A DNA stretch of 64,000 nt, taken from the NCBI GenBank assembly GCA_018434685.1, contig JAHDOV010000019.1, positions 62,001-126,000 of the forward strand, in the 5' to 3' direction. Shown in pieces: positions 1-64,000 of the stretch; positions within the stretch are counted from its first letter, which is position 1; each line of letters opens with the position of its first letter. The stretch is from Deltaproteobacteria bacterium (GTDB taxonomy: Bacteria; Desulfobacterota; Desulfomonilia; UBA1062). The notes under the pieces were generated by a model that saw only the letters and a program-made list of their open reading frames with translations, did no database searches and was not told where the DNA came from. The position numbers were made by a program, and so were the translations under genes.

Positions 1-1
1 C

Positions 2-601
2 AGCGCCACCTATGCGCTCATCTTCCTGCTGAGCCTCTACCTGCAATATATCAGGGGCCTCGGCCCCCAGGCCGTGGGGCTCATCTTCATGGCTTACCCG
101 GTGTTCATGGCCCTGCTGACCCCTTCTGCAGGGAGGCTTTCCGACAGGATCGAGCCGCGACTGATCGTCTCGGCGGGCATGGCGCTCACTGCGCTGGGCG
201 TATTTGTGCTGATCTTCCTGGACGAACGCACCAGCATCACCACGATCGTCTGTACGCTCGTTCTCATGGGGATTGGTTACGCGCTCTTTTCCTCTCCCAA
301 CAGTAATGCCGTCATGAGTTCGGTGGACAAGAAACACTACGGGGTGGCTTCCGGCATCCTGTCCACCATGAGGCTCACCGGGCAGATGATGAGCATGGCC
401 GCTGTCCTGCTGCTGTTCTCGCTCTTCCTGGGAAGCAGACCCATCGAACCGGACACCTTCGGGGCATTCATGAAGAGCATGCACATAACCTTTGTCATCT
501 TCAGCATCTTGTGCGGCATCGGTGTTTTCATATCTCTTGCCCGGGGGAAGGTGCATGAGGGGGAATCTACCGCGGCCCTTGCAGAAGAGGTTGGTGAGTA
601 G
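2..601 (+). CDS. MFS drug exporter, DHA2 (EmrB/QacA-like), 3' part only
   Basis: The reading frame is open from base 2, so the gene begins left of the window; about 199 C-terminal residues are visible. The protein is a chain of hydrophobic helices, with the A-motif-like loop GRLSDRIEPR between two of them and a final charged tail after the last helix. The C-terminal half of 14-helix DHA2 proton-driven exporters (EmrB, QacA) looks like this, with the typical SSPNSNAVMSSV and GVASGILSTMRLTGQ segments. It would act in the inner membrane. The substrate cannot be inferred. The next gene is convergent. Confidence 0.85.
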   Translation, partial: SATYALIFLLSLYLQYIRGLGPQAVGLIFMAYPVFMALLTPSAGRLSDRIEPRLIVSAGMALTALGVFVLIFLDERTSITTIVCTLVLMGIGYALFSSPNSNAVMSSVDKKHYGVASGILSTMRLTGQMMSMAAVLLLFSLFLGSRPIEPDTFGAFMKSMHITFVIFSILCGIGVFISLARGKVHEGESTAALAEEVGE

Positions 602-713
602 ACACGAGCACGCTTCTTTTTGCGGCATGCCGGTTCGGAAAAACCGTGCCCTGAACCAGGAGTTCCCGGGCAGCATGATGTTACGGGAGAATCGTCACTA
701 CCCCATCATCCTG

Positions 714-3269
714 TCACCTGGCAAAGATCCCCTTGATGCCCCCCGAGGTAAGGGCAGCAATATTGGCGAAGATGACCGGCAGGGGAATCATGCCCGGTGA
801 TGCGAGGTATCGGGGCGTCCAGACCGGGGCGAACTTGTCTTTGTACTGGCGCAAGCCTTGGAAGTTGTAGAAATATTCTGCATGTCTGAAGATGAAAGAG
901 CCTGTACGGTTCCACATGGGGGCCAGCGACCGGTCGTCCAGTCCTGAAAGCGGCGCCATCCCGAGATTGAACCAGCTAAACCCTTCTCGTTTTCCCCAGA
1001 GCATGAGCTGGATGAAGAGATAGTCCATGACCCCATGAGGGCTGTCCGGAAGATGGCGCATGAGGTCCACGGAGAGTTCTTCGTGTTCTGCGGCCTGCCA
1101 GATATTGGCAAAGGCGGTGATCTTCCCGTCCGTGCGGACAAGCCCTGCGGGGAAGTGCTCCAGGTAGTCTTCCTGGAAGAACCCCATGGAGTATCCTTTC
1201 TCGCCCGTATTCTTCTCCAGCAGCCATGCTTGTGAGATCTGCCGCAGTTCGGGCATGAGCCCTCTGACATCTCCGGGCTCAACAATCTCGAAGGTGCATC
1301 CTGCCTTGTCCAGCTTGTTGAACGTGTGGCGCAGCTCCTTGCGGGCACTCCCTTCCAGGGAGAACCCGTCGAGCGGGACGCGGGCCTCTTCGCCGAGCTT
1401 AATGAGCGTGAGCCCGAGTTCGAGATAGAGGGGGACAGCCTCGGCGCTGACCTCGTAGAACACGGGCCATACACCGGACCGGTCACACATCTCGCGGAAC
1501 TGCCAGGCCAGTTCACGCCGCTGATCGGCCGGCCCCACCGGGTCGCCCATGGCAATCCAGCTCGGGCCTTCGATGCCGTACATGATGAAAGCGGTACCTG
1601 AATTGTTGAAGAGAAAACGCTTGTCGCCGAGCAGGGCGAGGTTTGCATACGAGGCAGGAGATCTCCTGATTATGGGCAGTGCCCTGTCCAGGTCTTCCTG
1701 GCCTGGTCCCGAGGACCAGACCGGTACCGTACGGAGAAGCCGGCTGCCAAAAAACCACAGGCCAAGAACGCTTGCCCCGACCAGGGCGCGTAGAGACCGG
1801 GGCGCATCTGCCGAGATGGCAAAACGCCACCACAGATCGGCGGAATACTCCACATGCTTATAGGAAAAGAAGACAAGCCAGGTGGCGGCAACCAGCACCG
1901 CGGCGATGGCCGCTGACCACGCCGGAGAAAAACGGTCCGCTGTGAGGGATGCCTTCCGGGTGAAATAACGGCGGGAAGGAATCAGTGCCAGAAGCATGAG
2001 GGAAAGGATGAGGGCCTCTTCATAGTCGAGGCCCTTGAGCAGGGAGAAACCGATGCCTGCCACCAGGAGCAGACAGGTGAGGATATAGGCCGCATCGATC
2101 CGACGCTGAAGTCCCCTGGCGAGAAAGAGAAGCCCGATGCCCGCAATGCTCCCGAGAAAATGGGACGCCTCGATAACCGGCAGGGGAAGAACATCCTTGA
2201 GCCAGTTCAGGCGTGAGTGGACAGCGGGTGTCGATCCGGAAAAGAGCAGGATCGTGCCGGCCGTGAAGGTGGTCACCGTAAGGACCCTGGGTACGACCAC
2301 CGAGATCCACCGCTGCAGGAACCTGGCCCCTTTGAAGAGTTCGTTCCTCTTGAGGACCAGCTCGTTGATCCCGAGGAGCAGCGCTGCTGCCATGAGGGGA
2401 ATGAGGTAATACAGGCCCCGGTAGACCAGGAGTGATCCGGCCACGGCGGAAGCGGGTATCTCGGGCGAGAGCAGGACAATGATGACCGCCTCGAAAACCC
2501 CGAGCCCTCCGGGGATCTGGCTCGCTATACCGGCGACCTGTGCCAGGAGGAATATGCCGAGAACGGCGGGAAAGCTCAGGTGTAAGGCCTCCGGCAGCAG
2601 GATAAAGAGGATAACGCCAGCCATGGTCCAGTCGAGCGCTGCGATGCCTATCTGGGGCATGATGAGACTGGCCGGGGGAAGGATTATCTCACGGTCTCCG
2701 AACCTGAAGGGTTTTCTCCTCATCAGGCTCAGGAGGATATAGCCCCCCACGATGAGAAGAAACATGATGCCCAGCGGACGGACAGAGGAAAAGGGGAGGT
2801 GGAATACCGCCGGGATTCCCAGGGGCTCGATGAGGAAAACGACCCCGCTGAGGCAGAAGAACCCGAGCCAGATGGTTATGGTGCAGAACGCTATGATCTT
2901 GGTGATCTCGAAGACAGAAAGCCCCCAGCCGGAATACAGGCGATAGCGCAGCGATGCCCCGGTAAGCATGGCAAACCCGAGGTTGTTGGCAAAGGCATAC
3001 CCGATGAATGAGGCCAGGGCGGTTTTCCCGACCGAAAGGCGGCGCCCGATGTAGCGCAGTGCCAGGAAATCATAGCCGGTCATGAGAAGATAGTTGCCGG
3101 TGGTGAGCACCAGGGCCCAAGCGATGCTGGATCCCTTCAGGGCCGTGAGCTGGCCGAGGATGTCCTGGACATGGTGTGCCTTGAGCTCGATGTGGATGAC
3201 CCAGAGTGCCCCGGCAAAGAAGAGCAGGCCGATCAGCGGGCCGAGGACAGGGATGAGGAGTCTTCTCAT
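714..3269 (-). CDS. mprF: MprF-like phosphatidylglycerol lysyltransferase/flippase
   Basis: This is a two-part membrane protein of about 851 residues. The first ~520 residues form many transmembrane helices (flippase part, including the IASQIPGGLGVFEA loop typical of UPF0104/LPG-synthase membrane domains). The last ~320 residues are a soluble GNAT-like DUF2156 domain with FNNSGTAFIMYG and WIAMGDPVGP. MprF proteins transfer lysine or another amino acid from aminoacyl-tRNA to phosphatidylglycerol and flip the product, lowering negative surface charge. The frame is open to an ATG at 3404, but the extra 45 residues look non-coding-like and neither start has a strong ribosome-binding site; 3269 places the Met just before the first helix. 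The amino acid transferred cannot be told from sequence. Confidence 0.88.
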   Translation of the reverse strand: MRRLLIPVLGPLIGLLFFAGALWVIHIELKAHHVQDILGQLTALKGSSIAWALVLTTGNYLLMTGYDFLALRYIGRRLSVGKTALASFIGYAFANNLGFAMLTGASLRYRLYSGWGLSVFEITKIIAFCTITIWLGFFCLSGVVFLIEPLGIPAVFHLPFSSVRPLGIMFLLIVGGYILLSLMRRKPFRFGDREIILPPASLIMPQIGIAALDWTMAGVILFILLPEALHLSFPAVLGIFLLAQVAGIASQIPGGLGVFEAVIIVLLSPEIPASAVAGSLLVYRGLYYLIPLMAAALLLGINELVLKRNELFKGARFLQRWISVVVPRVLTVTTFTAGTILLFSGSTPAVHSRLNWLKDVLPLPVIEASHFLGSIAGIGLLFLARGLQRRIDAAYILTCLLLVAGIGFSLLKGLDYEEALILSLMLLALIPSRRYFTRKASLTADRFSPAWSAAIAAVLVAATWLVFFSYKHVEYSADLWWRFAISADAPRSLRALVGASVLGLWFFGSRLLRTVPVWSSGPGQEDLDRALPIIRRSPASYANLALLGDKRFLFNNSGTAFIMYGIEGPSWIAMGDPVGPADQRRELAWQFREMCDRSGVWPVFYEVSAEAVPLYLELGLTLIKLGEEARVPLDGFSLEGSARKELRHTFNKLDKAGCTFEIVEPGDVRGLMPELRQISQAWLLEKNTGEKGYSMGFFQEDYLEHFPAGLVRTDGKITAFANIWQAAEHEELSVDLMRHLPDSPHGVMDYLFIQLMLWGKREGFSWFNLGMAPLSGLDDRSLAPMWNRTGSFIFRHAEYFYNFQGLRQYKDKFAPVWTPRYLASPGMIPLPVIFANIAALTSGGIKGIFAR

Positions 3270-3634
3270 GGCTGAATCCCGTTGTCGTTCACCTGGGCTG
3301 GCCAGGGGTTCTCCCGGCTGTCTTTGGCCTTGATCGCCTGCGTACAGGCATGAGATTTTCTCCTGCAGCACCAAGGGTGGCACGGCCATGGTAAGGATGT
3401 TCATTCATCAAGGATTACCTTGTGTTATATAGTAACCAGAGGGCAGGCCATTTTCAATGGGCATCTTCGTGGAAGAACAGTTTTAGCTTGATCATGTCGC
3501 AATCAGATCAGGGGGGACATCTGCATAATGCAATGATTTTAAAGATATAAATACCAGTTGATTTTGCCTGGTGCCGGGTATAGAAGCCAATTGCCTGACT
3601 GGAAACGGACAAAACATCAGAGAGAAGGACATCT

Positions 3635-5356
3635 ATGAACAGGAACCTGGTCATGTGCGTCATTTCTGCAATGATTTTCGTGCTTGTTCCCACCCACCTG
3701 TGTGCTGAAACTGTACCGGGAGATCATCTTGCCCTGGCCGGAAAGGTAACGAATCCCCAGGGCAAGAGTTTAAGGGATGCACGCATTGAGGTCTTCCTCA
3801 ACGGGGAGATTGTTGAAACCGGAGACGAGATTCGCAGCTCCGACGAAGGCACCTACGAGGCGGATCTGACGTTCCCGGAAGGAACCCTGGCAGAGGCCGT
3901 TATGGAGATACGGGTGAGCAAGCCGTCCTATCTAACGACCGGCCCGATCGAGATACAGCCACTGTTGAGGGATGAGGCCTGCAGCAGCGATCAGGGAGAA
4001 TACCTTGCCTACTCGTATGTGGAACTCACCCGGGCCATCACACCTGCCTTCTGGATCGCCAGCGCTGTTCTGCTGCTCGTGTATGTGATTATCGCCCTGG
4101 AGCTGATGCACCGGACCCTTGCAGCCCTCCTGGGTGCAGCATTCATCCTGTTCCTTTCCTACACCGCCGGGACCTTTTTCCCGGACTATTTTATCCTCTC
4201 CTTCGATGATGCCATCGATGCCATTGATTTCAACGTGATCGCCCTGCTCATGGGCATGATGATTATCGTGGGTGTACTGAAGAAGACCGGGGTGTTCCAG
4301 TGGCTCTCCTATAAATCCTATGAGCTGGCCAGGGGTAATATCTTTGTGCTGAGCATCATCCTCATGGGGGTCACCGCCCTGTGTTCTGCATTCCTGGACA
4401 ACGTGACGACCATGCTCCTCATGATCCCGGTCACCATCGAGATTGCCATGACCCTGAAGATCAATCCGGTCGCACTGCTCATGCCCGAGGTGTTTGCCTC
4501 CAATGTCGGCGGGACGGCCACCCTCATCGGTGACCCTCCCAACATCATGATCGGTTCCTATGCCAACCTGAGCTTCATGGACTTTGCCCGTATGCTCGGA
4601 CCGGTCTGTCTCATGGTCCTGGTGGTGAGTATGGGGTATTTCTTCCTCTGGTACAAGAAGGAGTATGGACGGGCTCAGACAAGCCCAGATCAGGTGAAGC
4701 AGACCCTGGCGCACCTCAGGGCGGAATACCGGATCACCAACGGCAGGCTCCTGTTTTCTTCGGTAATAATCCTGGCGCTCACCATCATGTTTTTCATCCT
4801 GCACGGCATCCTGGGTATGGAACCGTGCATCGCGGCCATGACCTTTGCAGGGGTCCTGCTGGTGGTCAGCAGGATTGACATCGTGGAGATGCTCGAACAC
4901 GAGATCGAATGGCCCACGCTCATCTTCTTCATGATGCTCTTCATCGTGGTTGCGGGTGCCGAGCAGACCGGCCTGATCCAGATCATCGCCGACTGGGTCA
5001 ACCGTATGTCCAGCGGATCGATCGTGATGGCCATCCTGATTATCCTGTGGGTCTCGGCCCTGGCATCGGCCATCGTGGACAATATCCCCTTCACGGCAAC
5101 CATGCTGCCGATCGTGGCATATCTTACCGAGGTCATCCCCGGTGCCGAGACCGGGATACTCTGGTGGGCGCTCGCCCTGGGCGCCTGTCTGGGGGGCAAC
5201 GGCACCATGATCGGCGCCAGTGCCAACGTGGTGACCGTGGGAATGGCCGAGCGGGCCGGATACCACATCTCGTTCATGAATTATCTCAGGATCGCGTTCG
5301 TACCCATGCTGATTTCCATAGCGCTTTCTTCGGCATGGCTGTTACTGATCCGGTGA
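3635..5356 (+). CDS. SLC13/ArsB/NhaD-superfamily ion transporter with N-terminal periplasmic domain
   Basis: The 573-residue protein has a signal peptide (to about residue 24), then a roughly 100-residue domain that resembles a carboxypeptidase-regulatory/Ig-like fold (GKVTNPQGKSLRDARIEVFL), then about 11-12 transmembrane helices. The two halves of the membrane domain carry the duplicated LDNVTTMLLMIP and VDNIPFTATMLP motifs, typical of the ion-transporter superfamily that includes ArsB, NhaD and the P protein. It probably exchanges or extrudes an ion, but the ion is not identifiable. A UspA gene follows 33 bp downstream, suggesting co-transcription. The extracytoplasmic fusion domain is unusual for a transporter of this type. 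Confidence 0.85.
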   Translation: MNRNLVMCVISAMIFVLVPTHLCAETVPGDHLALAGKVTNPQGKSLRDARIEVFLNGEIVETGDEIRSSDEGTYEADLTFPEGTLAEAVMEIRVSKPSYLTTGPIEIQPLLRDEACSSDQGEYLAYSYVELTRAITPAFWIASAVLLLVYVIIALELMHRTLAALLGAAFILFLSYTAGTFFPDYFILSFDDAIDAIDFNVIALLMGMMIIVGVLKKTGVFQWLSYKSYELARGNIFVLSIILMGVTALCSAFLDNVTTMLLMIPVTIEIAMTLKINPVALLMPEVFASNVGGTATLIGDPPNIMIGSYANLSFMDFARMLGPVCLMVLVVSMGYFFLWYKKEYGRAQTSPDQVKQTLAHLRAEYRITNGRLLFSSVIILALTIMFFILHGILGMEPCIAAMTFAGVLLVVSRIDIVEMLEHEIEWPTLIFFMMLFIVVAGAEQTGLIQIIADWVNRMSSGSIVMAILIILWVSALASAIVDNIPFTATMLPIVAYLTEVIPGAETGILWWALALGACLGGNGTMIGASANVVTVGMAERAGYHISFMNYLRIAFVPMLISIALSSAWLLLIR

Positions 5357-5389
5357 TACGGGAGGGATTGAGACCCGAAAGGAGTAACC

Positions 5390-5830
5390 ATGGGATATAA
5401 TAAGATCGTATGCGGCGTCACCTGTTCCGAGGCCTCGGCCCGGGCAGCAGCCAGGGCTGCCCACCTCGCGAAGGAACACGGTGCAGAGCTCATTTACCTC
5501 AATGTTGTGGACAGCACGTTTCTCAAGGGCATCACCGTCTCCTCGAGGCCGCACCATGCAGAGGATGCGCTGCTCCATTTCGGGGATCACTGTCTCCAGT
5601 ATGCGCTCGAGATCGCCAATGTTCTCGGTGTCGATGCCCGTACCACGACCCGCAGGGGCAGGGTATATATCGTCATCCGGGAGTTCATTCTCGAAGAAGG
5701 GGCAGATCTTCTGGTGATCGGTCACGAACAGAGGACGTTCTTCGAGAGATTCCTCCTCAACGGAGAGGTGGAGAAGCACGCCGAGAGACTCAGGCAGGAA
5801 ACCGGCGTCGATGTCATTGTCGTAGAATGA
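5390..5830 (+). CDS. Universal stress protein, UspA family
   Basis: The 146-residue protein has the UspA fold: an N-terminal strand YNKIVCGVTCSEAS, the central ARAAHLAKEHGAELIYLNVV, and the C-terminal ADLLVIGHEQRTFFERFLLNGEVEKHAERL. The last region corresponds to the ATP-binding G-2x-G-9x-G(S/T) loop but lacks the usual glycine pattern, so nucleotide binding is uncertain. It sits 33 bp behind the ion transporter, with an AAAGGAG ribosome-binding site. UspA proteins paired with transporters often act as regulatory partners; that role here is inference. Confidence 0.88.
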   Translation: MGYNKIVCGVTCSEASARAAARAAHLAKEHGAELIYLNVVDSTFLKGITVSSRPHHAEDALLHFGDHCLQYALEIANVLGVDARTTTRRGRVYIVIREFILEEGADLLVIGHEQRTFFERFLLNGEVEKHAERLRQETGVDVIVVE

Positions 5831-5977
5831 ACGAACAGCCTGGCTGACAGTGCCCGGGACAGAGGCTGTGACGGACCGGGCCTGAGCAGGATGAAGTCGC
5901 CCCTGCGCGGTGCAGGCGGACGTCAGCCTGAAGGCGTACCCGGGCCGTTGGGTGCATGCCTTTGAGGTACAGGGACA

Positions 5978-6008
5978 CCCCGGAACCGGGCAATTCCCGC
6001 TTCCGGGG
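5978..6008. terminator. Hairpin between convergent genes
   Basis: The arms CCCCGGAA (5978-5985) and TTCCGGGG (6001-6008) pair fully. An inner CGGG/CCCG stem follows across one C-C mismatch, leaving a 5-nt loop. There is no T-run. It lies between the convergent uspA-like and lipoprotein genes and probably ends transcription from one or both sides. Confidence 0.55.
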
Positions 6009-6026
6009 CGAGGGTCAGGTTGCCCT

Positions 6027-6497
6027 CTAGAGTCGGGCACTGTTTCCGGGGTTATCACCCACCACGCTGAGCAGCTCCCCGATATTGTCCGGGTCGATCT
6101 TGCCGATTCTCAAGAGAGTTATCGAGCCTGGTTCGAGGTGCACGGGAGATCCCGTATAGCCCGAGAGGATCGATTCCAGGTCTGCCTGTGCCAGCGGACG
6201 GGTATTGTCGAAGGGCACAACTTCAACGCCTGCCTTCTTGCCTTTCCCGGGCAGATAGATGCAGCCTGAGGTAAAGTCCACGGCAAGGGCAACGACCCCG
6301 GCAACCGCAATGACGGCAGCCCCGGTGACTGCTGCGAACAGGAGAGAAGAACCGTCGAGAAGCAGTATCGGGAGGTCTATTTCCCCCTTTGTCTGTCCGC
6401 GCCTCTCGGGGTAGAGAAAGTATCCGCAGGAGGTCAGGCTCACCAGGAAGGTGATAAGAACCCCTGCTGCAAGAAATCTCCGTAGTCTCGATGTCAT
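6027..6497 (-). CDS. Putative lipoprotein of unknown function
   Basis: The start is set at 6497 because GGAGGT lies 8 nt upstream; the frame is open further but the extra codons look non-coding. The 156-residue product starts MTSRLRRFLAAGV and has a lipobox, LTSC, at about residues 21-24, so the mature protein would be lipid-anchored. A hydrophobic stretch (FAAVTGAAVIAVAGVVALAV) follows at about residues 50-72 and a second Cys in SGCIYLPGK. The C-terminal half is soluble. I do not recognise the family. It is divergent from the selenoprotein gene, with about 200 bp between them. Confidence 0.7.
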   Translation of the reverse strand: MTSRLRRFLAAGVLITFLVSLTSCGYFLYPERRGQTKGEIDLPILLLDGSSLLFAAVTGAAVIAVAGVVALAVDFTSGCIYLPGKGKKAGVEVVPFDNTRPLAQADLESILSGYTGSPVHLEPGSITLLRIGKIDPDNIGELLSVVGDNPGNSARL

Positions 6498-6631
6498 GAT
6501 CACATACCTCCGGTTTGTTCGCTTACCCGGGGAGATATTATACCGGGAACGACATGGTTGCTCTACCTCTTTTTCCTCTGAGGCACAAGGGGTAGAGCAG
6601 CAGAAAAGGGGTGACATGCCCGTGCCTGCAC

Positions 6632-6659
6632 TGGACAACGGCTTAATATTCCTTATAAT
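6632..6659 (+). promoter_or_regulatory. Sigma-70-type promoter for the selenoprotein CoA-disulfide reductase
   Basis: TGGACA (6632-6637) and a perfect TATAAT (6654-6659) are separated by 16 bp. The pair lies 39 bp upstream of the ATG at 6699. This is one of the best consensus promoters in the window. Confidence 0.6.
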
Positions 6660-6698
6660 CAAATATAGACAATGTCACGAGCAAGGAGGGTACAGCCT

Positions 6699-8060
6699 AT
6701 GAAGCCTGTTGTCATCTTGGGGGCCGTTGCCGCGGGGATGAGTGCTGCAAGCACCATCAAGCGTTCACTTCCCGAACAGGAGGTCATTGTATTCGGAAAA
6801 GAGGCCTACATCTCCTATGGCGCCTGAGGCGTGCCATACTATGTATCTGGTCAGATACAGAACCAGGAAGAACTGATTGCACTGCATCCTGACGATGCGA
6901 TCCATAAGCGGGGGATCGACCTCAGGACCCGTCACGAGGGAATGCAGATCAACCGCGTGGAAAAGACCGTTACAATAAAAAATCTCGAGGACGGCAGAAC
7001 TTTCGAACAGGAGTATGCGAAGCTCGTGATTGCCACCGGTGCCCGGGCGATCATGCCGCCTATCCCGGGCATTGACCTCGAAGGCGTTTTTCCCATGAAG
7101 GAGTTCCAGGACGGCATCGATCTCAAGAAATTCATCGAGACCGCCAGGCCGAAGAAAGGGGTGATCATCGGCGGGGGGTACATCGGGGTCGAGGTCACTG
7201 AGTCCTTCAGGAGAGTCGGTATGGAGGTCGTGGTGGTGGAGGCGCTGCCGCGCATCATGACCATCATGGATGAGGACATGAGTGAGATCGTGGCCGGCGG
7301 CATGAAACAGAACGGGGTGGAGATCATCACCTCGAAAAGGGTGGTCGGTCTCGAGGGGGACGGCAGGGTCAGGGCCGTGCTCCTCGATGACGGCACTTCA
7401 GTAAAAGCCGACTGCGTACTGGTGAGTATCGGTGTCTCTCCCAGGAGCGAGATCGCTCTTCAGGCAGGCCTCGAGCTCGGCCCCCGCAAGGGCATCAAGG
7501 TTGACCGCTACCTCAGGACCTCGGACCCCGACATCTATGCCTCGGGCGACTGCAGCACGGTGTATCACCGGCTGCTGTGCGAGAGTGTGTACATCCCGCT
7601 CGGACTGACTGCCAACCGGCAGGGAAAGATGTGCGGAGAGAATATCGTCGCCGAGATCACCGGGGGAAAACCCAAGCCGTTCCCGGGTATTATCGGCACG
7701 GCAGTGACCAGGGTCTTCGATCTGGAGGTGGCCAAGACCGGTATCGGCTCTTCCGATATCGAGCGGTACGACCTGCGGCACATCAGTTCCGTGAAGATCA
7801 AGGCCAGGAACCTCCCCGGGTATTTTCCCGGGGCATCTGACCTGTGGGTGAAGCTCTTCTATGAGGACGATTCCAAGGTCATCGTCGGCGGCCAGATCAT
7901 CGGCGGGGAAGGCTCTGCCCTGAGGATCAACACGCTGGTTACCGCGGTTACCCAGGCCATGCGGCTCGACGAGCTCTATACCCTCGATACGGCCTATGCC
8001 CCACCATTCTCACCGGTGTGGGACCCGCTCCTCATCGCGGCCAGGGCGGCCATGAAATAG
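6699..8060 (+). CDS. Selenocysteine-containing CoA-disulfide reductase/NADH oxidase-family flavoprotein
   Basis: Translation from the ATG at 6699 (GCAAGGAGG upstream) reads MKPVVILGAVAAGMSAAS, the FAD-binding start of this family, and reaches an in-frame TGA at 6825-6827 (codon 43). The surrounding peptide is YISYGA-U-GVPYYVSG. In CoA-disulfide reductases and related NADH oxidases this is exactly the redox Cys (YISYGACGIPYY). The frame stays open to 8060, giving 453 residues, the normal family length, with the NAD-binding GVIIGGGYIGVEV and FAD-binding PDIYASGDCS motifs intact. A stem-loop of bacterial SECIS type starts 14 nt after the TGA. Standard gene calling would truncate the protein to an internal start at 6831. 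The likely role is NAD(P)H-dependent reduction of CoA disulfide, persulfide or a related thiol species; the substrate is not proven. Confidence 0.9.
6842..6859 (+). promoter_or_regulatory. Putative bacterial SECIS stem-loop in the CoA-disulfide reductase gene
   Basis: TGTATC (6842-6847) pairs with GATACA (6854-6859) around the loop TGGTCA. The hairpin begins 14 nt behind the TGA at 6825-6827. Its size, distance and GGUC-containing loop resemble the E. coli fdhF SECIS, whose apical loop also contains GGUC and is bound by SelB. It lies within the coding sequence, as bacterial SECIS elements do. Confidence 0.75.
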
Positions 8061-8076
8061 AGATCGAACTCGAGAT

Positions 8077-8110
8077 CCCGGGCACCTGGTACAGGTTCAA
8101 GGTGCCCGGG
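8077..8110. terminator. Bidirectional hairpin between convergent genes
   Basis: CCCGGGCACCT (8077-8087) and AGGTGCCCGGG (8100-8110) form a perfect 11-bp stem with a 12-nt loop, followed on the plus strand by TCATCTTCTC. It sits between the ends of the selenoprotein gene and the desaturase gene. Confidence 0.65.
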
Positions 8111-8135
8111 TCATCTTCTCGTATGAGAACTCATG

Positions 8136-9161
8136 CTAGGCAGCCGGCCTCAATGATCCGAAGCTCACCAGTTGCTGAGAGTTTTCATCCCAGAGATTCA
8201 TCCTGAGGGACTTGAGACTGTTCCGCATGGACATCGGTTGTACTGACTGCACCGCCTGTACTTCGTCATAGACCTGCTGCAGATGATAGTTCGGAATACG
8301 CGGCCGAATGTGGTGAATATGATGCAGTCCGATGTTGCCGGTGAACCACTGGAGCACTGTGGGTAAGCGGTAATACGAGCTGCCTGCCAGCGCCACCTTC
8401 ATGGGATCACGGAAGTCGTGGCGGGCCCAGTACACGCCCTCGAACTGGTGCTGGATATAGAACATCCACAGGCCGATGACCCCCGCAATGAGCATGACGG
8501 GCAGTTGAATCAGGAGGTAGGTCCGTAGACCGATCGTCATGCTGGCCGCCACAATGATAGCCCCTATGGCGAGATTGGTAAAAAGAACGCTGGCGCGCTC
8601 ACCCCTCTCCGCACCCTTTCGAGAAAATCTCTGTTCAATGAGGAATACATATGCCGGGCCCAGGCCGAACATGACGAAGGGGTTGCGATAGAGCCGGTAG
8701 GCGAGGCGTCTCAGTGCAGGGGCTGACCGGTATTCTTCCACCGTCATGGTCCAGACATCGCCGACACCCCGGCGATCGAGATCTCCTGCCGTGGCGTGAT
8801 GAACGAGGTGCGAACGCCGCCATTTTTCGAACGAGGTAAAGGTCAGTATGCCGCTGACATACCCGAGTACCCTGTTGGCACGTTGAGAGGCAAAGAAAGA
8901 ACCGTGGCAGCAGTCGTGAAAGAAGATGAAAATGCGTACCAGCAGGGCCGCCGCTACCACGGCCATCGCCAAAGTGATCCAGTATGAATAGCCGTGATGA
9001 ACGGTAAGGACCATGAGAATCCACAACGCCAGATAGGGGATGAAGGTATCGAAGAGCTGCCAGAGGGCCTTTTTCGGATCTGAGGTGCCATACCTGGCGA
9101 GAACGTGCTGCAGTTCCTGTAAGGTGAGGCCGGTCCGATCAGTACCGGGTTGAGTGGTCAT
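8136..9161 (-). CDS. Membrane fatty acid desaturase
   Basis: The 341-residue integral membrane protein has the three histidine boxes of acyl-lipid/acyl-CoA desaturases: HDCCH (82-86), HLVHH (118-122) and HHIHH near residue 285. Several hydrophobic segments separate them. The pattern fits the delta-12/omega-3-type desaturase superfamily, which uses a di-iron centre and O2 to put a double bond into an acyl chain. An O2-dependent enzyme implies at least occasional oxygen exposure of the host. It is followed upstream (transcript order) by an intergenic region and a decayed acyltransferase. The regioselectivity cannot be read from sequence. Confidence 0.88.
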   Translation of the reverse strand: MTTQPGTDRTGLTLQELQHVLARYGTSDPKKALWQLFDTFIPYLALWILMVLTVHHGYSYWITLAMAVVAAALLVRIFIFFHDCCHGSFFASQRANRVLGYVSGILTFTSFEKWRRSHLVHHATAGDLDRRGVGDVWTMTVEEYRSAPALRRLAYRLYRNPFVMFGLGPAYVFLIEQRFSRKGAERGERASVLFTNLAIGAIIVAASMTIGLRTYLLIQLPVMLIAGVIGLWMFYIQHQFEGVYWARHDFRDPMKVALAGSSYYRLPTVLQWFTGNIGLHHIHHIRPRIPNYHLQQVYDEVQAVQSVQPMSMRNSLKSLRMNLWDENSQQLVSFGSLRPAA

Positions 9162-9269
9162 AGCGTGCCTCCGGTATGGGTTTTTCGCATTACGTTCAAT
9201 GGATAACCAAAAGAAAAAAATGGACAGACACGGTTTGTGGGGTGTCTTTATGTGTTCAATACCATGAAA

Positions 9270-9910
9270 TCAATTAATCCGGTGCAATATACTACAGCTG
9301 GAAGAAAAAATCAAACAAGGGGTACACCGGGACCTCTCCCGAACTGCTGCCGAACGCCGGCCGTCACGAAGATGCTCGATCTGTTTATGATCATCACCGA
9401 AGTGCCTGCTGTCGATCAGTTCGTCAAACCGGAAGATATACTTCTCGCCGCGCTTTACTGCCGATACCGGTATGACCAGTGCATCTCCCCGCAGGGCGAT
9501 CAGGGCCGGGGCGGGACTCGTGGGTGCTGGCTTGCCGAAGACATTGCAGAACAGCCTGTTTTCGCGTTTTCCGCGCTGATCGATGACAATGGCCATGATG
9601 CGGCCTTTCCTGAGTTCATCGGTGAGCAGGTTCACCATGCCGCCCTTGGGGGGGAGCATGGTGAACCCGTACCGTGTCCGCAGTGCATGAACACCCTGCG
9701 GGCCATGCTCCGCTCGTCCGCGTCTCCCAGGGCTGAACGAATCTGCATTTCGGCAATACGCCGGTGCAGGGGGACACACAGCCAGGCGAGCATGCCCAGG
9801 GATCTGCCCAAGGCTGTGGCTGCACGGCAGGGCAGGGAGGGGATCAGCGATATGGCACCGGTAACGGCCCCATACTGCAATGCCGCGGATATTTTTTTCT
9901 GCACCCTCAT
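9270..9910 (-). pseudogene. Decayed LpxL/HtrB-like lipid A acyltransferase
   Basis: From the ATG at 9910 a frame starts MRVQKKISAALQYG and runs through LHRRIAEMQIRSALGD, the usual N-terminus of LpxL/HtrB-family lauroyl/myristoyl transferases, to about RRVFMH. The homology then continues in a different frame (RYGFTMLPPKGGMVNLLTDELRKG, IMAIVIDQRG, FGKPAPTSPAPALIAL) without the intervening ~80-90 residues. That missing block would carry the catalytic H-x4-D/E motif. The homology fades before the stop near 9270. I conclude that an internal deletion of a non-multiple of three near base 9690 has destroyed the gene. A sequencing or assembly error is less likely because a whole domain segment is missing, but cannot be excluded. 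Confidence 0.7.
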
Positions 9911-9948
9911 TGCATGCTGTCCTCGGGCCTGATCCTTGGCCGGTGGCT

Positions 9949-10239
9949 CTATTGCATGGGCAGTTCCGGCGCCTCCAGGGGGCCGTACCAGTAGATGTCT
10001 GTAAAGTCGGGGTCTTCAGCGATGCGGGCGCAGGCATCACCCGTACAGAAAACCAGCAGTTTGCCTTTATACTGTTCGGTATCCCCGATGTTGTCCAGCC
10101 CCATGAGCGAAGCGATCTCTTTGATGTCCTCGGGCATCTTTGCGAGTTTCACCACCCCGGTCTGCGGACTTCCCTCGTTGTCGTATTCCAGCAACCAGTA
10201 GAAACCTGGTTCGTTCGGCCTCTGTTTCGTCCAGTTCAT
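9949..10239 (-). CDS. Small conserved-looking protein of unknown function
   Basis: The 96-residue protein starts at 10239 with a strong AAGGAGG 5 nt upstream. It begins MNWTKQRPNEPGFYWLLEYD and ends DIYWYGPLEAPELP. The opening W..QRP.EPGFYW and closing YWYGPLEAPELP resemble small single-domain proteins that start with a Trp/Pro-rich strand (DUF551-like), but I cannot assign a family with confidence. It is acidic and soluble, with two Cys. It lies 38 bp upstream of the acyltransferase relic, in the same orientation. Confidence 0.7.
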   Translation of the reverse strand: MNWTKQRPNEPGFYWLLEYDNEGSPQTGVVKLAKMPEDIKEIASLMGLDNIGDTEQYKGKLLVFCTGDACARIAEDPDFTDIYWYGPLEAPELPMQ

Positions 10240-10892
10240 GGCAGCCTCCTTTTCATAAAAGGTGCATCATTGGAGAATCTCATATGATCACAGTAATAAT
10301 AGGGGTAAACAGGCTCCGGGGCAACCAGGGGTATTCATGATGGTGCAGGCAGAAACAGGACGGATCCCGGCTGATCTGTAATCGATCTGTAACAACGGGC
10401 GGCTCCGGTCACCAGGACTATGCCGGCGGTCGGTCGACCACCCTGGTTCATCAGTGCAGCAGAGGACCGGCTGGGACAGATTGCCCGGGTTTCATGGATG
10501 CCTGCCTGCCCGGACCATATCGCAAAAGAGCTGGTATGAGTGTTCTGTAAGAAACGTGTAATCCCCCTTGTTTGTCCACGTAACCCCGGACCTGCAGATA
10601 ATCCGTTCGCCTTAAGCCTCAAGCGTCATGCCTTTCTGTCGGATGACCCGGATCCCGCAGAGGGTTGTCCTTCCAGTAAGCTGTTTTCACCTGTCAAGTA
10701 AGCGAAAATGCCTGGGATGAGAGGTCCTCCTGCGTGTGGGGACTTCGCCTGTGAATGGTTGTGTTCGTATGCTTTCTAATCCGTGCCCGATGTGTAATCG
10801 CCTGCAGCTACAATTCCTCCCACGATGGAGAAGGCCCTCCATCAGGAGCCGGGATGGCTCTACTCCGGCCTGAGCCGGGAAAGGAGGATGCT
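10240..10892. other. Intergenic region, nothing recognised
   Basis: The 650 bp between two divergently transcribed genes have no ORF with convincing protein features and no clear repeat. The only ORFs, on the minus strand at 10335-10622 and the upstream extension at 10755 on the plus strand, lack ribosome-binding sites and have peptide sequences of the random type. Promoters for the two flanking genes must lie here. Confidence 0.5.
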
Positions 10893-11576
10893 ATGATCTC
10901 GTCTACTCTGCGAATAGCCCTTTTCTGTTCCTGTATCGGGACGGCCGTGTTTTTCGGATGTGCTGCTGTTCCCCCGTATGAACACAGGGGGGTGCTGGAA
11001 TCGGGAGATAATCAGACAGGCAACGTGTTCTCTGTGGATGTATGGATGTTTTATGGTGAGGAAGGCACCCGGGTGGTGATATCGGATGCGGTTCAGGAAG
11101 GAGAGGCACCTCCGGAAATCTATCTCTATCCACCCGACAGCACGGAATGTGAGGCCTTTGACGAAGGGCCGTGCGAGTGTTACCGGGTCCTTGATCACGA
11201 ACTGGAATCGACCGGGGAATATACCCTGCTCCTGCACCGCAACGGTATGCAGCACGAAGGTGAGTACAAGGTGTCTCTTGCAAAGCTGCCGCCCGAGGGT
11301 TCCTACTGTATCGTCCCGCTTGATCCGGACGGGAAGATTATCAGATCGGACTGTGTCCTGCCCGAGGAATGCATGGAGGGACTGGAGTTTTCCGCGGGAC
11401 TTGCCACCCCTTACATGGTCACCCCATATTTGGTGGCACCGTCAGCGGTCATGATCCATTCGGCACTGGGTGCAATAGCCGATCTTCTGGATTTCTCCGG
11501 CAGGGACCGGATGAGTGACCTGGTGGAACAGGTCCATGAACGGCAGATGGATCTTGCAGGCACCAGGGGGAAGTAG
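10893..11576 (+). CDS. Putative lipoprotein of unknown function
   Basis: The start at 10893 follows AAGGAGGATGCT, an excellent ribosome-binding site; the longer open frame from 10755 is not used. The 227-residue product begins MISSTLRIALFCSCIGTAVFFGC, with the lipobox FFGC, so the mature protein would start at Cys23. The middle (about residues 35-135) looks like a beta-rich domain (YLYPPDSTECEAF, STGEYTLLLHR, GEYKVSLAKL) resembling bacterial pre-peptidase C-terminal/jelly-roll folds that place polar residues on strands, but this is only a resemblance. The C-terminal 80 residues are more helical. The function is unknown. Confidence 0.75.
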   Translation: MISSTLRIALFCSCIGTAVFFGCAAVPPYEHRGVLESGDNQTGNVFSVDVWMFYGEEGTRVVISDAVQEGEAPPEIYLYPPDSTECEAFDEGPCECYRVLDHELESTGEYTLLLHRNGMQHEGEYKVSLAKLPPEGSYCIVPLDPDGKIIRSDCVLPEECMEGLEFSAGLATPYMVTPYLVAPSAVMIHSALGAIADLLDFSGRDRMSDLVEQVHERQMDLAGTRGK

Positions 11577-11610
11577 AGGCCGGTTTCTGCCGGCTCAGGA
11601 CCGGGGCTTG

Positions 11611-13053
11611 TCAGCTGGCGTGGAAGGTGTCCCCGTATTTGCGGGCATAGTATGCCAGGCGGTCCTCGGGGGTATTTCCCTTGGGCGGTGCTATCTTGGC
11701 CCGTGCTGCCTTGGGCTTGGCTGGTGCTGCTGCTGTGGTCCTGGCTGCCTTGGCCGGTGCAGCCTTGGCAGGCATGGCCTCGGTACGTTTTCTGTGGGGT
11801 TTCGGACTTGCAGTCTTTCGGGATGACAGCGGTTTTCCGGGCAGGGGTTTTCTCGTGAAGAATTTTGTGTCACGATCCAGGCGAAAACGCTTGCCGGCGC
11901 TCGCATCCTCGACGAAGAGGGCGTCGTCCGCCCATTCGACCGGGATCTTCTGCTGGGTGAACTTCTCGATCCCCTCCAGGCCATAGGCATACTGCTCACA
12001 GGCCAGGGTGATTGCCTTGCCTGTTTTTCCCGCCCGTGCAGTTCGTCCGATCCGGTGGACATAATCCTCAGGGTCTTCGGGTACGTCATAGTTGATCACG
12101 ATTTCAAGATCATCGACATGGAGCCCCCGTGCCGCAACGTTGGTCGCGACGAGAAACCGGACTTTTACCGATTTGAGGTCCTCGATGACCTCGAGCCGTC
12201 TATTCTGGGGGAGGTCGCCGATGATATAATTCGTGTCATAGCCGTTTGCCTTCAGCCTGCATGCCACTTCATAGGTGGCCTGCTTGGTATTGGCAAAGAT
12301 CAGGGCGTTTTTGGGGTCCTCTTTCTTCAGGATTCCCAGCAGCAGGTTCATCTTCTCTTCGACGCTCACGTGGTAGAGCACCTGCGAGACATTTTCCACG
12401 GTGACCTGCTGGGGAGCTATCTCTACCTCCACGGGATTGTTCATGTGTTCCCAGGCAAGCTCCCGCGCGCGGTAGCTCAGGGTTGCGCTGAAGAGCATGG
12501 TGAGCCGCTTGGAATAGGGAGGCATCTTGCGAAATATCTTGCGCAGATCGGGGAGGAACCCCATATCCAGAAGCCGGTCAGCCTCGTCGATGACCAGGTA
12601 GGTGGTCTTGGAGAGATTGAGCTTGCCGCTTCCGCTGAGGTCCAGCAGCCTGCCCGGGGTGCCGATCATGATGTCCACCCCCTGTTTCAGGAGCTGCTCC
12701 TGAAGCTTATAGCCCACCCCGCCATAAAATGTGCCGATGGTGAGATTCATATACCTGCCCAGCTGCTGGGCCTCTTGCTCTATCTGCGAGGCAAGCTCCC
12801 GGGTAGGGGTGACGATCAGGGCCGATTCTCTCTTTTGTCCCTGTGCCCTGGAGGTAATAAGGTGAAAGAGCGAGACGAGGAACGCCGCTGTCTTTCCTGT
12901 TCCTGTCTGCGACTGAACGCAGACATCCTTGCCTTTGAGGGTGTGGGTAAAAGTGGCTTCCTGAACTTGTGTACAGGTCGTGTAGCCGGTTTCATGGATT
13001 CCCTTCAGGAGGGCGCTGTCGAGTCCGAGTTCGCTAAAATTCATGTGATTCAC
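11611..13053 (-). CDS. DEAD-box ATP-dependent RNA helicase
   Basis: The 480-residue protein has all helicase motifs in order: SQTGTGKT (Walker A, about 45-52), PTRELA, TPGRLL, DEAD, SAT, ARGLHVDD and HRIGRTARAGKTG. The Q-motif region lies near the start (FSELGLDSALLKGIHETGYTTCTQVQ). A basic, Ala/Lys/Pro-rich tail of about 60 residues with low sequence complexity follows the helicase core and likely binds RNA non-specifically, as in RhlB/RhlE-type proteins. It would unwind short RNA duplexes during ribosome assembly or mRNA turnover. It is convergent with the lipoprotein gene upstream and monocistronic by appearance. Confidence 0.92.
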   Translation of the reverse strand: MNHMNFSELGLDSALLKGIHETGYTTCTQVQEATFTHTLKGKDVCVQSQTGTGKTAAFLVSLFHLITSRAQGQKRESALIVTPTRELASQIEQEAQQLGRYMNLTIGTFYGGVGYKLQEQLLKQGVDIMIGTPGRLLDLSGSGKLNLSKTTYLVIDEADRLLDMGFLPDLRKIFRKMPPYSKRLTMLFSATLSYRARELAWEHMNNPVEVEIAPQQVTVENVSQVLYHVSVEEKMNLLLGILKKEDPKNALIFANTKQATYEVACRLKANGYDTNYIIGDLPQNRRLEVIEDLKSVKVRFLVATNVAARGLHVDDLEIVINYDVPEDPEDYVHRIGRTARAGKTGKAITLACEQYAYGLEGIEKFTQQKIPVEWADDALFVEDASAGKRFRLDRDTKFFTRKPLPGKPLSSRKTASPKPHRKRTEAMPAKAAPAKAARTTAAAPAKPKAARAKIAPPKGNTPEDRLAYYARKYGDTFHAS

Positions 13054-13301
13054 TCTCAGGTGGTGTTTTAAGTATTTGCGGCATGCTGATGTGGGATGCG
13101 ATTATTTTTCCTGGTATACCCTGAGATCCTTTGTCTTTGATTTGTTTTCATCTTCGAATAGTGTCACCTTTACTACGTTATAAATTCCCAAAATGCAAGC
13201 ATTTATTTGTACAGGGCCCTGCTAGCCTATGAAATTACGGGTAAAATCAATGATTCATACCCGATGTCGTGCCTTTGTTTCTGCGGGGGCTGATTCCCGT
13301 G

Positions 13302-14495
13302 TTACCTCTCGATGCGCAGGAAGGGGCACAGGAGGGCGCCCAGGATGGTAAGCCCACCCACCAAGGAAATCCCCAGGCCAAAAGACCCGGCCTCACCCAC
13401 CATGCCGATGCCGGCCGGAATCATCCCTGCACCAAGGAAAAAGGAGAATGGGATGGTCAGCGAGATCGTTACGTTGCGTACACTGGCTGGTCCGATGGAA
13501 GAGAGGGCCGCGATGCCGGCGGGGAAAAAACACGCCCCGATGAGCGGCTGCAGAAAGACGGCCGGTATAAGACCAGGGCCGGTGATGTTCCCGAGAAGCA
13601 GGGTCATGCATCCGCTCAGCACAAGGATGGCCTCCATGGAGCGCTTGGGACCGAACCGGTCCGTTGCCCATCCGCCCACAAAGGCCATGGCGATGCAGGA
13701 GATCCTCGAAAGGGATACCACGGTGTTTGCAAGGCTGCGCGATATATCGTGTTCGCTCACGAGGTACAGGGGCAGCATGGTATAGATACCGAGCGTCACG
13801 CTGATGCCGAGGCTGATCAGGATGAGCATGATCCAGAAGGAAGGTTCTCTCAAGAGGATGCTCAGCGATGCGAAGCTTGGGGCCTGTCCGGCGAATTCAC
13901 CGCCGCGTCCGAAACGGGCAAAGACGCATCCGGCAACCAGGGAGCACAGACCGATGAGAAAGAATACCCCCCGCCAGGGGAGGAACAGGAGGAGGACTTC
14001 CGCGATGAGCGGTGCGGCAATGAAGCTGAGGTTCGGGGCCAGTTCATGGATGGCAATGGCCTTGCCCCAGTCGCGCGGGTCGACGAGCGAGGTTATGGTG
14101 GCGATGCCGGAGGGCAGGTAGAGGCCTGATGCCATGCCGGTCAGGAGGAGTCCAGCCCGGATGGTCCACAGGCTCGTGCTGAACGATGTGGCGATGAGTG
14201 CCAGCCCGAGGGCTGTGGCCGAGAGGGTGATCGTTTTCCTGTGGGTCAACCGGCACGAGAAGAACCCTGATCCCATAAGCGTGATGAAGTATCCCGCGGA
14301 AATTATGAGGAACAGGGAGCCGGCCTGGCCGTGGCCGATGCCGAGGTCGCTCTCGATCGGGGGAAGCAGCGGGGCGGGAATGATCCTGGCGATGAAGTTC
14401 AGGAAGAAGATCGAGGTGATGAAGAGGATCGGGACGATGTGCGCATTGAATGACGCACGTCCTTTCGATGAGGCGTTATCCGCAGGAGAGGCCAT
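13302..14495 (-). CDS. MFS transporter
   Basis: The 397-residue protein has about 12 hydrophobic helices in two six-helix halves, with the MFS A-like loops CRLTHRK (first half) and GGWATDRFGPKRS (second half). The length is normal for the superfamily. No neighbouring gene suggests a substrate. The DedA-PAP2 relic begins about 180 bp away on the other strand. Confidence 0.85.
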   Translation of the reverse strand: MASPADNASSKGRASFNAHIVPILFITSIFFLNFIARIIPAPLLPPIESDLGIGHGQAGSLFLIISAGYFITLMGSGFFSCRLTHRKTITLSATALGLALIATSFSTSLWTIRAGLLLTGMASGLYLPSGIATITSLVDPRDWGKAIAIHELAPNLSFIAAPLIAEVLLLFLPWRGVFFLIGLCSLVAGCVFARFGRGGEFAGQAPSFASLSILLREPSFWIMLILISLGISVTLGIYTMLPLYLVSEHDISRSLANTVVSLSRISCIAMAFVGGWATDRFGPKRSMEAILVLSGCMTLLLGNITGPGLIPAVFLQPLIGACFFPAGIAALSSIGPASVRNVTISLTIPFSFFLGAGMIPAGIGMVGEAGSFGLGISLVGGLTILGALLCPFLRIER

Positions 14496-14676
14496 GGCTC
14501 GAAGTTGCTCCCTTCATGATGCTGTGCCGTATGTTATACAGAACTCTATGGGTAGTATCCGGTGGAATATAAAGGATCGGGCCGTGCGTTACAAGGGTTA
14601 AAATGGTATACTTGCTGTATATGGAATGTGGTCCAAGAGTCGATGGATCGCCTGGAACATTTTTGTGCGGTGATCC

Positions 14677-15326
14677 ATGCTGGAGCAACTTTCTGCCAAA
14701 GTGAGTCTCCTGGGGCACTGGGGGTATCTGGTAATATTTCTGGCTGCCTTTCTCGAGAGTTCTGCCTTCATGGGGTTGATCGTGCCGGGAGAAAGCATCG
14801 TGATCCTGGCGGGCTTTCTCTCCTCGCCACGGCCCCTTTCGCCGCCGGCATGTCTGCCATGCCGTATGGAAAATTCATCATGTACAACGCCGCTGGCGGC
14901 ATACTCTGGGCCGTCTGCTTCACTGTCCTGGGCTATACCTTCGGCCAGAGCTGGCAGCTCATCGAGAAGTGGTCGGGCAGGGCAGGGGTGTTTGTCCTGT
15001 TCATGGTCGCGGTGACAGCCGGCTTCGGCTATCTCTACAGGAGGTTGAACGCCCGCCGGGAGGACATCTCTGCCTGGTTCGAGGGCCTTGCATCGGAACC
15101 CTTTGTGAGGAAATTTCAGCACAGGCATCCTGTTGCAGTCGAATTTATCGTACAGAGACTCTCCCCTAGGTCGTATCTGGGCCTGCATCTTACGGTGGGG
15201 CTGAGCGTGAGCGTGGTTTTTTTCCGGATCTTCGGGGGAATAACCGAGGATATATTCACCGGAGATCCCTTCGTGGCTGTTGATCAGTGGGTTCTTCTGG
15301 TTGAGCATCTGTGTGACCGGGCTTGA
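14677..15326 (+). pseudogene. Decayed DedA-PAP2 fusion
   Basis: The frame from the ATG at 14677 encodes the N-terminus of a DedA membrane protein (LGHWGYLVIFLAAFLESSAF, GLIVPGESIVILAGFLSS). It then becomes out-of-register, and DedA homology resumes in another frame with TAPFAAGMSAMPYGKF and IMYNAAGGILWAV. About 90 residues between the two, including the acidic DxxGY segment, are missing. The second frame continues into the start of a PAP2 phosphatase domain (SPRSYLGLHLTVGLSVSVVF, GDPFVAVDQWVLLVEHL) and stops at 15326 before any phosphatase motif. So both an internal deletion near 14830 and a 3' truncation are seen. The intact protein would be an inner-membrane lipid-metabolising DedA/PAP2 fusion. 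Confidence 0.72.
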
Positions 15327-15700
15327 GGTATACGCCATCAAGAGACAGGCCGGTGTATCGGGTGATGTGAACCGTACAGGCCGGGATGGCTAGTCGGCCA
15401 TAGGTCTGTTGGCCTGGCTTGTTCTGCTATTGTTGACACAGTGACTCTTTCCTGTATACATCATGAATGTGAACGCTACAGTCCGTCCAGGAATTGCTTC
15501 TGAGAAGAATGTCTGTCATGGACGTATCTTCCACCAAATACCTCTACGCAACGATCGGGAATACCGTGGGTATTGTCTCTTTCGTGGTGACGCACCGAGA
15601 GCTGGTGCACATCCTACACCCCGTACCAGGCGTGCCAGGATAAAGGGTCCTTGCAGCTACGAACCCCGCAACCATTTAGAACCCTGAAAGGAGATTTATT
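15327..15700. other. Intergenic region upstream of the first flavoprotein
   Basis: There is no protein-like ORF in these 374 bp. The stretch must hold the promoter of the flavoprotein gene; I see no confident -35/-10 pair or palindrome. A GAAAGGAG ribosome-binding site lies at its end (15686-15693). Confidence 0.45.
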
Positions 15701-17257
15701 ATGGATGAAAAAAAGAAGGAAAAGGCAAGAAAACTCTCGAGACGTGATTTCATCAAGGCCACCGGTTCTGCTACGGCACTTGCAGGAGTAGCGGCATCGG
15801 GGATTCTCATGGGTCCGGGACAGGCAGACGCAGCTGAACCTCCCAAGAAATGGGACGACGAGACAGATGTCGTTGTCGTGGGCAGCGGTTTTGCCGGCAT
15901 GGCTGCTGCAATCGAGGCCAGCGAAGCAGGCGCATCAGTGGTTGTTCTCGAGAAGATGCGCACCTATGGCGGAAACTCGATCATCAACGGCGGCGTCATG
16001 GCAGTAGCCGGTTCCGATCTCCAGGAGCAGAAGGGCATACAGGACAGCCCGGACCTCATGCTGGAGGACATGATGAAGGCGGGTCTGTATATGAATCATC
16101 CCGAGCTTGCCGGTATGGTGGCCTATCAGTCCAGGGATGCGTACAACTGGTGCAAGGATCATCTCGGGGTGAAATTCGCCGGCATGCTCCACATGGGCGG
16201 TCACACGGTTGCCCGAAGCTGCCCCACCTCTATCTACAGCGGTTCGGAGATCGTCAACAAGGAGATGGCCAAGCTCAAGGAACTGGGTGTCAAGGTCTCG
16301 ACCGGTACCTACCTCGAGAAACTCTTCCAGGGCAAGGACGGCAGGGTTATCGGCGTCCAGGTGCGGGAAGGATACAAGTTCCCGGATGAAAAGAGCGGGA
16401 CGGTCAGGACCATCAAGGCCAAAAAGGCCGTGGTGATGGCCTCCGGCGGGTTCTCCAATGACGTGGCCTTCCGGATGATCCAGGACCCCAAGCTGATCGC
16501 AAAGGTGGAATCCACCAACCAGCCAGGTGCCACTGCCGAGGCGCTCAAAGAGGCACTGAGGATCGGCGCTACCCCTGTTCAGATCTCATGGATCCAGCTC
16601 GGCCCCTGGGCGAGCCCCGATGAGAAGGGCTTCGGCATCGGCCCCCACTTCGCAACCGGCGCGGTGTTCACCTACGGCATCATGGTGGACCCGGACACCG
16701 GTAAACGGTTCATCAGCGAGCTGGCAGACCGCAAGATCCGGGCGGATGCCATCATCAGGACCGGCCATCCGGCCATCGGGATCGCGGATGATGAAGGCGC
16801 CCACAAGGCAGGAGGTCCTCCGGGCCTGTTGGAGAAAGTCCTCGACCGGGGGGTTGTCAAGAAATACGACTCCCTTGAGGCACTGGCCAAAGATCACAAT
16901 ATCCCGTTTGCGGCCCTGAAGGAAAGTGTCGACAAGTACAACTCCTATCTCGAGGCAGGCACGGACAAGGAATTCGGCCGCTACCTGCAGAAGGATGCCA
17001 AGCCTATGGTCAAGGCTCCCTTCTATGCGATGAGACTCTGGCCTAAGGCCCATCACACCATGGGCGGAATACAGATCAACAAGAATGCCGAGGTGATAGG
17101 GCTCGACGAGAAGCCTGTTGCAGGCCTCTTTGCAGCCGGCGAGGTGGCTGGTGGTGTCCATGGCGCGGTCCGGTTGGGGAGCGTTGCCGTGGTGGACTGC
17201 CTGGTCTTCGGGCGTATCGCCGGGAAGAATGCAGCCGCTCAGAAACCCTGGGCATAG
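15701..17257 (+). CDS. Tat-exported fumarate-reductase-type FAD flavoprotein (paralogue 1)
   Basis: The 518-residue protein opens with a twin-arginine signal (SRRDFIKATGSATA) and an Ala-rich segment ending near DAAEP. The FAD-binding start DVVVVGSGFAGMAAAIEA follows, then the flavocytochrome-c/fumarate-reductase signatures GGNSIINGG, GKRFISELADRK (candidate catalytic Arg), HHTMGGIQIN and GAVRLGSVAVVDCLVFGRIAG. Neither a haem domain nor an FMN-binding domain is present, so electrons must come from a partner protein. Fumarate reductase, urocanate reductase and related enoate reductases all share this fold; the substrate cannot be decided. A hairpin follows the gene, and a second copy lies 465 bp downstream. 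Confidence 0.88.
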   Translation: MDEKKKEKARKLSRRDFIKATGSATALAGVAASGILMGPGQADAAEPPKKWDDETDVVVVGSGFAGMAAAIEASEAGASVVVLEKMRTYGGNSIINGGVMAVAGSDLQEQKGIQDSPDLMLEDMMKAGLYMNHPELAGMVAYQSRDAYNWCKDHLGVKFAGMLHMGGHTVARSCPTSIYSGSEIVNKEMAKLKELGVKVSTGTYLEKLFQGKDGRVIGVQVREGYKFPDEKSGTVRTIKAKKAVVMASGGFSNDVAFRMIQDPKLIAKVESTNQPGATAEALKEALRIGATPVQISWIQLGPWASPDEKGFGIGPHFATGAVFTYGIMVDPDTGKRFISELADRKIRADAIIRTGHPAIGIADDEGAHKAGGPPGLLEKVLDRGVVKKYDSLEALAKDHNIPFAALKESVDKYNSYLEAGTDKEFGRYLQKDAKPMVKAPFYAMRLWPKAHHTMGGIQINKNAEVIGLDEKPVAGLFAAGEVAGGVHGAVRLGSVAVVDCLVFGRIAGKNAAAQKPWA

Positions 17258-17285
17258 ATCCGGTTAACTCTCGGATGTAGAACAC

Positions 17286-17322
17286 GGCAGGCCCGTGAGG
17301 CTCCACCGTTCACGGGCCTGCC
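17286..17322 (+). terminator. Strong hairpin after the first flavoprotein gene
   Basis: GGCAGGCCCGTGA (17286-17298) and TCACGGGCCTGCC (17310-17322) form a perfect 13-bp stem with an 11-nt loop, 28 nt after the stop codon. No T-run follows, so it may stabilise the mRNA end as well as terminate. Confidence 0.65.
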
Positions 17323-17509
17323 GAATCATGCCTCCCGGAAAGATCACCGGAAGCTATTCTTATGAGATATACAAATCCTTCACGATAACAGTACTTCCCT
17401 TACCGGCGCTGTGTGTCCCGATAGCACGCAGGTGCTCGTCCCTGGTTCGTTTCACACCGATGATCCCCGATGGCGAAGGAATACCGGCTTACACTCAAAT
17501 AGCGATACT

Positions 17510-17532
17510 CTGATAATCTTATCAGTGATAAG
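17510..17532. promoter_or_regulatory. Overlapping palindromes upstream of the second flavoprotein gene
   Basis: CTGATAA (17510-17516) and TTATCAG (17519-17525) form one inverted repeat. CTTATCAGTGATAAG (17518-17532) forms a second, sharing the middle arm. The result is three TGATAA half-sites alternating in orientation, about 190 bp before the start codon at 17722. This looks like an operator for an unidentified regulator. The rest of the 17323-17721 interval holds no gene that I can recognise. Confidence 0.45.
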
Positions 17533-17721
17533 CCTACATACTTCCGTTTCCGTTCCATGATTTATAAAAGTAAAAAGAGTGTAAAATTATGGGAGACATG
17601 TTGGAAACACTCACCAGGGAACAACACGGAACTGTTGATGTTCCCTCGCGCCCTAAGTGCAATGCTGCGTCTATAAATGCACCATTCCAGATAAATCCAA
17701 AAATCCTAAAGGAGATCGACC

Positions 17722-19254
17722 ATGGATGAAAAGAAGAAGGGTAGCGAAAAGAAACTGAACAGGCGTGATTTTCTCAAGACCACAGGAGGGATTGCAGTAG
17801 CCGGTGTAGCTGCCGGGGGATTGTTTGCCGCGCCCGCGAAGGTCTTTGGCGCGGATATGCCGAAGAAGTGGGACGAAGAGGTCGATGTGGTGGTAATCGG
17901 CAGCGGCTTTGCCGGCCTGGCAGCGGCCATCGAGGCGAAGCAGGCAGGTGCGTCGGTAGCGGTCCTCGAGAAGATGCCGATGTACGGCGGAAACTCCATC
18001 ATCAACGGCGGCGTCTTTGCCGTGGCAGGATCACCCAAACAGGAGGCCGAGGGCATCAAGGATACACCCGAGCTGTTGCTGGAAGATATGATGAAGGCCG
18101 GCCTGTACATGAATCATCCCACACTGGCCCGGATGATTGCCGAGAAGTCTCGCGAGGCGGCAGAGTGGACCGAGTCCATCGGCGTGGAATACAAGGAGCG
18201 CGTCACTCACCTGGGCGGACACTCCGTGCCCCGCAGCTATTCCGCCTCGAACGGCAGCGGTTCGGCCATCGTGATGAAGGAGGTGGAAAAACTCAAGAGC
18301 ATGGGCGTGAACATCAGGACCAAGACCTATGTCTCGGCCATCATCCAGGACAAGGACGGCAAGGTCGTCGGCGTGAAGATCAGGGAAGGATACAAGTTCC
18401 CGGATGAAAACAGCGGTACCGTCAAGTATCTGAAAGCCAGGAAGGGTCTTGTGCTCGCCTCGGGCGGTTTCAGCAGGGATATCTACTTCAGGACCCTGCA
18501 GGACCCCAAGCTGACCGAAGACGTGGATTCCACCAATCAGCCCGGTGCAACCGGCGAGCTCCTCATGGAGGCCCTGCGTGCCGGCGCAACCCCCGTGCAG
18601 ATCTCCTGGATCCAGCTCGGCCCCTGGACCAGCCCGGACGAGAAGGGCATGGGCATCGGCTATGTCTTCAACGCCATGGGTGCATTCGTGTATGGCGTGA
18701 TGGTGAACCCCAAGACAGGCAAGCGCTTCATCAATGAGCTGGCCGACCGCAAGATGCGCGCCGATGCGATCATCCGGACAGGCCAACCCGCCATCTGCAT
18801 CGCCGACAGCGAGGGCGTCAAGCGTGTCTCCGTCCTGGAGAAGACCATTGAGAAGGGCGTGGTCAAGAAATTCGACACCCTCGAGGCGCTGGCAAAAGAG
18901 TACGGGATCCCCGTGGATGCTCTGAAGGAAACCGTGAACAATTACAGCAAATACGTCAAACAGGGCAATGATGAGGAGTTCGGCAAGTACATGCAGACCG
19001 ACTCCAAGCCCATGGAAACGCCGCCGTTCTATGCCTGCCGTGCCTGGCCCAAGGTGCACCACACCATGGGCGGCATCCAGATCAATGAAAAGGCGCAGGT
19101 CATCGGGCTCGACCGCAAGCCGATTCCCGGGCTCTATGCCGCCGGTGAGATTACCGGCGGTATCCACGGCGCTGTCCGCCTCGGCAGCTGTGCCGTGCTC
19201 GACTGCCTCGTGTTCGGACGGATTGCCGGCCAGAGTGCCGCCGCGAAGGTGTAG
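17722..19254 (+). CDS. Tat-exported fumarate-reductase-type FAD flavoprotein (paralogue 2)
   Basis: The 510-residue protein is a clear paralogue of the gene before it; long blocks are nearly identical (GGNSIINGG, MMKAGLYMNHP, STNQPGAT, GATPVQISWIQLGPW, HHTMGG). The twin-arginine signal is NRRDFLKTTGG and a probable cleavage site follows VFGA. FAD-binding DVVVIGSGFAGLAAAIEA and the GKRFINELADRK and GAVRLGSCAVLDCLVFGRIAG segments are present. It too lacks haem and FMN domains. The separate intergenic region, operator-like palindromes and own terminator suggest independent control and perhaps a different substrate from paralogue 1. A start at 17722 follows AAAGGAG. Confidence 0.88.
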   Translation: MDEKKKGSEKKLNRRDFLKTTGGIAVAGVAAGGLFAAPAKVFGADMPKKWDEEVDVVVIGSGFAGLAAAIEAKQAGASVAVLEKMPMYGGNSIINGGVFAVAGSPKQEAEGIKDTPELLLEDMMKAGLYMNHPTLARMIAEKSREAAEWTESIGVEYKERVTHLGGHSVPRSYSASNGSGSAIVMKEVEKLKSMGVNIRTKTYVSAIIQDKDGKVVGVKIREGYKFPDENSGTVKYLKARKGLVLASGGFSRDIYFRTLQDPKLTEDVDSTNQPGATGELLMEALRAGATPVQISWIQLGPWTSPDEKGMGIGYVFNAMGAFVYGVMVNPKTGKRFINELADRKMRADAIIRTGQPAICIADSEGVKRVSVLEKTIEKGVVKKFDTLEALAKEYGIPVDALKETVNNYSKYVKQGNDEEFGKYMQTDSKPMETPPFYACRAWPKVHHTMGGIQINEKAQVIGLDRKPIPGLYAAGEITGGIHGAVRLGSCAVLDCLVFGRIAGQSAAAKV

Positions 19255-19294
19255 GCGTTTGCCGAAGACCGTAATCAGTTAATCAGCAGCATAT

Positions 19295-19336
19295 GTGCGG
19301 CAGGGGCACTCATCGTTCCTGCCGCACGTTCCTTTT
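19295..19336 (+). terminator. Terminator after the second flavoprotein gene
   Basis: GTGCGGCAGG (19295-19304) pairs with CCTGCCGCAC (19318-19327) over a 13-nt loop, and GTTCCTTTTG follows. It lies 40 nt after the stop codon and also lies beyond the 3' end of the convergent substrate-binding protein gene. Confidence 0.65.
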
Positions 19337-19398
19337 GCAAGCACCGTGATCCATGTGTCTGCCTGCACCGGATGCCGATTCAGTGCAGGAAGGTCACG

Positions 19399-20415
19399 TT
19401 ACTCCACCGACTGGGCGATCTGCAGGATCTCCATGGGCAGCTGGATCCCGAGTTTGTTCATCTGAGAGGTGTCCACAAGGATCTTGAGCTCTTCCTGCTT
19501 GAGGATCGGGAGTGTCCCGGGGTCTGCACCGTCTTTCAGGATTTTCAGGGCCTGCGTAGCGGAAAGCGCGCCGATGAGCCCGAAATCGGACCCGACATAC
19601 AGGATGGCACCGGGAAACTTCATGAGGACCAGGCTGATGCCCGGGATCTTCCTGGCATTGGCAAGCTCGATGAGTTCATAGCAGGCCTCGTAATTTCTCA
19701 GGCCATAGTAGGTGTCGAGCGGTATGGCAAAGGCCTGGGCGCCCTGGTCTATGAGCTCCTGAACAGCCGGGGTGATGTGGTCGCTCTTGTTCACCTCCCT
19801 CGAGATGACGGTCAGGCCAACCGACGGACCGTATTCCCTGACCTCTTCCATGTGGGCGATGCCGTTCTCGTCATCGCTGTGGACGATGCCGACGGTCTTG
19901 ATGGCCGGGAATGCCAGCCGCACGATCTTGAGGGTGTCGAGCATGTTCATGTACAGGGTCGAGCCGGTGAATCCTTTGCCTGCCTCTGTCAACGATGTGC
20001 ATCCGGCCGCGGTGGGTATGGCAACTGCAGTGAATACGAGGGGGATGCCGGCGGCTATGATCCTGTCCCTGGCGTACTTCGTGGCCGGCGTGCCGATGGT
20101 GAGGACCAGGTCGGGTTTTTCCCTGGCAATGCGGGAGGCCTCGCTCTTGATCCGCATGAGGACGAGCACCTTTTTCCACAACCCGGCCTTCTCCACATCG
20201 AAATCAATGACCGTACGCTTGATCTCGAGGTTCACCCCCTGGACCAGGCCGCCTTCTTCCAGGGCCTTGAGGAAGCTGTCGTAAGAATTCTGGTAAGGTT
20301 CAATGGCCGTGACCTGCAGGGTCTCTATGCGGAAGGTCTTGTCCTGGGCGAAACAGGGGGCGGAAAGTACTAAGAGGGAACAGAAACAGGCAAATAACAA
20401 AACTCCTTTTCTCAT
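19399..20415 (-). CDS. ABC-type substrate-binding protein (TrpX/PF04392-like)
   Basis: The 338-residue protein has a signal peptide (MRKGVLLFACFCSLLVLSA, cleaved after CFAQ-like AXA) and the two-lobed periplasmic-binding fold of the ABC transporter substrate-binding family with LVLTIGTPATKYA, GIPLVFTAVAIPTAAG and VGIVHSDDENG. Members such as TrpX bind aromatic amino acids or related small molecules. No permease or ATPase gene is nearby, so it is either an orphan component or has another role such as ligand sensing. The start at 20415 has GAGGAGG at good spacing. The gene is convergent with the flavoproteins. Confidence 0.85.
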   Translation of the reverse strand: MRKGVLLFACFCSLLVLSAPCFAQDKTFRIETLQVTAIEPYQNSYDSFLKALEEGGLVQGVNLEIKRTVIDFDVEKAGLWKKVLVLMRIKSEASRIAREKPDLVLTIGTPATKYARDRIIAAGIPLVFTAVAIPTAAGCTSLTEAGKGFTGSTLYMNMLDTLKIVRLAFPAIKTVGIVHSDDENGIAHMEEVREYGPSVGLTVISREVNKSDHITPAVQELIDQGAQAFAIPLDTYYGLRNYEACYELIELANARKIPGISLVLMKFPGAILYVGSDFGLIGALSATQALKILKDGADPGTLPILKQEELKILVDTSQMNKLGIQLPMEILQIAQSVE

Positions 20416-20823
20416 GGCTATCCTCCTCGGTCATGTAATGAATGGAACTGCGAATCACATCCCTGCCGTGCTTGAGGGCACAAGAATCAAGGCATGCTCA
20501 TGCGCAGTACCATCAGAATTCACTTACCGCCGATGGCAGAACCCGGTGCCTGTGAACAAACGCCCTTCCTGCGAAAGCAAAAAAAAACCAGATATCACAG
20601 GGAGATGCGGATCTTAGCTGAGAGCCTTCGTGGGGACGATAACAAGGCAGCGCTGCTGAAATTGCCTCTTCTGCATCCGATTTAAGCATATGCTTTTCCA
20701 GGAGTCAAATCTATTGAGGTCTCTTGAAGGCTGCGAGCGGCAGCGATGGCCCGGAAAGGATTGAGCTCTCTCTCAGTACAGTTTGCTGTTGCATTCTCCA
20801 GGGCTCTCGTGAAAGAATCCATC
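20416..20823. other. Intergenic region with one 12-bp palindrome
   Basis: This divergent 400-bp region contains no convincing ORF. AAGCATATGCTT (20684-20695) is a perfect palindrome that could serve as an operator for the GNAT-deacetylase gene. An A-run lies at about 20579-20588. Confidence 0.4.
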
Positions 20824-22560
20824 ATGTTCAGAATCAGGAGAATCTACGATGACATCCTCCCGGTGAACCGCTTTGCCCTCGACCAGGTCCGGCAGATCCT
20901 GAAGGAGAGGTTTCCCGGGCTGAACAGTGCCGATATAGAGAAGATCCCCGAATTGCTCACCAACCCCCTGAAACACCGGTTCAAGTCCATGCTCTATGTG
21001 GCAGAGGATATGAAAGGCACCGTCAAGGGGTTTGCCGTCCTTTCCAGGGAACCCGAGCTGAAATTCTGCTACCTCGACTACATATCCTCGAGCATGTTGA
21101 TGGAGGGCAGGGGGATCGGCGGGATTCTCTACGAGCATATCCGCGACGAGGTCCTCCTGATGGACAACATGGGGATTTTCCTTGAATGTCTGCCCGATGA
21201 TCCGAAGCTCTGCAAAGACCCGGAGATACTGAAGCAGAACAGGGCGCGGCTGAGATTCTATGAAAAGTATGGTGCACGGCCCATTGTCAATACACTCTAC
21301 GAAACCCCGGTAAGCCCCGGCGGCGACAATCCGCCCTACCTCGTGTTCGATGACCTCGGCCAGGGGAGGCCGCTAGAGATGGCACAGGCGAAGACCATCG
21401 TACGGGCCATACTGAAGGGCAAGTATGCTCACCTGGTCAGCAAATATTATATGGATATGGTTGTGAACTCCTTCCGCGATGATCCGGTGCTGTTGCGGCC
21501 GGTGCGATATGCAAGGACAGTCCCGGTACAGGTGAATCCGTGCAGGGGGAGATCTGCCAGGATTGCCCTGGTCGTGAATGAAAAGCACGAGATCCACCAT
21601 GTGCGAGAGCGGGGGTATGTTGAATCACCTGTCAGGATCAGGACCATCCTGGAAGAGCTGGAATCCACGACGCTCTTTCAGAGGCTGCCGCCCAGGACCT
21701 TTTCAGAGAAGGTCATCAGGGAGGTCCATGATGCGCAATACATCGAGTACTTCAAGAGACTCTGCTCGCTGCTGGAGCCCGGCAAATCCGTCTACCCGTA
21801 CGTGTTCCCCATCAGGAATGCAGCACGGCCCCCGAAGGAACTGGCTGTACGGGCAGGGTATTACTGCATAGATACATTCACCCCGCTGAACAAGAATGCC
21901 TTCCTTGCGGCCAAGCGAGGGGTCGACTGCTCACTGACTGCAGCGCACGAGCTGCTCAAAGGACATCGCATCGCCTATGCACTCGTACGGCCTCCGGGGC
22001 ACCACGCCGAGACCCGCTCATTCGGCGGATTCTGCTACTTCAACAATGCAGCCATAGCGGCGAACTACCTGAGCCGGTTCGGCAGGATAGCGATCCTGGA
22101 TATCGATTACCATCACGGCAACGGCCAGCAGCAGATCTTCTATGAACGCAGCGATGTCCTCACCGTATCCATTCACGGGCATCCCCATTTTGCCTATCCG
22201 TATTTCAGCGGTTTTGCCGACGAGAAGGGTGCCGATTCGGGAACCGGATTCAATCTGAACATTCCGCTGAAGGAAACGATAACCCCGGAGGAATACTTAA
22301 AGGCACTCGAACATGCCCTCAAGGCGATCTCGTCGTTCAACCCTGCCTACCTGATCGTCTGCCTCGGCCTGGACACCTCCAAGGGCGATCCTACCGGCAC
22401 CTGGAGCCTCATGGCCAGGGACTTCGAACGCGTTGGCAGAACCATCGGCCGATCCCGGTTCCCCATCCTCGTCGTTCAGGAGGGGGGATACCGGACACGG
22501 GTCATCGGGATCAATGCACGGCATTTTTTCTTCGGGCTGTGCACCGGCATGTGGGGGTAA
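20824..22560 (+). CDS. GNAT acetyltransferase-histone deacetylase (AcuC-like) fusion
   Basis: From 20824 the protein has 578 residues (the frame is open to 20746, but that extension looks like non-coding sequence). The first ~180 residues look like a GNAT fold: YVAEDMKGTVKGFAVLS, CYLDYISSS, then GRGIGGILYEHIRDE, which is the acetyl-CoA loop, and FYEKYGARP at the end. From about residue 235 comes a class I/II-type deacetylase with RPPGHHAE, GFCYFNNAAIAA, DIDYHHGNGQQ, VSIHGHPHF, GLDTSKGDPTG and EGGY, which supply the zinc ligands and catalytic His pair. One polypeptide thus has both an N-acetyltransferase-like and a deacetylase domain. It could control a reversible acetylation or act on acetylated polyamines; the substrate is unknown. 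Confidence 0.85.
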   Translation: MFRIRRIYDDILPVNRFALDQVRQILKERFPGLNSADIEKIPELLTNPLKHRFKSMLYVAEDMKGTVKGFAVLSREPELKFCYLDYISSSMLMEGRGIGGILYEHIRDEVLLMDNMGIFLECLPDDPKLCKDPEILKQNRARLRFYEKYGARPIVNTLYETPVSPGGDNPPYLVFDDLGQGRPLEMAQAKTIVRAILKGKYAHLVSKYYMDMVVNSFRDDPVLLRPVRYARTVPVQVNPCRGRSARIALVVNEKHEIHHVRERGYVESPVRIRTILEELESTTLFQRLPPRTFSEKVIREVHDAQYIEYFKRLCSLLEPGKSVYPYVFPIRNAARPPKELAVRAGYYCIDTFTPLNKNAFLAAKRGVDCSLTAAHELLKGHRIAYALVRPPGHHAETRSFGGFCYFNNAAIAANYLSRFGRIAILDIDYHHGNGQQQIFYERSDVLTVSIHGHPHFAYPYFSGFADEKGADSGTGFNLNIPLKETITPEEYLKALEHALKAISSFNPAYLIVCLGLDTSKGDPTGTWSLMARDFERVGRTIGRSRFPILVVQEGGYRTRVIGINARHFFFGLCTGMWG

Positions 22561-22851
22561 CTCGGGCGTTTTCACCCCGGAAATGCCGGCCCTTTACTCG
22601 GGGAAGAGTTTGTGCTAGCAAGGCCTCATTATGGGTAACGACGGCACCAGTACCAGTAGAAGCCGCCTCACATACTTCGGTTAGTCCTGCACCGGCATGG
22701 GTCACGGTCTCCAGGCTGGAAGGCAGGGAGAAGAGGTGATCATGCTGCATGATAATGTACACCTGTATGTTCAGGTTTTTCTGTTCCGGCAGTACCGGAA
22801 TGTAGAGATTCAGGGCACCGGCACGGGCACGCCCTGTGCAGGAGGATGGTC

Positions 22852-23775
22852 ATGCTGAGGGAATTCCAGATATGTGAGGGCAGGATCAGAAACGGCAGCA
22901 ACGGGTTCGATTGCATTCAGGTCTTTGTCAACCCCGAGCCGGAAGAGAAGAGGTTCCTGGTGGAGGATCTCAAAATCGATGAGCACACCCTCAATTCCGC
23001 CCTCGACCCGGACGAGATCTCCCGACTCGAGTTCGAGCCCGACCACATCGCCTTGATTTACAAGATACCCAAGAGCTATTCCGGCAACGACCAACTGCAT
23101 TTCCGGGTTGTCTCCACCGGCATGTTCCTGTTCCGGGACCGTCTGGTGCTCGTTGTCTCTGAAGATACCGAACTCTTCGAGGGAAAACCCTTTAATCGGC
23201 TCCAATCGCTGCGGACGCTGTTCCTGAGGCTGCTGAACCGGTCGGCCTATCACTTCATGGAACACCTGAAGATCATCAATCTCCTGAGCGATGAGCTGGA
23301 GGAGAAGATCAACGATTCCATGGAGAACCGGTATCTGATCAACCTGTTCACCCTGGAAAAGAGCCTCGTCTACTACCTCAACGCCATAAATTCCAACCGG
23401 GTGGTCATCGAAAAGCTCAAGAACAGCGCTGTGAAAATCGGGTTTGAAACCGACGAAGCCGAGTTCCTCGACGACATCATCGTGGAGAACAATCAGTGTT
23501 TCCGTCAGGCCGAGATCTACTCGAACATCCTCGCGAGCCTCATGGACGCCCGGGTCTCCATTGTCAGCAACAACCTCAACATCCTCATGAAGACGCTGAA
23601 CATCATCACCATCTGCATCATGGTGCCGACCCTGGTGGTGAGCGCATTCTCCATGAATGTGGCCATACCGCTGCAGCATCATCCCTATGCATTCTGGTTA
23701 ATCATGACCATGGCGCTGGTATCCGCCCTGGGAGTGATGTTTGTGTGGAGGCAGAGAAAAGGGGTCAAATCCTGA
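22852..23775 (+). CDS. CorA-like divalent metal transporter
   Basis: The start is set at 22852 because GGAGG (22841-22845) then lies 6 nt upstream; an ATG at 22846 overlaps the ribosome-binding site. The 307-residue protein has the CorA layout: an N-terminal soluble domain (to about 240), a long helix, then two C-terminal membrane helices. The usual GMN motif that follows the first helix is replaced by SMN (FSMNV). CorA proteins form pentameric channels for Mg2+ or Co2+/Ni2+; the change of the first GMN residue could alter selectivity. The gene lies about 290 bp behind the GNAT-deacetylase gene, same strand. Confidence 0.85.
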   Translation: MLREFQICEGRIRNGSNGFDCIQVFVNPEPEEKRFLVEDLKIDEHTLNSALDPDEISRLEFEPDHIALIYKIPKSYSGNDQLHFRVVSTGMFLFRDRLVLVVSEDTELFEGKPFNRLQSLRTLFLRLLNRSAYHFMEHLKIINLLSDELEEKINDSMENRYLINLFTLEKSLVYYLNAINSNRVVIEKLKNSAVKIGFETDEAEFLDDIIVENNQCFRQAEIYSNILASLMDARVSIVSNNLNILMKTLNIITICIMVPTLVVSAFSMNVAIPLQHHPYAFWLIMTMALVSALGVMFVWRQRKGVKS

Positions 23776-23790
23776 TTTCTCAAAAAATTC

Positions 23791-23847
23791 TTGACAGAGG
23801 GATAGAAAAAAGTCATGGGTAAATTGGTCGGACCACCGGACCAATTA
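23791..23847 (+). promoter_or_regulatory. Promoter and GntR/FadR-type operator of the glpD cluster
   Basis: A consensus TTGACA lies at 23791-23796; the -10 is weak. The operator follows: arms AATTGGTC (23823-23830) and GACCAATT (23840-23847) form an inverted repeat, and within it TGGTCGGACCA (23826-23836) is itself a perfect palindrome. TGGTC-N-GACCA is the known recognition pattern of FadR/FCD-subfamily GntR proteins. The adjoining gene encodes exactly such a regulator, 14 bp downstream, so autoregulation of the operon is likely. Confidence 0.75.
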
Positions 23848-23860
23848 AGGGGGCGTACCT

Positions 23861-24592
23861 ATGGCGGCACATATTTTATCCCGGCCCATCAGCAAGACCA
23901 GGCTTCATGAAGAGATCGAGAACATCCTCATTGCAGGCATCACCAGGGGCGAAATGGCTCCCGGGGAGAAACTTCCCACGGAACGGGAGCTTGCCGGCAG
24001 ACTCAATGTAAACCGTTCCACGATCCGCGAGGCGCTGAGCAAGCTCGAATCGCTCGATCTGGTGGAGATCAGGCACGGTGACGGCGCGTATGTCAGGAAT
24101 TACCTGGAGAGCGGCAGCCTCGAGCTCATCAGGGCACTCGTTCACCTGGACAGAGACAACCGCGACGATATCATCAGGGCACTGTTGGAGTTCAGGACCG
24201 TCACTGCACCCGAGATGGCCGGCAGGGCTGCCCTCAACAGGACCGAGGAACACCTCAGGCAGCTCGAAGAGACCATATACGCGGATGCGGGCATGACCAT
24301 CGTGGAGAAGGACATCCGCGTGCACCACATCATAGCCCTGGCGAGCAACAATATCCTCTACCTGGTACTGCTGAACTTCTTCAATAAATTCATGCACGAA
24401 TACGGGTATCTCTATTTCGAAGACGAGGAGAACCGCAGGCGTTCCCTCAAATTTCACGAGGATATGTACCGGGCCATAAAGGCGGGAAACCCCGGGAAGT
24501 CGCGCAGGGTCATGCGGGAAGTCATGCAGTATTCACAGGATGTAGTGGTCGGGACCCTGCTGGGCAAGGCTGGGCAAGGAGGTATGGGATGA
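23861..24592 (+). CDS. GntR family transcriptional regulator, FadR/FCD subfamily
   Basis: The 243-residue protein has an N-terminal winged-helix domain (LPTERELAGRLNVNRSTIREALSKLESLDLVEIRHGDGAYV, residues about 37-77; 20-residue blocks shown only in part by family logic) followed by an all-helical FCD domain of about 150 residues. The FCD metal-binding His/Asp residues can be placed in RVHHIIA and HEDMYRAI. It probably responds to a glycerol, acyl or hydroxy-acid metabolite. Its stop overlaps the GlpD start by 4 nt (ATGA), so the two are translationally coupled. The operator upstream fits its DNA-binding subfamily. Confidence 0.9.
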   Translation: MAAHILSRPISKTRLHEEIENILIAGITRGEMAPGEKLPTERELAGRLNVNRSTIREALSKLESLDLVEIRHGDGAYVRNYLESGSLELIRALVHLDRDNRDDIIRALLEFRTVTAPEMAGRAALNRTEEHLRQLEETIYADAGMTIVEKDIRVHHIIALASNNILYLVLLNFFNKFMHEYGYLYFEDEENRRRSLKFHEDMYRAIKAGNPGKSRRVMREVMQYSQDVVVGTLLGKAGQGGMG

Positions 24593-26262
24593 AGAGGTTT
24601 ATCGAAGAGCACAAAGGCGAGTGCTACGATGTGGTCATCGTCGGCGGCGGCATCACCGGGGCCGCAGTGGCCTATGAGGCGGCAAGCCGGGGACTGCGAG
24701 TCGCGCTGGTGGAAAAGGGCGATTTTTCCGCGGCAACGTCTGCGGCAACCTCCAAGCTCATCCATGGAGGGCTCAGGTACCTGGCGAACATGGAATTCTC
24801 CCTCGTGCGCGAATCACTCAGAGAGCGGAAGATACTCGAGGACATCGCGCCGAATTTCGTCTACCCGTTCCCCATGCTCATGACGCACTACAAATCCTCG
24901 CTCAAGAACAGCAAATGGGTCGTCAAGGCCGGACTCACCCTGTACGATATCCTGTCCTACGACCGGGGGGCCACCTGGGACAAGAGCAAGAAGATCCCTC
25001 TCCACAGGACCGTATCCACCACCGAGGCCCTGTCCATGCAGCCGAACCTGAGGGAGGAAGACCTCACCGGCGCCTCGATCTTCTACGACTGCATGAGCAT
25101 CTTCCCGGAACGGCTGACCCTTGCGTTCATCAAGTCTGCAGTGGCATTCGGGGCCCGGGTGGCCAACTACACGCGCGTGGATGGGTTTCTCTTCGATGGG
25201 GCCCACAACGTGACCGGGGTTACGGTGACGGACGTGCTGGACGGCTCGATGCACGAGATCAGGGGAGATATCACCATCAACTGCGGCGGTCCCTGGGCTG
25301 ACATCATCCTGGGCCTGGCAAAACCGGAAGGGACCAGCGACACCCTGCGGAGATCGGAAGGCATCCACATCATCACGGACAGGAAGATCGATGACAGCTG
25401 CGTTGTCGGTGCAATGAGCACATCGGGCAGGCATTTCTTCCTCATCCCCTGGCGGAGACACACCCTCATCGGCACCACGGACAAGGACTACGTCGGCAGC
25501 CCTGACGAATACCGCGTGACTGCTCAGAGCATCACCGAACTCATCGACGAGGTGAACTCGACCCTTGGCGAGGGATTCGTGCAGTATGGGGATGTCCTCC
25601 ACACCTACGGCGGACTGCGTCCTCTCGTGGAGGAACAGACAGAGGGGACGTATGAATCTTCGAGAAAGTACGAGATCTATGACAATGCCATAGACGGCCT
25701 GAACGGGCTCATAACCGTGGAAGGCGGGAAATATACCACGAGCAGGAATCTTGCGGAAAAGGTCATGGAACTCGTCTGGAACAAGACGAACAAACCCATG
25801 GGCAAGACCATCAGCGACCGGCGCTATCTCTGCGGGTGCGAGATCAGGGACATGCAGGACTTCATGGCTTCGCTCCACCGGGAGCACCGGGATTGCAGCA
25901 GCGACACCCTGGAGTATCTGGGAAGAAACTACGGGGCGGAGTGTGAGAAGGTGCTCGGCATGGCTCAAGAGGACAGGACGCTTGGAGAGCCGATCAATGA
26001 CGACGGCGAGATCCTTGCGGAGGTAACCTGTGCCGTCAGGGACGAGATGGCACGGACGCTCGGCGATATCGTGCTCCGCAGGACCGGCATCGCCACCCTG
26101 GGCAACCCGGGCGAAGATGTCCTGGAGAAGGTGGCAGCGATAGCTGCACAGGAATTGAAATGGAGCCACAAGAGAACCGAAGAGGAGATCGGCTCGGTTA
26201 TCGATCGGCTGAAGGTACCTTCACCAGGGTCATCCATCGCTGCAGAAGGGGTGCAGGAATAG
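24589..26262 (+). CDS. glpD: FAD-dependent glycerol-3-phosphate dehydrogenase
   Basis: The 557-residue protein begins with the FAD-binding DVVIVGGGITGAAVAYEAAS, then the family signature SAATSKLIHGGLRYL. The domains that follow match GlpD/GlpA-type enzymes: FFLIPWRRHTLIGTTD, YGGLRPLV, TVEGGKYTTSR, and a C-terminal helical domain. The reaction is oxidation of sn-glycerol-3-phosphate to dihydroxyacetone phosphate, passing electrons to quinone at the inner membrane. It is the second gene of a GntR-glpD-AGPS-like operon. DHAP is precisely the precursor that acyl-/alkyl-DHAP enzymes use, which supports a functional link to the next gene. Confidence 0.92.
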   Translation: MKRFIEEHKGECYDVVIVGGGITGAAVAYEAASRGLRVALVEKGDFSAATSAATSKLIHGGLRYLANMEFSLVRESLRERKILEDIAPNFVYPFPMLMTHYKSSLKNSKWVVKAGLTLYDILSYDRGATWDKSKKIPLHRTVSTTEALSMQPNLREEDLTGASIFYDCMSIFPERLTLAFIKSAVAFGARVANYTRVDGFLFDGAHNVTGVTVTDVLDGSMHEIRGDITINCGGPWADIILGLAKPEGTSDTLRRSEGIHIITDRKIDDSCVVGAMSTSGRHFFLIPWRRHTLIGTTDKDYVGSPDEYRVTAQSITELIDEVNSTLGEGFVQYGDVLHTYGGLRPLVEEQTEGTYESSRKYEIYDNAIDGLNGLITVEGGKYTTSRNLAEKVMELVWNKTNKPMGKTISDRRYLCGCEIRDMQDFMASLHREHRDCSSDTLEYLGRNYGAECEKVLGMAQEDRTLGEPINDDGEILAEVTCAVRDEMARTLGDIVLRRTGIATLGNPGEDVLEKVAAIAAQELKWSHKRTEEEIGSVIDRLKVPSPGSSIAAEGVQE

Positions 26263-26297
26263 TTTGTGGAAGTGAAATCACGTCACAGGAGGTGATC

Positions 26298-28016
26298 ATG
26301 AAAAAGAGAAAAAACTTCAGGCCTGACTGGACCGAGTCTGCCCCGCAGGAAGGTTCTGTGCGCTCCATCGTGAAGTATGGTGATCCTCGTGCCTTCAAGC
26401 ACCCGAGCGACGGATGGGTCGCCATGATGAAGAGAGAATTCTCTATGAGCGATGATGATTTCAGGAACAAGACTGCCGAGGGCAACGAAATGCTTGTACT
26501 GAAAAAACCCGTGACATTGAAAGAAAAGCACATCGCCGCCATCAGGGCCATCGTGGGGGAGTCAAACGTCGCCTCGGACGACTACAGCAGGGTCAAGTAT
26601 GCCAGCGGCAAGACCACCGAGGAGCTCATGGAGCTCAGGAAGGGCATCATCAGGGAGGTGGCGGACATTGTGGTGCATCCGCGTGACAAGGGTGACGTGG
26701 CGGCGATCGTTGCCTACTGCAACGCAAACAGCATTCCCCTGACCGTGTTTGCTGCGGGTTCATCGGTGAATTTCGGTGTCCGGCCGGTACACGGCGGGGT
26801 CTCCCTGGTCTTGAGCACGCACATGAACAGGCTGCTGGAGCTCAACGAGACAAACCAGACGGCGCGGGTACAACCAGGCATGTTCGGTCCGGCCTACGAG
26901 GAGCTGCTGAATCACGCCCCCGAGAGCCTGGGCGCCCGGAGACGATATACGTGCGGACACTTTCCCCAGTCATTCGAATATTCCTCGGTCGGGGGCTGGG
27001 TGGTCACGCTGGGCTCCGGCCAGGCATCGACCTGCTACGGAGATGCCTGCGACCTGGTCATTTCCCAGGAGTATGTCACTCCGGCCGGCTCCTTCAAGAC
27101 CCTGGATTATCCGGCGACCGCCACCGGGCCGAAGGTCAACGATATCATGAAGGGCTCCGAGGGGACATTCGGCATCCTCGTGGAGGTGACCATGAAGGTG
27201 TTCCGGTTCATGCCCGAAAACAGGCGGTACTTCAGTTTCATGTTTCCCACCTGGGGGGCGGCCGTGGATGCCAGCAGGGAGATCATGCAGGGCGAGTTCG
27301 GCCTCCCTGCGGTGTACCGGATCTCTGACCCGGAGGAGACGGACCGGGGGTTGAAGCTCTACGGCATCCCCTCGTTCGTTGACAGGTACCTCGTCAGGAA
27401 GGGCTACAAACCCATGGAGCGATGCCTGTGTCTCGGAACCGCAGAGGGAGACGCCGGATACACGAAGCTCGTGGCCGCGAAGATACGAAAGATCTGCAGG
27501 GACCACGGGGCCATCTGCCTGACCGGATATGCCTCGAAGAAGTGGGAGAAAACCCGGTTCACCGAGCCGTACATGCGCGAGGACCTCCAGGATTTCGGCA
27601 TCCAGATCGATACGCTCGAGGCAAGCGTGACCTGGGACAACCTTCACCATCTCCACCAGGGGGTGAGGGCATACATCAAGAGCCGTCCGGGCACCATGTG
27701 CATGACCCATGCCTCGCACTTCTATCCCCAGGGCACGAACCTGTACTTCATCTTCCTCATGAAGACCTCTGAGGTGGATGAGTTCAGGACGTTCCAGCGG
27801 GGGGTCATCGAGAGCATCGTGAAACACGGGGGCTCGCTGAGCCATCATCACGGCGTGGGCCGCATGATGGGGCCGCTCATGGACGAGCACCTCGGGAGAG
27901 AGCAGATGGAGGTGCTTCGGGCACTGAAGCGCCACTTCGATCCGAACAACATCATGAATCCGGGCGGCCAGCTGGGTCTTGACCTGCCCGAGGAAGAGAG
28001 AAAGAAGCTCACCTGA
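26298..28016 (+). CDS. Alkylglycerone-phosphate (alkyl-DHAP) synthase-like FAD-linked enzyme
   Basis: The start at 26298 follows AGGAGGTGATC, a near-perfect ribosome-binding site. The 572-residue protein is a vanillyl-alcohol-oxidase-type flavoprotein: FAD-binding PLTVFAAGSSVNFGVRPVHG near residue 155, then GHFPQSFEYSSVGGWVVTLGSGQ and GSEGTFGILVEVTMKV. The C-terminal SHHHGVGRMMGP is the active-site histidine motif of alkylglycerone-phosphate synthases and is less usual in D-lactate/glycolate oxidases. AGPS replaces the acyl group of acyl-DHAP by a fatty alcohol, the first ether-bond step. The immediate GlpD partner and a convergent fatty acyl-CoA synthetase make ether-lipid synthesis a good guess. 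A 2-hydroxy-acid or glycerophosphate dehydrogenase role remains possible. Confidence 0.8.
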   Translation: MKKRKNFRPDWTESAPQEGSVRSIVKYGDPRAFKHPSDGWVAMMKREFSMSDDDFRNKTAEGNEMLVLKKPVTLKEKHIAAIRAIVGESNVASDDYSRVKYASGKTTEELMELRKGIIREVADIVVHPRDKGDVAAIVAYCNANSIPLTVFAAGSSVNFGVRPVHGGVSLVLSTHMNRLLELNETNQTARVQPGMFGPAYEELLNHAPESLGARRRYTCGHFPQSFEYSSVGGWVVTLGSGQASTCYGDACDLVISQEYVTPAGSFKTLDYPATATGPKVNDIMKGSEGTFGILVEVTMKVFRFMPENRRYFSFMFPTWGAAVDASREIMQGEFGLPAVYRISDPEETDRGLKLYGIPSFVDRYLVRKGYKPMERCLCLGTAEGDAGYTKLVAAKIRKICRDHGAICLTGYASKKWEKTRFTEPYMREDLQDFGIQIDTLEASVTWDNLHHLHQGVRAYIKSRPGTMCMTHASHFYPQGTNLYFIFLMKTSEVDEFRTFQRGVIESIVKHGGSLSHHHGVGRMMGPLMDEHLGREQMEVLRALKRHFDPNNIMNPGGQLGLDLPEEERKKLT

Positions 28017-28065
28017 GCCCGGGTTCGTTGCCCATGCTCGAGCACAGGGTGCGGTAAGAAGAGAG

Positions 28066-28113
28066 GGCCGATGCCGTTTAGGTCATCAGCGGCACCGGCC
28101 TTATTGGTTTTTT
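28066..28113 (+). terminator. Rho-independent terminator between convergent genes
   Basis: GGCCGATGCCG (28066-28076) and CGGCACCGGCC (28090-28100) pair with one mismatch. TTATTGGTTTTTT follows, giving a good U-tract for plus-strand transcripts of the GntR-glpD-AGPS operon. Confidence 0.75.
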
Positions 28114-28123
28114 CTTTGAAAAC

Positions 28124-29908
28124 CTATTCCCTGTACATATCGTCGATGACAGACTTGTACTTCTCGGCCACCACCTTTCTCTTGATCTTCATGGTGGGGG
28201 TCACCTCGCCGCCCTCCTGGCTGAACTCCTGGTGCATCAGGGTGAAGCGCTTGATCTTCTCGTAGTTGGCAAGATCCGTCGAGAGCTCGTTGATCCGCCT
28301 GTTGTAGAAATCGATGATCTCGGGCTTCTTCACCAGGTCTTGGCGTGATGAGTAGGCGATGTTGTTGTCCTTGGCATACTGTTCCAGTGCGGCAAAGGAC
28401 GGCACGATGAGCGCACTGACATATTTCCGCTTGTCCCCGATGGTGGCGATCTGCTCGATGTAGTGGTCTTTGCCTATGGCGGTCTCGATGTGCTGGGGGG
28501 CGATGTTCTTTCCCTGGGCCGTGATGATGAGGTCTTTGATCCGGTCGGTGATACGGACAAACCCGTCGTCATCGATCACCCCGACATCGCCTGTCCTGAA
28601 CCAGCCGTCTACGAATGCCTCTTCAGTCTCTTTAGGCTTGTTGTAGTAGCCCTTCATGATGTTGCCGCCCCTGGCCAGGATCTCCCCGTGTTCCCCGATC
28701 TTGACCTCGCAGCCCTTGATGGGTCTGCCCACGGTGCCGAACCTGAAGGCCTTGGGAGAGTTGCACGTGATCATGGGTGAGGTCTCGGTGAGGCCGTATC
28801 CCTGGCATATCAGGAGCCCCGCAGCAAAGAAGAATTCCTCGATCTCCTGTGAGAGCGGCGCACCCCCTGCAGAGAAGAAGTTCTTGGGCCCTCCCACGAC
28901 AGCGCGTATATTGCTGAGAACAAGCTTGTCTGCAAGGGCATGCTTGAGTCTCAGGACAGGACCGATGGATTTGTTGTCTTTTACCCTGTACGCATATTCC
29001 TTGCCGACCGAGATGGCCCAGTTGAAGACCTTTTTCTTGTTCTCGGGGGCCTTGTCGAGCCGGTCATAGACTGTCCCGTAGATCTTCTCATAGAGTCTCG
29101 GCACGCTTACCATGCAGGTCGGTTTTACATCCGGCATGTAGCTGACGATATCTTTCGGGTTCGATATATAATTGTTTTCAGCGCCGCACCAGAAGATGTA
29201 GTACGACCAGGTCCTCTCGTATGCATGGCTCAGTGGCAGGAAGCACAGGCTCCTGTCATCGGTCCCCACGTTGAACCGCTCGTCTATTGCATAGAACTGG
29301 TTGAAGAAGTTGGAATGCGTCAGGATCGCCCCTTTCGGGTCCCCGGTGGTTCCCGAGGTATAGATGAGGGTCGCGATATCCTCAGGCGATACGACGGACA
29401 GCCTTTTTTCCAGTTCGGCTGCCTGTGCGGATTTCTCTCCCTGGGTGATGAAATCATCCAGATAGATGCTGTCGTCCGTGTCGATCGCGATAGTCCTGTC
29501 GAACGCAACGATCCTGCCGAGCTGTTTCTGGGACGACTTGAACGATTTCACCTTGTCGTACTGCGCCTGGTCGCCCACAAAGATGAGCTTTATCTGGGCA
29601 TCGCGCACGATATACTCTGTCTGTTTGGCGGTGTTCGTGGCATAGACCGGAACCGTAATGCCCTTGACCTGCAGGATGGCGAAATCTGCAATCGCCCACT
29701 CCGGCCTGTTCTGGGAGAATACCCCGATCATGTCCCCTTCATTGATGCCCTCTTCCAGCAGGGCCTTTGCCACTGCCTGGATTTTCTGCCCGAGTGCCGC
29801 GTACGTGATGGATCTCCACTGCCCGAGCTCTTTGTAGCGCATTGCAGTCTTGTCCCCATACTTCTTGACACTCTCCCGAATCATAACTGCCAAATGGTCT
29901 GTACTCAT
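28124..29908 (-). CDS. Long-chain fatty acyl-CoA synthetase (AMP-forming)
   Basis: The 594-residue protein has the AMP-binding fold: TLIYTSGTTGDPKGAILTHS (P-loop A3), QGYGLTETSP (A5), DGWFRTGDVG (A7) and ITDRIKDLIITAQGKNIAP (A8/A9). The overall arrangement matches the FadD15/long-chain bubblegum-like group used for activating long-chain fatty acids to acyl-CoA with ATP. A ribosome-binding site AAGGAG lies upstream of 29908. The gene faces the AGPS-like gene and could supply acyl-CoA for both ether lipids and beta-oxidation. Confidence 0.92.
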   Translation of the reverse strand: MSTDHLAVMIRESVKKYGDKTAMRYKELGQWRSITYAALGQKIQAVAKALLEEGINEGDMIGVFSQNRPEWAIADFAILQVKGITVPVYATNTAKQTEYIVRDAQIKLIFVGDQAQYDKVKSFKSSQKQLGRIVAFDRTIAIDTDDSIYLDDFITQGEKSAQAAELEKRLSVVSPEDIATLIYTSGTTGDPKGAILTHSNFFNQFYAIDERFNVGTDDRSLCFLPLSHAYERTWSYYIFWCGAENNYISNPKDIVSYMPDVKPTCMVSVPRLYEKIYGTVYDRLDKAPENKKKVFNWAISVGKEYAYRVKDNKSIGPVLRLKHALADKLVLSNIRAVVGGPKNFFSAGGAPLSQEIEEFFFAAGLLICQGYGLTETSPMITCNSPKAFRFGTVGRPIKGCEVKIGEHGEILARGGNIMKGYYNKPKETEEAFVDGWFRTGDVGVIDDDGFVRITDRIKDLIITAQGKNIAPQHIETAIGKDHYIEQIATIGDKRKYVSALIVPSFAALEQYAKDNNIAYSSRQDLVKKPEIIDFYNRRINELSTDLANYEKIKRFTLMHQEFSQEGGEVTPTMKIKRKVVAEKYKSVIDDMYRE

Positions 29909-30155
29909 AGCATCACTCCTTGCATCTCATAGTTGAACTGTTGTGAATACCCATAAGCCCCCCGTTCAAGCCTCTGCACGAGCAGCCACTCATTCGTAAA
30001 GCTATAGTTTACTGCCCATGAATTATATGCAGGATAAACCAGAACTGATCGGGAAGACAAGGTGAAAACATCAGCAGGTATCCCACGACGCCGATACCCC
30101 TGTTGGCCGACACCCTGGTTTTTTCACCCGGACCAGGAACGGAGCCCCCGCTTGT

Positions 30156-31208
30156 TCAGAAGGTATAGGACACCGTGATGGTGCCGTACGCCTGCGCATC
30201 GTCCTGGGTTTTGAATTCCCTGGTAATGAGCACGTACGCATAGGTGATCTTGAAGCGGTGGGTGATGATGCCGAGACCGAGCAACAGCCGCGCGACAAAA
30301 GGCTCCTTGTCCACGTGGTAGCTTTCGCGCACGAGATTGCCGTCGAGCACGATATTTCTCAGGACTGCAGATCCATCGACGGCCATAAAGGCATGGATGC
30401 CGAACTGTCTGGGCTCCGGGTAGAAACGCGGGTCCTGTTCGTCATACGGGGCGTTCGTGTCGGAACCGGGCCGGATGAACGAGGTGCCGAAGTCGTTGGG
30501 CAGATTGAACCCCCAGCGCACCTGAGCCCCTGCACTGGCGGCGGTGTAGGCATTCCCTACGGCACACCCCACATGCGGGATAAGGTCATACCCGATACCT
30601 GCCGGGTTCGTCGTCCGCAGGAGCTTGAGCTTTCTCTCGTAGTAGATGTTCAGGAAGGGTTCATCCTTGATCTGGTTGTCCCAGCCCTGGGGGTAATCCG
30701 AATTGGTCCATTTATGGAATGCCTTCTGGCACTTCTCTGCATACGAGTGGGGTCCGACGATCCCCGCATCAAATTCCAGCGTATCCATCCTCGAGTGGTT
30801 TCTGCTGATGAACCCGATGCCCAGGTAGCTGAGTCCGGCATAAGGCCGGTCACCTTCGATGAGTTCTTCCTCAAGGATATCTTCCGGGGTATAGATGTTC
30901 TGCCCGAAAGACAGAGAGACGTTTCGCTGAAACCCCGGTTCGTTCACAAAGGGCAGGGCATCGATCAGCGGATAGCTCCACTGTGGTATATGGGGGTTGT
31001 GACGGTAGTGGGTGAGGTCGGCGGATACCCAGCTGAATCTGATGCCGTTGGTGTACCCCCGGTCGGTTCCGGCATAGATGTCGTTTTCCTGGAAGAAGGT
31101 GAAGGTGCTGGCCTGGCTGGGTGAATCGGCCTGTGCCAGGGCAGTCCCGGGCACAATGCCGGCAAGGAGGAGGAACCATGCGGTGAGGAATCTGTCAGCC
31201 CTCATCAT
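30156..31208 (-). CDS. LpxR-like lipid A deacylase (DUF2219), outer membrane
   Basis: From 31208 the protein has 350 residues with a signal peptide ending near ALAQA. The first mature strand holds ENDIYAGTDRGYTNG, the Asn-Asp pair of the LpxR active site. GDRPYAG, then GPHSYAEKCQ and a following His (FHKW) correspond to the remaining catalytic region; the protein ends in Phe (TVSYTF), as outer-membrane barrels do. Salmonella LpxR removes the 3'-acyloxyacyl chain from lipid A in a Ca2+-dependent way. The product would remodel the host's own lipopolysaccharide. The open frame to 31370 has no ribosome-binding site and would spoil the signal peptide. The 30,009-30,155 stretch behind the gene has no other feature. 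Confidence 0.85.
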   Translation of the reverse strand: MMRADRFLTAWFLLLAGIVPGTALAQADSPSQASTFTFFQENDIYAGTDRGYTNGIRFSWVSADLTHYRHNPHIPQWSYPLIDALPFVNEPGFQRNVSLSFGQNIYTPEDILEEELIEGDRPYAGLSYLGIGFISRNHSRMDTLEFDAGIVGPHSYAEKCQKAFHKWTNSDYPQGWDNQIKDEPFLNIYYERKLKLLRTTNPAGIGYDLIPHVGCAVGNAYTAASAGAQVRWGFNLPNDFGTSFIRPGSDTNAPYDEQDPRFYPEPRQFGIHAFMAVDGSAVLRNIVLDGNLVRESYHVDKEPFVARLLLGLGIITHRFKITYAYVLITREFKTQDDAQAYGTITVSYTF

Positions 31209-31381
31209 GGCACAACCCTTCCCATGACCGTGCTTTTTCCTGGAGGATCCCTCCGTGTCCGGCACGATCCATGGGCCGAGAGGGGGCCTAGAGGGATGCA
31301 GTAGGGCGTTTGAGTGAAAGCCTCTATTTTGAATCCTGGATACCGACTCTCGATTCCTGCTTCCATACAAACGCCTTTAGC

Positions 31382-32485
31382 CTATAACGCTGAGTTCTTT
31401 ACCTCGACCTCCAGTCCGTTCATGAGCGCCCCTGCACCCTCGATCACGACGGCCTCGTCCTGCTCAAGGCCGCTGCGTATCCACACCCAGCCGTCATAGA
31501 TGCCGTTGTCCCCGACGTCCCTCTGATATGCCTTGCCGTTTTCGATGACCCAGACCGTCGATTTGCCGCGGTCCTTGTTCAGCGCCGCAGCAGGGATGGC
31601 ATGCTGGTTCCTGGCCGGAGGAAGAATGAATTTCACGGTACAGAACAAGCCTGCCTGGAGATCTCCCTGTGTATTGTCTATCGAAATCTTGACCAGAAAG
31701 GTCCTGTCTGCAAGATCGATCTTGGGATTGATTGCAGTGATAGTCCCGGCTACCGGCTCCGTCCCGGTGGAGGACAGGACGATCACCGATGTGCCCGGGC
31801 CGATCTTCCCGGCATGCCGCTCGGACACATTCACCTCTGCAATGAGCCTGGAGAGATCCATGATCTCGAATACCTCTGTTCCCGGCTTCGCATATTCGCC
31901 CGGCTGCAGGTATTTTGCCGTTATGACCCCGTCGTAGGGTGCCCTGATCGTGCAGTCCTTCAGGGCTTGTTCAGCGGTATCCCTGACGGCAACGGCCTGT
32001 TTCAGAGCCGAGGCGGCATCCTCGAAAGCGGTGATGGCCTGGTCGCGTGCCTGCTCGGTGGCGGAGCCCCCCTTAAAGAGATTCTCGATCCTGGTCATCT
32101 CTCGCCTTCTGTCCTTTACCAGCACCTCTGCCCGCTCGAGACTCGCCTGGGACTGCCTCAGTGCCAGTTCGTAATCCACGGACCTCATTTCAAAGAGGAT
32201 GTCGCCCTTGCGTACGCACTCAGAAATATCGGCCCTGATGCTTTGGAGCTTGCCTCCCACCAGGGTTGTGAGCCTGGCGTGGCTCTCGGGCACCAATGTC
32301 CCGCTGGCCTCGATTGTGCTCTGAAAGTCACGCAGCTCGACAGGGGAGGTCTGTACTGTGGGGTTCCCTTTTTTCTCCAGGAGTGTCTGCTCGGCCATGG
32401 CCTTATCGTCACTGCACCCGTACGTCGCGAGCAGTGCAAGCATCGATGCGGAAAAGACGAGGCTTAAAATGAGATGTTTACGCAT
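31382..32485 (-). CDS. RND efflux periplasmic adaptor (MFP) lipoprotein
   Basis: The 367-residue protein starts with a lipoprotein signal (ALLATYGC). It then has barrel-sandwich and alpha-hairpin segments typical of AcrA/HlyD adaptors (FQSTIEASGTLVP, KGDILFEMRSVDYELALRQS, CTIRAPYDGVITAKYLQPGE) and the beta-barrel/MP domain with VNVSERHAGKIGPGT. It links the inner-membrane RND pump to the TolC-like channel. Its start overlaps the end of the RND gene by 8 nt, so it is the last gene of the tetR-tolC-RND-MFP operon. The lipid anchor explains membrane attachment. Confidence 0.9.
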   Translation of the reverse strand: MRKHLILSLVFSASMLALLATYGCSDDKAMAEQTLLEKKGNPTVQTSPVELRDFQSTIEASGTLVPESHARLTTLVGGKLQSIRADISECVRKGDILFEMRSVDYELALRQSQASLERAEVLVKDRRREMTRIENLFKGGSATEQARDQAITAFEDAASALKQAVAVRDTAEQALKDCTIRAPYDGVITAKYLQPGEYAKPGTEVFEIMDLSRLIAEVNVSERHAGKIGPGTSVIVLSSTGTEPVAGTITAINPKIDLADRTFLVKISIDNTQGDLQAGLFCTVKFILPPARNQHAIPAAALNKDRGKSTVWVIENGKAYQRDVGDNGIYDGWVWIRSGLEQDEAVVIEGAGALMNGLEVEVKNSAL

Positions 32486-35400
32486 GAGGATTCTCCTTTA
32501 TATCTGTGGATACTAATGCCGGTTGAGACGTATGCAACCAGCTGAAAACTTTGTCCCTGGCATTGTCGAGCACGATGTACACGACCGGTACGACAATAAG
32601 GGTCAGCAGGGTGGACGAGACCATGCCGCCGATCACCGCCATGCCCATGGGAGCCCTGGTTTCTCCGCCCTCGCTCAGGGCAAGGGCAACCGGGATGACG
32701 CTGACCACGACGGCCAGGGCCGTCATGAGAATGGGCCTGAGCCGTACGGCGCCCGCATTGACGATGGCCGTAACCTTGTCGATCCCCTTTTCGCGCTGCT
32801 GATTGGCGAAGTCCACCAGCAGGATGCCGTTTTTCGTCACGATGCCCATGAGCATGATGATGCCGATGAACGAAAAGACGTTGAGTGTCATCCCGCTCAT
32901 GATAAGGGCCCCGAAGACGCCTACCATGGACAGCGGGAGCGACAGCATCATGGTAAAGGGGTGCAGGAACGACTCGAACTGGATACACAGGATCATGTAG
33001 ATGATCAGCACGGCGATCAAGAGGGCATGCAGCAGGTAGCCGAAGGATTCCTGCATGTTCTGGCTATTGCCGCTGAGCTCGATGCTCCAGTTCCCGTCCT
33101 TGGGCAGGTATCTCTCGACGGTGGTCAGAACCCTCTCGAGCCCCTCTCCACCGGGGATGTCCCGGACATTCGCATAGAGGGTGACCGAGCGCAGCCGGTT
33201 GTGGCGGTTGATCACATTAGGGCCACGCCCCACCTCGTAGGTGATGAGGTTCGCGGCATCGATGAGCCGTCCGTCTGCGGCGCGGACCTTGACCAGGTCG
33301 AGGTTTTCCGGGCTCATGCGGAAATCCGGCAGGGCCTTGACCCGTATATCGTACCGATAGCCGGCATCCTTGAACTTGGTCGCCTCATAGCCGCCGAACA
33401 GGGTGTAGATCTCACCGGAAATGGAACGGACATCGACCCCGAGGTCATCGGCAAGTCCCCGGTTGATGTGCACCTCTATATCCGGCTTGGTGACACGCAG
33501 GTCGGTGTCGATGTCGCTGAATACCCCCTGTGATCTGAGATCCGCCACCACCTGGTCGCTGACGGCAGCCAGTTTTTCGATACCCGGGCCCTTGATGATG
33601 ACCGAGACATCGCTCTGCCGCTGTCCGCCGACGCGGGAGACATTCTCGACGGAAACAGTGGTGTCGGCATACCGGCTGAAGTGCTCGCGAATGCGCTGCA
33701 TGATCTCTTTCTGCGAGGCCATGCGCTCGGTTTTATCCATGAGTTCTACAAACATGATGCCTTTGTTCACCTCGTGCGCCGAACCCATGCCGATGGCGGT
33801 AAACGAGTGCACGACTTCCTTCTGGGAAAACAGGTACTGCTCCATCTCGTGGAGCCGATCCGATGTCTGCTCGATGGCAGTGCCGGTGGGCAGCTCGAAG
33901 CGTACCATGAAACTCCCCTCGTCTGCGGAGGTTAAGAACTCGCTGCCGATCATGGGCACCAGGGCGAGGCCGCCAATGAACGCAGCCATGGCTATGCCGA
34001 TGATGCTCTTGCGGTGGGAGATCGCCCATTCCAGGCTGGTACGGTAGCCCCTCTCCATGGCGAGCAGGGCGTTTTCCAGCACGACATAGATCCTGTTGTG
34101 GGATTTCTGGTGCTTCATGAGCCGGGAGCAGAGAAACGGGGTCAGGGTCAGGGAGACAAAGACCGAGATGATGATGGTCAGAGCCACGGTCAGCCCGAAC
34201 TGGTAGAAGAAACGGCCGATGATCCCCTTCATGAACGCTACCGGGATGAAGACTGCGGCGATGGACGATGTTGCGGCAATGACCGCCAGCCCCACCTCCT
34301 GGGTACCGGTGCTGGCGGCAGTCATGCGGTCTTCGCCGTTCTCGACATGCCGGAAGATGTTTTCCAGCACCACGATGGCGTCGTCGATCACCATGCCTAC
34401 GGCCAGAGACATGGCCAGCATGGTGAGGTTGTTCACGGTAAAGCCCAGCGCCTGCATGACGATGAAGGCCCCGATCAGGGATACCGGGATGGCGATGATG
34501 CTTATGAAGGTGATGCGTAGATTCCTCAGGAAGAGAAACATGGTCAGCGAGGTCAGGACAATGCCGAAGAGGATATCGAAGCGGACCCCCTTCATGGAGT
34601 CTTCGATAAACTTGGATGCATCATAGGCGATATCGACTCTGATGCCTTCAGGAGGATTGGCGGCGATCTCCGCCAGGCGTGCCTTGACTGCATGGGCCAC
34701 CTCGGTCGTGTTGGTGCCGCTCTGTTTTCTGATGCCCAGGCCGATGGAAGGAGACCCGTTGAAGCGGGCAATGCTGCGAAGATCCTCGAAGCTGTCATCG
34801 ACCCGTCCGAGATCGGACAACCGGATAGTACTGCCGCTGCGGTCGGCAACAACGAGGTTCTGGAGTTCCCGGGCCGAAGAGTACTCACCCTTGACCTTGA
34901 TGCTGTATTCCTTCTCAGTGCTCTCGATGCGGCCCCCGGGCAGTTCCACGTGCTTGACCGATATGGCCCTGACCACCTCCTGGGCAGTCACCCCCCGGTC
35001 CTTGAGCTTGTTCGGGTCGAGCCACACACGGATCTCACGCTCGCGCAGGCCTCCCATCTGTACGTTCCCCACGCCCATGACCGACTGGAGCTGTTCCTTG
35101 AGCACCTTGTCGGCATAGTAGGACAGCTTGCCATACGCCACATCACCCGAAACAGAAATCCACAGAAAGGCCTGGGCATTGAGGTCGACCTTGTTGACCA
35201 CAGGAGTGTCGGCGTCATCCGGCAGGTTCCGCTCTGCGAGGTTCACCTTGTCGCGCACCTCCTGGGCACCGATATCGCCGTCTTTTTCCAGTTCGAACTC
35301 CACGGTGATCTGGGAATACCCCTCATAGCTCTGCGAACTGATGTTCTTGATGCCCCCGATGGTCTTGATCTGCTCCTCGAGCACATCGGTCACGTCGGAA

Positions 35401-35579
35401 TCGATCACCTCGGGGCTGGCGCCTTCCAGGACCGTGGTAACCGTCACGACCGGGATGTCCACCTCGGGAAAGAGGTCGATGCCCATGCCGCTCAAGGCGA
35501 TCAGGCCGAAGACGATGACAGCTGCCGTGATGGTGAGCGTGGTAACCGGTCTTCTGATGGAAAAATCTGCTATTCTCAT
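32478..35579 (-). CDS. RND efflux permease (HAE1/AcrB-like)
   Basis: The 1033-residue protein has the AcrB layout: transmembrane helix 1 at the N-terminus, two large periplasmic loops, and 12 helices in total. The proton-relay segment VGMVIDDAIVVLENIFRH in helix 4 has the paired Asp residues. The duplicated helix 10 region is GIVTKNGILLVDFANQ. The porter and funnel subdomains are recognisable by GIRKQSGTNTTEVAHAVKA and SEFLTSADEGSFMVRFELPTG. It would export lipophilic compounds using proton motive force. It is encoded just after the TolC gene, 4 bp apart, and before the adaptor. Confidence 0.93.
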   Translation of the reverse strand: MRIADFSIRRPVTTLTITAAVIVFGLIALSGMGIDLFPEVDIPVVTVTTVLEGASPEVIDSDVTDVLEEQIKTIGGIKNISSQSYEGYSQITVEFELEKDGDIGAQEVRDKVNLAERNLPDDADTPVVNKVDLNAQAFLWISVSGDVAYGKLSYYADKVLKEQLQSVMGVGNVQMGGLREREIRVWLDPNKLKDRGVTAQEVVRAISVKHVELPGGRIESTEKEYSIKVKGEYSSARELQNLVVADRSGSTIRLSDLGRVDDSFEDLRSIARFNGSPSIGLGIRKQSGTNTTEVAHAVKARLAEIAANPPEGIRVDIAYDASKFIEDSMKGVRFDILFGIVLTSLTMFLFLRNLRITFISIIAIPVSLIGAFIVMQALGFTVNNLTMLAMSLAVGMVIDDAIVVLENIFRHVENGEDRMTAASTGTQEVGLAVIAATSSIAAVFIPVAFMKGIIGRFFYQFGLTVALTIIISVFVSLTLTPFLCSRLMKHQKSHNRIYVVLENALLAMERGYRTSLEWAISHRKSIIGIAMAAFIGGLALVPMIGSEFLTSADEGSFMVRFELPTGTAIEQTSDRLHEMEQYLFSQKEVVHSFTAIGMGSAHEVNKGIMFVELMDKTERMASQKEIMQRIREHFSRYADTTVSVENVSRVGGQRQSDVSVIIKGPGIEKLAAVSDQVVADLRSQGVFSDIDTDLRVTKPDIEVHINRGLADDLGVDVRSISGEIYTLFGGYEATKFKDAGYRYDIRVKALPDFRMSPENLDLVKVRAADGRLIDAANLITYEVGRGPNVINRHNRLRSVTLYANVRDIPGGEGLERVLTTVERYLPKDGNWSIELSGNSQNMQESFGYLLHALLIAVLIIYMILCIQFESFLHPFTMMLSLPLSMVGVFGALIMSGMTLNVFSFIGIIMLMGIVTKNGILLVDFANQQREKGIDKVTAIVNAGAVRLRPILMTALAVVVSVIPVALALSEGGETRAPMGMAVIGGMVSSTLLTLIVVPVVYIVLDNARDKVFSWLHTSQPALVSTDIKENPHA

Positions 35580-35583
35580 AATA

Positions 35584-37008
35584 TTACTCTGCCTTCTGAC
35601 TGGTGTTGGAGTGTTCGAGTGTGCCCTTGACCCGTTCGAGATTCACCCGGGCGAGGGAGTGATCGTAGAGGCTCTGGTAGTAGAGAAGCTGGGCCTGGGT
35701 CAGTGCTGCCCGTGCATCGAGCACCGAGACCTGATCGATGGAACCCTCCCGGTAGCCGACCTCTGCTATGCGCAGCCCTTCCCTGGCCTGATCGAGAGAG
35801 AGTCTCTGGCTTTCCACCAGTTCTGCTGCATCCTGCAGGGACAGGATGGCGTTACGCACCTCGAACAGTGCCCTCTCCTGGGTGTCGAGCAGCTCGATCC
35901 GGCGTTTCTTCAGCTCGGCCTTCTGCTGGACGATGCGGCCCTCGCGGCCGAGGCCGTTGAACAGGGGTACGGTGACCTTGATGCCTGCATTCCATGCCTC
36001 CTCCCAGTCGTCCCTCACGGCGAGGTATGGATCGGGATTTCCCAGGGTGTGGTTGTAAAAGGCACCCACGGACGGCCAGTATTCGCTCTTTGTCGCGTTG
36101 AGCGATTCTGTCTGCAGTTTCTCGCCGAGCACGGCGGCCGCGAGATCAGGCCGGTTGGCGAAGGCGGCCTTGATGGCCTCCTCCTCGTCGGCACTGAGCG
36201 GTTCGTAGCCGAGCCTGTCGCTCGGCTCTATCCTGCTCTCCTGGGAGATGCCCATGGTCTTCAGCAGGCTCGTGCGTGCCGTATGGAGGCCGTTCTGGTA
36301 GCGGATCATGTCGGCACGTGCATTGGAAAATTCCACCTGGGAGCGCAGCACATTGAAGTCGGAGGCGGTGCCGTACTTTCTCTTGATCTGCACATCCTTG
36401 AGATGAGATTCTGCGAGATCGGCATAGACCTTGGTGACGCCGAGTTGCTCCCGGGCCAGGAGGACCTGGTAGTACGACTGGATAGTGGAGAAGATCGTGT
36501 TCTGGACGGCGAGCCGCACCTGCTCGTTCGCCAGGGCGTCGTAGTAGCGTGAGGCCCGAAGCGCCGCTGAGGCGGCACCGCTGTAGAGCGGCTGCGTGAC
36601 GGAAAGTGTGCCCGCATAGTTGTTCTTCTGGCCGAGCGGGTAGGTGGTGCCCTCATATGTCTCAGAGTCTTTATCCTGCCGGGTATAAAGGCCATTTACG
36701 GATACGGTGGGGAGTACCCCCTGGTAGGCCTCGAGGATGCGTCCTCGGGCCACATTGTTTTCCTCCAGCACCACCTGGAGCTCCCGGTTGTGGGAAAGGG
36801 CCTGGACAACGGCCTCATCCAGGGAGAGGTGGCCGTCAAGGACTGTTGAATCCTCACTCGTGCGGCTCTTCGCTGCCTGCCACTGAAGGAAGGCCTGCTC
36901 TCTGGCCGTGGAAACCTCGGTCTGCACGGCCGAAGTGGCTGCGCAGCCACTCAACATCAGGAGGATCAACGCCAGTACATAGATCGTCTTTTCTTCTAAC
37001 ATGCGCAT
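35584..37008 (-). CDS. TolC-family outer membrane efflux protein
   Basis: The 474-residue protein has a lipoprotein-type signal (ALILLMLSGCAATSA) and the duplicated outer-membrane efflux repeat: LSLDEAVVQALSHNRELQVV and, in the second half, coiled helices such as LKKRRIELLDTQERALFEVR. It builds the outer-membrane channel for the pump encoded directly downstream. Transcript order is tetR, this gene, RND, MFP. The start codon at 37008 lies 45 bp behind the tetR stop. An earlier internal Met is not better supported. Confidence 0.9.
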   Translation of the reverse strand: MRMLEEKTIYVLALILLMLSGCAATSAVQTEVSTAREQAFLQWQAAKSRTSEDSTVLDGHLSLDEAVVQALSHNRELQVVLEENNVARGRILEAYQGVLPTVSVNGLYTRQDKDSETYEGTTYPLGQKNNYAGTLSVTQPLYSGAASAALRASRYYDALANEQVRLAVQNTIFSTIQSYYQVLLAREQLGVTKVYADLAESHLKDVQIKRKYGTASDFNVLRSQVEFSNARADMIRYQNGLHTARTSLLKTMGISQESRIEPSDRLGYEPLSADEEEAIKAAFANRPDLAAAVLGEKLQTESLNATKSEYWPSVGAFYNHTLGNPDPYLAVRDDWEEAWNAGIKVTVPLFNGLGREGRIVQQKAELKKRRIELLDTQERALFEVRNAILSLQDAAELVESQRLSLDQAREGLRIAEVGYREGSIDQVSVLDARAALTQAQLLYYQSLYDHSLARVNLERVKGTLEHSNTSQKAE

Positions 37009-37053
37009 GGTTTTTCAGGTTCCTCGCTTTCTTTGATGATAGGTCTCGGAAGA

Positions 37054-37653
37054 TCAGGCTCGGATACCGTTGAGAAATACATTCATGACCAACGGGACAT
37101 CTTCTTCAGGATCGGTGCTCTTGCCCAGCAGTTGCTGCAGGATAAGGGCACCCTGGGCATCGAGGAACATGCCTGCCATCTTTGTGCTGTTCATGGGTTT
37201 GAAGAGGCCCTGGCGGGTTCCTTCATCGAATACCCGTGCAATCTTCTCCACCAGACCCCAGTACGGTGAATCCTCGTCCATGTGACTATCGGTTTTCAAT
37301 TCCCTGGAGCCCATGACGATATAGAACAATTTTCGCTGCTGTTCAAAGAACCGGTATCCCTGCAGGGAGAACTCTTCCAGTTTTTTCTCAGGACTCAGGT
37401 CGCTCTCGAATATGGTATCCGCCAGGATGAAGAACGGTTCGAAGCACTTCTCCAGGGTCTCCTTGAGAAGATCATCCTTGTCCCTGAAGTGCAGGTACAG
37501 CGTGCCCTTGGCAACGCCTGCCTGCACCGCAACGCGGTCCATGATGAATCCCTGAGTTCCCTCGTCAAACAGGATCTTCTTGGCGGCATCCAGGATCAGA
37601 GTCCTGGTCACCTCATCGAGGATCTCCTTGCGTGTTCTTTTCTGCTCTTCCAT
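37054..37653 (-). CDS. TetR family transcriptional regulator of the RND operon
   Basis: The protein has the TetR N-terminal helix-turn-helix (ILDEVTRTLILDAAKKILFD, then MDRVAVQAGVAKGTLYLHFRDKDDLL) and a helical ligand domain. I prefer the ATG at 37653, because the ATG at 37662 would lie only 4 nt from the last operator palindrome, without any room for a ribosome-binding site. It lies first in the operon tetR-tolC-RND-MFP. The three operator copies just upstream fit autorepression, with derepression by a pump substrate. Confidence 0.88.
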   Translation of the reverse strand: MEEQKRTRKEILDEVTRTLILDAAKKILFDEGTQGFIMDRVAVQAGVAKGTLYLHFRDKDDLLKETLEKCFEPFFILADTIFESDLSPEKKLEEFSLQGYRFFEQQRKLFYIVMGSRELKTDSHMDEDSPYWGLVEKIARVFDEGTRQGLFKPMNSTKMAGMFLDAQGALILQQLLGKSTDPEEDVPLVMNVFLNGIRA

Positions 37654-37666
37654 AGCTCCCACATTT

Positions 37667-37726
37667 TGACCAATCAGTCATATAATGACTAGCCGGTCAT
37701 ATAATGACCAATGAGTCATCTGTCAA
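37667..37726 (-). promoter_or_regulatory. Triple TetR operator overlapping the efflux-operon promoter
   Basis: Three 14-bp palindromes occur at 37667-37680 (TGACCAATCAGTCA), 37686-37699 (TGACTAGCCGGTCA) and 37705-37718 (TGACCAATGAGTCA). Each neighbour is separated by the identical 5-bp spacer TATAA, so the period is exactly 19 bp. On the minus strand a consensus TTGACA (complement of 37721-37726) precedes them and a weak -10 lies between copies 2 and 3. Bound repressors would sit on about the same DNA face and occlude the promoter. The remaining 37727-37938 up to the radical SAM gene shows nothing else. Confidence 0.8.
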
Positions 37727-37938
37727 GGGGATTGATGAGTGGTTCAGGGAGAACGGGTATGCCTGAGGCAGGCAGCAGCAATCCGTTATAGTTCCATGGT
37801 ATAACTGGTGTTTCTGCCCTACATTTATAACTGTATGTAATAAAAAGTAAAATAAACGTAAACCGGTTGCTAATCTCAGGAACAATGCTAAGGTTGCCTG
37901 AAATATAATTACATTGACGGTCTGTAAGGGAGGACCTT

Positions 37939-39339
37939 TTGAATCGTTTCAGAATAGCACTTGTTGAATCCGGGACTACGTCTACCCATGTCTTCAGCAG
38001 GACCTACCTGCCCCGGGCAGGCATGCCGACCCTGGGCGCAATCATGAAGAATCTGGGATATCACTGCGATATTTTCTTCCAGACCATGTCTCCCATTAAT
38101 GAAGAGGAGATCCGGGGTTACGATGTGGTGGGGATCAGCTCTCTCACCAGCACGACAGGTGAGGCATACCGCCTCGCAGACTCTCTCAAGCGCACGGGCA
38201 ACACAATAGTCATGGGCGGGCCCCATGTCACCTTTATGCCGTCAGAGGCACTGATTCACTGCGACTATGTGGTCCTGGGAGAGGGGGATGCGACCTTTCC
38301 GGCACTTGTTGCCGCACTGGAGAAAGGCGAGTCTCCCCATGAGATCAGGGGGCTGGCATACCGGCTTGAAGGCGGCGGCATACAAAACACGGGTAAAAGC
38401 GATTTTGTCGACTTTGCCTCTCTCCCGTCACCGGATTTTTCCCTTGCCCCCCAGATAAAACCGGGCAAGACCCCTCCCATCATCACCTCCTCGCGCGGGT
38501 GCCCTCACAACTGTCCCTTCTGCTGTGTTACAGCCGTGTTCGGAAGAAAATACCGGTTCAAGAGCAATGAGCAGGTAATCGATGAGCTCAGGCCGGTCCT
38601 GCACCGGAGTGTCTGCTTCGGTGATGACAATTTCTTTGCCAATCCCGGGCGCACCAAGTCCCTCCTGAGGGACATGATCTCGAAGCATGCAGTTCCCCTG
38701 AGGTGGTCAGGAGAGATGGCGGTGAGGGCCGCCTTCGACGAGGAGCTTCTGCAGCTCATGCACGATACGAACTGCAGGATTGTGTACGTGGGGATTGAAT
38801 CCGTTGACCCCGATTCGCTCAAGCGCCTGGGCAAGGCTCACGAGATGGAGATGACGTCGCGGTGCATTGAAAACCTTCACCGCTATGGCATCGGCATTCA
38901 CGGCATGTTCGTGGTGGACCCGGATGACACACCCGAGACCGTACGGAACATTGTCGATTATGCAATCGCTACCGATATCGACACGATACAGATCTGCTCC
39001 CTGACCCCCTTTCCGGGCACGAAGTCCTATAATGAGCACCAGGGCAGGCTTCTGCACCGGGACTGGCGCTATTTTGAAGGCATGCACGTTGTCGTGGAGC
39101 CGAAACACTGCTCTGCCTATGACATGCAGATGGCGATCGTGTCCCAGATGCTGCGGTTTTACGATATCAGGCGTGTGCTGAGGGCCTTCCGGAAAGGAAG
39201 AGGATGGCGGGTCAAATACCGGGCAGGGGGCCACTATCTCATGCGGAAATGGGTCAGGGAGAACGCGCAGTACATCGAAGACCTCAGGCTCGGCGTGTAT
39301 TCAATGCCCGCAGATTTCGCACTCGAGGCAGGTGCCTGA
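37939..39339 (+). CDS. B12-binding domain radical SAM protein
   Basis: The start is a TTG at 37939 with AAGGGAGG upstream. The 466-residue protein has an N-terminal cobalamin-binding-type Rossmann domain (about 1-130; VVGISSLTSTTG, VMGGPHVTFMP, DYVVLGEGDATFP) and a radical SAM core with the cluster motif C188-x3-C192-x2-C195 (GCPHNCPFCC). Later SAM-core segments are VYVGIESVDPDSLKRLGK and HGMFVVDPDDTPE. A short C-terminal extension follows. The B12 domain lacks a clear DxHxxG motif, so cobalamin may bind base-off or be absent. Members methylate or rearrange unactivated carbons in lipids and natural products (BchE, HpnP, GenK-like). The target is unknown. Confidence 0.85.
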   Translation: MNRFRIALVESGTTSTHVFSRTYLPRAGMPTLGAIMKNLGYHCDIFFQTMSPINEEEIRGYDVVGISSLTSTTGEAYRLADSLKRTGNTIVMGGPHVTFMPSEALIHCDYVVLGEGDATFPALVAALEKGESPHEIRGLAYRLEGGGIQNTGKSDFVDFASLPSPDFSLAPQIKPGKTPPIITSSRGCPHNCPFCCVTAVFGRKYRFKSNEQVIDELRPVLHRSVCFGDDNFFANPGRTKSLLRDMISKHAVPLRWSGEMAVRAAFDEELLQLMHDTNCRIVYVGIESVDPDSLKRLGKAHEMEMTSRCIENLHRYGIGIHGMFVVDPDDTPETVRNIVDYAIATDIDTIQICSLTPFPGTKSYNEHQGRLLHRDWRYFEGMHVVVEPKHCSAYDMQMAIVSQMLRFYDIRRVLRAFRKGRGWRVKYRAGGHYLMRKWVRENAQYIEDLRLGVYSMPADFALEAGA

Positions 39340-39364
39340 TCATCCCCTGCGGCGGTTGCTGGTG

Positions 39365-40165
39365 TCAGCGTATGGTTTTCAGAAGGCGCTGCACCCTGCT
39401 GACAGGAATCGCGAAACCGATGTTCTGCGCACCCTGGACAACCGCCAGGTTGATGCCGAGGAGTTCCCCGTCCAGGTTGAACAGTGCGCCGCCGCTGTTG
39501 CCGGGATTGATGGAGGCATCGGTCTGCAGCAGGCCCGAGCACTCGTAGCCGCACTGGGGACTGGAAAAGGACCGGTCGATGCCGCTGATCACCCCGGTGG
39601 TCACCGAGTTCTCCAGCCCGAGGGGGTTGCCGATGGCAATGACCGTCTCTCCGATCATGACATCCTCGATGGCCGCATAGTTCATTTCCCTGACCGGGTG
39701 CGGTAGCCGGACCCGGATGATGGCAAGGTCGTCCTCGGTGCTCAGGCCGGCAAGTTCCGATTCAAGCGTGGTGCCGTCGCTGAGCACGACATAGATGCTT
39801 GTCGCCCTCTGGACCACGTGGGCATTGGTCACGATAATACCGCTTGAATTCAGGATAACCCCCGAACCGAGACTCTGGAGGGTGACCGTCCCCCCGGAGT
39901 AGTAGTTGCCGAAATAGTCCCTGAAGAAGGCGTCGAGCTCTTCGCCGTATCTCCCCCAGTCGGGATGGAGGCGCAGGTCAAGGACCTGTTCGGTCTGGAT
40001 ATTGACCACCGACGGGGCGAACCCCCTGACCACGTTCACCACCGGGGTGCGGCGGGAGCTTGTCAGTGCGCACGACGACCCGAGAGAAACTGCCAGGAAC
40101 ATACCGATGAGAGAGTAGCACCATATCCTGTTCACAGCCTTCCTTTCTGACGGGTTCTGGAGCAT
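39365..40165 (-). CDS. Trypsin-like serine protease, DegP/HtrA type without PDZ
   Basis: The 266-residue protein has the S1C protease domain with His116 (VTNAHVV), Asp146 (STEDDLAII) and Ser224 (NPGNSGGAL). It stops right after the protease domain; no PDZ domain exists, unlike DegP, DegQ or DegS. The N-terminus has a hydrophobic segment and SSCAL, a probable lipobox, so it may be lipid-anchored in the periplasm. A GTG start at 40135 with AAAGGAAGG upstream gives a cleaner lipoprotein signal than the ATG at 40165. The gene is convergent with the radical SAM gene 25 bp away. Confidence 0.85.
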   Translation of the reverse strand: MLQNPSERKAVNRIWCYSLIGMFLAVSLGSSCALTSSRRTPVVNVVRGFAPSVVNIQTEQVLDLRLHPDWGRYGEELDAFFRDYFGNYYSGGTVTLQSLGSGVILNSSGIIVTNAHVVQRATSIYVVLSDGTTLESELAGLSTEDDLAIIRVRLPHPVREMNYAAIEDVMIGETVIAIGNPLGLENSVTTGVISGIDRSFSSPQCGYECSGLLQTDASINPGNSGGALFNLDGELLGINLAVVQGAQNIGFAIPVSRVQRLLKTIR

Positions 40166-40299
40166 GCCTGAAAGATATTCTCATAAAGAGACAGAGGCAC
40201 GATCCCGGTGGCCTTGCCCTATAGTATAAGACAAAACCCCTGCGATGGAAGGGCGCTGCCCTGCCGGCAGGGGCGGAAAAGGCTGGACGAGGGCGTGGC

Positions 40300-41661
40300 C
40301 TACTGCTTCAGCAATGCCCTGAACAGGGCCTTCAGCCCGATGTCTGCATGCCTCTGGTAGACGCCGAAGTTGAAGCTCAGCTGTGAGGGACCCTGGTCCA
40401 CGATCTCGATGTTGATGTTTTCGTTGAACAGGGCCGTTGCCGCCCGGGCGAGCACCCCGGGGGTGTCTTTCATGCCGATGCCTACCGGAGAGATGAGGGA
40501 GAGGTCATAGTTGATGTCGAGGAAATTCGGGCTCAGGTTCTTCCTGATAGTGTTCGTGAGAGCATCCGCCTTGCCGTTGAGGTCCCTCTGGTCGACGATG
40601 ACCGCGATGTCGTCCATGCCCGAAGGGTAGTGGTGCGTATTGATGCTGAAGTCCCTGAATATGTCGAGCAGGTCCTTGGTGAAACCGATGGTCTCCCCGA
40701 TCATGTCTTTCTGGATATAGACATAGGCAATGTCATCCATGCGGGCGATGCCCACGGCAGTCTCGCTCGCCTTCCTGGACGATACGATCATGGTGCCCGG
40801 GGCCGAGGGGTTGTCGGTATTGCGGATGTTGATGGGGATGCTCTTGTTCTTGCAGCTGAGCATGGCATCGAAATGGAATACGTTGAAGCCCTGTGAGGAG
40901 AGGAGACGGATCTCCTTGTAGGTGAGTTCCGGGATGACCGAGGCCTCGGGGATGATACGCGGGTCCACCTGATAGACCCCGTCGGTGTCGGTCCAGTTTT
41001 CGTAGCGCAGGGCGTCGACGGCATAGGCCACCTCGCCGCCGGTGAGATCGGAACCCCCGCGGGAGAGTACGGCTATATCTCCCTTGAGCGTCATGCCGTA
41101 GTAGCCGGGTATGATGCTGATCTCGTCATCGCTCAGGCTCAGCTGCAGGTTCGTATGGGTTGCTGGCAGCACCTTGGCGTTGCCGAACCGGTCCGAGACG
41201 AGGAACCCGATATCCTCGGGCAGCATGGCCTTTGCATTCATGCCCTTTGCCTTGAAGTAGCGGGCAATCACCTTGGCGTTAAAGTGTTCGCCACGGGAGG
41301 CGAAGAAGTCGATGCGCTTTTTGTCGGAGATGGTGCTCGAGAGATCGGACTGGAGGTCCTCGATGATGTCGTCGCCGTCGATGGCGAGATCCGTCACCAG
41401 GGTCCTGAACTTGCCCACGACCCGGTCAAAGCTTTCCCGGGCACTGATCTCCTTGCCCCGCGACCTGAAGTGGTCGCCGTCCGTGGCGATGTTGAAGAGG
41501 TGGTCGGTGACCTTCTGCGAATCTCTCGCATCCTTGCCCGGAGCCGAAACCACGACATACCGACGCTTCTCATCCGCAGCCACGATCCTTCGAACCTTTT
41601 CTATCTGCCCGGCGTTGGCGACAGAGCTCCCCCCGAATTTGCACACGATCATACCGCTCAT
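40300..41661 (-). CDS. lysC: Aspartate kinase, monofunctional with ACT region
   Basis: The 453-residue protein has the amino-acid-kinase core with VCKFGGSSVANA at the start, IPGYYGMTLKGDIAVLSRGGSDLTGG for aspartate and ATP, and WTDTDGVYQVDPRI. The C-terminal ~160 residues form ACT-type regulatory repeats (GETIGFTKDLLDIFRDFSI, ISPVGIGMKDTPGVLARAA). It phosphorylates aspartate in the first step of lysine, threonine and methionine synthesis, probably with feedback control by one of these. It has the length of the LysC/ThrA-type large monofunctional class. It is alone in this orientation. Confidence 0.92.
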   Translation of the reverse strand: MSGMIVCKFGGSSVANAGQIEKVRRIVAADEKRRYVVVSAPGKDARDSQKVTDHLFNIATDGDHFRSRGKEISARESFDRVVGKFRTLVTDLAIDGDDIIEDLQSDLSSTISDKKRIDFFASRGEHFNAKVIARYFKAKGMNAKAMLPEDIGFLVSDRFGNAKVLPATHTNLQLSLSDDEISIIPGYYGMTLKGDIAVLSRGGSDLTGGEVAYAVDALRYENWTDTDGVYQVDPRIIPEASVIPELTYKEIRLLSSQGFNVFHFDAMLSCKNKSIPINIRNTDNPSAPGTMIVSSRKASETAVGIARMDDIAYVYIQKDMIGETIGFTKDLLDIFRDFSINTHHYPSGMDDIAVIVDQRDLNGKADALTNTIRKNLSPNFLDINYDLSLISPVGIGMKDTPGVLARAATALFNENINIEIVDQGPSQLSFNFGVYQRHADIGLKALFRALLKQ

Positions 41662-41793
41662 GACTCCCTCCCTGTTCGTGGTGATTCACACCGTGCCGGA
41701 AGATGCCGGCAGGGTATTCTCAAGCGCTGCATCATAGCGTAACTTCTTTGGCAGTGAAATAGGGAAAATGGGGGTGCGGGCAGGGGGGATCGG

Positions 41794-41906
41794 GATCTCA
41801 GGCAGAGCGAGACCTGGGGAACAGGATCTGAGGCAGGACGAGCATGTAAGATCGAGATCCGAGGCAGAAGGCAGAGCGAGCCCGCAAGCTCATGATCTCA
41901 GGCAGA
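41794..41906. repeat. Cluster of four GATCTCAGGCAGA-type repeats
   Basis: Four degenerate copies of GATCTCAGGCAGA occur at 41794-41806, 41825-41837, 41856-41868 and 41894-41906, three of them followed by GAGC/CGAG-like sequence. The same unit recurs three times in reverse orientation at 51831-51912. The repeats lie in a non-coding gap between aspartate kinase and the secreted unknown (41662-42334). They do not encode a protein that I recognise. Confidence 0.7.
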
Positions 41907-41929
41907 AGGGGGGGAAACAAAGAAAGACC

Positions 41930-41957
41930 CCACCGCAGAGGCGCAGAGGACGCAGAG
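41930..41957. repeat. Short tandem GCAGAG repeat
   Basis: GCAGAGGC, GCAGAGGAC and GCAGAG follow one another in an ACCGCAGAGGCGCAGAG context. This type of low-complexity tandem is scattered in many Desulfobacterota genomes. It is non-coding. Confidence 0.55.
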
Positions 41958-41966
41958 CTTATTGAC

Positions 41967-42002
41967 TTTATCTCCAATCGGGAGACGTCGATTGGAGATA
42001 AA
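41967..42002. repeat. Long perfect stem-loop
   Basis: TTTATCTCCAATC (41967-41979) and GATTGGAGATAAA (41990-42002) form a 13-bp perfect stem, and the next G-C pair extends it to 14 bp around an 8-nt loop. It stands in the repeat-rich gap, not next to a stop codon. It may be a REP-like or mobile-hairpin relic. Confidence 0.6.
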
Positions 42003-42065
42003 CCAGCCTGTTGGAAAAGGGTTTTAGACGGACTGGTTTCCCTCCGCCGCGGGGAAGACGTAATG

Positions 42066-42167
42066 AGCGCTGGGAATGGAACTCGTACCCATGTCCTGAG
42101 CTTGTCCCACATTCGTAGGTCAGGCTGTTTATTCGCCAAAGGCGGATGAGCTGCCTGACGAAGCGCT
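42066..42167. repeat. Structured non-coding element with a tRNA T-arm-like segment
   Basis: An imperfect hairpin pairs ATTCGTAGGTCAGGCTG (42111-42127) with CTGCCTGACGAAG (42151-42163), with an inner CGCC-AAA-GGCG stem. Next to it, read on the minus strand, ATGGGTACGAGTTCCAT looks like a tRNA T-arm with one loop change. AGCGCT occurs on both sides of the element. No complete cloverleaf can be folded, so I regard it as a relic or a repeat element, not as a tRNA. Confidence 0.4.
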
Positions 42168-42334
42168 GAAAAACCTTAGGCTGTGACAGGATGAAAATAG
42201 TGATGGAAAACAGAGGCGGCGCTCACCCGGAAACATCCAGGGTGAGCGCTGCATACATTATGGAAGAATATTTTGCCTACGTAACAACCGGTAATCACAC
42301 CGCGTGTGTCTCGTGGACGGTCATGCTGGTGCTG

Positions 42335-43579
42335 TTATCTTCTGCCGCCGCCTCCGGCACCTTCAGGCTTTCCGCCACCGCCGGCATCTATAGGCTTGTT
42401 GCCGCCGCCGCTCCTGGCAGGGAGGATGTTGAGGTCGATGTAGGTCAGGTTGTTGATAGAGTCAATCACAGCCACACCTCCGCCACCGGGTTCCGCTTCT
42501 GTTGCTTCGCTGTCTTCCGCGCTGACTTTTATCACGGTGTTCTCAGTAATAAAGGTGTTAAGAGGCACATGGCCCGTATTGTTATCCAGGCTGAAGGTGA
42601 TGCGGTAATACCCATCACCATCGCTATTGTTCCTGAGGTTCCAGTTGTAGCCGTAGATCACCTTGCCGGAGACATTGATCTCTGCAGAATAGGCAAGGCG
42701 TGAATCAGGACCTTCAACTCCTTGCCATACGCCGCTGTTGTAGATAGTGGATGCAACACCAGCACCTGTCCATTCTCCTGTTGAGGCGTCCCAGGTAAGA
42801 TCAGAGTCAGAGTAATTGTCTGATAGTTTCTGAATGGTCAGGCGTGCACAGCCGGAATATACAGTGGCCTCAAAGCTCTGGTACGTGGACATATCGCATC
42901 CCCACATCTCGTCAGGCCCCTGGCCATAGAGGTGATGCATGTTGTATGCCCTCATGGATGCACTCAGATCCTGGTACAGGACCGTTTCCACCCGCAACAC
43001 CACGTCTGCGCTCCAGTCCTTGGCCTCCAGGTTGTCGCCCCAGTCCACGGTGGAGATCTCCACCGTGGAACCGCTCCAGTCTGCTGAACCGGCCTGCCAC
43101 TGGTTGCCGGCATCCTGCTGCAGGTATGCCTTCACCCAGCCTTCACCCGGCACATTAGATTCGTCGTACGTTCCCGCGACACCATCATCGCAGTATGTGT
43201 CGTTATCGGGGTCTGGGGCGCAGCTCAGCGGGACGATATCGGGATCCACTCCTTCTTCGCCCCACCAGTACCACCATTCACCAAAAAAACTCTCAGTCCC
43301 GCAAGCTCCACGCAGGCTCAGGTATGGCCCGTCCGACCAGATCACCGGGTAGGACAGGTTGTTGCCGGTATCCTCCGATTCTTCGCCCTTGCCATCGGGT
43401 GGTCCACCTGTTTCGTCCGGGGGCGCGCCCACAGTGGGCTGTCCACCGCTGTCAACTGTTGGTCCTCCTCGTGCGATGACCGCCTGGGAACCGATAAGCG
43501 TCAGCGCCAGTATTGTTGCCGTGATAACGGCCAAGACCCTCCACCGAATGCGTTTGCAGAGTATATTGATTCTTTTCAT
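42335..43579 (-). CDS. Secreted protein of unknown function with Gly-rich tail
   Basis: The start at 43579 has AGGAG upstream; the longer frame to 43735 has no ribosome-binding site. The 414-residue product begins MKRINILCKRIRWRVLAV and has a signal peptide ending near VIARG. A Gly/Pro-rich linker (about 35-65) follows. The body, rich in Trp, Tyr, Asp and Ser (SFFGEWWYWWGEEG, GSADWSGSTVEIST), resembles a beta-rich adhesive or carbohydrate-binding domain but no family is recognisable. The last 25 residues are Gly-rich (SGGGNKPIDAGGGG). No lipobox, sortase or PEP-CTERM signal is seen. Confidence 0.7.
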   Translation of the reverse strand: MKRINILCKRIRWRVLAVITATILALTLIGSQAVIARGGPTVDSGGQPTVGAPPDETGGPPDGKGEESEDTGNNLSYPVIWSDGPYLSLRGACGTESFFGEWWYWWGEEGVDPDIVPLSCAPDPDNDTYCDDGVAGTYDESNVPGEGWVKAYLQQDAGNQWQAGSADWSGSTVEISTVDWGDNLEAKDWSADVVLRVETVLYQDLSASMRAYNMHHLYGQGPDEMWGCDMSTYQSFEATVYSGCARLTIQKLSDNYSDSDLTWDASTGEWTGAGVASTIYNSGVWQGVEGPDSRLAYSAEINVSGKVIYGYNWNLRNNSDGDGYYRITFSLDNNTGHVPLNTFITENTVIKVSAEDSEATEAEPGGGGVAVIDSINNLTYIDLNILPARSGGGNKPIDAGGGGKPEGAGGGGRR

Positions 43580-44586
43580 TTCTTTCTCCTGTTCATTCAG
43601 TCGAGCACCCTCGTGGATAGTGTACGAGGGCACGATTAACGGCATTGATTTTCCGGGCCGGGAAGTCGCAGGTGCGCTCGGGAGGCCGGTGCTGCGTTGC
43701 ATGAATGAGGATTTTTGGGCAAACTTCCCCTTCACACCGGTTCTGATTCATCAAATCATGCTTCCCGGCATGATCGTAGGTGCTGTTGTTCTGACTCAAT
43801 CATCAGAATAATACGGCCCTATGACCTAGGGCCCTCGTGGTCTTCACATGCACTTCTCGCAGGCCGAGGGCATGTCAGGGCTCTGCTGCAGTTGACCGCC
43901 GGTAAGTTTGAGCCAGCAGCAAAGCGCAGGTGGCGCCGATGAAAAGGGCGCGTGTGCGTGTAACCCCATTGAACATTCCCTTATGTTCTATTTGGCAATG
44001 ATTCTGGTATTCTGTTGGTGTCAATTCATTGATTCAATTCAGACAGATTTCAGATAATGTGAAATTTTTTCTGGGGTGAATCACGTGGGGCTGGTTACAT
44101 CAAATTCGTATGAGTATCTTTAAAACCCATAATCCCCCTCAATCGGGGTAGCCATGTCCTATCTATACATAAGCAGCTGTTCGGTGATGTCAAGGGATCG
44201 TGGGTTAAATGAACTTTGTGCTGCCGGAAAGGCCTGGCTATTCGTGAGGATATCTCTCTGCTGCCCGCCTCTTCGGGAACAGGCTCTCCTGCCGAAGCTG
44301 CTCCGGGAAAGACCGGGATATGGGCCCGGTTTGATGGAACTGGAAAAAAACATTGAAACAGGTCAATTGAATATATAAAATAAGGTCAATGTGACGATGG
44401 GAGATCATGGCCGGGTTCGCTGGTGGTGAACTCCTTCGAGTATGATTTTTTGTGCACTGGACAAGGGGGAATGAACCGACGCTCTTTGCCAGCCCTGAAT
44501 ATATTCCGGGCTGCGGATGAAATGATTCTCCGGCCCGATTCTTCTTAGGAACGGGGAAACAGATTCCAGAGTTATAGGAGGTTATC
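43580..44586. other. One-kilobase intergenic region, no gene recognised
   Basis: The region lies between the divergent secreted-unknown and lipase genes. A 74-codon ORF at 44154-44378 lacks a ribosome-binding site and protein-like composition, so I leave it out. There is AT-rich sequence at about 43980-44130, which probably holds promoters. I see no tRNA, riboswitch or repeat. Confidence 0.45.
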
Positions 44587-45417
44587 TTGAAGAGATGCGG
44601 AGTGATTTTTATCGGGACAGTAGTGTTTCTGCTCGTTTCAGGCTATGCGAGCGCCTATGATCTGGTGTTGCTCCATGGGCTCACCAACAAGCACCAGTGG
44701 AGCGACAGCTTCCTTGATGCCTGCCTGGACACGTATGGATCGGGCAATGTCTATGTCATCTACACCAATGAATCGACCAGGGTCTGGGAGCGGTGGATAG
44801 ACGGGAAAAAGCTCATCTGCTGCGGAGAGAACGACTATTCAGCCGGGGATGATTCGGTTGCAGACCAGTCGTACCTCATGACCGTCAAGACCGATCTGCT
44901 CCAGGGTTCCTATGGCCTGAGCAGTACGTTCAATATCATCGCCCACAGCATGGGAGGGCTGGTCTCCAGACGATATATCTACGACAACCCGTATACCGTG
45001 CATAGCCTCGTGACGCTCGGTACCCCTCACCAGGGATCGCCGCTCGCTTACGAGGGCGACTGGATCGACTTCTTCATCGGTGCCGATGACGCCGTGGACA
45101 ATCTCAAGCCCGACTGGGTCCAGGATGTATTCAATGTCCAGTTCCCGGCGCCGGGACCGGTTGCCTCGGGCGGCGGCATCTACGCTATCGGCGGTGACGG
45201 CGATGCCTTTGACTGCTGGGGGTGGGGAGGCGAGCTCTATGTAGGCTGGTGGCTGCTCTCAACGGTACACTGGACCGACAGCGACGGGGCCGTGCCCAGG
45301 GATGCAGACCGGATCAGCGGAGCGACCTTTGTCTACCGGTACTGGAGCTACGACCACATGGAACTGGTCACGAAACGGGATGTGGCTACCAAGGCACTGC
45401 AGTATGCCGCACCGTAA
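44587..45417 (+). CDS. Secreted triacylglycerol lipase/alpha-beta hydrolase
   Basis: The start is TTG at 44587, supported by ATAGGAGGTTATC upstream. The 276-residue protein has a signal peptide (MKRCGVIFIGTVVFLLVSGY, cleaved near ASA). The mature part begins with YDLVLLHGLTN, the oxyanion-loop HG motif. The catalytic residues are Ser121 in AHSMGG, Asp231 or Asp233 in WTDSDGAVP and His257 in YDHMEL. The fold is that of bacterial lipases related to family I.1-I.4 and PGAP1-type esterases. It would hydrolyse lipid esters outside the cytoplasm. Cys79 and Cys80 lie together in LICCGEN and could form structural disulfides. Confidence 0.85.
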   Translation: MKRCGVIFIGTVVFLLVSGYASAYDLVLLHGLTNKHQWSDSFLDACLDTYGSGNVYVIYTNESTRVWERWIDGKKLICCGENDYSAGDDSVADQSYLMTVKTDLLQGSYGLSSTFNIIAHSMGGLVSRRYIYDNPYTVHSLVTLGTPHQGSPLAYEGDWIDFFIGADDAVDNLKPDWVQDVFNVQFPAPGPVASGGGIYAIGGDGDAFDCWGWGGELYVGWWLLSTVHWTDSDGAVPRDADRISGATFVYRYWSYDHMELVTKRDVATKALQYAAP

Positions 45418-45446
45418 GTTCTCTTAAGAGTCGGTATCGATCAGGG

Positions 45447-45482
45447 CGCCATATACCGGGGACAAGCCCCCGGTATATGGCG
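45447..45482. terminator. Long hairpin between convergent lipase and CoADR-rhodanese genes
   Basis: CGCCATATACCGGGG (45447-45461) and CCCCGGTATATGGCG (45468-45482) form a perfect 15-bp stem with a 6-nt loop. It is 30 nt past the lipase stop and 26 nt past the stop of the converging gene, so it can end transcription from both sides. No T-run is visible. Confidence 0.7.
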
Positions 45483-45508
45483 GTAATACTCTGTTGGGGA
45501 CGAAGCCC

Positions 45509-47209
45509 TTATTTTTCCCTGGCGTATGGCCAGGCCATGATGCCGCCTTCCATGACCTTCACGTTTTTCCAGCCGTTGCCTTCCAGAACGATTGAGGCCT
45601 CATAACCCCGCAGCGATATCTTGCAGTAGCAGATGATCTCGTGATCCTTGTCCTCGGGGAGTTCGTTCAGCCGCTTTCGAAGGGCGCCCAGGGGGATGAG
45701 CCGCTCCCCGATACCCAGGCGCATCTCCTCGTATTCATCCGGTCCGCGGACATCGAGGATGAAGGGTTTGCCGTTATTCTTGACCTTTTCCTGCACCTCC
45801 ATGGAGGAGATGCCCTTGAACCTGCATTTCATCTTGTTCTGCATGATGTGAGCCGTTGCAATGAAGTGATCGATGGCCAGCGAAAACGGCGGGGCATAGG
45901 GGAGGTCGGCATTCACGAGGTCTTCGACGGTGAGGCCGCCCTGGATTGCCATGGCCCACTGGGCGATCTGCTTGCTCACGTTGCCGGGTCCGACGCACTG
46001 GGCGCCAAGTATTTTGCCGGTCTTCGTTTCGGCAACCAGCTTGGTCACCAGGAGGAGCCCGTCCATGAATCCCGGCTTGTCCGGGCTCGCATTGATGACG
46101 GTTGTGATGTCTTCATAGCCGAGTCTTCGTGCAGTGCTCTCTGACAGGCCGGTTGCGCCGGCGGCGAAATCAAAGACCTTGCAGATGCCGGTCTGGATGG
46201 TGCCCGGGAAGGTCACGCTGTTGAGGGTCGCAGCATTTTCCCCTGCCACGCGGCCCTGAAGGTTGGCCAGGTCTCCATAGGGGGCCAGCACCTTTCTACC
46301 GGTGATCCGGTTGACCGTTTCGACACAGTCGCCCACCGCATAGATATCTGGATTGGAGGTCTGCATGTATTCATTGACTTCAATGCCTCCGGTCTGGCCG
46401 ATGGTGATGCCTGCCTCGCGTGCGAGCCGCACATTGGGGATGACGCCGATGGCGACCACGGCGAGTTCGCAGGGCAGTTCCGTGCCGTTGGCGAGCTTCA
46501 CCCCGGTGAGTTTGCCGTTTTCTCCTAAGAACTCTGCGATGCCGTTGCCGGTAATGACGTTTGCCGATTTGCTCCTGACATGGTTCTCAACGAGCTTTGC
46601 AAGCTCCCAGTCGAGGAACATGAGGAGCTGGGGAAGGAGCTCGATGACCGTAATCTCGATGCCGGCCAGCTGAAGTGCCTCGCAGGTCTCGATCCCGATG
46701 AGCCCGCCGCCGATGACCACCGCCTTTTTGATGACCTTTTCATCCCTGACTCTTCTCAGGAAGTCGGCATCCTTCATGGACTGGAGCGTGGTGATCCCCT
46801 TCAGGTCTGTACCGGGGATAGGGGGCATCCTCGGGGTCGCTCCGGTGGCAATGATGAGTTTGTCATACTCGAGCGTGCCACCCAGGTCTTTCAGCAGGTC
46901 CTTATAGGTGAGGGTGTGATTCACCGCGTCGATAGCGGTGACCTCGGTATTGGTCCGCGCCTCGATCGCCTTTGCATTGAGGTAAAACTGCGGGTCACGG
47001 GTAACACCGGTCGGGGTGCTCAGAAGCATATTGCGGTCATCGAAATAGCCGCCGACGTAGTAGGGATATCCGCAGGATGCCATGGAAAGATCGGCGTCTT
47101 TCTGCAGGATGATGATGTCTGCATCGTTGTCCATTCTTCTGGCTTTTGCAGCAGCCTTGGGGCCTGCAGCAGATCCGCCGATAATAACAATCCGTTTCTT
47201 CTTGGTCAT
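45509..47209 (-). CDS. CoA-disulfide/persulfide reductase with C-terminal rhodanese domain
   Basis: The 566-residue protein has two parts. The first ~455 residues are a pyridine-nucleotide disulfide oxidoreductase of the CoA-disulfide-reductase/NADH-oxidase group: FAD-binding IVIIGGSAAGPKAA, redox Cys46 in SMASCGYPYYVGG, NAD-binding KAVVIGGGLIGIE, and PDIYAVGDCVE. The last ~100 residues form a rhodanese domain (FILDVRGPDEYEEMRLG) with catalytic Cys in IICYCKISLRGYEA. Fusions of this type reduce CoA-persulfide or polysulfide with NAD(P)H (Npsr-like). It is probably cytoplasmic and concerns sulfur or polysulfide handling. The FNR-type box upstream suggests oxygen- or redox-linked control. Confidence 0.9.
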   Translation of the reverse strand: MTKKKRIVIIGGSAAGPKAAAKARRMDNDADIIILQKDADLSMASCGYPYYVGGYFDDRNMLLSTPTGVTRDPQFYLNAKAIEARTNTEVTAIDAVNHTLTYKDLLKDLGGTLEYDKLIIATGATPRMPPIPGTDLKGITTLQSMKDADFLRRVRDEKVIKKAVVIGGGLIGIETCEALQLAGIEITVIELLPQLLMFLDWELAKLVENHVRSKSANVITGNGIAEFLGENGKLTGVKLANGTELPCELAVVAIGVIPNVRLAREAGITIGQTGGIEVNEYMQTSNPDIYAVGDCVETVNRITGRKVLAPYGDLANLQGRVAGENAATLNSVTFPGTIQTGICKVFDFAAGATGLSESTARRLGYEDITTVINASPDKPGFMDGLLLVTKLVAETKTGKILGAQCVGPGNVSKQIAQWAMAIQGGLTVEDLVNADLPYAPPFSLAIDHFIATAHIMQNKMKCRFKGISSMEVQEKVKNNGKPFILDVRGPDEYEEMRLGIGERLIPLGALRKRLNELPEDKDHEIICYCKISLRGYEASIVLEGNGWKNVKVMEGGIMAWPYAREK

Positions 47210-47293
47210 ATAACGCTCTCCTATGGATTTTTTTATTCGAACACGTGTATCTTCTTTACAAGCCGCGATGAGGTAGCTCTTCGCTCTTCAGTT

Positions 47294-47339
47294 ATAATAG
47301 TGGCACAGCTCCTGAAGTGAAGTCATTGACATAGATCAA
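47294..47339 (-). promoter_or_regulatory. FNR/CRP-type box and promoter of the CoADR-rhodanese gene
   Basis: On the minus strand TTGATCTATGTCAA (complement of 47326-47339) is a near-perfect FNR/DNR-type dyad (TTGAT-N4-ATCAA, one mismatch). A -10-like TATTAT (complement of 47294-47299) lies downstream, so the box centre sits about 45 nt before the expected transcript start, as in class II activation. The CoADR-rhodanese start codon is 85 bp further. The interval 47340-47629 toward the MFS gene shows no other feature. Confidence 0.65.
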
Positions 47340-47629
47340 TCTTTTTTAACCGGTGTGAACTCGTGGATATCAGGTCAGTCCCTGGAGCCATTCCCCTTGC
47401 CTCAGGGCTTTCGGGAGAGCAGGTGACGGTCCCGGCAGGAACGGCTCGTGAAAAGACGTGGTGTGCAGGCAGAGCATTATCGATGACGGCGAAGATACCC
47501 GGGGTTTCACTGTCGTCGCAGGCAGATATTTCCGATTGATGGGGCAGACAAATACCGGTATGGATCATGCGTGCTTTAAGGAATACACAACAACCTGTGA
47601 TCGAGATGCCGCAGGGAAAGAAGAGAGGC

Positions 47630-48835
47630 ATGGCTGAAAAGATTGAGACAGAAGGGGCAGGCAGATTCCAGACCGACAAGGTCCTTGCCATTGCAGGCGT
47701 TCATTTCATACACGATATCTACACGAGTTTTCTTGCCCCTGTCCTGCCGGTAATCATAAAAAATCTCGGGCTGTCACTTACCCAGGCAGGATCTCTTACG
47801 GTATTCATGCAGCTTCCCTCTTTGTTCAACCCCTTTCTCGGCACACTGGCAGACCGGAAAAATCTCAAACGGCATTTTCTCGTGGCAACGCCTGCCCTGA
47901 CTGCCACGTTCATGTGCCTGATCGGGCTCGTCCCCTCGTTCGGCCTCCTCTGTGCCACCTTGCTCGCGGTCGGAATCAGTGTCGCGGCGCTCCATGTGTC
48001 TGCGCCGGTGATAACGGCCCAGCTCTCCGGCAAGTCCATAGGGAGGGGCATGAGCCTCTTCATGGTGGGCGGTGAACTCTCCCGCACTGCCGGGCCGCTC
48101 GTGGCGGTGTGGGCGGTCTCGAATCTCGGGCTCGCAGGCATGTGGCAGCTCATGTTCGCAGGGTGGGCGGCCTCGGCGGTCCTGTGGTGGCGGCTGAGAA
48201 AGACACACGAGACGGCTCCTGGCAAGAACAGGGTTTCATTCTCCGTGATGCTCAGAGAAATGAGGATCGTCATCGCCGGTGTGTTCGGCATTCTGGTTGC
48301 ACGTTCATTCATGGCATCGGCCATTACCACCTACCTCCCGACATTTCTCTTTGGCGAAGGACACAGTCTGTGGTTTTCCGGGATTTCCCTGACGGTATAC
48401 GAGGCGGCAGGGGTGGCAGGCGTCTTTATTTCAGGGACGCTGAGCGATACCGTGGGCAGGAGAAAGGTCCTGCTGGCAGCAACCGTGCTCTCTCCGGTGA
48501 TGATGTTTGCCATGCTCTACGCACAGGGCTCGCTGCTCTTCATCGTGCTGCTCCTTCTCGGATTCTCCACCATTGCAACCGGGCCGGTGCTCATGGCCGT
48601 GATGATGGAGAATGCGGGCGCCAACCGGGCGGCAGCCAACGGGACGTACATGGCCATCAGTTTCGCCATCCGGGCGAGCGTGATCCTGCTGATCGGTGCC
48701 GTGAGCGATCTCTATGGCATGCGGCCCGCCTTTTTGATGTGCGCCGGCGTCGCCTGCATCGGCATACCGTTTATCGCGCTGCTGCCGAGGTCCGGCGATG
48801 CGTCCGGCAAAGACAATCCCGGCCGCCCCATGTAG
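47630..48835 (+). CDS. MFS transporter, fosmidomycin-resistance (Fsr)-like
   Basis: From 47630 (AGAGAGG just before the ATG) the protein has 401 residues; the open frame to 47567 adds an unlikely polar leader. It has 12 hydrophobic helices. The first, AIAGVHFIHDIYTSFLAPVLP, is characteristic of the Fsr family, with GTLADRKNLKR as the A-loop and SGTLSDTVGRRKVLL in the second half. Fsr-type proteins export fosmidomycin or unknown metabolites. The gene lies divergent to CoADR-rhodanese. Confidence 0.87.
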   Translation: MAEKIETEGAGRFQTDKVLAIAGVHFIHDIYTSFLAPVLPVIIKNLGLSLTQAGSLTVFMQLPSLFNPFLGTLADRKNLKRHFLVATPALTATFMCLIGLVPSFGLLCATLLAVGISVAALHVSAPVITAQLSGKSIGRGMSLFMVGGELSRTAGPLVAVWAVSNLGLAGMWQLMFAGWAASAVLWWRLRKTHETAPGKNRVSFSVMLREMRIVIAGVFGILVARSFMASAITTYLPTFLFGEGHSLWFSGISLTVYEAAGVAGVFISGTLSDTVGRRKVLLAATVLSPVMMFAMLYAQGSLLFIVLLLLGFSTIATGPVLMAVMMENAGANRAAANGTYMAISFAIRASVILLIGAVSDLYGMRPAFLMCAGVACIGIPFIALLPRSGDASGKDNPGRPM

Positions 48836-48930
48836 GTCCGATGTCCGTTTCGTTTAACCGACCGGGCCGCTTATGACTGCATGTGTTTGTGCCGGGTACG
48901 AAGGGGTTACGGGAGAAAGGTTCCGGACGA

Positions 48931-49248
48931 TCACTCTGTTTTCTTCCCGGAACCCCAGAGCGGATCATCGCCAAAACGTTCAATCCACCATTCCTGTCCC
49001 GACAGATACTTTGCAACCTCTTCCTGAGCAAAAGAATATCTGTACCGGTTACAATACTCAAGTATGATTTTATATGAGGAAATCAGCTTCTTTGTCATCT
49101 CGAGGCACTGATCATTGTTTTCATTGCATTTGTCCGGGTGCCATCTCTTGAGCATCTCTCGATATTGTGCCTTTATTTCTTCCATGGTTGCACTCTCAGG
49201 CAGTTCCAGCAATTTTCTTGCTTCGGTGATCTCCTGATAGTTATTCAT
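48931..49248 (-). CDS. Small J-domain (DnaJ-like) protein
   Basis: The 105-residue protein has an N-terminal J domain (about residues 10-70) with the HPD motif at 37-39 (KRWHPDKCNE) and helix II AQYREMLKRW. It has no G/F-rich, zinc-finger or C-terminal domain of a full DnaJ. The final 35 residues are unlike known J-protein tails. It would stimulate an Hsp70 (DnaK) ATPase for a specific client. It starts 13 bp behind the stop of the CoA-disulfide-reductase-like gene on the same strand, so the two are co-transcribed. Confidence 0.85.
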   Translation of the reverse strand: MNNYQEITEARKLLELPESATMEEIKAQYREMLKRWHPDKCNENNDQCLEMTKKLISSYKIILEYCNRYRYSFAQEEVAKYLSGQEWWIERFGDDPLWGSGKKTE

Positions 49249-49261
49249 GGCAATTCTTCTG

Positions 49262-50599
49262 TCATATCTTTCTGCGTGCCACCCGTGCCGTCATCAGCAC
49301 TGGATCGTACACGGGAGAAAAGGGTGGGGCATAGGCCAAGTCTAGTTGGAAGACCTGATCGATGGTCATGTTGTTATGTATCGCGGTAGTGTACACATCG
49401 ATCCGCTTGACCGACTCGGGTTTCCCTGCAAGCTGAGCGCCAAGGATACGCCGGTCTTTTTTGCTTACAATAACCAGCGAGGTTATGGGAGACGAACCCG
49501 GGTAATACCTGGCACGGTCTCTCGATGTCACCATGATCTTTTCCGGCTCAAGCCCCAGTTCGTCGGCCTGTGCATAGGACAGCCCGGTTCGAGCGACGCC
49601 GAGGTCGAATATCTTGGTTATGGACGCGTTCATGACACCGGCAAAAGACTCTTTCTCGCCAGCAATATGCATTCCGGCGAGCATGCCCTGCTTGTTGGCC
49701 TTGAGTGCCAGCGGGGCATGTACTTCGAGCCCGAAGTTGACCATAGTGCTGGTTGCGCAGTCTCCTGCGGCATAGATCGTATTGATACTGGTCTGCATGA
49801 ACTCATTGACCCTGATTGCCCTGCCGGTCCCCAGGATAATCCCTGCCGCCTCTGCAAGCTCGCTGTTTGGTACAACACCGATAGCAAGTAATACGGCATC
49901 TGCCTCGATAACGTCTGTATCGCGAACAATGCCTATCTGGTCCCCCCGCTGCTCAATACTTGAGAAAGACTGTCCCAGGCACAAATTCACGCCTTTTTCA
50001 GAGAGTTTTTTCTTGATGATATCGGAGATTTCCTTTTCAAAGGCGCGGTGAAGATCCTCCCTGCGGTGAACCAGTGTTGTTCTGATCCCCTGTTCGCTGA
50101 ACGACTCGACCGCCTCGAGACCGATATAACCGCCGCCTATCACGGCGATGCTCCGGGGTTTCTGTGCAGCGATGAATTTCGTTATCCGTGCAGCGTCATA
50201 CAGATCGTTCATGGTGAAGACATTCGAATACCGGCTTACCTGAATCCCCATGGTCTGTGGTCGGGCGCCGGTTGCGATGATGAGTCGGTCAAACGATTCG
50301 GTGAAACGGCTGCCGTCCGACTCGACCGTAACGGTGAGTGTTGCCGGGTCAATGGCCACGACATTGTGGCCGAGCCGCAGATCAACCTTGCGCTTTTGTC
50401 GTGCCTCATCAGGGGTAACCTCCACCAGTTCTTCCATGTGGCTGACTGAACCACCGATAAGGTAAGGAATGCCGCATGCCGCGTAAGAGATGTATTCTCC
50501 CCGTTCAAAGACAATGACCTCATATTCAGGCTTCAGTCGTTTGATCTGGCTGGCTGCACTCATGCCCGCTGCATCGCCGCCTATGATGACAACCTTCAT
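49262..50599 (-). CDS. CoA-disulfide reductase/NADH oxidase-family flavoprotein (Cys type)
   Basis: The start at 50599 has AAAGGGG upstream and opens with the FAD motif MKVVIIGGDAAGMSAASQI; the frame open to 50794 lacks these supports. The 445-residue protein has the redox Cys42 in YISYAACGIPYLIGG, the NAD-binding SIAVIGGGYIGLEAVESF and the second FAD contact TIYAAGDCATS. It is the Cys counterpart of the Sec enzyme encoded at 6699. It has no rhodanese domain. The likely activity is reduction of CoA disulfide, coenzyme persulfides or O2 with NAD(P)H. It is followed by the J-domain protein gene and is divergent from the seleno-peroxiredoxin gene. Confidence 0.9.
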   Translation of the reverse strand: MKVVIIGGDAAGMSAASQIKRLKPEYEVIVFERGEYISYAACGIPYLIGGSVSHMEELVEVTPDEARQKRKVDLRLGHNVVAIDPATLTVTVESDGSRFTESFDRLIIATGARPQTMGIQVSRYSNVFTMNDLYDAARITKFIAAQKPRSIAVIGGGYIGLEAVESFSEQGIRTTLVHRREDLHRAFEKEISDIIKKKLSEKGVNLCLGQSFSSIEQRGDQIGIVRDTDVIEADAVLLAIGVVPNSELAEAAGIILGTGRAIRVNEFMQTSINTIYAAGDCATSTMVNFGLEVHAPLALKANKQGMLAGMHIAGEKESFAGVMNASITKIFDLGVARTGLSYAQADELGLEPEKIMVTSRDRARYYPGSSPITSLVIVSKKDRRILGAQLAGKPESVKRIDVYTTAIHNNMTIDQVFQLDLAYAPPFSPVYDPVLMTARVARRKI

Positions 50600-50827
50600 G
50601 GTCCGACCCCTTTCGCAGGGAACTCCTGCACTGTACGCCGGTGGCCCTGGGTGTACGGGGTTAGAGTGACATCGATGGAGTGCGTCTGTCAACCGGAGAA
50701 TGCCCTCTCTTCCCCGTTCATTGTCTGCAATATCTGCACTCTGTTCCTCTCCTACTGGGGCTTGCCTGAAGCATGATCCGCAAGATCCGGTCACGGGTTA
50801 TTCTGTCTTTTTGAATATATCATCTCC

Positions 50828-50855
50828 TTGAATTCATTTTAACTATAGTTATATT
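50828..50855 (+). promoter_or_regulatory. Promoter with internal palindrome upstream of seleno-peroxiredoxin
   Basis: TTGAAT (50828-50833) and TATATT (50850-50855) are 16 bp apart. The perfect palindrome TAACTATAGTTA (50840-50851) fills the spacer and touches the -10. A repressor bound there would block RNA polymerase. The position suggests control by a redox- or peroxide-sensing regulator. The rest of 50600-50827 has no visible feature. Confidence 0.55.
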
Positions 50856-50922
50856 CATAAGTATTACAGCCAAATGATTCCTGGATCTTCAACAATACTG
50901 ATCCGGGAAAGGAGGAAGGTTC

Positions 50923-51642
50923 ATGGCAAAGGAGATCAAGGCCGGTTGTGCGAGGCCGACCGGCGGACCGGTGGGGGAAACGGGAAAAGAAGAACCTGCA
51001 AAGGACCAGGGCGTGATCAGGGAGGTGAGGAGTATGATCAGGGTTGGGAAGAAGGCGCCGGATTTTACCGCTCCGGCATACCATGGCGGCAAGTTTGTGG
51101 GCGTTCAGTTGTCCGAATACCTCGGCAAATGGGTGGTCTTGTGTTTTTATCCCGGTGACTTCACCTTTGTCTGAGCCACCGAGATCTCGGCAGTTGCCGA
51201 GAAATATCCCGAGTTTCAAAAGCTCGGTGTCGAAGTCCTGTCCATGAGCATCGACAGCGTGTTCGTGCATAAGATGTGGAACGATCATGAACTCTCCAAG
51301 ATGGTCAAGGGCGGGGTGCCGTTTGCCATGCTCTCCGATACCGGAGGAAAAGTCGGTACCATCTACGGGGTATATGACGAGGACGCAGGGGTGGAAACCC
51401 GGGGACGGTTCATCATCGACCCGGACGGGATCGTGCAGGGGTTCGAGGTGCTCACCCCGCCGGTGGGCAGGAACGTGAACGAGACCTTCCGGCAGATCCA
51501 GGCATTCCAGCTTGTTCGACAGAGCCAGGGCACAGAGGCCACCCCTTCCGGCTGGCGGCCGGGTAAGATGACCCTGAAGCCCGGCCCCGATCTCGTGGGC
51601 AAGGTCTGGGAGGTCTGGAAGACCGACATGGCCTTTGATTAG
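50923..51642 (+). CDS. Selenocysteine peroxiredoxin (AhpC/PrxU-type)
   Basis: The ATG at 50923 follows AAAGGAGG. The frame reaches an in-frame TGA at 51172-51174 (codon 84) in the peptide [17 protein letters not shown]. In typical 2-Cys AhpC-type peroxiredoxins this is the peroxidatic Cys (FYPADFTFVCPTEI). The same frame continues to 51642, giving 239 residues, with the expected GRFIIDPDG Arg. The C-terminal GEVCPANW-type resolving Cys is replaced by ATPSGW, so the Sec enzyme probably needs an external thiol partner. The first ~35 residues are an unusual polar extension. A SECIS-type stem-loop follows the TGA. The role is reduction of H2O2 or organic peroxides in the cytoplasm. Ordinary gene calling would split the gene. 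Confidence 0.9.
51185..51202 (+). promoter_or_regulatory. Putative bacterial SECIS stem-loop in the peroxiredoxin gene
   Basis: TCTCGGC (51185-51191) pairs with GCCGAGA (51196-51202) around the tetraloop AGTT, whose GU fits the bacterial SECIS apical requirement. It starts 10 nt behind the TGA at 51172-51174, at the usual distance. The stem is a perfect 7-bp helix inside the coding region. Confidence 0.7.
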
Positions 51643-51652
51643 GCGGCAGATG

Positions 51653-51681
51653 TGTGGGATGAGCCAAAGGCTCTTCCCACA
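51653..51681 (+). terminator. Hairpin after the seleno-peroxiredoxin gene
   Basis: TGTGGGATGAGCC (51653-51665) and GGCTCTTCCCACA (51669-51681) pair, with one T-T mismatch and an AAA loop, 10 nt behind the stop codon. No T-run follows. Confidence 0.6.
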
Positions 51682-51794
51682 TATGACGATCTGAGGTGGC
51701 GGATCAGGTACCTGCTGGAGTATTCAAGTACATAAGGCATCAGGCTTCAGGCTCTGGGTACTAGGTCGAGAAATAGAGGTGTTTTTTATGTTTC

Positions 51795-51912
51795 TAAATT
51801 CGCAATCCGAAATCCGAAATGTTTTTCCCTTCTGCCTGGGATCATGGGCTAACAGGTTCGATCTGCCTTCTGCCTGAGATCACGAACAGACTTGCTCGTT
51901 CTGCCTGAGTTC
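51795..51912. repeat. Inverted copies of the GGCAGA repeat and an ATCCGAA tandem
   Basis: TCTGCCTGNGATC (reverse of the unit at 41794-41906) occurs at 51831-51843, 51869-51881 and, with one change, 51900-51912. Just before, AATCCGAAATCCGAAAT (51804-51820) repeats a 7-bp ATCCGAA unit. The stretch is non-coding and lies between the seleno-peroxiredoxin and the response-regulator genes. Confidence 0.65.
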
Positions 51913-51934
51913 CCGAACCCACCAGAGGGGACAA

Positions 51935-52618
51935 TTATTCTGCTATGAACTTGTAACCCTCTCCATACACGGAAGAGATGATCTCCCTCTCCGGCAGCAG
52001 CGCGGCTATCTTCTTTCGCAGGTTCTTTATGTGCGTGTCGATGGTGCGGTCGTAGCCCTCGAACTCGTAGCCCTGTACCATGTTCACCAGGTCGTTTCTG
52101 GGGAAGACCCGGTTCGGGTGTGACATGAGCACCTTGAGCAGCTTGAATTCGCTTGGCGTCAGGCTCAACTCCTGACCGTGAACGGTCACCCCCCGGGTGT
52201 CTTCATTGAGCACGATGGGACCGGCAGACAGGGTCCTCTCTTCCGGAGCGGGCCGTGCCCGCCGCAGCACAGCCTTGACCCGCGCCACCACCTCCCGCGG
52301 GCTGAAGGGCTTGCAGATATAGTCGTCCGCACCGAGTTCCAGGCCGATCAACCGGTCGATCTCCTCGACTCTAGCCGTGATCATGATAATGGGAACAGAG
52401 GAGAATTTCCTGGTTTCCCGGCACACCTCCATGCCGTCCATGCCCGGGAGCATGATGTCCAGCAGCATCAGGTCCGGCTCGTTGCGTTTGACAAAGGAGA
52501 CCACGGTATCCCCGCGGTCGAGGTGCGAGACCCGGTAGCCGGATTTCTCCAGATAATCCCGCAGCAGGGATGCGATCTTTTCCTCGTCTTCCACGATGAG
52601 AATGTGTTCGTCGGCCAT
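51935..52618 (-). CDS. OmpR-family response regulator
   Basis: The start is set at 52618 (M3 of the longest frame), because GAGGAG then lies 6 nt upstream. The protein has a receiver domain (DEE at residues 11-13, phosphorylation site Asp54 in LMLLDIMLPGMDG, ICKPF switch region) and a C-terminal winged-helix domain (LSLTPSEFKLLKVLM, TIDTHIKNLRKKI). It acts with the histidine kinase gene upstream, 16 bp away. Its binding sites may be the paired 47-bp repeats at 54180 and 59761. Its layout is close to BaeR/CusR/CpxR-type regulators, which control envelope-stress exporters. Confidence 0.92.
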   Translation of the reverse strand: MADEHILIVEDEEKIASLLRDYLEKSGYRVSHLDRGDTVVSFVKRNEPDLMLLDIMLPGMDGMEVCRETRKFSSVPIIMITARVEEIDRLIGLELGADDYICKPFSPREVVARVKAVLRRARPAPEERTLSAGPIVLNEDTRGVTVHGQELSLTPSEFKLLKVLMSHPNRVFPRNDLVNMVQGYEFEGYDRTIDTHIKNLRKKIAALLPEREIISSVYGEGYKFIAE

Positions 52619-52634
52619 AGCCATCTCCTCGCTT

Positions 52635-54089
52635 TTATGAAACCCCCGCTGTTACGGGCAGGACGATCTCGATCCTGACCCCGCCCAGCGTGGAGTGTGA
52701 TGCCGTGATCTCTCCCCCGAACATCTCCACGATGCTCTTGCAGATGGCCAGGCCGAGACCGCTTCCCCCGTTTCTGCGTGACCGTGAAGGGTCGATGCGG
52801 TAGAGTCTGTCGAACAGGCGCTCTAAGGAATCATCTGCAACGCCCGGTTTGGAGTCTTCGAAATTCAGGTGCAGCGATGTCCCGGATTTTTCCTGCCACA
52901 CCTTGAGGATTCCGGGTGATTCGGTGTAGCGAAGCGTGTTCTCCAGGATATTCGAGAAGACCTGGGCCATGCGGTCTCGGTCTGCCATCACGGTAACGGC
53001 AGTGTCCGGGCCCGGGTCGAACTGCACGGAGATGTCCTTCTGGTCAAAGCGCGATTCGAACATCTTCAGGGTATACTCCAGCACCTTGAGTATTTCGACA
53101 GGTTCGTTAACCACCGAGAGCCCCCCGGTCTCGGCAATGGAAAGTTCGTGAAGGTCGCCCACGATCTTGCCCAGGAGCATGACTTCCGCATGGATGGATT
53201 CAAGGGTTTCCCTGCTCATAACGCGTACGCCGTCCAGGATGGCCTCGATCTCTCCCCGCAGAATGGCGATCGGGGTCCTCAGCTCGTGCGAGATGTCCGA
53301 GATCCACTGCTTGCGCAGGTGCTCATACTTCTCCAGGGTTTGCGCCATCCGATTGAAGTCGTCAGCCAATTGGCCGAGTTCGTCTCCTGAGGATACCTCG
53401 ATGCGGGTATCGAATTTGCGCGATGCCAGGGCATGGGCCCCCCTGGTGAGCTGTTCCGCCGGCTTCAACAGGTGACGTGAGAGCAGGTATGAAACGAGGG
53501 TGGCCAGCAGCAGGACCAGGCACCCGATAACCAGGAATGCCTGGGTCTGTTCGTAGAGAAACGCCTTCTCCTGGGGTCCTGATAACTTCTGCCTTTTTCT
53601 CAGGCCCAGCCAGCCCACGGTTTTTCCATCGCTGGTGATCTTTTTGAGGATATGGTCTTCCATCGAGGCGGCATCACCCGCAACTAACTTTCTGTTCTCG
53701 TCGAACAGGGAAATTCTCTTCGCTATCCGGTGCTGAAGAATCTTGGGCAGTGGTCTGTCCGGGGGTCGGTCATCGTCCGGCCTCGCCTCAGAGTTTCTCA
53801 GGCCGGGTCCGGGAGGTCCCTGGTCAGCGTCATCTTTCGTAAAGACGGTTCGCAGCATGTTTCCGAAGATCCGGGGATCGTCCTGTATGAACTGCCATCC
53901 CTGGTACTGGCTGTAGGCCGTGCCCAGTTTGTCCACGAGCTCGCTCAGTGTTTCGCTCTCCACCCTGTTCACGTAATTCGTGAAGTGGCGCTCGGCAAAA
54001 TACCGCATGATCCCTGTCATGAGCACGACAACGATCAGGCTCGTGAGCAGAAACGCCAGAAAGATCTTATATGCGAGTTTTATCTTCAC
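52635..54089 (-). CDS. Sensor histidine kinase (BaeS/CpxA-type)
   Basis: The start is GTG at 54089. The 484-residue protein has a transmembrane helix (about 9-26), a periplasmic sensor of ~150 residues rich in Asp and Pro (GPPGPGLRN, ARPDDDRPPDRP), a second helix (about 182-204), a HAMP domain, then HisKA with His268 in ISDISHELRTPIAILRG, and HATPase_c with NILENTLRYTES, SKPGVADDS and GGSGLGLAICKS. The kinase pairs with the response regulator next to it. The acidic periplasmic loop could bind cations, which is notable because a secreted EF-hand protein is divergently encoded next door. Confidence 0.92.
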   Translation of the reverse strand: MKIKLAYKIFLAFLLTSLIVVVLMTGIMRYFAERHFTNYVNRVESETLSELVDKLGTAYSQYQGWQFIQDDPRIFGNMLRTVFTKDDADQGPPGPGLRNSEARPDDDRPPDRPLPKILQHRIAKRISLFDENRKLVAGDAASMEDHILKKITSDGKTVGWLGLRKRQKLSGPQEKAFLYEQTQAFLVIGCLVLLLATLVSYLLSRHLLKPAEQLTRGAHALASRKFDTRIEVSSGDELGQLADDFNRMAQTLEKYEHLRKQWISDISHELRTPIAILRGEIEAILDGVRVMSRETLESIHAEVMLLGKIVGDLHELSIAETGGLSVVNEPVEILKVLEYTLKMFESRFDQKDISVQFDPGPDTAVTVMADRDRMAQVFSNILENTLRYTESPGILKVWQEKSGTSLHLNFEDSKPGVADDSLERLFDRLYRIDPSRSRRNGGSGLGLAICKSIVEMFGGEITASHSTLGGVRIEIVLPVTAGVS

Positions 54090-54179
54090 CAGTCCCCCTC
54101 AAGGGCTTTTCCCTTCACGCTCTTCCCCTTCTCTTCAGTACCAGTAATATACGTTTACCCACAATTCAAAGCATTTTAT

Positions 54180-54226
54180 GGATCCTCACAATCTTCACAT
54201 CCTTTCTCCATATTTTCTTCACAATT
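54180..54226. repeat. 47-bp repeat, copy 1 (intergenic between histidine kinase and EF-hand genes)
   Basis: The sequence matches 59761-59807 at 45 of 47 bases. It contains three TCACA units at 54186, 54195 and 54219, the last two as CTTCACA. The spacings are 9 and 24 bp, identical in both copies. The position, about 90 bp from each divergent start, suits a control site for both operons. Confidence 0.75.
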
Positions 54227-54320
54227 AGCTACTAGATTCACCGTGACATGATGAACGGACGGACAAAAACATGGCAACCATTCATGATCATGCAGACAAA
54301 AGAACATAAGGAGTGAAACT

Positions 54321-54809
54321 GTGAAAAAAAGCACACTGGCAAAACTGGTTACTCTGGCTGTAGTGGCGATGTTGATAAGCCCTGCCATAGGCAATGCCTT
54401 TGGCGGAAAAAGGCTCAACGATGATGCCAAGGGAGATCCTTCGTTTGGACCGAGGATCCCCCCGCTCATGGCTCAGCAATACGACACCGATGGCGACGGA
54501 CAGCTCTCTCAGCAGGAGCGTGAAGCAGCACAAGCTGCCATCCTGGAGAAATACGACACCAATGGCGACGGTACACTCTCCCGGGAAGAACGCCGGGCTG
54601 TTCGAGATGCAGCTCATGATGCCTGTATCGCGAAATATGACACGGACGGTAATGGAGAGCTGTCAGCCGAAGAACGCGATGCGATAAAAGCCGACTTTAT
54701 CAAACGGTATGATACCAACGGCGACAATGCGCTCTCAAAGGATGAACTGCCGGAAGGCGGACCATGCGGCTTCGGTGGGCGCAGTGGCCGTGGCGGACCA
54801 AGGGAATAA
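54321..54809 (+). CDS. Secreted calcium-binding EF-hand protein
   Basis: The start is GTG at 54321 with AAGGAGTGA upstream. The 162-residue protein has a signal peptide (cleaved near GNA, residue 26) and four canonical 12-residue EF-hand loops at 55-66, 79-90, 107-118 and 131-142, each of the D-T-D/N-G-D/N pattern ending with Glu at position 12. The C-terminus is Gly/Arg-rich (GFGGRSGRGG). Such proteins bind Ca2+ in the periplasm. It is the first gene in front of the MacAB-type exporter cluster and divergent from the two-component system. It might buffer or sense calcium for the kinase, which is inference. Confidence 0.9.
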   Translation: MKKSTLAKLVTLAVVAMLISPAIGNAFGGKRLNDDAKGDPSFGPRIPPLMAQQYDTDGDGQLSQQEREAAQAAILEKYDTNGDGTLSREERRAVRDAAHDACIAKYDTDGNGELSAEERDAIKADFIKRYDTNGDNALSKDELPEGGPCGFGGRSGRGGPRE

Positions 54810-55023
54810 TGATGTCTTAAAACGGATTAATATTTGGTGTTCGGGTCGGCATAGTTAACCCTGTGCCGACCCGAACACGATGTTCTGATTCTTGGATAAA
54901 CAATGCAGGTGAGCGTGAACATGAATCGAAATATCTTGTTGTATCTGCCGATGACGGCTTTTTGCATCTGCGGTTGCGATGCCTGAATCGAAGAAGATGA
55001 AGATTATGACAGGTGAGCAGTGT

Positions 55024-56505
55024 ATGCAGTGCACAAAAAAACGGCACATCTCCTTGATATTGTCATGGTTGATCTGGTGCTTCGTAATCTTGACTCTGGC
55101 CGGGTGTGCGACGGTGGGGCAGGATTATGTCAGGCCCGATATCGAGATCACCGATGCCTGGAATACCCGGCTTTCCGGCGGACTGAGCGATAATGGAACA
55201 GGCCCTCAGGAACTGGCCGACTGGTGGAAAACGCTTGACGATCCTGTGCTGACCGGCCTGATCGATAACGCTGTGGAAAACAATCTCGACCTGAAGGATG
55301 CCCGGTCACGTCTGCGGCAGGCCCGTGCCGAGCGATCCATCGTCAAGTCGGGTCTTTTCCCCACCCTGGATGCCTCCGGGTCTGCCACCAGGAGCGGATC
55401 AGGCGGGGACAACGGTGGTGGATCGAGTGATACGATGTATTCGGCAGGTTTCGATGCAGGCTGGGAGATCGATCTGTTCGGCGGTGTCCGCCGCTCGGCC
55501 GAGGCGGCCGAGGCTGACCTCCTTGCAAGCGGGGAAGATGTCAATGACGTGCTCGTGTCGCTTACCGCCGAGGTGGCCCTGAACTACCTTGAGCTGCGCA
55601 CATACCAGGCTAGGCTTGATGTAGCAAAGAGAAATCTCGTGATGCAGGAGGAGACCTACCGGCTTGAACGATATCGCCTCCTTTCCGGTCTCCGCGATGA
55701 GCTTGCAGTGGCGCAGGCGCGTTCGAACATGGAAAATACCCGTTCCGGCATACCGGCACTCCGCACTCAGATAGAGCAGGCCAAGAACCGGCTTTCTGTC
55801 CTCCTGGGAGAGCGGCCCGGTCTGCTTCAAGAAAAACTTGACAAGTATACCCCCGTGCCGGTTGTTCCCCCCGAGGTTGCCCTCGGTGTGCCTGCCGATG
55901 TTCTGCGCAGGCGGCCGGATGTCCGCCAGGCAGAGCAGGAACTTGCTGCACAGACCGCTCGGGTAGGTGTTGCCGTCTCCGATCTCTACCCCAAATTCAC
56001 CCTGAACGGTTCCATCGGATATGATTCCCTTTCTGCAGGTGATCTGATCACGGCAGGTTCCAGGGCCTGGAGCTATGGCCCGCGAATTACGTGGCCTGTC
56101 TTTCAGGCAGGGTCTATCCGGGCCAATATCGAGGTGGCCTCAGCCCTGCAGGAGCAGGCACTGATCCACTACGAATCGGTTGTGCTCTCCGCGCTTGAAG
56201 AGGTGGAGAATGCCCTGGGGGCCTATGTCGAGGAACAGGTCAGGAGAAGATCGCTGGAAGATGCTGCAACGGCTGCCCGGCAGGCCGCTGATTTTGCGCA
56301 GAACAAATACGATGCAGGCCTGATCGGTTTCGATACGGTTCTCGATTCGCAGCGGACTCTCCTGTCATACGAGGACGCGCTCGTACAGAGCGAGGCTCTA
56401 GTGATCAAGAATCTCGTAAGTTTGTACAAGGCGCTAGGAGGCGGTTGGACCCCATTGGTCCCCAATCCTGACACACAGACAACAACCCGAGGAGAAACAC
56501 GATGA
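55024..56505 (+). CDS. Outer-membrane efflux lipoprotein, OprM/NodT family
   Basis: I place the start at 55024 (AGGTGAG 8 nt upstream); the frame is open to 54979, where no ribosome-binding site precedes. The 493-residue protein has a lipoprotein signal (ILTLAGC) and the family's start YVRPDIEITDAW. The two TolC-like repeats are seen in NNLDLKDARSRLRQARAER and RRPDVRQAEQELAAQTARVG; GWEIDLFGGVRRSAEAAEA matches the usual OprM position. It forms the outer-membrane exit duct. The stop overlaps the MacA-like start by 4 nt (ATGA), so export operon organisation is certain. Confidence 0.9.
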   Translation: MQCTKKRHISLILSWLIWCFVILTLAGCATVGQDYVRPDIEITDAWNTRLSGGLSDNGTGPQELADWWKTLDDPVLTGLIDNAVENNLDLKDARSRLRQARAERSIVKSGLFPTLDASGSATRSGSGGDNGGGSSDTMYSAGFDAGWEIDLFGGVRRSAEAAEADLLASGEDVNDVLVSLTAEVALNYLELRTYQARLDVAKRNLVMQEETYRLERYRLLSGLRDELAVAQARSNMENTRSGIPALRTQIEQAKNRLSVLLGERPGLLQEKLDKYTPVPVVPPEVALGVPADVLRRRPDVRQAEQELAAQTARVGVAVSDLYPKFTLNGSIGYDSLSAGDLITAGSRAWSYGPRITWPVFQAGSIRANIEVASALQEQALIHYESVVLSALEEVENALGAYVEEQVRRRSLEDAATAARQAADFAQNKYDAGLIGFDTVLDSQRTLLSYEDALVQSEALVIKNLVSLYKALGGGWTPLVPNPDTQTTTRGETR

Positions 56506-57809
56506 ACAAGAACGAAGATCCGGGATTCGATATCGAACAGACAGCGGGCACGGCCTGGTTTCCGGATAAGAACAAGAACCGCCGGCGCCTGTATGTATGG
56601 GGTGTCCCGGTTCTCCTGGTAATACTCGTCACGATCTTTGTGAGTACCAGCAACAATGCCGGGACCGTAGATTACCAGACCCGGAAGGTGTCCCGGGGGG
56701 ATCTGGTCATGACAGTGAGCGCCACCGGCAACCTGGAACCCACCAATCAGGTGGATGTGGGGAGTGAATTGTCCGGGATTATCGAGACCGTCGAAGTGGA
56801 CTACAATGACGCGGTCAAGGTGGGTCAGGTTCTGGCACGGCTGGATACTGACAAGCTCAAGGCCCAGGTGCTCCAGTCCAAAGCAGCCCTGGAATCAGCC
56901 CAGGCCCAGGTTGTGCAGATGCAGGCCACACTGAAGGAAGCTCGTGCAGAGCTCAAGAGGCTCACGCAGGTCCATGAACTCAGTGGCGGCAAGGTGCCCT
57001 CGCAGTACGACCTGGACACGGCCGAGGCCGCGCTATCACGTGCCAGGGCCGATGAGACAGGTGCTCAGGCGCAGGTTGCAATGGCTAAAGCAACACTCGA
57101 AGTCGATGAGACTGACCTTGCCAAGGCCCTGATTCGTTCGCCTATCAACGGCATTGTTCTGAGCCGCGACGTGGAGCCAGGACAGACCGTGGCTGCCTCC
57201 CTGCAGGCCCCGGTATTATTCACCCTGGCCGAAGACCTCAGCCGAATGGAGCTTCACGTGGATGTGGACGAGGCCGATGTCGGCCAGGTACGGCAGGGTC
57301 AGGAGGCCACGTTCACGGTGGATGCCCATCCTGAGAGGGTTTTTCCTGCACGCATCTCACAGGTGAGGTATGGTGCCACTGACACCAACGGGGTCATTAC
57401 CTATGAGACTGTGCTGAGCGTTGATAATGAAGAGCTCCTGCTGAGGCCTGGTATGACGGCAACCGCCGACATAACGGTTGCCAGGGTCGAAAACGCGGTA
57501 CTGATTCCCAATGCAGCACTGAGGTTCACGCCGCGGGAGGAGGGTACGGAGGAGGAAGAAAGCAGCAGCGGCAGCAGTATGGTGAGCAAGATCCTGCCGC
57601 GGCCGCAGAGACATAAAAAGACATCGGACGGGAATCAGGGCGATAGTGCTGCCGGCGCACAGCAGCAAGTCTGGACCGTCAAGGATGGAGTCCTCACTCC
57701 AATACCGGTCACTGCCGGGATGACCGACGGCATCATGACCGAGATTGTAAGCGGCGATATAGAGCCGGGCATGGAACTGGTTGTCGGGATAATGAGTGCG
57801 AAGAAATGA
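56502..57809 (+). CDS. macA: MacA-like periplasmic adaptor (HlyD family)
   Basis: The 435-residue protein has an unusual 27-residue hydrophilic N-terminus, then one transmembrane helix (VPVLLVILVTIFVS) and the MacA adaptor domains: YQTRKVSRGDLVMTVSATGN, VDVGSELSGIIETVEVDYND, an alpha-hairpin, then IRSPINGIVLSRDVEPGQTV and the beta-barrel part LSRMELHVDVDEADVGQV. A low-complexity Glu/Ser stretch (about 345-355) precedes the MP domain. It bridges the MacB transporter to the outer-membrane protein. It overlaps the preceding and following genes by 4 nt each. Confidence 0.9.
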   Translation: MNKNEDPGFDIEQTAGTAWFPDKNKNRRRLYVWGVPVLLVILVTIFVSTSNNAGTVDYQTRKVSRGDLVMTVSATGNLEPTNQVDVGSELSGIIETVEVDYNDAVKVGQVLARLDTDKLKAQVLQSKAALESAQAQVVQMQATLKEARAELKRLTQVHELSGGKVPSQYDLDTAEAALSRARADETGAQAQVAMAKATLEVDETDLAKALIRSPINGIVLSRDVEPGQTVAASLQAPVLFTLAEDLSRMELHVDVDEADVGQVRQGQEATFTVDAHPERVFPARISQVRYGATDTNGVITYETVLSVDNEELLLRPGMTATADITVARVENAVLIPNAALRFTPREEGTEEEESSSGSSMVSKILPRPQRHKKTSDGNQGDSAAGAQQQVWTVKDGVLTPIPVTAGMTDGIMTEIVSGDIEPGMELVVGIMSAKK

Positions 57810-58536
57810 ATACAACACCTCACCGCAATAATGGAAACGATCACCTCATAGAGCTCAAGGGCATCACCAAGGTATACGGCATGGGCAGCGTTGCCATGCA
57901 CGCGCTCAAGGGCATCGATCTGAGCATCGACAAGGGGGAGTTTGTGGCTGTCATGGGACCGAGCGGGTCCGGCAAATCCACCTGCATGAACATCCTGGGT
58001 TGTCTGGACACACAGACCGAGGGCACCTACCTGTTCAAGGGGATCGATGTGGGAGTCCTTTCACGAGATGAGCGGGCGCTTCTTCGCCGGAATTATCTGG
58101 GATTCGTGTTTCAGGGGTTTAATCTGTTGAATCGTACCTCGGCCCTGGAGAACGTCGAACTGCCGCTCATCTACCGCGGAGTACCTGCCCGCGAGCGCCA
58201 CGCCCGGGCCCGGGAGGCACTTGCAGCAGTGGGGCTAACCGGATGGGAAACCCATACCCCGGGCGAGCTTTCGGGTGGGCAGCAGCAGCGGGTCGCCATT
58301 GCCAGGGCCGTAGTCATCGAGCCCGAAGTGCTCATGGCGGACGAGCCCACCGGCAATCTGGATTCCAAATCAAGCCGTGAGATCATGGATCTTCTCAGCG
58401 CGTTCAATGTCGAGCACGGCATCACCATTGTCATGGTGACTCATGAAGCCGACATGGCGAGCTATGCCCGTCGGACCATCCACTTCCTCGACGGCATCAT
58501 CGACACCGAAGTGAACAATGGAGGAGGGGGCGTGCA

Positions 58537-58540
<4 letters not shown>
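57806..58540 (+). CDS. MacB-type ABC transporter ATPase (separate subunit)
   Basis: The 244-residue protein has the LolD/MacB ATPase signatures: Walker [11 protein letters not shown]-loop [10 protein letters not shown], signature [14 protein letters not shown], Walker [13 protein letters not shown] and the switch His in MVTHEADMA. In E. coli MacB the ATPase and permease are one chain; here they are separate genes, overlapping by 4 nt. It powers the MacA/MacB-type exporter mechanotransmission cycle. The start overlaps the adaptor stop. Confidence 0.93.
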
Positions 58541-59748
<1,208 letters not shown>

Positions 59749-59760
59749 ATCGAAAGATAC

Positions 59761-59807
59761 GGATCCTCACACTCTTCACATCCTTTCTCCATAATTTCTT
59801 CACAATT
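59761..59807. repeat. 47-bp repeat, copy 2 (downstream of the exporter operon)
   Basis: This copy matches 54180-54226 except at two positions and starts 12 bp behind the permease stop. TCACA units lie at 59767, 59776 and 59800, with the same 9- and 24-bp spacing. It precedes a 27-codon ORF by about 138 bp. This could be a second binding site of the same response regulator. Confidence 0.75.
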
Positions 59808-59944
59808 TTTCGTTAAGTATATGCCTGAGAGCTGAGCGGATCGAAAAGATTGTCTGCCGGCTCTGTATAGGGCGGTCGAGCGAGAATCCGTGTGCCAGGC
59901 ATTGCCCCCGGGTTCTCAATACTTGAGAGAGAGGAGAAAAACGT

Positions 59945-60028
59945 ATGACATACTTCACGAAGCCCAACCTTGATCAGATCGAGGCCCTGCTGTGTATCCT
60001 GATCATGCTGATTCTCCTGGCATCCTGA
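59945..60028 (+). CDS. Putative 27-residue membrane peptide
   Basis: The ORF starts ATG at 59945 with GAGAGGAG 7 nt upstream and ends TGA at 60026-60028. The peptide has a polar first half (MTYFTKPNLDQIEA) and a hydrophobic second half (LLCILIMLILLAS), a common layout for small single-helix membrane proteins. It is preceded by repeat copy 2, which could act as its control site. The size is too small for reliable similarity-based support, so it remains a candidate. Confidence 0.45.
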   Translation: MTYFTKPNLDQIEALLCILIMLILLAS

Positions 60029-60602
60029 TGCCCGTTCAGTCAGGGGCGAATCTGTTCCCGGTGGACCTGGGGACTCAGCGCGTGAGAGGATCATGCCCGG
60101 ACGGGGCTGCAGAGCGCCGTTGTGAGACAGTATGGGAGGCTGATCAATAATGCCCTGCCCGGAAAATGGGCAAAAAAAATCGCCAGAAGAAAGATTTGGG
60201 GTTAGGCATAGAATTTGGAAGGCTATGCCCCTTCTTCTGGCAAAAAGGAGGGCTCTCTTTAGAAGAGAACTTGTTCTCTATAAACCATAGTCCCCTTTGC
60301 GTGTGAATCGGTCGATCGCTGAAATAAATGTCCTTCTTTAATACCCACACTGTGGGTAAAAATCTTACAGACGACTTCATTGGGATGTAGTCGATTTGAG
60401 GTGCCTGTCCGGCTTACCGGCTCAGGTGCCAGGTGACTGATCTTTTTCTGAGCCGCCCCGCCACGGTAACCGTAAGCGGTTCACCCCTGCATCAGAGGGT
60501 GTGCAGTGCTCTGCAGAGATTTTTTATCGAATACCGGGAACTTTTATGTGTCTCCCCTTGTCTAAGGCTGCGAACACCACATGAACCAAGGAGGAGATGA
60601 AT
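60029..60602. other. Intergenic region with a large hairpin
   Basis: No convincing gene is present. A minus-strand ORF (60144-60380) lacks a ribosome-binding site and crosses the hairpin, so I reject it. The hairpin at 60182-60241 is annotated separately. AAGGAGGAG at its right end is the ribosome-binding site for the VWA protein. Confidence 0.5.
60182..60241. ncRNA. Nested stem-loop of unknown function
   Basis: GCCAGAAGAA (60182-60191) pairs with TTCTTCTGGC (60232-60241); inside, GGCATAG (60205-60211) pairs with CTATGCC (60223-60229) and neighbouring G and C bases may extend the helix. The element is 60 nt long, free-standing and flanked by A-runs. It could be a small RNA end, a terminator or the hairpin of a small mobile repeat. 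Confidence 0.45.
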
Positions 60603-62936
60603 ATGAGATGCAAGATGTTGAGCAGGGCAATTCTTTTGCTGGCCGTATGCACGTTCTGGGGCAGTGCGGTCCTGGCACAGCAGGGCGACGATGACAGGGA
60701 CAGGACTCTTTCTCCCTATTTCTTCGTCATGAGTGATGATCCGGAAGTGGATCGGCTTCCGCTGAAATCCACGTCCGTGGCTGTGGATGTATCCGGGGTG
60801 ATCGCAGATGTCCGGGTCACCCAGGTTTATGAGAATCAGGGCAGGGCCCCTGTGGAAGCCGTGTATATCTTCCCCGCATCCACCCGGGCAGCCGTCTACG
60901 GCATGAGGATGACCATCGGTGAGCGCACCATTGTGGCGGATATCAAGACCCGCGAGGATGCGCGGCAGGACTATGAACAGGCACTCCACGAAGGCAGGAG
61001 TGCCTCTCTCCTGGAACAGCTCAGGCCGAACGTGTTCCAGATGAATGTGGCGAACATCCTGCCCGGGGATGTGATCCTGGTGGAGCTGTGCTACACCGAA
61101 CTCCTCTTGCCCGTTGACGCGGTGTACGAATTTATCTACCCCACGGTTGTGGGGCCGCGGTATTCAAACCGTAGTGCAACTGAGGCACCAGGGGACGAGC
61201 AGTGGATTGAAAACCCGTACCTCCATGAGGGCGAGCTGCCGCCGTCTTCCTTTGACCTTCGGCTGAACCTCTCTGCCGGGCTCCCCATCAGGGATATCAG
61301 CTGCGAGTCCCACAGGACAACCATCGGCTACGCAGGGGCGAACTTTGCCACGGTGGAGCTCGACGAGGTTGAACGTTTCGGCGGTAACCGTGATTTTGTA
61401 TGCCGCTACCGGCTCTCAGGAGATGCGATCGAAACCGGGCTGCTGCTCTATGAAGGCCGGGATGAAAATTTCTTTCTCCTGATGGTCCAGCCCCCCAGGC
61501 AGGTGAGGGTTGAGCAGATACCACCGAGGGAGTATATCTTCATTGTGGATGTATCCGGGTCCATGCACGGGTTTCCCCTCGATGTCTCCAAGAAACTGCT
61601 CTCAGACCTCATCGGGTCTCTGCGGGGAGTCGACAGGTTCAATGTGCTCCTGTTCTCGGGCGGATCAACCCTGCTTTCGGAAACATCCCTTGCTGCAACC
61701 GGCAAAAACATCCGGCATGCCCTGGACGTGATCGATCGGGAAAGGGGAGGGGGAGGAACCGAGCTTCTGCCTGCACTGAAGAAGGCACTGGCCCTGCCTG
61801 CTGCAGAGGGATGTTCGCGAAGTATCATCATCGCCACCGATGGATTTGTCTCGGTTGAGAAAGAGTCCTTTGATCTGATCAGGGACAATCTGGGCACGGC
61901 AAACCTCTTTTCCTTCGGGATCGGCACGAGCGTCAACCGCTTCATTATCGAGGGCATGGCCAGGGCCGGCATGGGCGAGCCCTTTGTCGTCACGAGCCCG
62001 GAAGAGGCCTCTCCGGTGGCACAGAGATTCAGGACACTGCTCGCCTCTCCCGTGCTCACGGATATCTCGGTGAGGTTTGACGGGTTCGATGCCTATGAGG
62101 TGGAGCCCAGGGGCATGGGTGATGTATTTGCCGGGCGCCCCCTGATTGTTTACGGAAAATGGAGGGGAAAACCGGGGGGGACCATCCATGTCCAGGGACG
62201 TTCCGGAAAGGAACTGTTCTCCCAGGATACCGATGTCACCGGGGTGTTGCCGCGAAATCAGAACGCGGGCCTCATGTATCTGTGGGCCCGACAGCGTATC
62301 GCAGCCCTTTCGGACTATGCCAGGCTGGGAAGTGGTGGAGACATTGCCGGCGAGGTGAGGAGCCTCGGGCTCATGTACCATCTCCTGACCGATTATACCT
62401 CGTTCATCGCCGTGGACTCGCAGGTGCGTAGAGTTGACGGCCATACTCTCACGGTGAAACAGCCCCTCCCGCTTCCCCAGGGGGTGTCCGACTATGCAGT
62501 GGGTGCCGGCAGGTATGCCGCAAAAATGAGCTGCCCGGCATCGCCCCGTGCTGAAGAAGCTCAACTGTTGACAGTACAAGAGTATGATCACGAGGGATCT
62601 CCCGCGGTGGACGAGGCTGCTGAACACATCACCATAGAGCTGAAAGACGTGTCGGTTTCAGGCGCTCTCAACAAAGACGTGGCGGCAACCCTTGTCGAGA
62701 AGAGTCTCAGCCTGATCCAGCAGTGCCCTGCAGATGAGGAACTCAAGGAGAAGGAGGTTGTCTATACCCTGGTGGTCGATTCCCTCGGCAGGGTGAAGGA
62801 GGTGCAGGTCGACAAGACGGCCCGGGCGAGCAGGCTCACCGCCGGATGCATCGAGGCTGCCCTCGGTCAGATCCGGTTTCCCTCTTCGAAAGACTCTCAA
62901 GAGAGCCGGATCAGGATCGTTCTGGTCGTGAAATGA
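60603..62936 (+). CDS. Secreted VIT-VWA domain protein with AgmX-like C-terminus
   Basis: Two in-frame ATGs exist (60597, 60603); the second has better spacing from AAGGAGG. The ~777-residue protein has a signal peptide (cleaved near VLAQQ), a VIT domain (about 40-170; STSVAVDVSGVIADVRVTQV, VEAVYIFPAS, EQLRPNVFQMNVANI), a VWA domain (about 312-490) with MIDAS D-x-S-x-S at 318-322 (DVSGSMHG), and, at the end, a TonB/AgmX-type small domain (YTLVVDSLGRVKEVQVD, IRFPSSKDSQESRIRIV). The arrangement resembles inter-alpha-trypsin-inhibitor heavy chains. The product is exported, probably to the periplasm or surface. A role in adhesion or envelope organisation is a guess. The 3' end overlaps the last 26 bp of the convergent gene. 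Confidence 0.85.
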   Translation: MRCKMLSRAILLLAVCTFWGSAVLAQQGDDDRDRTLSPYFFVMSDDPEVDRLPLKSTSVAVDVSGVIADVRVTQVYENQGRAPVEAVYIFPASTRAAVYGMRMTIGERTIVADIKTREDARQDYEQALHEGRSASLLEQLRPNVFQMNVANILPGDVILVELCYTELLLPVDAVYEFIYPTVVGPRYSNRSATEAPGDEQWIENPYLHEGELPPSSFDLRLNLSAGLPIRDISCESHRTTIGYAGANFATVELDEVERFGGNRDFVCRYRLSGDAIETGLLLYEGRDENFFLLMVQPPRQVRVEQIPPREYIFIVDVSGSMHGFPLDVSKKLLSDLIGSLRGVDRFNVLLFSGGSTLLSETSLAATGKNIRHALDVIDRERGGGGTELLPALKKALALPAAEGCSRSIIIATDGFVSVEKESFDLIRDNLGTANLFSFGIGTSVNRFIIEGMARAGMGEPFVVTSPEEASPVAQRFRTLLASPVLTDISVRFDGFDAYEVEPRGMGDVFAGRPLIVYGKWRGKPGGTIHVQGRSGKELFSQDTDVTGVLPRNQNAGLMYLWARQRIAALSDYARLGSGGDIAGEVRSLGLMYHLLTDYTSFIAVDSQVRRVDGHTLTVKQPLPLPQGVSDYAVGAGRYAAKMSCPASPRAEEAQLLTVQEYDHEGSPAVDEAAEHITIELKDVSVSGALNKDVAATLVEKSLSLIQQCPADEELKEKEVVYTLVVDSLGRVKEVQVDKTARASRLTAGCIEAALGQIRFPSSKDSQESRIRIVLVVK

Positions 62937-64000
62937 GCGTTGTCAGTAACCCTGGTAACCATGCCGGAACGAGGGAAACCGGAGATGTCCGATGCATCCG
63001 GTGGCCTGTTCGGGCTGTCGTGACAAAGCACACATTGTCCGGCGAGGTGTCCTTTTCCTCTGCCCCGGGCGCAGCCGAGAGAGCCGGGGTGCCTGCATCG
63101 TCGATGACGCCGGGCTCATTGTCCTGGTCTCCCCTGAGCCCGTCGACAAAGTGCAGGGTAATCACGTTTGCATTGATCTCGGCACCGGTGACCCCGTCGA
63201 AGGAGAAATCCTCCCAGGCGTCAGAGTCTTCGCTGTACTTGTAGTAGGTGTCGCAGGTCGAGCCGCCGGGTAGGTACAGGGAGATGGAAGCGGAGCCACC
63301 CTCGCCGACATTGCGCACCCTGAAGCCGATGATCCCGAAGGGGAAGGAGTAATCCGCAGGCGCGCTTGCCGGGAGGCCGCTTACAGAGACATCGGCAATC
63401 GCGGTTCCCGAGGGAGAGGCAAGGGTTACATAGTATGCCGCGCCATGGGTATGGGTTGAGACAACGTTTGCCTGGGCAGAGTCCGGCGTGCCGTCGCTGT
63501 TTCCGTCGTATCCGGTGTCGGTGCCGTCCGGTCCCTGCTCCTCGGTATCGGAAACGCCGTCGAGATCACTGTCATCGGCAGGGTATACCTGTGTGAAGGT
63601 CGCGGTAACGGCCTTGTCAGCGTCCATGAGTATGGTCGATGGGTTGGCCGTACCTTCAAGATCGCCCTCCCAGCCGGCGAACTGCCATCCTGCTGCGGGT
63701 GAGGCCCTCAGTTCCACGGAGCTGCCTTCTGAATATACTCCTCCGGGCGGATCGAGGGAGACCGTGCCCTGGCCCTCAGCGATCCACACGAGGGAGTGAT
63801 ACCCCGGGACAATACCGATTCCCGAGAGGCTCACCGTTACGAGGGCCTCGTCCGGGTCATTCGACTGGATCCTCAGATCTGAATCAAACCGTGCTGCCGA
63901 AGCGGGGTGGAACGTGACAGTTACTACCGATACATCTCCCGGTTCCAGGGTAAAGGTCTCTGAAAAGGTGACGGAGAAGTTCACCGCATCGGTCACCGAG
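62911..64000 (-). CDS. Secreted multi-domain protein, 3' part (choice-of-anchor U)
   Basis: The frame is open at the right edge, so the N-terminus is missing; about 363 residues are visible. In order they show a beta-sandwich (HYDIN/ASPM-like, LRIQSNDPDEALVTVSLSGIG), an InlB/bacterial-repeat unit (WQFAGWEGDLEGTANPS), a calcium-binding thrombospondin-type stretch (DDSDLDGVSDTEEQGPDGTD), and a choice-of-anchor U domain ending with IDDAGTPALS. The C-terminal tail (NVCFVTTARTG) recalls the CFIATAAYG region but is degenerate, so anchoring may be lost. This is a typical surface or secreted protein. It converges on the VWA gene and overlaps it by 26 bp. Confidence 0.75.
   Translation of the reverse strand, partial: SVTDAVNFSVTFSETFTLEPGDVSVVTVTFHPASAARFDSDLRIQSNDPDEALVTVSLSGIGIVPGYHSLVWIAEGQGTVSLDPPGGVYSEGSSVELRASPAAGWQFAGWEGDLEGTANPSTILMDADKAVTATFTQVYPADDSDLDGVSDTEEQGPDGTDTGYDGNSDGTPDSAQANVVSTHTHGAAYYVTLASPSGTAIADVSVSGLPASAPADYSFPFGIIGFRVRNVGEGGSASISLYLPGGSTCDTYYKYSEDSDAWEDFSFDGVTGAEINANVITLHFVDGLRGDQDNEPGVIDDAGTPALSAAPGAEEKDTSPDNVCFVTTARTGHRMHRTSPVSLVPAWLPGLLTTLISRPERS

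Follow-up and report, generated by a model that had tools for sequence, protein, structure and literature searches.

Described counterparts

AcuA and AcuC, the acetyltransferase and the deacetylase of acetyl-CoA synthetase, exert opposed activities on one target. The fusion gene described here resembles this pair in joining opposed GNAT and HDAC-type activities that may share one target, but AcuA and AcuC are separate proteins with a protein substrate. On a Rhizobium plasmid (NZ_CP121654, locus L131, 3543-5071) the same two domains occur unfused: an aminotransferase gene is followed by a GNAT gene and then by an APAH-like deacetylase gene whose start overlaps the GNAT gene and whose product is 38% identical to the deacetylase part of the fusion. 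These are two separate genes beside an aminotransferase, in contrast to the fusion, and the annotated stretch holds no KamA/ATP-grasp pair.

The acetylpolyamine amidohydrolases (APAH) form cluster 4 of the bacterial deacylases in PMC11532494. The fusion shares with them the fold, the zinc-site and catalytic residues, the RPPGHH and EGGY motifs and a long L2 loop, but differs in its N-terminal GNAT domain, in having no equivalents of APAH Glu106 and Glu117, and in a gene context of KamA and ATP-grasp enzymes. The AblA/AblB pathway, named in PMC4685198, leads to N-epsilon-acetyl-beta-lysine, an osmolyte, and resembles our locus in that a lysine-2,3-aminomutase-type enzyme occurs together with a GNAT acetyltransferase. 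The locus differs from it by the addition of two ATP-grasp ligases and a deacetylase, by stand-alone GNATs that fall under the cut-off of the AblB model TIGR03827 (205.1 bits; two score 16-17 bits and one gives no match), and by the fusion itself, for which an NCBIfam search matched no model, that of AblB included.

In a literature search of titles and abstract openings, mainly open-access, we found no description of the fusion or of the gene cluster; earlier publication is possible, a 2009 survey of ATP-grasp amidoligases being one likely place.

Architecture of the fusion gene

The window, i.e. the whole stretch of 64,000 nucleotides that was analysed, begins at C10:62001 of its genome, in which the fusion lies at C10:82824-84557. 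The reading frame is open from 20746 to 22560, with an in-frame start also at 20746; a start at 20824 has the support of the nearly invariant Met1-Phe2 in the aligned homologues, which start at that methionine. A scan of genome contigs listed at least 591 pattern matches, 580 of which encode relatives, and the best 80 of these were kept. All 80 kept loci cover the protein in full length (starting at residue 1 or 2 and reaching residue 572 of 578 or beyond, at 55-65% identity), and a chance fusion or an artefact of the reading frame is therefore excluded. The fusion is a conserved two-domain family in bacteria of many phyla. The features of the gene are listed in Table 1.

Table 1. Features of the fusion gene (positions in the window; residue counts refer to an alignment of 87 sequences).
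Feature	Position	Strand	Evidence or remarks
Whole gene, GNAT-like domain fused to APAH-type deacetylase	20824..22560	+	578 aa
GNAT-fold domain, residues 1-183	20824..21372	+	AlphaFold model pLDDT 92.6; Foldseek, VIA-align to GNATs
Pyrophosphate-loop segment GRGIGG, residues 95-100	21106..21123	+	Gly97, Gly99 invariant 87/87
Conserved helical extension after GNAT fold, residues 184-232	21373..21519	+	helices 186-201, 207-215; alignment and model
APAH-type zinc deacetylase domain, residues 242-578	21547..22557	+	Pfam E 2e-76; Z 45.4 to 6pi8
Catalytic His393-His394 pair, RPPGHH motif	22000..22005	+	invariant 87/87
Zinc ligands Asp428 and His430	22105..22113	+	invariant
Zinc ligand Asp517	22372..22374	+	invariant
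Tyr556, EGGY motif	22489..22491	+	invariant

From sequence alone the GNAT assignment is unsure, since two GNAT Pfam models match only weakly and under cut-off (E 0.0024 and 0.0026, between residues 20 and 150) and a phmmer search of the N-terminal part against the PDB found no GNAT. The predicted structure is clearer. Folded alone with AlphaFold, residues 1-232 give a model with a pLDDT of 92.6 and a pTM of 0.90, which Foldseek matches to GNATs with an E of 4.7e-9, and whose best structural alignment (Z 16.4, rmsd 2.7 over 168 residues) is to 2wpx, a tandem GNAT with acetyl-CoA bound. The model thus supports an acetyl-CoA-binding type of fold for the N-terminal part, as the first-pass annotation had claimed; absence of this fold from a structural model, which would have spoken against that claim, is not what was found.

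The pyrophosphate loop of GNATs has the canonical motif Q/R-x-x-G-x-G/A. In the fusion family the G-x-G is invariant (87/87), but the opening Q/R is absent, position 94 being Glu here and variable elsewhere, so that the GRGIGG segment, previously called conserved, is conserved in part: its glycines 97 and 99 are fixed, while Arg96 is found in 36/87 and Gly100 in 68/87 sequences. The residues of the GNAT part that are identical in all 87 sequences also comprise Tyr103, Glu121, Asp125 and Phe145-Tyr146-Glu147, of which Glu121 and Tyr146 are residues that we take to be typical of active GNATs.

The C-terminal half shows the features of the zinc-dependent HDAC/APAH superfamily, i.e. an arginase-deacetylase fold, an Asp-His-Asp zinc site, a His-His pair and a Tyr. 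Pfam Hist_deacetyl matches residues 266-567; in the full-length AlphaFold model, computed from the 87-sequence alignment (mean pLDDT 86.8, pTM 0.71), residues 242-578 superpose on APAH with an rmsd of 2.2 over 332 residues (Foldseek E 5e-31), and the closest solved relatives by sequence are the acetylpolyamine amidohydrolases 9gkz, 6phr and 3q9b. Asp426 is identical in all 87 sequences, as are the residues in Table 1, whose catalytic and zinc-binding roles are presumed from knowledge of the family. The structural match lists do not speak against GNAT or deacetylase subfamilies that they lack. The Pfam match, the invariant active-site signature and the structural similarity to APAH support the description of this half as a complete zinc-dependent deacetylase. 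With two complete domains and active-site signatures intact in 87/87 sequences, the earlier view that both parts look functional is likewise supported, and both halves are probably catalytic. A defence-system reading was dropped, the fusion having no PADLOC match.

Gene context of the fusion

Clustering of the neighbours over 90 loci identified pairs of ATP-grasp genes, which lie in tandem, and a gene for KamA, a radical-SAM protein resembling lysine 2,3-aminomutase, as the strong recurrent partners of the fusion, along with a short stand-alone GNAT gene. Pfam assigned these partners to Radical_SAM plus LAM_C, to Dala_Dala_lig_C (twice) and to Acetyltransf families. Neighbour clusters 3, 5 and 8 were set aside, as they look, from position and strand, like antisense ORFs of the core genes. 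At least one ATP-grasp gene is present in the fetched flanks of 45/80 loci, and KamA with both ATP-grasp genes in 35/80; 34/80 loci have no core gene and one (L042, near a contig end) has the stand-alone GNAT only. Where the flanks are long on both sides, an ATP-grasp gene is present in 26 of 34 loci. A core gene lies within 50 bp of the fusion and on the same strand in 35 of the 45 loci. Several gene orders are seen, and that they differ between distant phyla argues for a shared function rather than a shared history. The linkage of the fusion to the KamA/ATP-grasp cluster is well supported.

The 34 genomes without a core gene at the locus were searched genome-wide for KamA and for the first ATP-grasp protein (ATPg1), and the results were counted by hand. 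Both were found on one contig in 24 genomes (in G081 with ATPg1 partial, at a contig end) and on different contigs in three (G083, G084 and G090); in seven (G061, G064, G065, G069, G070, G071 and G080) the search detected no KamA or no strong ATPg1. The genome that carries the window has its own cluster just outside it, 26 kb from the fusion, with KamA at C10:55277-56362 (-) and ATPg1 at C10:54267-55238 (-), followed by the second ATP-grasp gene (ATPg2; L119 7226-8254); no stand-alone GNAT was detected beside it. An operon within the window was dropped as an explanation, the window neighbours being absent from the neighbour clusters common to many loci. The window also holds two tandem, similar flavoprotein genes (15701-17257 and 17722-19254), FAD-binding and by eye fumarate-reductase-like, whose N-termini resemble twin-arginine signals.

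Of 180 neighbour proteins near the clusters, 100 were selected by hand; no Pfam family occurred in more than five of these 100, and no further conserved member emerged. The 100 include three MarC-family proteins and three MscS channels, a hint at transport or osmotic stress from numbers that are too few. In three loci (L037 5132-5734, L043 4564-5169 and L050 3110-3712) the cluster encloses a gene for a MarC-family membrane protein, and another such gene is found in the window's own genome about 3 kb from KamA (L119 13678-14274, +); an exporter role for them is possible. MscS-type channels near the fusion gene (L043 7212-8084, L052 2313-3227, L080 9380-10231 and L104 8648-11029) are a weak hint at osmotic stress.

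Distribution

The record titles among the best 80 loci comprise Desulfuromonadales, Dehalococcoidia, Nitrospiraceae, Spirochaetes, Planctomycetes, Bacteroidales, Lentisphaerae, Synergistales, Acidobacteria, and Alpha- and Gammaproteobacteria, many carriers being metagenome bins of which single labels may be wrong (e.g. one Nanoarchaeota bin). Cultured carriers, going by the titles, include Pseudodesulfovibrio pelocollis and Ancylomarina. The presence of the fusion is patchy. When the window's own genome and 59 relatives were compared, 10 of the 60 carried it, and a profile of the GNAT domain gave 10 matches in these genomes (E up to 1e-8), each of them the fusion itself. KamA and ATPg1 are linked in 23 of the 60 genomes by hand reading, and all 10 carriers are among these 23 (hypergeometric P 1.5e-5). 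When only the 24 genomes of the window's own family are counted (19 with the linked pair and nine carriers), the association is weak (P 0.07), and shared ancestry therefore explains part of it. In a sample of 80 Bacteroidales genomes, the centre of which was itself chosen as a carrier, two have the fusion. A strong ATPg1 is present in 11, which include both fusion genomes; all 11 also have a strong KamA, in 10 cases on the contig of ATPg1.

In many genomes the cluster stands without a fusion gene (13 of the 23 linked-pair genomes among the relatives and 9 of the 11 in the Bacteroidales sample), and the fusion is therefore dispensable for the core product. The dependence seems to run one way, from the fusion to the cluster, as it does for an accessory tailoring enzyme.

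Predicted product of the gene cluster

The KamA of the window's own genome aligns to the lysine 2,3-aminomutase 2A5H (E 3e-131). All 48 KamA sequences have an Asp where 2A5H has Asp293 and Asp330, which we take to hold the side-chain amine of lysine. Each of the radical-SAM cysteines is kept in 47 of the 48, the remaining sequence having a gap there. For three KamA that were tested, the lysine model TIGR03820 is the best NCBIfam model (461, 471 and 499 bits), with all three scores under its cut-off of 525.4 bits; glutamate or arginine 2,3-aminomutase was rejected, the corresponding NCBIfam models scoring below the lysine model in all three cases. Of the 44 KamA sequences in which the start of the domain could be located (it could not in 4/48), 38 carry a [DE]PP motif in an otherwise variable N-terminal extension, for example in L119 9251-10549 (-), L036 1318-2664 and L043 772-2115. 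The two ATP-grasp proteins resemble D-Ala-D-Ala ligases, with the E-x-N signature kept in 49/53 and 42/56 sequences, respectively. A small beta-lysine peptide would be the natural guess for the product of the cluster.

Substrate and role of the fusion protein

That KamA and two ATP-grasp ligases are linked to the fusion points to a beta-lysine-derived small molecule, and a substrate of the beta-lysine type appears, on sequence and gene context, somewhat better than evenly probable. We infer catalysis by both domains, a beta-lysine building block, a small-molecule substrate and, with these, a purpose: the fusion would be an accessory tailoring enzyme that adds acetyl to, and removes it from, an amine group on beta-lysine or on a small peptide of beta-lysine, and not on polyamines or proteins, a proposal to which we give an even chance. 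KamA would convert L-lysine to beta-lysine, which the ATP-grasp enzymes would couple to other amino acids, yielding a dipeptide or tripeptide; the GNAT domain would transfer an acetyl group from acetyl-CoA to an amine, either on beta-lysine itself or on the peptide, and the APAH-type domain, a zinc-dependent hydrolase, would take an acetyl group off this molecule. Acetylation and deacetylation may belong to different stages, as in a protecting-group cycle. In one rather unlikely version, which involves an undescribed family of beta-lysine peptides, the GNAT domain would mask one amine of beta-lysine so that the ATP-grasp enzymes join the right one, the deacetylase then unmasking the finished peptide. 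Alternatively, they may set the acetylation level and the charge of a stored solute. Against a tailoring enzyme stand the sub-threshold scores of KamA for lysine 2,3-aminomutase, the many clusters without a fusion, the seven of 34 genomes in which no KamA or no strong ATPg1 was detected, the weak association within the window's own family, the 26 kb between the genes in the window's own genome, and the risk of a futile cycle in a protein with both activities. Such a cycle would be avoided by a GNAT domain that binds acetyl-CoA without transferring it and switches the deacetylase on and off; the missing Q/R of the pyrophosphate loop and the frequent presence of a separate stand-alone GNAT that could acetylate would fit this sensor, but a mere sensor need not keep Glu121 and Tyr146 invariant in 87/87 sequences, and the window's own genome has no detected stand-alone GNAT beside its cluster, which leaves a sensing role improbable. 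We consider it similarly improbable that the fusion is a regulatory switch which acetylates and deacetylates host proteins, e.g. an enzyme of the same cluster. The [DE]PP motif of most cluster KamA might be a docking site, and AcuA and AcuC are known as opposed, separate enzymes with AcsA as their one target. Both proteins are named in PMC11532494, according to which PsApaH, whose deacetylase type is that of the fusion, can also remove acetyl from peptides and from acetylated AcsA. Against this, the L2 loop and the dimer narrow the active site of APAH-type enzymes (PMC11532494), and the L2 loop, which the fusion keeps, would favour small substrates.

Polyamines are suggested by the nearest solved relatives, all acetylpolyamine amidohydrolases, and the GNAT part would then acetylate, and the APAH part deacetylate, spermidine, putrescine or cadaverine. 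In Mycoplana ramosa APAH (M. ramosa), Glu117 forms a salt bridge with the polyamine (PMC5454378), while selectivity is increased in trans by Glu106 (PMC11532494). In an alignment to 3q9b these residues correspond to the invariant Phe352 (87/87) and to Ala341 (Glu in 1/87), which weakens the polyamine substrates proposed in the first-pass annotation, and polyamine genes are absent among the recurrent neighbours, as judged from neighbour clustering and from Pfam of the chosen neighbours. PsApaH, however, has His at 106 in place of Glu and still acts on acetylpolyamines (PMC11532494). The fusion keeps both RPPGHH and EGGY, motifs linked to acetyl-specific deacetylases (PMC11532494). Its gatekeeper motif, the invariant Pro523-Thr524-Gly525, differs from the PIS of PsApaH, others being PEG in HDAC10 and PKG in HDAC6 domain 1 (PMC11532494). 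Arg331 and Asn332 are invariant, and positions 335 and 343 are Arg in 80/87 and 70/87 sequences; together with the replaced glutamates and the gatekeeper motif, these residues would fit a substrate that carries less positive charge than a polyamine, e.g. one bearing a carboxylate. A polyamine substrate is thus quite unlikely.

Significance

Enzymes with opposed acetylating and deacetylating activities are usually separate proteins. A fusion of the two that is fixed in bacteria of many phyla has to escape a futile cycle or make use of it, and offers a clean model for how this is done. The cluster of KamA, two ATP-grasp ligases and GNAT should make a beta-lysine metabolite in many uncultured bacteria and, if the role proposed here for the fusion is true, an HDAC-type enzyme would gain a role outside polyamines and proteins.
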